Source: an uncultured Planctomycetaceae bacterium (lineage in GTDB: Bacteria > Planctomycetota > Planctomycetia > Pirellulales > Pirellulaceae). Taken from it: a DNA stretch of 8,751 bases. A model generated the notes under the pieces. It had not been told where the DNA came from. It worked only from the letters and a program-made list of their open reading frames with translations, and ran no database searches. The DNA lies in the NCBI GenBank assembly GCA_903927685.1, contig CAIYOB010000846.1:1-8751 (forward strand), given 5' to 3'. The position numbers and the translations under genes are program-made. Shown piece after piece: positions 1 to 8,751 of this stretch; position 1 is the stretch's first letter, and every line of letters begins with the position of its first letter.

Positions 1-41
1 GCCGCTCACAACCCGTGGATTTAGCGTGGACAAGGCACTAG
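1..41. other. Left-edge sequence without a recognisable gene
   Basis: The 41 bases beyond the palindrome contain no start with a ribosome binding site and no recognisable motif. The stretch from 80 to 107, between the palindrome and the GT2 stop, also shows nothing further. Confidence 0.4.
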
Positions 42-79
42 CCCGCAGCGCCAGCGAGCATCCTCGCTGGCGCTGCGGG
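42..79. repeat. Perfect 17-bp GC-rich inverted repeat after the last gene (possible terminator or dispersed palindrome)
   Basis: CCCGCAGCGCCAGCGAG (42-58), a 4-nt loop CATC (59-62), then its exact reverse complement (63-79). With a wobble pair and two more pairs the stem extends to 39-82. It begins 28 nt past the GT2 stop on the minus strand. The bases that follow on either strand are not T-rich, so it is not a classical intrinsic terminator; it may still hinder transcription or protect the transcript end. The perfect symmetry and sequence also suit a REP-like intergenic element repeated in the genome, which one window cannot show. Confidence 0.8.
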
Positions 80-107
80 TTACGGTGAGCAACTTCCTCG
101 CGCGGTA

Positions 108-1406
108 TTAGTAACGGCATCCCGCTACCGAGTCAATGTCAGGATGCTTTGCGGAGGATGCTTTGCGGAGAGTCGCGGAGTTCTGTCGCGGAGAGACCCC
201 TGCGAGGACGGCTGCTAGCGACCAGCCCTCGTCGTGGAGGAGGGACTGAAGTTTTTCGCCGGCGGCCTCGATGTCCGCCAAGTCCGAGAAGGTTCGGGTG
301 TTCGACAGCCGGGACGACTTGGTCAGGTTGGCGGCCAACGAACGGGCGCGGCGCCACCAAGTCCCGCAATAGCCGGAAATCAGACGCGCCGTCCCCCAGG
401 CCCAGCTCTGTCCGGTCACTTGCAGAGCGCGGTGATAGCTGCGGAGCACCAGCCGCGACCAGTCCGGATGGAAGGCCAGGCACCTCGCATGAAGCAGCGC
501 GACGTTAAACTCCCGTAACATATCCTCGCGGCCTGTCGCCTGCAGGGTTTGGACACAGGCTTCGGCCCAGATGCTGTTCCCGGAGAACAGCCGGGGGACC
601 ACGTCCGACCATTCGCGCAGGCAGGCCTCGGGCAGGTGCGGCTGGTCCTCTAGCCGGCCGACGTGCCTGCCCATCGCGCCGAGTCCCGCCGTGCTCTTGG
701 CGGAACTGCCGGGTAGAAACAGGGGATAGTCGAGATTCGCCATCCGCCGCACATAGTTCGCCAAACCGACCGCCATCGACATGTCGGGACTGACGCGGCA
801 GTAAGCACCCGCGTCCGCCCTCAGTTGGTCCAGGCACTCGCGGCGGACGATGCCATAGTACGTCCGCGGCAACTCGCCCAGGTTCCAAGCTGCGTCGCAG
901 ACGACGCGCTGCAACTGCTCCGCGGCGTCCGGGTAGGACAGTCTCCCGCTGAATTCCGTCAGATCTAACGTCCCTGCCGCCTGGTCGCCATAGCACCGGA
1001 AGCGGACATCCGGCCACCAGTATTGCGCCGGCCGGGAGGAGATCAGCGAATCCAATTCCTGGGAACGGGCCCAAGCGGTGGCCTGCAGGAGTTCGGGGTT
1101 GATGCCATCGTCGTCGCCCAGCATGGTCACGTACTGCCCCCGGGCTTTGGCCAGCGCGTCGTTGAAGTTCTCCACGGCCGACGTGCGCTGCGGGTTACGG
1201 GCATACCGCAGCCGAGCATCACCGTGGAATTCGGCCAACTGCGAGGCAAGCTCCTGGTCATCGCTGTTGTCCTGCACGATCAGTTCAAAGTCGCCGCTCG
1301 CCATGCGCAGGATCGCTCGCAACGCAGAGGCCGCGTAGACGGACCGGTTTCGGGTGGGAATCACAATCGACAATAGCGGTGCAGCAGCGATTTTGTTCAT
1401 TCCCAT
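108..1406 (-). CDS. GT2-family glycosyltransferase (GT-A fold)
   Basis: 432 residues. The N-terminal 110 or so form a clear GT2 nucleotide-sugar domain: LLSIVIPTRNR (11-21), FELIVQDNSDD (40-50) with the donor-binding acidic residues, ARNPQRTSAVENFNDAL (69-85), and GQYVTMLGDDDG (90-101), where GDDDG holds the metal-binding DxD. The segment SPDMSMAVGLANYV (206-219) could supply the catalytic base region. The remaining 200 residues are soluble, rich in Arg, Leu and Trp, and not assigned. GT2 enzymes invert the anomeric centre while transferring a sugar from a nucleotide donor in the cytoplasm; here the acceptor is probably the growing lipid-linked repeat unit. The frame stays open far upstream inside the flippase gene, but GAGGAGG 6 nt before 1406 sets the start. 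The C-terminal 15 residues arose from a 14-bp tandem duplication (141-168) that removed an earlier TGA. It is the last gene before a strong palindrome. Confidence 0.9.
   Translation of the reverse strand: MGMNKIAAAPLLSIVIPTRNRSVYAASALRAILRMASGDFELIVQDNSDDQELASQLAEFHGDARLRYARNPQRTSAVENFNDALAKARGQYVTMLGDDDGINPELLQATAWARSQELDSLISSRPAQYWWPDVRFRCYGDQAAGTLDLTEFSGRLSYPDAAEQLQRVVCDAAWNLGELPRTYYGIVRRECLDQLRADAGAYCRVSPDMSMAVGLANYVRRMANLDYPLFLPGSSAKSTAGLGAMGRHVGRLEDQPHLPEACLREWSDVVPRLFSGNSIWAEACVQTLQATGREDMLREFNVALLHARCLAFHPDWSRLVLRSYHRALQVTGQSWAWGTARLISGYCGTWWRRARSLAANLTKSSRLSNTRTFSDLADIEAAGEKLQSLLHDEGWSLAAVLAGVSPRQNSATLRKASSAKHPDIDSVAGCRY
141..168. repeat. 14-bp perfect tandem duplication inside the 3' end of the GT2 gene
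   Basis: AGGATGCTTTGCGG occurs twice head to tail at 141-154 and 155-168 on the plus strand. Because 14 is not a multiple of three, the second copy shifts the reading frame of the minus-strand GT2 gene. With a single copy the gene would read L-R-K-A-S and stop at TGA; with two it continues 15 more codons to TAA at 110-108. Confidence 0.95.
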
Positions 1407-1412
1407 CAGAAG

Positions 1413-1419
1413 CCTCCTC
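1413..1419 (-). promoter_or_regulatory. Ribosome binding site of the GT2 gene, overlapping the flippase stop
   Basis: The minus strand reads GAGGAGG, 6 nt before the ATG at 1406-1404. The first two bases belong to the TGA of the flippase gene (1420-1418), so ribosomes finishing the flippase end on this site. It decides between the starts at 1406 and 1400 in favour of 1406. Confidence 0.85.
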
Positions 1420-2998
1420 AGGAACAAGATGAGCTGGACGCGGGACTCGCCGCGGCGGGGGTATATCCTCGTCGGCCGACAAACCTCGTCACGGCCCAGC
1501 GCGCAAGGCCGAAGACCTGGCGACGCACGTCCGGAGCCGCAACGCACGCCGCCAGGCAGGCCGCCAGCCAAACGAATCCGAGCCAGACGAACAGATAAGC
1601 GGGCGGCAGCTGGACGGGTGTCACCCAGCGCGCCAAGGCACAGACCGAAATGGCGGCCAACAGGGGCGCTCCGGTGTCCCGGACGCCCCAGCGACGAGTG
1701 CTCCCGGTCAGCAGGCGGCGGTGGAGCAGCGGCACGTAGACCAGCAGCGTGGTACTGTGCAGGAACAACCAGGCCCAAGCGCAGCCCGTCGCTCCGTACT
1801 CTACCGCCAGCCATGCTGTCAGGGGTGCGAATACCACCAGTGCCACGAACCCCACGGCGACGTTCAGGGAGGTCCAGCCGTGGGCCAGGGAGAGGCCGTT
1901 GGGGACGACCATCAGCGCCAAGCAAAAGCTGCCGGTCGCCAACAGGGGCGTGATGTGCCGGGCTTGATCGGCCAACGCAAGATCCCCGGTCCATGCGAAC
2001 AGCACCTGAGCCGGAAAAAGGGCGAGCACGGCGGCGACTGGCCCGGCCAGCACCGTGGCGAGCTGAGAGAACTTGTGATAGGCCGACTCCAACGGCACGC
2101 TCTGCCCCCCTTGGACCAACTGCGTGAACCACGGCAGGAGTGCGATGCCCAGAGGGCTGACCAGGACCACGAGCGATTGGGCCAAGAGGCTGGCGAGCCC
2201 GTAGACTCCCAGCGAGGACAGCGGCAGCCACGTGCTGACCACCAGCCGATCCAGTTGAGACAAGACCGCCGCGTTCAGGCTGATCAGGGCCATGCCCACG
2301 GTGTACTGCCACGTCGAGCGAAGCAATTCGCCGCGGAAGCGAGGTCCCGTGCCGGCACGCGGCACGCTCCGCCACAAGAGCACGGCCAAAAGTCCCGCCT
2401 GAACGCCGTTGACGGCCACCTGGCAGGTGAAGAAGGCGGTGATCGTGGGCGCAAAGAGCCATAGCACCAGGATGCTGCCGAATCCCCGCACCACGCCCAG
2501 CCCAATCAGCACGCTATTGAGCAGCACGTGCCGCTGCAATCCCAACAATCCTGCCTGGTAGAGCTGCGAGAGGAAGAACAGCGAAACGGACAACCCCATC
2601 AGCCGGAACGCTCCTACCAGGGTCGCAGCGTCCATCCGTTCGGGATTCACCCAGCGATTGGCCAGCAGGGGAGCTGCCAGGACCAGGCCGATGGCCATCG
2701 CGAGCGACAAGACCCACAACAGGACCTCCACCGTCCGCAGCAAATCGCGCAGGTTCCGGGAATTGGCTGGGTCCGTCGAGAGGCGAGCCATTTCGCGGCT
2801 GAGCGTAGCCTTGACGCCCAGGTCCGCGACGACCAGGACATTCAGCAGGATCGCATACAGCGTCACGAGAGCGTAGGCCTCGATCCCCAGGAAATCGAGG
2901 TAGAACGGCACGAATAAATAGACTGAGAGCGTCGACCAAGCGCGCCCGGCTACGTTGGCTATCAAGTTGCGTCGGATCGGCGACATGGTCACGCTCAC
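1418..2998 (-). CDS. Wzx-like polysaccharide flippase (MOP/MATE-type membrane protein)
   Basis: 526 residues with about 12-14 hydrophobic segments spread along the whole length, for example around 22-37, 42-60, 93-113, 127-150, 160-182, 184-208, 232-249, 262-290, 311-335, 350-370, 378-398, 402-424, 446-460 and 467-487. The order and composition fit the MOP exporter superfamily: an N-terminal RNLIANVAGRAWSTL start, DLGVKATLSREMARL (59-73) after the second segment, and QLDRLVVSTWLPLSSLGVYGL (248-268) at the beginning of the second half, all common in Wzx proteins. It would flip the undecaprenyl-diphosphate-linked repeat unit across the inner membrane. The start is taken as GTG at 2998, giving a 4-nt GTGA overlap with the GNAT stop; an ATG at 2986 (MSPIRRN) is an equally plausible start. 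The C-terminus ends in a low-complexity Ala/Ser stretch (513-526). Its TGA overlaps the ribosome binding site of the GT2 gene. Substrate cannot be read. Confidence 0.92.
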   Translation of the reverse strand: MSVTMSPIRRNLIANVAGRAWSTLSVYLFVPFYLDFLGIEAYALVTLYAILLNVLVVADLGVKATLSREMARLSTDPANSRNLRDLLRTVEVLLWVLSLAMAIGLVLAAPLLANRWVNPERMDAATLVGAFRLMGLSVSLFFLSQLYQAGLLGLQRHVLLNSVLIGLGVVRGFGSILVLWLFAPTITAFFTCQVAVNGVQAGLLAVLLWRSVPRAGTGPRFRGELLRSTWQYTVGMALISLNAAVLSQLDRLVVSTWLPLSSLGVYGLASLLAQSLVVLVSPLGIALLPWFTQLVQGGQSVPLESAYHKFSQLATVLAGPVAAVLALFPAQVLFAWTGDLALADQARHITPLLATGSFCLALMVVPNGLSLAHGWTSLNVAVGFVALVVFAPLTAWLAVEYGATGCAWAWLFLHSTTLLVYVPLLHRRLLTGSTRRWGVRDTGAPLLAAISVCALARWVTPVQLPPAYLFVWLGFVWLAACLAACVAAPDVRRQVFGLARWAVTRFVGRRGYTPAAASPASSSSCS

Positions 2999-3912
2999 AC
3001 GCGGTCAAAAAAGGAAATGTGCCACCGCCGCCACGACGAGCAGGCAAAGTCACGGGAAATGCCCAGCCACATGGCCTGACGCTGCGGCTCCCACGACAGC
3101 TCCTGTTCGCGCCGCAGCCACTCCGTCGCCGGATCATCAAGGCAATCGTTGACGTACAGTCGCGGATAGCGGAAGCGAATCGATTGCCAAAGGTGCGGCA
3201 GAGCCGAGGGAGCCCCAACCAACTCGTAGACCAGGCCGATATCCGGGCGTTCGCCCACCAAGGCGTAACCTTCGTCCGCCCCAGGACCCTTGACGGCAAA
3301 GCAACGGACCCGATCGCACGAGGGGGGAATGACCGTGTAGTCCCGTGCCTCGCGCCGGACGCGGCAGACGCGCCATGCCGCGCGGACCGACTCCAGCCAA
3401 TCCGGATCGACCGCAGCCATCGTCTGGGCGGGCAAAATTGCCGTCGTCGACCGCGGAGACAGCCCGGCGCCGTGGCCGAGCAGCCCGCGGTCGTTGGTCT
3501 GCCAACCGAAGGGTTCGTAGAAGGCGGGGATCGAGGTCCAAAGCACCCCGAAGTCGACCGAGCGTTCCCGCAGCAGTCCGGGAACCGCGCGGAGCAGCGC
3601 GGCCGCCAAACCGCGTCCCCGATAGTCGGGGTCCGTGCAGACGAGGCCGGCCATCGCTCCACGCCACTGGCGATCGTCCGCTTGCCACGCGAATATCCGC
3701 AGGCTCACGCTGGCGCATAGTTTCCCTCCCCAGCGTGCCACCAGCACGTTGTCGAGGTTATCCGGCGCGAGCACGTTCGGGAGCCGAATCGCAAGCGAGA
3801 GGCGGCGCTGGCGCGAGGAGATGAACTCGCGGTCAAGCAGCGTCACGAGCTCGGCGAATGACTCCCGACCGCAAATGGAAATGGCTGCTTCTGGCAGCGT
3901 GGCTACAGGCAT
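2995..3912 (-). CDS. GNAT-family N-acetyltransferase, large two-part form
   Basis: 305 residues. The N-terminal half is a GNAT domain: GLVCTDPDYRGRGLAAALL (89-107) holds the acetyl-CoA pyrophosphate loop R98-G-R-G101-L-A103 of the R/Q-x-x-G-x-G/A type, preceded by the usual strand and followed by VLWTSIPAFYEPFGW (123-137), where FYExFGW is the common late GNAT motif. The C-terminal 150 residues are an unassigned second part, making the protein roughly twice the length of PseH-like sugar acetyltransferases and closer in plan to Eis-like proteins. By context it could acetylate the amino sugar made by the preceding genes, but an unrelated acceptor is possible. The ATG at 3912 is the only ATG before the conserved region; it has no clear ribosome binding site and lies inside the end of the previous gene, so coupling by overlap is likely. 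The gene ends in GTG-TGA that overlaps the flippase start by 4 nt. Confidence 0.85.
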   Translation of the reverse strand: MPVATLPEAAISICGRESFAELVTLLDREFISSRQRRLSLAIRLPNVLAPDNLDNVLVARWGGKLCASVSLRIFAWQADDRQWRGAMAGLVCTDPDYRGRGLAAALLRAVPGLLRERSVDFGVLWTSIPAFYEPFGWQTNDRGLLGHGAGLSPRSTTAILPAQTMAAVDPDWLESVRAAWRVCRVRREARDYTVIPPSCDRVRCFAVKGPGADEGYALVGERPDIGLVYELVGAPSALPHLWQSIRFRYPRLYVNDCLDDPATEWLRREQELSWEPQRQAMWLGISRDFACSSWRRWHISFFDRV

Positions 3913-5032
3913 CTTGGATACAGTCTACGACGTATTGTCGGTCCTCCTCGTTGACCCACCATCCACACGGAATGCTCAATGTATGCGACTGGAAGTGATC
4001 CACGCCGGGGAGATCCGCAGCGGGGCGGCCAAAGCACGAATAGAGATCGTTGCGCAAATGCACTTTCGACGCCTGGATGCCTCGGCGCCGCAACTGCCGA
4101 AGCAGGCCATCACGATCCTGGGCCAGGAACGTGTAGACCCAAAACGCCGGCCGCGCGTGCTCCGGACGTTCCAGCAAGCGGATGCCAGACAGATCCGCCA
4201 ACGCCCGATCATAAAACGTCCCGTTGGCCTGGTGGCGTGCGAGAATATCCGGCAGGCATTCCAGTTGAGCGATCCCCAGGGCAGCCGAAACCTCATGCAT
4301 CGCAATGTTCCAGCCTGCCACGGGGATGTCGGAATGCGGATTGATCTCTCCGTCGGCGTCTCGAAACGAAGGCTGATGGATCCCATATCGTTTCAGCCAG
4401 CGGCCGTGTTCGTAGTGCTCGTCGGAAGCAAACGCGATCGCGCCTCCTTCGAGCGTCGTGATGTGGCGGTTCGGGTAGAACGAGAAGACGGTGAAATCCG
4501 CACCGGTGTTCCCCAACTTGCGCGAGGCGTATTCGGCACCGAGCGCCTCGGACGCATCCTCGACGACCGCCAACTCGTGCTCGCGGGCGATCTCGTACAG
4601 GGCTTCCAGATCGCACGGATTACCGGCCCAGTGGAATGCCAGCAGGGCCTTGGTGCGCGGTGTGATGCGCCGCCGCACGTCGTCCGGATCGAGATTGCCG
4701 GTCTGAGGATCGATGTCGCACCAGCGGATGCGGGCGAACAGGTTGAGTACCGGCTGGTTGGTCGCCAGGCAGGCCATCGGCGAAGCCAGAACTTCGTCGT
4801 CGGGGCGCACTCCGCCCAGGTACAGGCTCAGGGCAAGGGAGGAAGCCGCATCGTTGGTGGCGGTGAGCCGCGGATTGCCGAGGTAGGCCTGCAGCAGGGA
4901 TTCAAAGCGAGCCACGTTTCGCCCTCCGGCGATTTGCCGCGAGTGCAGCACCGCGGCAATCACCCGCTCGGCGTCCTGGGGCAGGTGGACTTGATAGAGG
5001 GGCAGATTTCGAACCGGCGGAAGCTGGACCAT
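3833..5032 (-). CDS. DegT/DnrJ/EryC1-family protein with Arg in place of the PLP lysine (tandem paralogue)
   Basis: 399 residues, colinear with the preceding gene throughout: both share DxDPxxGNLxP, TPxxKA, VxEDAxxALGA, RNDL and IPCGWWV(S/N)(D/E)EDR. Asp159 (VVEDASEALGA) and Ser184 are kept. The motif that aligns with FSLQAIKHMTT is FSFYPNRHITT (183-193), so the Schiff-base lysine is replaced by Arg189, codon CGC at 4468-4466. The phosphate loop SGT of the paralogue also aligns with non-matching residues (NDAA, 60-63). It may be an inactive or regulatory partner in a mixed dimer, or have changed chemistry; ColD-type dehydratases of this fold carry His at this place. The start at 5032 gives the N-terminus that matches the paralogue (RNLPLYQVHLPQD); GAGGA lies 10 nt upstream. 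An ATG at 5083 is possible but would overlap the previous gene. Residues from about 377 to the end have no counterpart in the paralogue and overlap the next gene by 80 nt. Family is firm; function is not. Confidence 0.9.
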   Translation of the reverse strand: MVQLPPVRNLPLYQVHLPQDAERVIAAVLHSRQIAGGRNVARFESLLQAYLGNPRLTATNDAASSLALSLYLGGVRPDDEVLASPMACLATNQPVLNLFARIRWCDIDPQTGNLDPDDVRRRITPRTKALLAFHWAGNPCDLEALYEIAREHELAVVEDASEALGAEYASRKLGNTGADFTVFSFYPNRHITTLEGGAIAFASDEHYEHGRWLKRYGIHQPSFRDADGEINPHSDIPVAGWNIAMHEVSAALGIAQLECLPDILARHQANGTFYDRALADLSGIRLLERPEHARPAFWVYTFLAQDRDGLLRQLRRRGIQASKVHLRNDLYSCFGRPAADLPGVDHFQSHTLSIPCGWWVNEEDRQYVVDCIQDACSHAARSSHFHLRSGVIRRARDAA

Positions 5033-5036
5033 ACCT

Positions 5037-6134
5037 TCACCATCCTCGCCGCAACTGATCGACGATCCGTTCGCGGTCCTCATCGCTGACCCACCAGCCG
5101 CAAGGAATATGCAGCATCTGGGAGTAGAACGCGTCCAGCCCGGGCAACTCGCAGCGGGAGCCGGCAAAGACCGAGTGCAGGTCGTTGCGGCCGTGCGCCA
5201 GCGAATTGCCGATGCCGTGTTCGGTGAGACAGCGGGACAGGTCGTCGCGCCGCTCGGCCAGCACGGTATAGAACCAATAGGAGGGTTCAGCCGCTTGATC
5301 CCACGCGCACAACTCCAGGCCGGGAATGCCCCGCAGTTGCTGATCGAAGTACTTGCCGTTGGCGATATGGCGGGCGATCACGGGCGCGATGTGGTCCAGT
5401 TGCACCAGCCCGAGCGTGGCGTTGACGTTGTTCATGTGGTACTTGTATCCGACCATGTCCACGTCGACTTCGGTGCGCGGAGCGTGCCGGTCGATCCCGA
5501 ACCAACGCACTTTCCGGCCCCGCGGCAAGTCCTCCGAGTTTTCGCAGGCCAGCATCCCGCCATCGACGGTCGTCATGTGCTTGATAGCCTGCAGCGAGAA
5601 CATGGTGAACTGGGAGTCATGGCCGATACTGCGACCGCCATAGCGAGCGCCCAGCGCGTGAGCGGCGTCCTCGATGACCGGAATCCCCTGAGCCCGCGCG
5701 ATCTGCCGAATGGCTTCCATCGGAGCCGGGATGCCGCCGTAGTGGACGACCACGATCGCTTTGACGTGGGGCGTGAGCCGGGCCGCGATCGCCGCCGGTG
5801 CCAAGTTCCCGTTGCGCGGATCGACATCGGCCCAAACCACGCGGGCCCCGGCATGCCGGATGGCCATGTTCGTCGGCTCGGCGGTCATGGCCGTGGAAAT
5901 CACATCGTCGCCCGGTTGAACCCCTGCCAGGATCAACGCGGTGTGGAGGGCTGCGGTGCCGCTGTAGAAGGACAATACATGGGGCAACCCGACGAAGTCC
6001 GCGAATCGCCGTTCGAACTCGTAGACCGGCTCGCCTTCGCTGATCTGGCCGCTGTACAGAACCTCGCGCAGCCGCGGGAGCAATGCCTCTTCGGGCGGCA
6101 GGAACACCTTGAAGAGCGGAATGGCAAGCGGCAT
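5037..6134 (-). CDS. DegT/DnrJ/EryC1-family PLP sugar aminotransferase (catalytic lysine present)
   Basis: 365 residues, the usual size of sugar-nucleotide aminotransferases of this family, which put an amino group on a 4-keto (or 3-keto) sugar using glutamate and PLP. The N-terminal IPLFKVFLPPEE segment is typical. SGTAAL (58-63) is the PLP-phosphate loop. VIEDAAHALGARY (153-165) contains Asp156, expected to pair with the pyridine nitrogen. FSLQAIKHMTTVDGG (179-193) contains Lys185, codon AAG at 5582-5580, the Schiff-base lysine. NDLHSVF and IPCGWWVSDEDR (343-354) complete the C-terminal domain. The ATG at 6134 follows AAGGAAAG; longer in-frame starts would run into the dehydratase gene and add unlike sequence. 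Its substrate is plausibly the keto sugar made by the preceding dehydratase. The TGA is only 4 nt before the ATG of a tandem paralogue, so translation of the two is probably coupled. Regiochemistry of transamination is unknown. Confidence 0.93.
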   Translation of the reverse strand: MPLAIPLFKVFLPPEEALLPRLREVLYSGQISEGEPVYEFERRFADFVGLPHVLSFYSGTAALHTALILAGVQPGDDVISTAMTAEPTNMAIRHAGARVVWADVDPRNGNLAPAAIAARLTPHVKAIVVVHYGGIPAPMEAIRQIARAQGIPVIEDAAHALGARYGGRSIGHDSQFTMFSLQAIKHMTTVDGGMLACENSEDLPRGRKVRWFGIDRHAPRTEVDVDMVGYKYHMNNVNATLGLVQLDHIAPVIARHIANGKYFDQQLRGIPGLELCAWDQAAEPSYWFYTVLAERRDDLSRCLTEHGIGNSLAHGRNDLHSVFAGSRCELPGLDAFYSQMLHIPCGWWVSDEDRERIVDQLRRGW

Positions 6135-6141
6135 CGGTCGA

Positions 6142-6149
6142 CTTTCCTT
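6142..6149 (-). promoter_or_regulatory. Ribosome binding site fixing the start of the first aminotransferase
   Basis: The minus strand reads AAGGAAAG here, 7 nt before the ATG at 6134-6132. The frame stays open far upstream, to 6368, inside the dehydratase gene, so this site and the match to the paralogue's N-terminus decide the start. Confidence 0.7.
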
Positions 6150-6183
6150 GGAACTGGATGCGGCGCAGACGGAACGCCCGACC

Positions 6184-7299
6184 TCAGGCGGCCCGGCGGA
6201 TTCGCAACGGCACGGAGATCTGCTGTTGGAACCATTCCGCATCAGCTCGCCCGCCAACGATGCGCAGGGCTTTGGTTCCGGGGCGGCCCGGAGCGCTGAC
6301 CCAGCCATCGAGCCGCAAGAGGTCCAGCAACTCGTCGTCGTCCAGCAGGTGCACGTCGTTCGACGCATACTCGGGGAACGGCCCCTGCGTCAGGCCCGGC
6401 TTCTCGAGCGACTTGGCCCAGGAGGGGATCTGGAAGTACTCCTCCATCTCCGTAGCCCGCCACATCTCTTCTTCGGAGACCAGGACTTCGTGCATCTTTT
6501 CTCCGGGACGCGTGCCCAAGATCTGCTGGGGATAGTCCTGCCGGCCCGTCAGCCCGAAAGCCAGCACGCGGGCCAGGTCGCAAATGCGGGCCGAGGGCAT
6601 TTTTCGCACCCAGAGGTCGCCGCTTTCGCCTTTCACGGCGGCCCACAGCACCAGCTGGACGGCCTCTCGCAGCGTCAGCTGGAAACGGGTCATGTCGGGA
6701 TGGGTGATCGGGATCGGCTTGCCGTTCATGACGAAGTCGCAGAACAGCGGCACCACGCTGCCGCGACTGCCCAGCACGTTGCCGTACCGCACGCATACGA
6801 AGCGAGTGCCCGACTCGCCATTTACCGGATGGAGCATGATCCGCTCCTGAATGGCCTTGGACATCCCCATCACGTTCACCGGCTTGACCGCCTTGTCGGT
6901 GCTGATCGCCACGACGGTTTCCACGCCCTGCTCGATCGCCGCTCGCCGTACGTTCTCCGCTCCAGTGACGTTGGTCCGCACGGCTTCGTAGGGGGCAAAC
7001 TCGCAATTCGGCACCTGCTTCAGGGCGGCGGCATGGAAAACCACGTCGATGCCCCGGAATGCCTCGCGCGTCCGCTCGTAGTCCCGTACATCGCCCAGGA
7101 TGAATCGCAGCACGCCGCTCGTATCGGCGTATTCCTGCTGCATGTCCCATTGTTTCTTTTCATCCCGGCTGAAGATGTAGACGGCTTCCGGGGAGTACGG
7201 CAACAGTTCCCGGACGATCTCGTAGCCGAAACTGCCGGTGCCTCCGGTGACCAGGATCCGCTTCCCGCCGAGGCAATCCGCGATTTCTTTCTTGTCCAT
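6184..7299 (-). CDS. UDP-GlcNAc 4,6-dehydratase-like SDR (PseB/CapE/FlaA1 family)
   Basis: A 371-residue extended short-chain dehydrogenase. The NAD(P) loop is GGTGSFG (19-25), followed by IFSRDEKKQ (42-50), GDVRD (69-73) and HAAALKQVP (89-97), all characteristic of the Polysacc_synt_2 family. Enzymes of this family remove water from UDP-GlcNAc to give a UDP-4-keto-6-deoxy-HexNAc, often with C5 inversion, the first step towards pseudaminic-acid-type sugars, bacillosamine or L-FucNAc. STDK (133-136) carries the catalytic Asp-Lys pair. The SDR YxxxK motif is replaced by M144-G-M-S-K148, as I recall for CapE, whereas PseB and FlaA1 keep tyrosine. RYGNVLGSRGS (171-181) is the UDP-sugar-binding stretch. 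GTRPGEKMHE (262-271) and the C-terminal DDDELLDLLR also fit the family. The last 40 residues are less typical. A modest GAGG lies 5 nt before the ATG. The next gene is an aminotransferase 49 nt downstream, which fits conversion of the keto group to an amine. Choice between PseB-like and CapE-like chemistry is open. Confidence 0.92.
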   Translation of the reverse strand: MDKKEIADCLGGKRILVTGGTGSFGYEIVRELLPYSPEAVYIFSRDEKKQWDMQQEYADTSGVLRFILGDVRDYERTREAFRGIDVVFHAAALKQVPNCEFAPYEAVRTNVTGAENVRRAAIEQGVETVVAISTDKAVKPVNVMGMSKAIQERIMLHPVNGESGTRFVCVRYGNVLGSRGSVVPLFCDFVMNGKPIPITHPDMTRFQLTLREAVQLVLWAAVKGESGDLWVRKMPSARICDLARVLAFGLTGRQDYPQQILGTRPGEKMHEVLVSEEEMWRATEMEEYFQIPSWAKSLEKPGLTQGPFPEYASNDVHLLDDDELLDLLRLDGWVSAPGRPGTKALRIVGGRADAEWFQQQISVPLRIRRAA

Positions 7300-7362
7300 T
7301 CAAGCCTCGCTTTCTGGTTTGCTGCTTCTCCGCCGTGCGGTCCGTTGGCCAAGCCTCTCCCC

Positions 7363-8589
7363 TCACGCGGAAGCACGCCATTGGGATGCAATTGCCGCCG
7401 GCGCACGCTCGGATTCGGCTTCCTCCAGCGACAGAACCTGTCGCGTCGAAAGTCCCAGCACCTCGTGCATCATCGCCAAGTACTGCTCGACTTCCCTCTC
7501 CCAGTAGCATTCCTGGGCCCAGCGGCGGGCCTGCGTTTTCTTCTCAGCCACTTCCGCCGGATGAATGCTCTCGACCAGCTCGGCCAGCCGCTTTTCAGCC
7601 ACGGGAACCTTCCAGCCGCAGCCCCACTGGTCGATCACCGCACCCATGTCCGGAAAGTCGCTGACAATCACCGGCACGCCGCCTTGCAAGGATTCCAGCA
7701 GCTTGTTGGGCAGCGTGTGGTAGTAGCTCAGGCAGGTGCGTTCAATCAGGCAGAAGCCGACGTCGGCGGTGCTGACGTAGCGGACGACCTCGTGCGGGGC
7801 TACGCCCGGCAGTACGTGGATGTTGCGGCACCGCGCGGCGTACTGCTCGGCCCGTGGCAGCAACTGACCGAAGCCCATGAAGACGAGGTGTTTCCGCGGA
7901 TCGCCGCGTTCGAAGACCGGCAGCATCAAGTCAATCCCTCGGCCCGGCGACATCAGACCTTGGTAAATAAAGAGCAGTTCGTCCTCAGGAATCCCCAGTC
8001 GCTGTTTCAAGGTTACGTCGGGGCCCTGTCCGGGCTGATGTCGCAGTGGGTAGTTTTTCACTACGACCACATTATCGACGCCGTAACGTTCTTCGTACAG
8101 ACGGCCAAAGCCGTCGCTGGTCACCACGATCCGATCCAGGAACGGCATGGCGCATCGTTCGATCATCTTCCCCATCAGTTTTCTGACGCCACGGGCTTCG
8201 ATCGTTTCGGATTCAAACTCGTGCGTGTCGTAGACGACGCGGCAACCGGTCAAGACACGAAAGGCAAGAGCCATCGGCAACATGGACAGGCTATGCGGAT
8301 GCACGCACTCGATGTCCTGACTACGAAACCGGTTGAGGCACCTTAAACTCCATTCAAGGAATCGGCATGTCTTGCGAATCAGGCCTCCGCCGTAGCCCAT
8401 GCATGGCGTGCGGACTCGCCAGACGGTGCGGTTCGCGTCCAACGGTTCGCACTCCGGAAGCCCCCTCTCCCAAGTGGCAAGGATATGAATCCTGTCGAAT
8501 ACTCGCGCTTCGCACAGCGAGCCGGTGATCCGGAGGATCCGTGACTCGTGCCGGAACGAAGAAGGATACATGTGGATGTCCAGTCCCAT
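7363..8589 (-). CDS. GT4-family glycosyltransferase (GT-B fold)
   Basis: A 408-residue protein of normal length for a retaining GT4 glycosyltransferase, which moves a sugar from a nucleotide donor to a lipid-linked acceptor at the cytoplasmic face of the inner membrane. The N-terminal Rossmann half (about 1-180) contains the YDTHEFES segment (120-127) typical of GT4 proteins. The C-terminal half begins with IYQGLMSPGRGID (208-220), the linker and donor-domain start in which Gly and Arg contact the donor phosphates. Further on are LPGVAP (260-265) and PNKLLESLQGGVPVI (294-308), where Asn-Lys-Leu-Glu and Gly-Val-Pro form the nucleotide-sugar site. Residues 380-408 look like a flexible tail. The ATG at 8589 is set by AGAGGAG 6 nt upstream. 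The gene is followed after 63 nt by the 4,6-dehydratase gene. Family assignment is firm; donor, acceptor and linkage cannot be read from the sequence. Confidence 0.93.
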   Translation of the reverse strand: MGLDIHMYPSSFRHESRILRITGSLCEARVFDRIHILATWERGLPECEPLDANRTVWRVRTPCMGYGGGLIRKTCRFLEWSLRCLNRFRSQDIECVHPHSLSMLPMALAFRVLTGCRVVYDTHEFESETIEARGVRKLMGKMIERCAMPFLDRIVVTSDGFGRLYEERYGVDNVVVVKNYPLRHQPGQGPDVTLKQRLGIPEDELLFIYQGLMSPGRGIDLMLPVFERGDPRKHLVFMGFGQLLPRAEQYAARCRNIHVLPGVAPHEVVRYVSTADVGFCLIERTCLSYYHTLPNKLLESLQGGVPVIVSDFPDMGAVIDQWGCGWKVPVAEKRLAELVESIHPAEVAEKKTQARRWAQECYWEREVEQYLAMMHEVLGLSTRQVLSLEEAESERAPAAIASQWRASA

Positions 8590-8595
8590 CAGTTG

Positions 8596-8602
8596 CTCCT
8601 CT
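8596..8602 (-). promoter_or_regulatory. Ribosome binding site of the GT4 gene
   Basis: The minus strand reads AGAGGAG here, a strong Shine-Dalgarno match, 6 nt before the ATG at 8589-8587. It fixes the start of the GT4 glycosyltransferase and lies between the stop of the upstream gene (8611) and that ATG. Confidence 0.8.
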
Positions 8603-8610
8603 GGAGCGCT

Positions 8611-8751
8611 CTAGGCTCGTGCCGTGGCGATAGCCTTGAACCGCTCTCGCAATCCCTGCAATTCATGAAAGAAGAACCGATTGGACGGGTAGTCGCTATG
8701 TCGCTTGGGCGGGGAGTGCATCAGGCACTCGAACTCGGCCCGGGTGATCCC
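8611..8751 (-). CDS. C-terminal fragment of an unidentified protein (5' end outside window)
   Basis: The last 46 codons of a minus-strand gene end in TAG at 8613-8611. The rest of the gene lies beyond the right edge. The visible peptide has the segment EFECLMHSPPKRHSDYPSN followed by a basic, helix-like tail (FFFHELQGLRERFKAIATARA is its approximate end). I do not recognise the family firmly. The spacing of acidic, PPK and DYPS residues loosely recalls the C-termini of N-acetyl sugar amidotransferases (WbpG/PseA type), but this is an impression only. The stop lies 21 nt before the ATG of the GT4 gene on the same strand, and no terminator lies between them. It is therefore probably the preceding gene of the same operon. 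That it is coding is supported by the open frame, sensible amino-acid composition and the tight spacing. Confidence 0.6.
   Translation of the reverse strand, partial: GITRAEFECLMHSPPKRHSDYPSNRFFFHELQGLRERFKAIATARA

Follow-up and report, generated by a model that had tools for sequence, protein, structure and literature searches.

A conserved clade of DegT-fold proteins without the PLP lysine, found together with a lysine-bearing paralogue and probably its partner subunit

The window, meaning the whole 8,751-nucleotide stretch of DNA analysed here, carries several neighbouring genes on its reverse strand, to which all features below belong unless stated otherwise. A UDP-GlcNAc 4,6-dehydratase-like gene of the PseB/FnlA group (6184..7299; PF02719, 1.1e-101) codes for a protein which scores 329.6 bits against TIGR03589, under the cut-off of 407.75, and which presumably makes a 4-keto substrate. 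Downstream lie two paralogous DegT genes. The gene P0002 (5037..6134) codes for a protein of 365 aa with the complete set of PLP residues including Lys185 (codon AAG at 5580..5582), and its stop codon ends 4 bases upstream of the ATG of the gene P0001 (3833..5032), coding for a 399-aa protein with a DegT fold and no PLP lysine, hereafter the partner. The partner gene in turn shares its last 80 bases with a GNAT acetyltransferase gene (2995..3912; PF13527, 2.7e-14), whose product presumably adds an acetyl group to the amino sugar. Where members of the family usually stop, the partner gene continues for some 24 more codons, CSHAARSSHFHLRSGVIRRARDAA (3833-3912), which share their bases, in a different frame, with the beginning of the GNAT gene; the homologue P0003 (93% identical) is equally long. 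An open frame of 745 aa on the forward strand (6109-8346) runs opposite the dehydratase gene and the glycosyltransferase gene and is probably a by-product of the high G+C content.

Both DegT proteins match PF01041 (DegT/DnrJ/EryC1/StrS) along their entire length, the partner with an E-value of 4.2e-77 and 260 bits against a cut-off of 19.8, so it is a member of the family. Its AF2 model has a mean pLDDT of 88.8, and the nearest solved fold is that of CalS13/AtmS13 (Foldseek TM 0.85 to 4zas). The roles of the site residues were transferred to the partner and Lys proteins by motif and spacing from Spr1654, in which an Asp holds the pyridine nitrogen, a His the O3′, and a Thr, a Ser and the helix dipole hold the phosphate (PMC5936713).

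The stretch FSFYPNRHITT of the partner aligns without gaps with FSLQAIKHMTT of P0002 and likewise with the matching stretch of AtmS13, which places Arg189 (codon CGC, 4466..4468) in the column of the PLP lysine. The first-pass annotation had reported exactly this substitution (CGC at 4468-4466 against AAG at 5582-5580), and both the codons and the alignment bear it out. It had also excluded a single base error on the grounds that AAA and AAG differ from CGC at all three codon positions, and this argument holds, with Arg present in 117 of the 120 homologues listed as well. The same is true of its remarks that Asp159 (4556..4558), the pyridine-nitrogen ligand, and Ser184 are kept, and that the SGT phosphate loop does not match: according to the alignment with P0002 and AtmS13, the partner has D-A-A there, with Asp61 (4850..4852) replacing the Ser. 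What it overlooked is the replacement of the O3′-binding His (or Gln) by Glu162 (4547..4549).

The counts for the Arg clade refer to 120 homologues listed among 1315 found, or to 121 sequences when the window protein is included. Among the 120 there are 117 with Arg and three with Lys at position 189 (P0009, P0010 and P0100), which makes 118 and three with the window, so that the aldimine lysine of DegT aminotransferases is absent from nearly all of the 121. The joint states at positions 61, 162 and 189 are D-E-R in 113, E-E-R in five and D-E-K in three of the 121 listed sequences. Position 61 is therefore Asp in 116 and Glu in five, position 62 is mostly Ile, Val or Ala, and position 63 is Ser in 117 and Ala in four; Glu162, Cys88, Asp159, Ser184 and Arg215 (4388..4390) are each found in 121/121. 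In the Lys family (120 sequences from the matches listed), the same positions read Ser61 in 118, Gly62 and Thr63 in 120, Asp159 in 120, His162 in 119 with a single Gln, Ser184 and Lys189 in 120 and Trp215 in 120. Thus, no listed member of the Arg clade retains the phosphate loop or the O3′ ligand, and position 189 is always positively charged.

The suggestion that Arg defines a conserved clade stands as far as the size of the clade and the 117 of 120 listed homologues are concerned but not with regard to Arg itself, as Lys189 occurs in three of the 120 and in the partners from genomes G001 and G1045, both of which have Asp61 and Glu162. Since the Lys189 members retain these two residues, the clade is defined by the change of the whole site and not by Arg. 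Members combining Lys189, Asp61 and Glu162 are P0009, P0010, P0100 and the frames at L001 1580-2758 and L099 1446-2558. In the partner from G002, a Bacteroidetes genome, Glu162 and Arg189 are present and, judging by the alignment, positions 61 and 184 are Thr and Asn. Glu162 was also considered as a mark of PLP loss, an idea that was dropped, as this residue also occurs in His189 proteins and in a few Lys189 proteins (P0344, L015, L084).

A check for another active-site lysine, proposed in the first-pass annotation, gave no invariant lysine column elsewhere in the clade, the best being K214 (113), K128 (109), K172 (108) and K323 (106 of the 121 listed), with substitutions mostly to Arg. A relocated aldimine lysine is for this reason not indicated, and this candidate was dropped. 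The sugar-site residues H325, R327, N328, D329, W298 and Y300, shared with the Lys family, are kept in 121/121 listed sequences. The modelled Arg protein has a helix that starts at residue 62, so Asp61 is located at its start, where the phosphate would bind, and may repel it.

In order to assign polarity to the changes, 117 single relatives hand-chosen for Lys189, Gln186 and Lys242 served for comparison. The Lys family keeps the residue common among these relatives at Ser61 (106 of 117), Thr63 (115), His162 (115), Trp215 (117) and Asp219 (110), and at these five positions the changed lineage is the Arg clade. The Lys family has changes of its own, namely Tyr60, Ala88 (Cys in 111/117 relatives), Glu89 and Tyr135 (Trp in 107/117), and therefore the Arg and Lys proteins have both diverged around the site. 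The mean entropy at 24 hand-picked site positions is 0.27 bit in the Arg clade versus 1.18 elsewhere in the protein, and 0.05 bit in the Lys family versus 0.78 elsewhere.

In the careful tree, the Arg clade including the G001 and G1045 partners and the Lys clade including the proteins of G001, G002 and G1045 both have a support of 100/100, and AtmS13/CalS13 fall outside both clades in the trees. When the long G002 partner was added, the Arg side still held together with a support of 98 in a quick tree. The sister relation of the Arg and Lys clades has a support of 0.806 in FastTree but is missing from the careful tree, where imposing it gives an AU p of 0.114, so the statement that the two genes are proven sisters was dropped. 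At least three changes between Arg and Lys at position 189 are required on 15 tree rows. The distance matrices for 38 Lys-Arg pairs correlate with r of 0.71, the highest value in 2000 permutations being 0.37, although such a correlation is expected for any two genes sharing one contig. The mean identity across the 38 pairs is 65% for the Arg proteins and 78% for the Lys proteins.

The two genes tend to be found together. For 37 of the 120 listed Arg-clade matches, the longest contig has exactly the same length as that of a listed Lys homologue, compared to a mean of 0.755 and a maximum of five matches in 400 shifted controls with lengths moved by 1 to 200 either way. This comparison of the 120 listed Arg-clade matches with 119 listed Lys-family matches gives a lower bound, because both sets stop near 120 matches and two genes would not fit on many of the contigs. 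The Lys189 homologues P0009, P0010 and P0100 are not among the 37 contig-matched of the 120 listed, and one of them lies on a 2.2-kb contig.

Among 200 genomes of the order of G001, two carry the partner (E<=1e-60), and these are also the two with the Lys gene (E<=1e-80), which lies next to it in both; among 149 genomes of the order of G002, both genes were present in G002 only. In total, the same three of 349 genomes (G001, G1045 and G002) carry both genes, two of the three with Lys189 partners, and no partner gene was found without the Lys gene among the 349 genomes (three carriers). As the queries originated from G001 and G002, G1045 is the single independent genome find. The order dehydratase, Lys gene, partner, GNAT is common to the window and G1045, the GNAT proteins of which share 34% identity across 289 columns. 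The G001 contig opens with the Lys gene, and its GNAT gene comes after the partner, while in G002 the order is dehydratase, Lys gene, acyltransferase, GNAT, partner and flippase, with two genes separating the Lys gene and the partner. The proposal that the Arg gene always lies beside a Lys paralogue is thus supported as to the two being found together (37 of the 120 listed by contig, and three genomes), but "always" goes further than these counts, the first of which is a lower bound.

Several surveys went beyond the listed homologues. No Arg-clade member was detected in 392 genomes of the phylum of G003 (alignment A1, E<=1e-120, up to five candidates scored per genome). The DNA pattern for FSFY(P/A)NR gave one match in the same 392 genomes, spurious and with an in-frame stop, and none in 398 genomes of the phylum of G001. 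Plasmids (927 records) and phages (76 records) contained no place with at least 60% identity. Of 143 relatives on viral contigs, 80 were kept. The 112 DegT frames aligned across the collected loci comprise 102 with Lys, four with His, three with Arg and three without the column, with the three Arg frames being the window protein and one G002 gene that appears in two overlapping loci. On some viral contigs, a Lys-type DegT gene is closely followed by a His189 (ColD-like) DegT gene (L082 7944-10195, L091 7962-11121, L092 8007-10290, L085 7893-10139), which is another tandem of a lysine-bearing and a lysine-less protein. No Lys-Arg fusion was seen among the 120 listed of 124 matches to a joined query. 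Other domain combinations were observed: long DegT proteins with Hint, intein-splicing (PF13403, PF14890) and LAGLIDADG (PF03161) domains, which look like intein-carrying aminotransferases (P0244-P0247, P0252, P0263, P0268, P0276 and others), DegT-GNAT fusions (P0249, P0250, P0256, P0258, P0260 and others), and fusions of DegT with a sugar 4,6-dehydratase-like domain (e.g. P0257, P0265 and P0296, named from Emiliania huxleyi).

Since their genes tend to co-occur, P0002 and the partner probably assemble into a single heteromeric nucleotide-sugar aminotransferase in which each pair has one PLP site, the complex being what we infer from the co-occurrence. This makes the "dead partner", one of the options offered in the first-pass annotation, the favoured reading. 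In the Spr1654 structure, each active site is built by two subunits, with the contacts to uracil and diphosphate coming partly from the other chain (PMC5936713), and a trans-acting role of the Arg chain may be deduced from such DegT sites located at the dimer interface with residues of both chains. In a Lys/Arg dimer, PLP would be bound only in the site of the Lys chain, to which the Arg chain would contribute in trans the uracil-holding S-G-Q-I loop and the loop around residues 215-244. The own site of the Arg chain would be kept shut and PLP-free through a network of salt bridges, with Asp61 at the helix start in the place of the phosphate, and Asp159 and Glu162 facing Arg/Lys189. The substrate aminated by the pair would be the 4-keto-6-deoxy-UDP-HexNAc from the adjacent dehydratase, and the neighbouring GNAT would acetylate the aminated sugar for a surface glycan.

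The heteromer is favoured by the large intact Arg clade, the coupled loss of residues, the co-occurrence, the cluster order common to the window and G1045, the full tree support for each clade, the correlated distances, the interface chemistry of the family and the precedent of serine palmitoyltransferase. Other facts count against it. P0002 has every cofactor residue, and CalS13/AtmS13, the solved proteins nearest to it, are single-gene enzymes, so it could act alone as a homodimer. The sister relation of the two clades is not borne out by the careful tree. The conservation of the dead pocket (0.27 versus 1.18 bit at the 24 hand-picked positions) exceeds what a mere scaffold needs. There is no fusion among the 120 listed matches, the G002 genes are separated by two others, the contig match covers just 37 of the 120 listed and includes no Lys189 homologue, and the three genomes that carry the pair include two query sources and two with Lys189 partners.

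In the Arg protein neither the aldimine lysine nor the phosphate loop nor the O3′ His is left, yet the fold and the remaining site residues are preserved, and the rebuilt pocket is highly conserved. The conservation of this pocket speaks most strongly for the main rival, which we consider unlikely, namely that the protein is an enzyme or a binder itself. The former PLP pocket with Asp61, Asp159, Glu162, Cys88, Arg189 and Arg215 would then accommodate a ligand, such as a sugar nucleotide, and carry out a cofactor-free step such as epimerisation or product transfer. Such a function is consistent with the pocket being conserved far above the remaining protein, with the five residues invariant in the 121 listed sequences (E162, C88, D159, S184, R215) and with the retention of the six sugar-site residues shared with the Lys family. 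However, Lys is tolerated for Arg189 and Glu for Asp61, and according to the alignment position 61 is Thr in the partner from Bacteroidetes, so an electrostatic role fits these two positions better than a catalytic one; besides, the gene was never found without the Lys gene in the 349 genomes (n=3). A variant in which both ideas are combined seems doubtful to us: the subunit without lysine would not be inert, and its Asp61/Asp159/Glu162/Arg189/Arg215 pocket would take the sugar nucleotide for a second, cofactor-free step or pass the labile 4-keto sugar across the interface to the PLP site. Two different sites would in this case have arisen from one ancestral site, and the pair would be the first heteromeric DegT enzyme of such a design to be described.

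A lysine-less DegT protein with bound PMP is a known solution, and ColD and E1 appear as solved relatives in the sequence and fold comparisons, but it is very unlikely that the partner is a PMP-dependent enzyme resembling these 3-dehydratases with Arg in place of His. The comparison with ColD made in the first-pass annotation is fairer than first judged, because Glu162 occurs in three aligned His189 DegT proteins from viral contigs (L082, L091, L092); these retain an S-G-S phosphate loop, though, whereas the Arg clade has D/E-I/V/A-S/A, so that PMP would be left without its main anchor, and Glu162 is found alongside Lys189 too (P0344, L015, L084). The loss of cofactor residues from a preserved fold would also suit a sugar sensor or a scaffold with a regulatory effect on the pathway, or on the Lys enzyme without sharing an active site with it. 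We regard this as improbable, as the protein has no extra domain, its length and fold are those of the enzyme and its conservation is centred on the pocket. The lost lysine and the 24-residue tail overlapping the GNAT gene, which could reflect a lost stop codon, might point to a decaying paralogue or a sequence error, an explanation that is already contradicted and almost certainly wrong: the frames are intact, P0003 also has 399 aa, and Arg is shared by 117 of the 120 listed homologues, so the change is not an isolated one, which was another check proposed at the outset.

DegT-fold sugar aminotransferases are usually treated as homodimers, and members of the lysine-less clade are annotated as "perosamine synthetase" or "dTDP-4-amino-4,6-dideoxygalactose transaminase" according to the source names of the homologues. 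Should the pair prove to be a single enzyme, many metagenomic annotations would be in error, and the DegT family would offer a natural system for studying why evolution breaks the symmetry of two sites; a pocket with chemistry of its own would represent a new lysine-free use of the PLP fold. Both readings are testable with two small soluble proteins.

The one-site, two-subunit design is known elsewhere, e.g. from serine palmitoyltransferase, and no description of it, or of an Arg-type or heteromeric DegT enzyme, was found in open-licence PMC papers (titles and abstract starts). CalS13/AtmS13 (PDB 4zas, 4xau, 4zwv) are the top sequence and fold matches for both window proteins and share with them the C-terminal G-W-W and R-N-D motifs, but differ in having their own SGT/CGT loop, Lys and His/Gln at position 162, in being encoded by one gene and in lying outside the Lys and Arg clades. 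Among the NCBIfam models, both proteins score best with that of the PseC-type UDP-4-keto-HexNAc aminotransferases, and the gene upstream codes for a PseB-like dehydratase, but the scores against TIGR03588 (212.6 bits for the partner and 211.5 for P0002) are half of the cut-off of 423.5, and PseC itself has the lysine. ColD and E1, which are PMP-dependent 3-dehydratases, resemble the partner in having a DegT fold with the lysine replaced and Glu162, but possess His and an intact phosphate loop where the partner has Arg and has lost the loop. The glycine decarboxylase P-protein of some bacteria consists of two homologous subunits, alpha and beta, with one PLP lysine per pair, and belongs to a family other than DegT. 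In human serine palmitoyltransferase, the PLP lysine is present in LCB2a and missing from LCB1, and one site per heterodimer is the working hypothesis (PMC3794620). This eukaryotic membrane enzyme differs from the window pair in its family and reaction but is similar in being a homologous pair of fold-type-I PLP proteins with the lysine in one subunit alone (PMC3794620). The window pair, with a homologous lysine-bearing partner and the two genes kept together in 37 of the 120 listed matches and in three of three genomes, would probably share this design.
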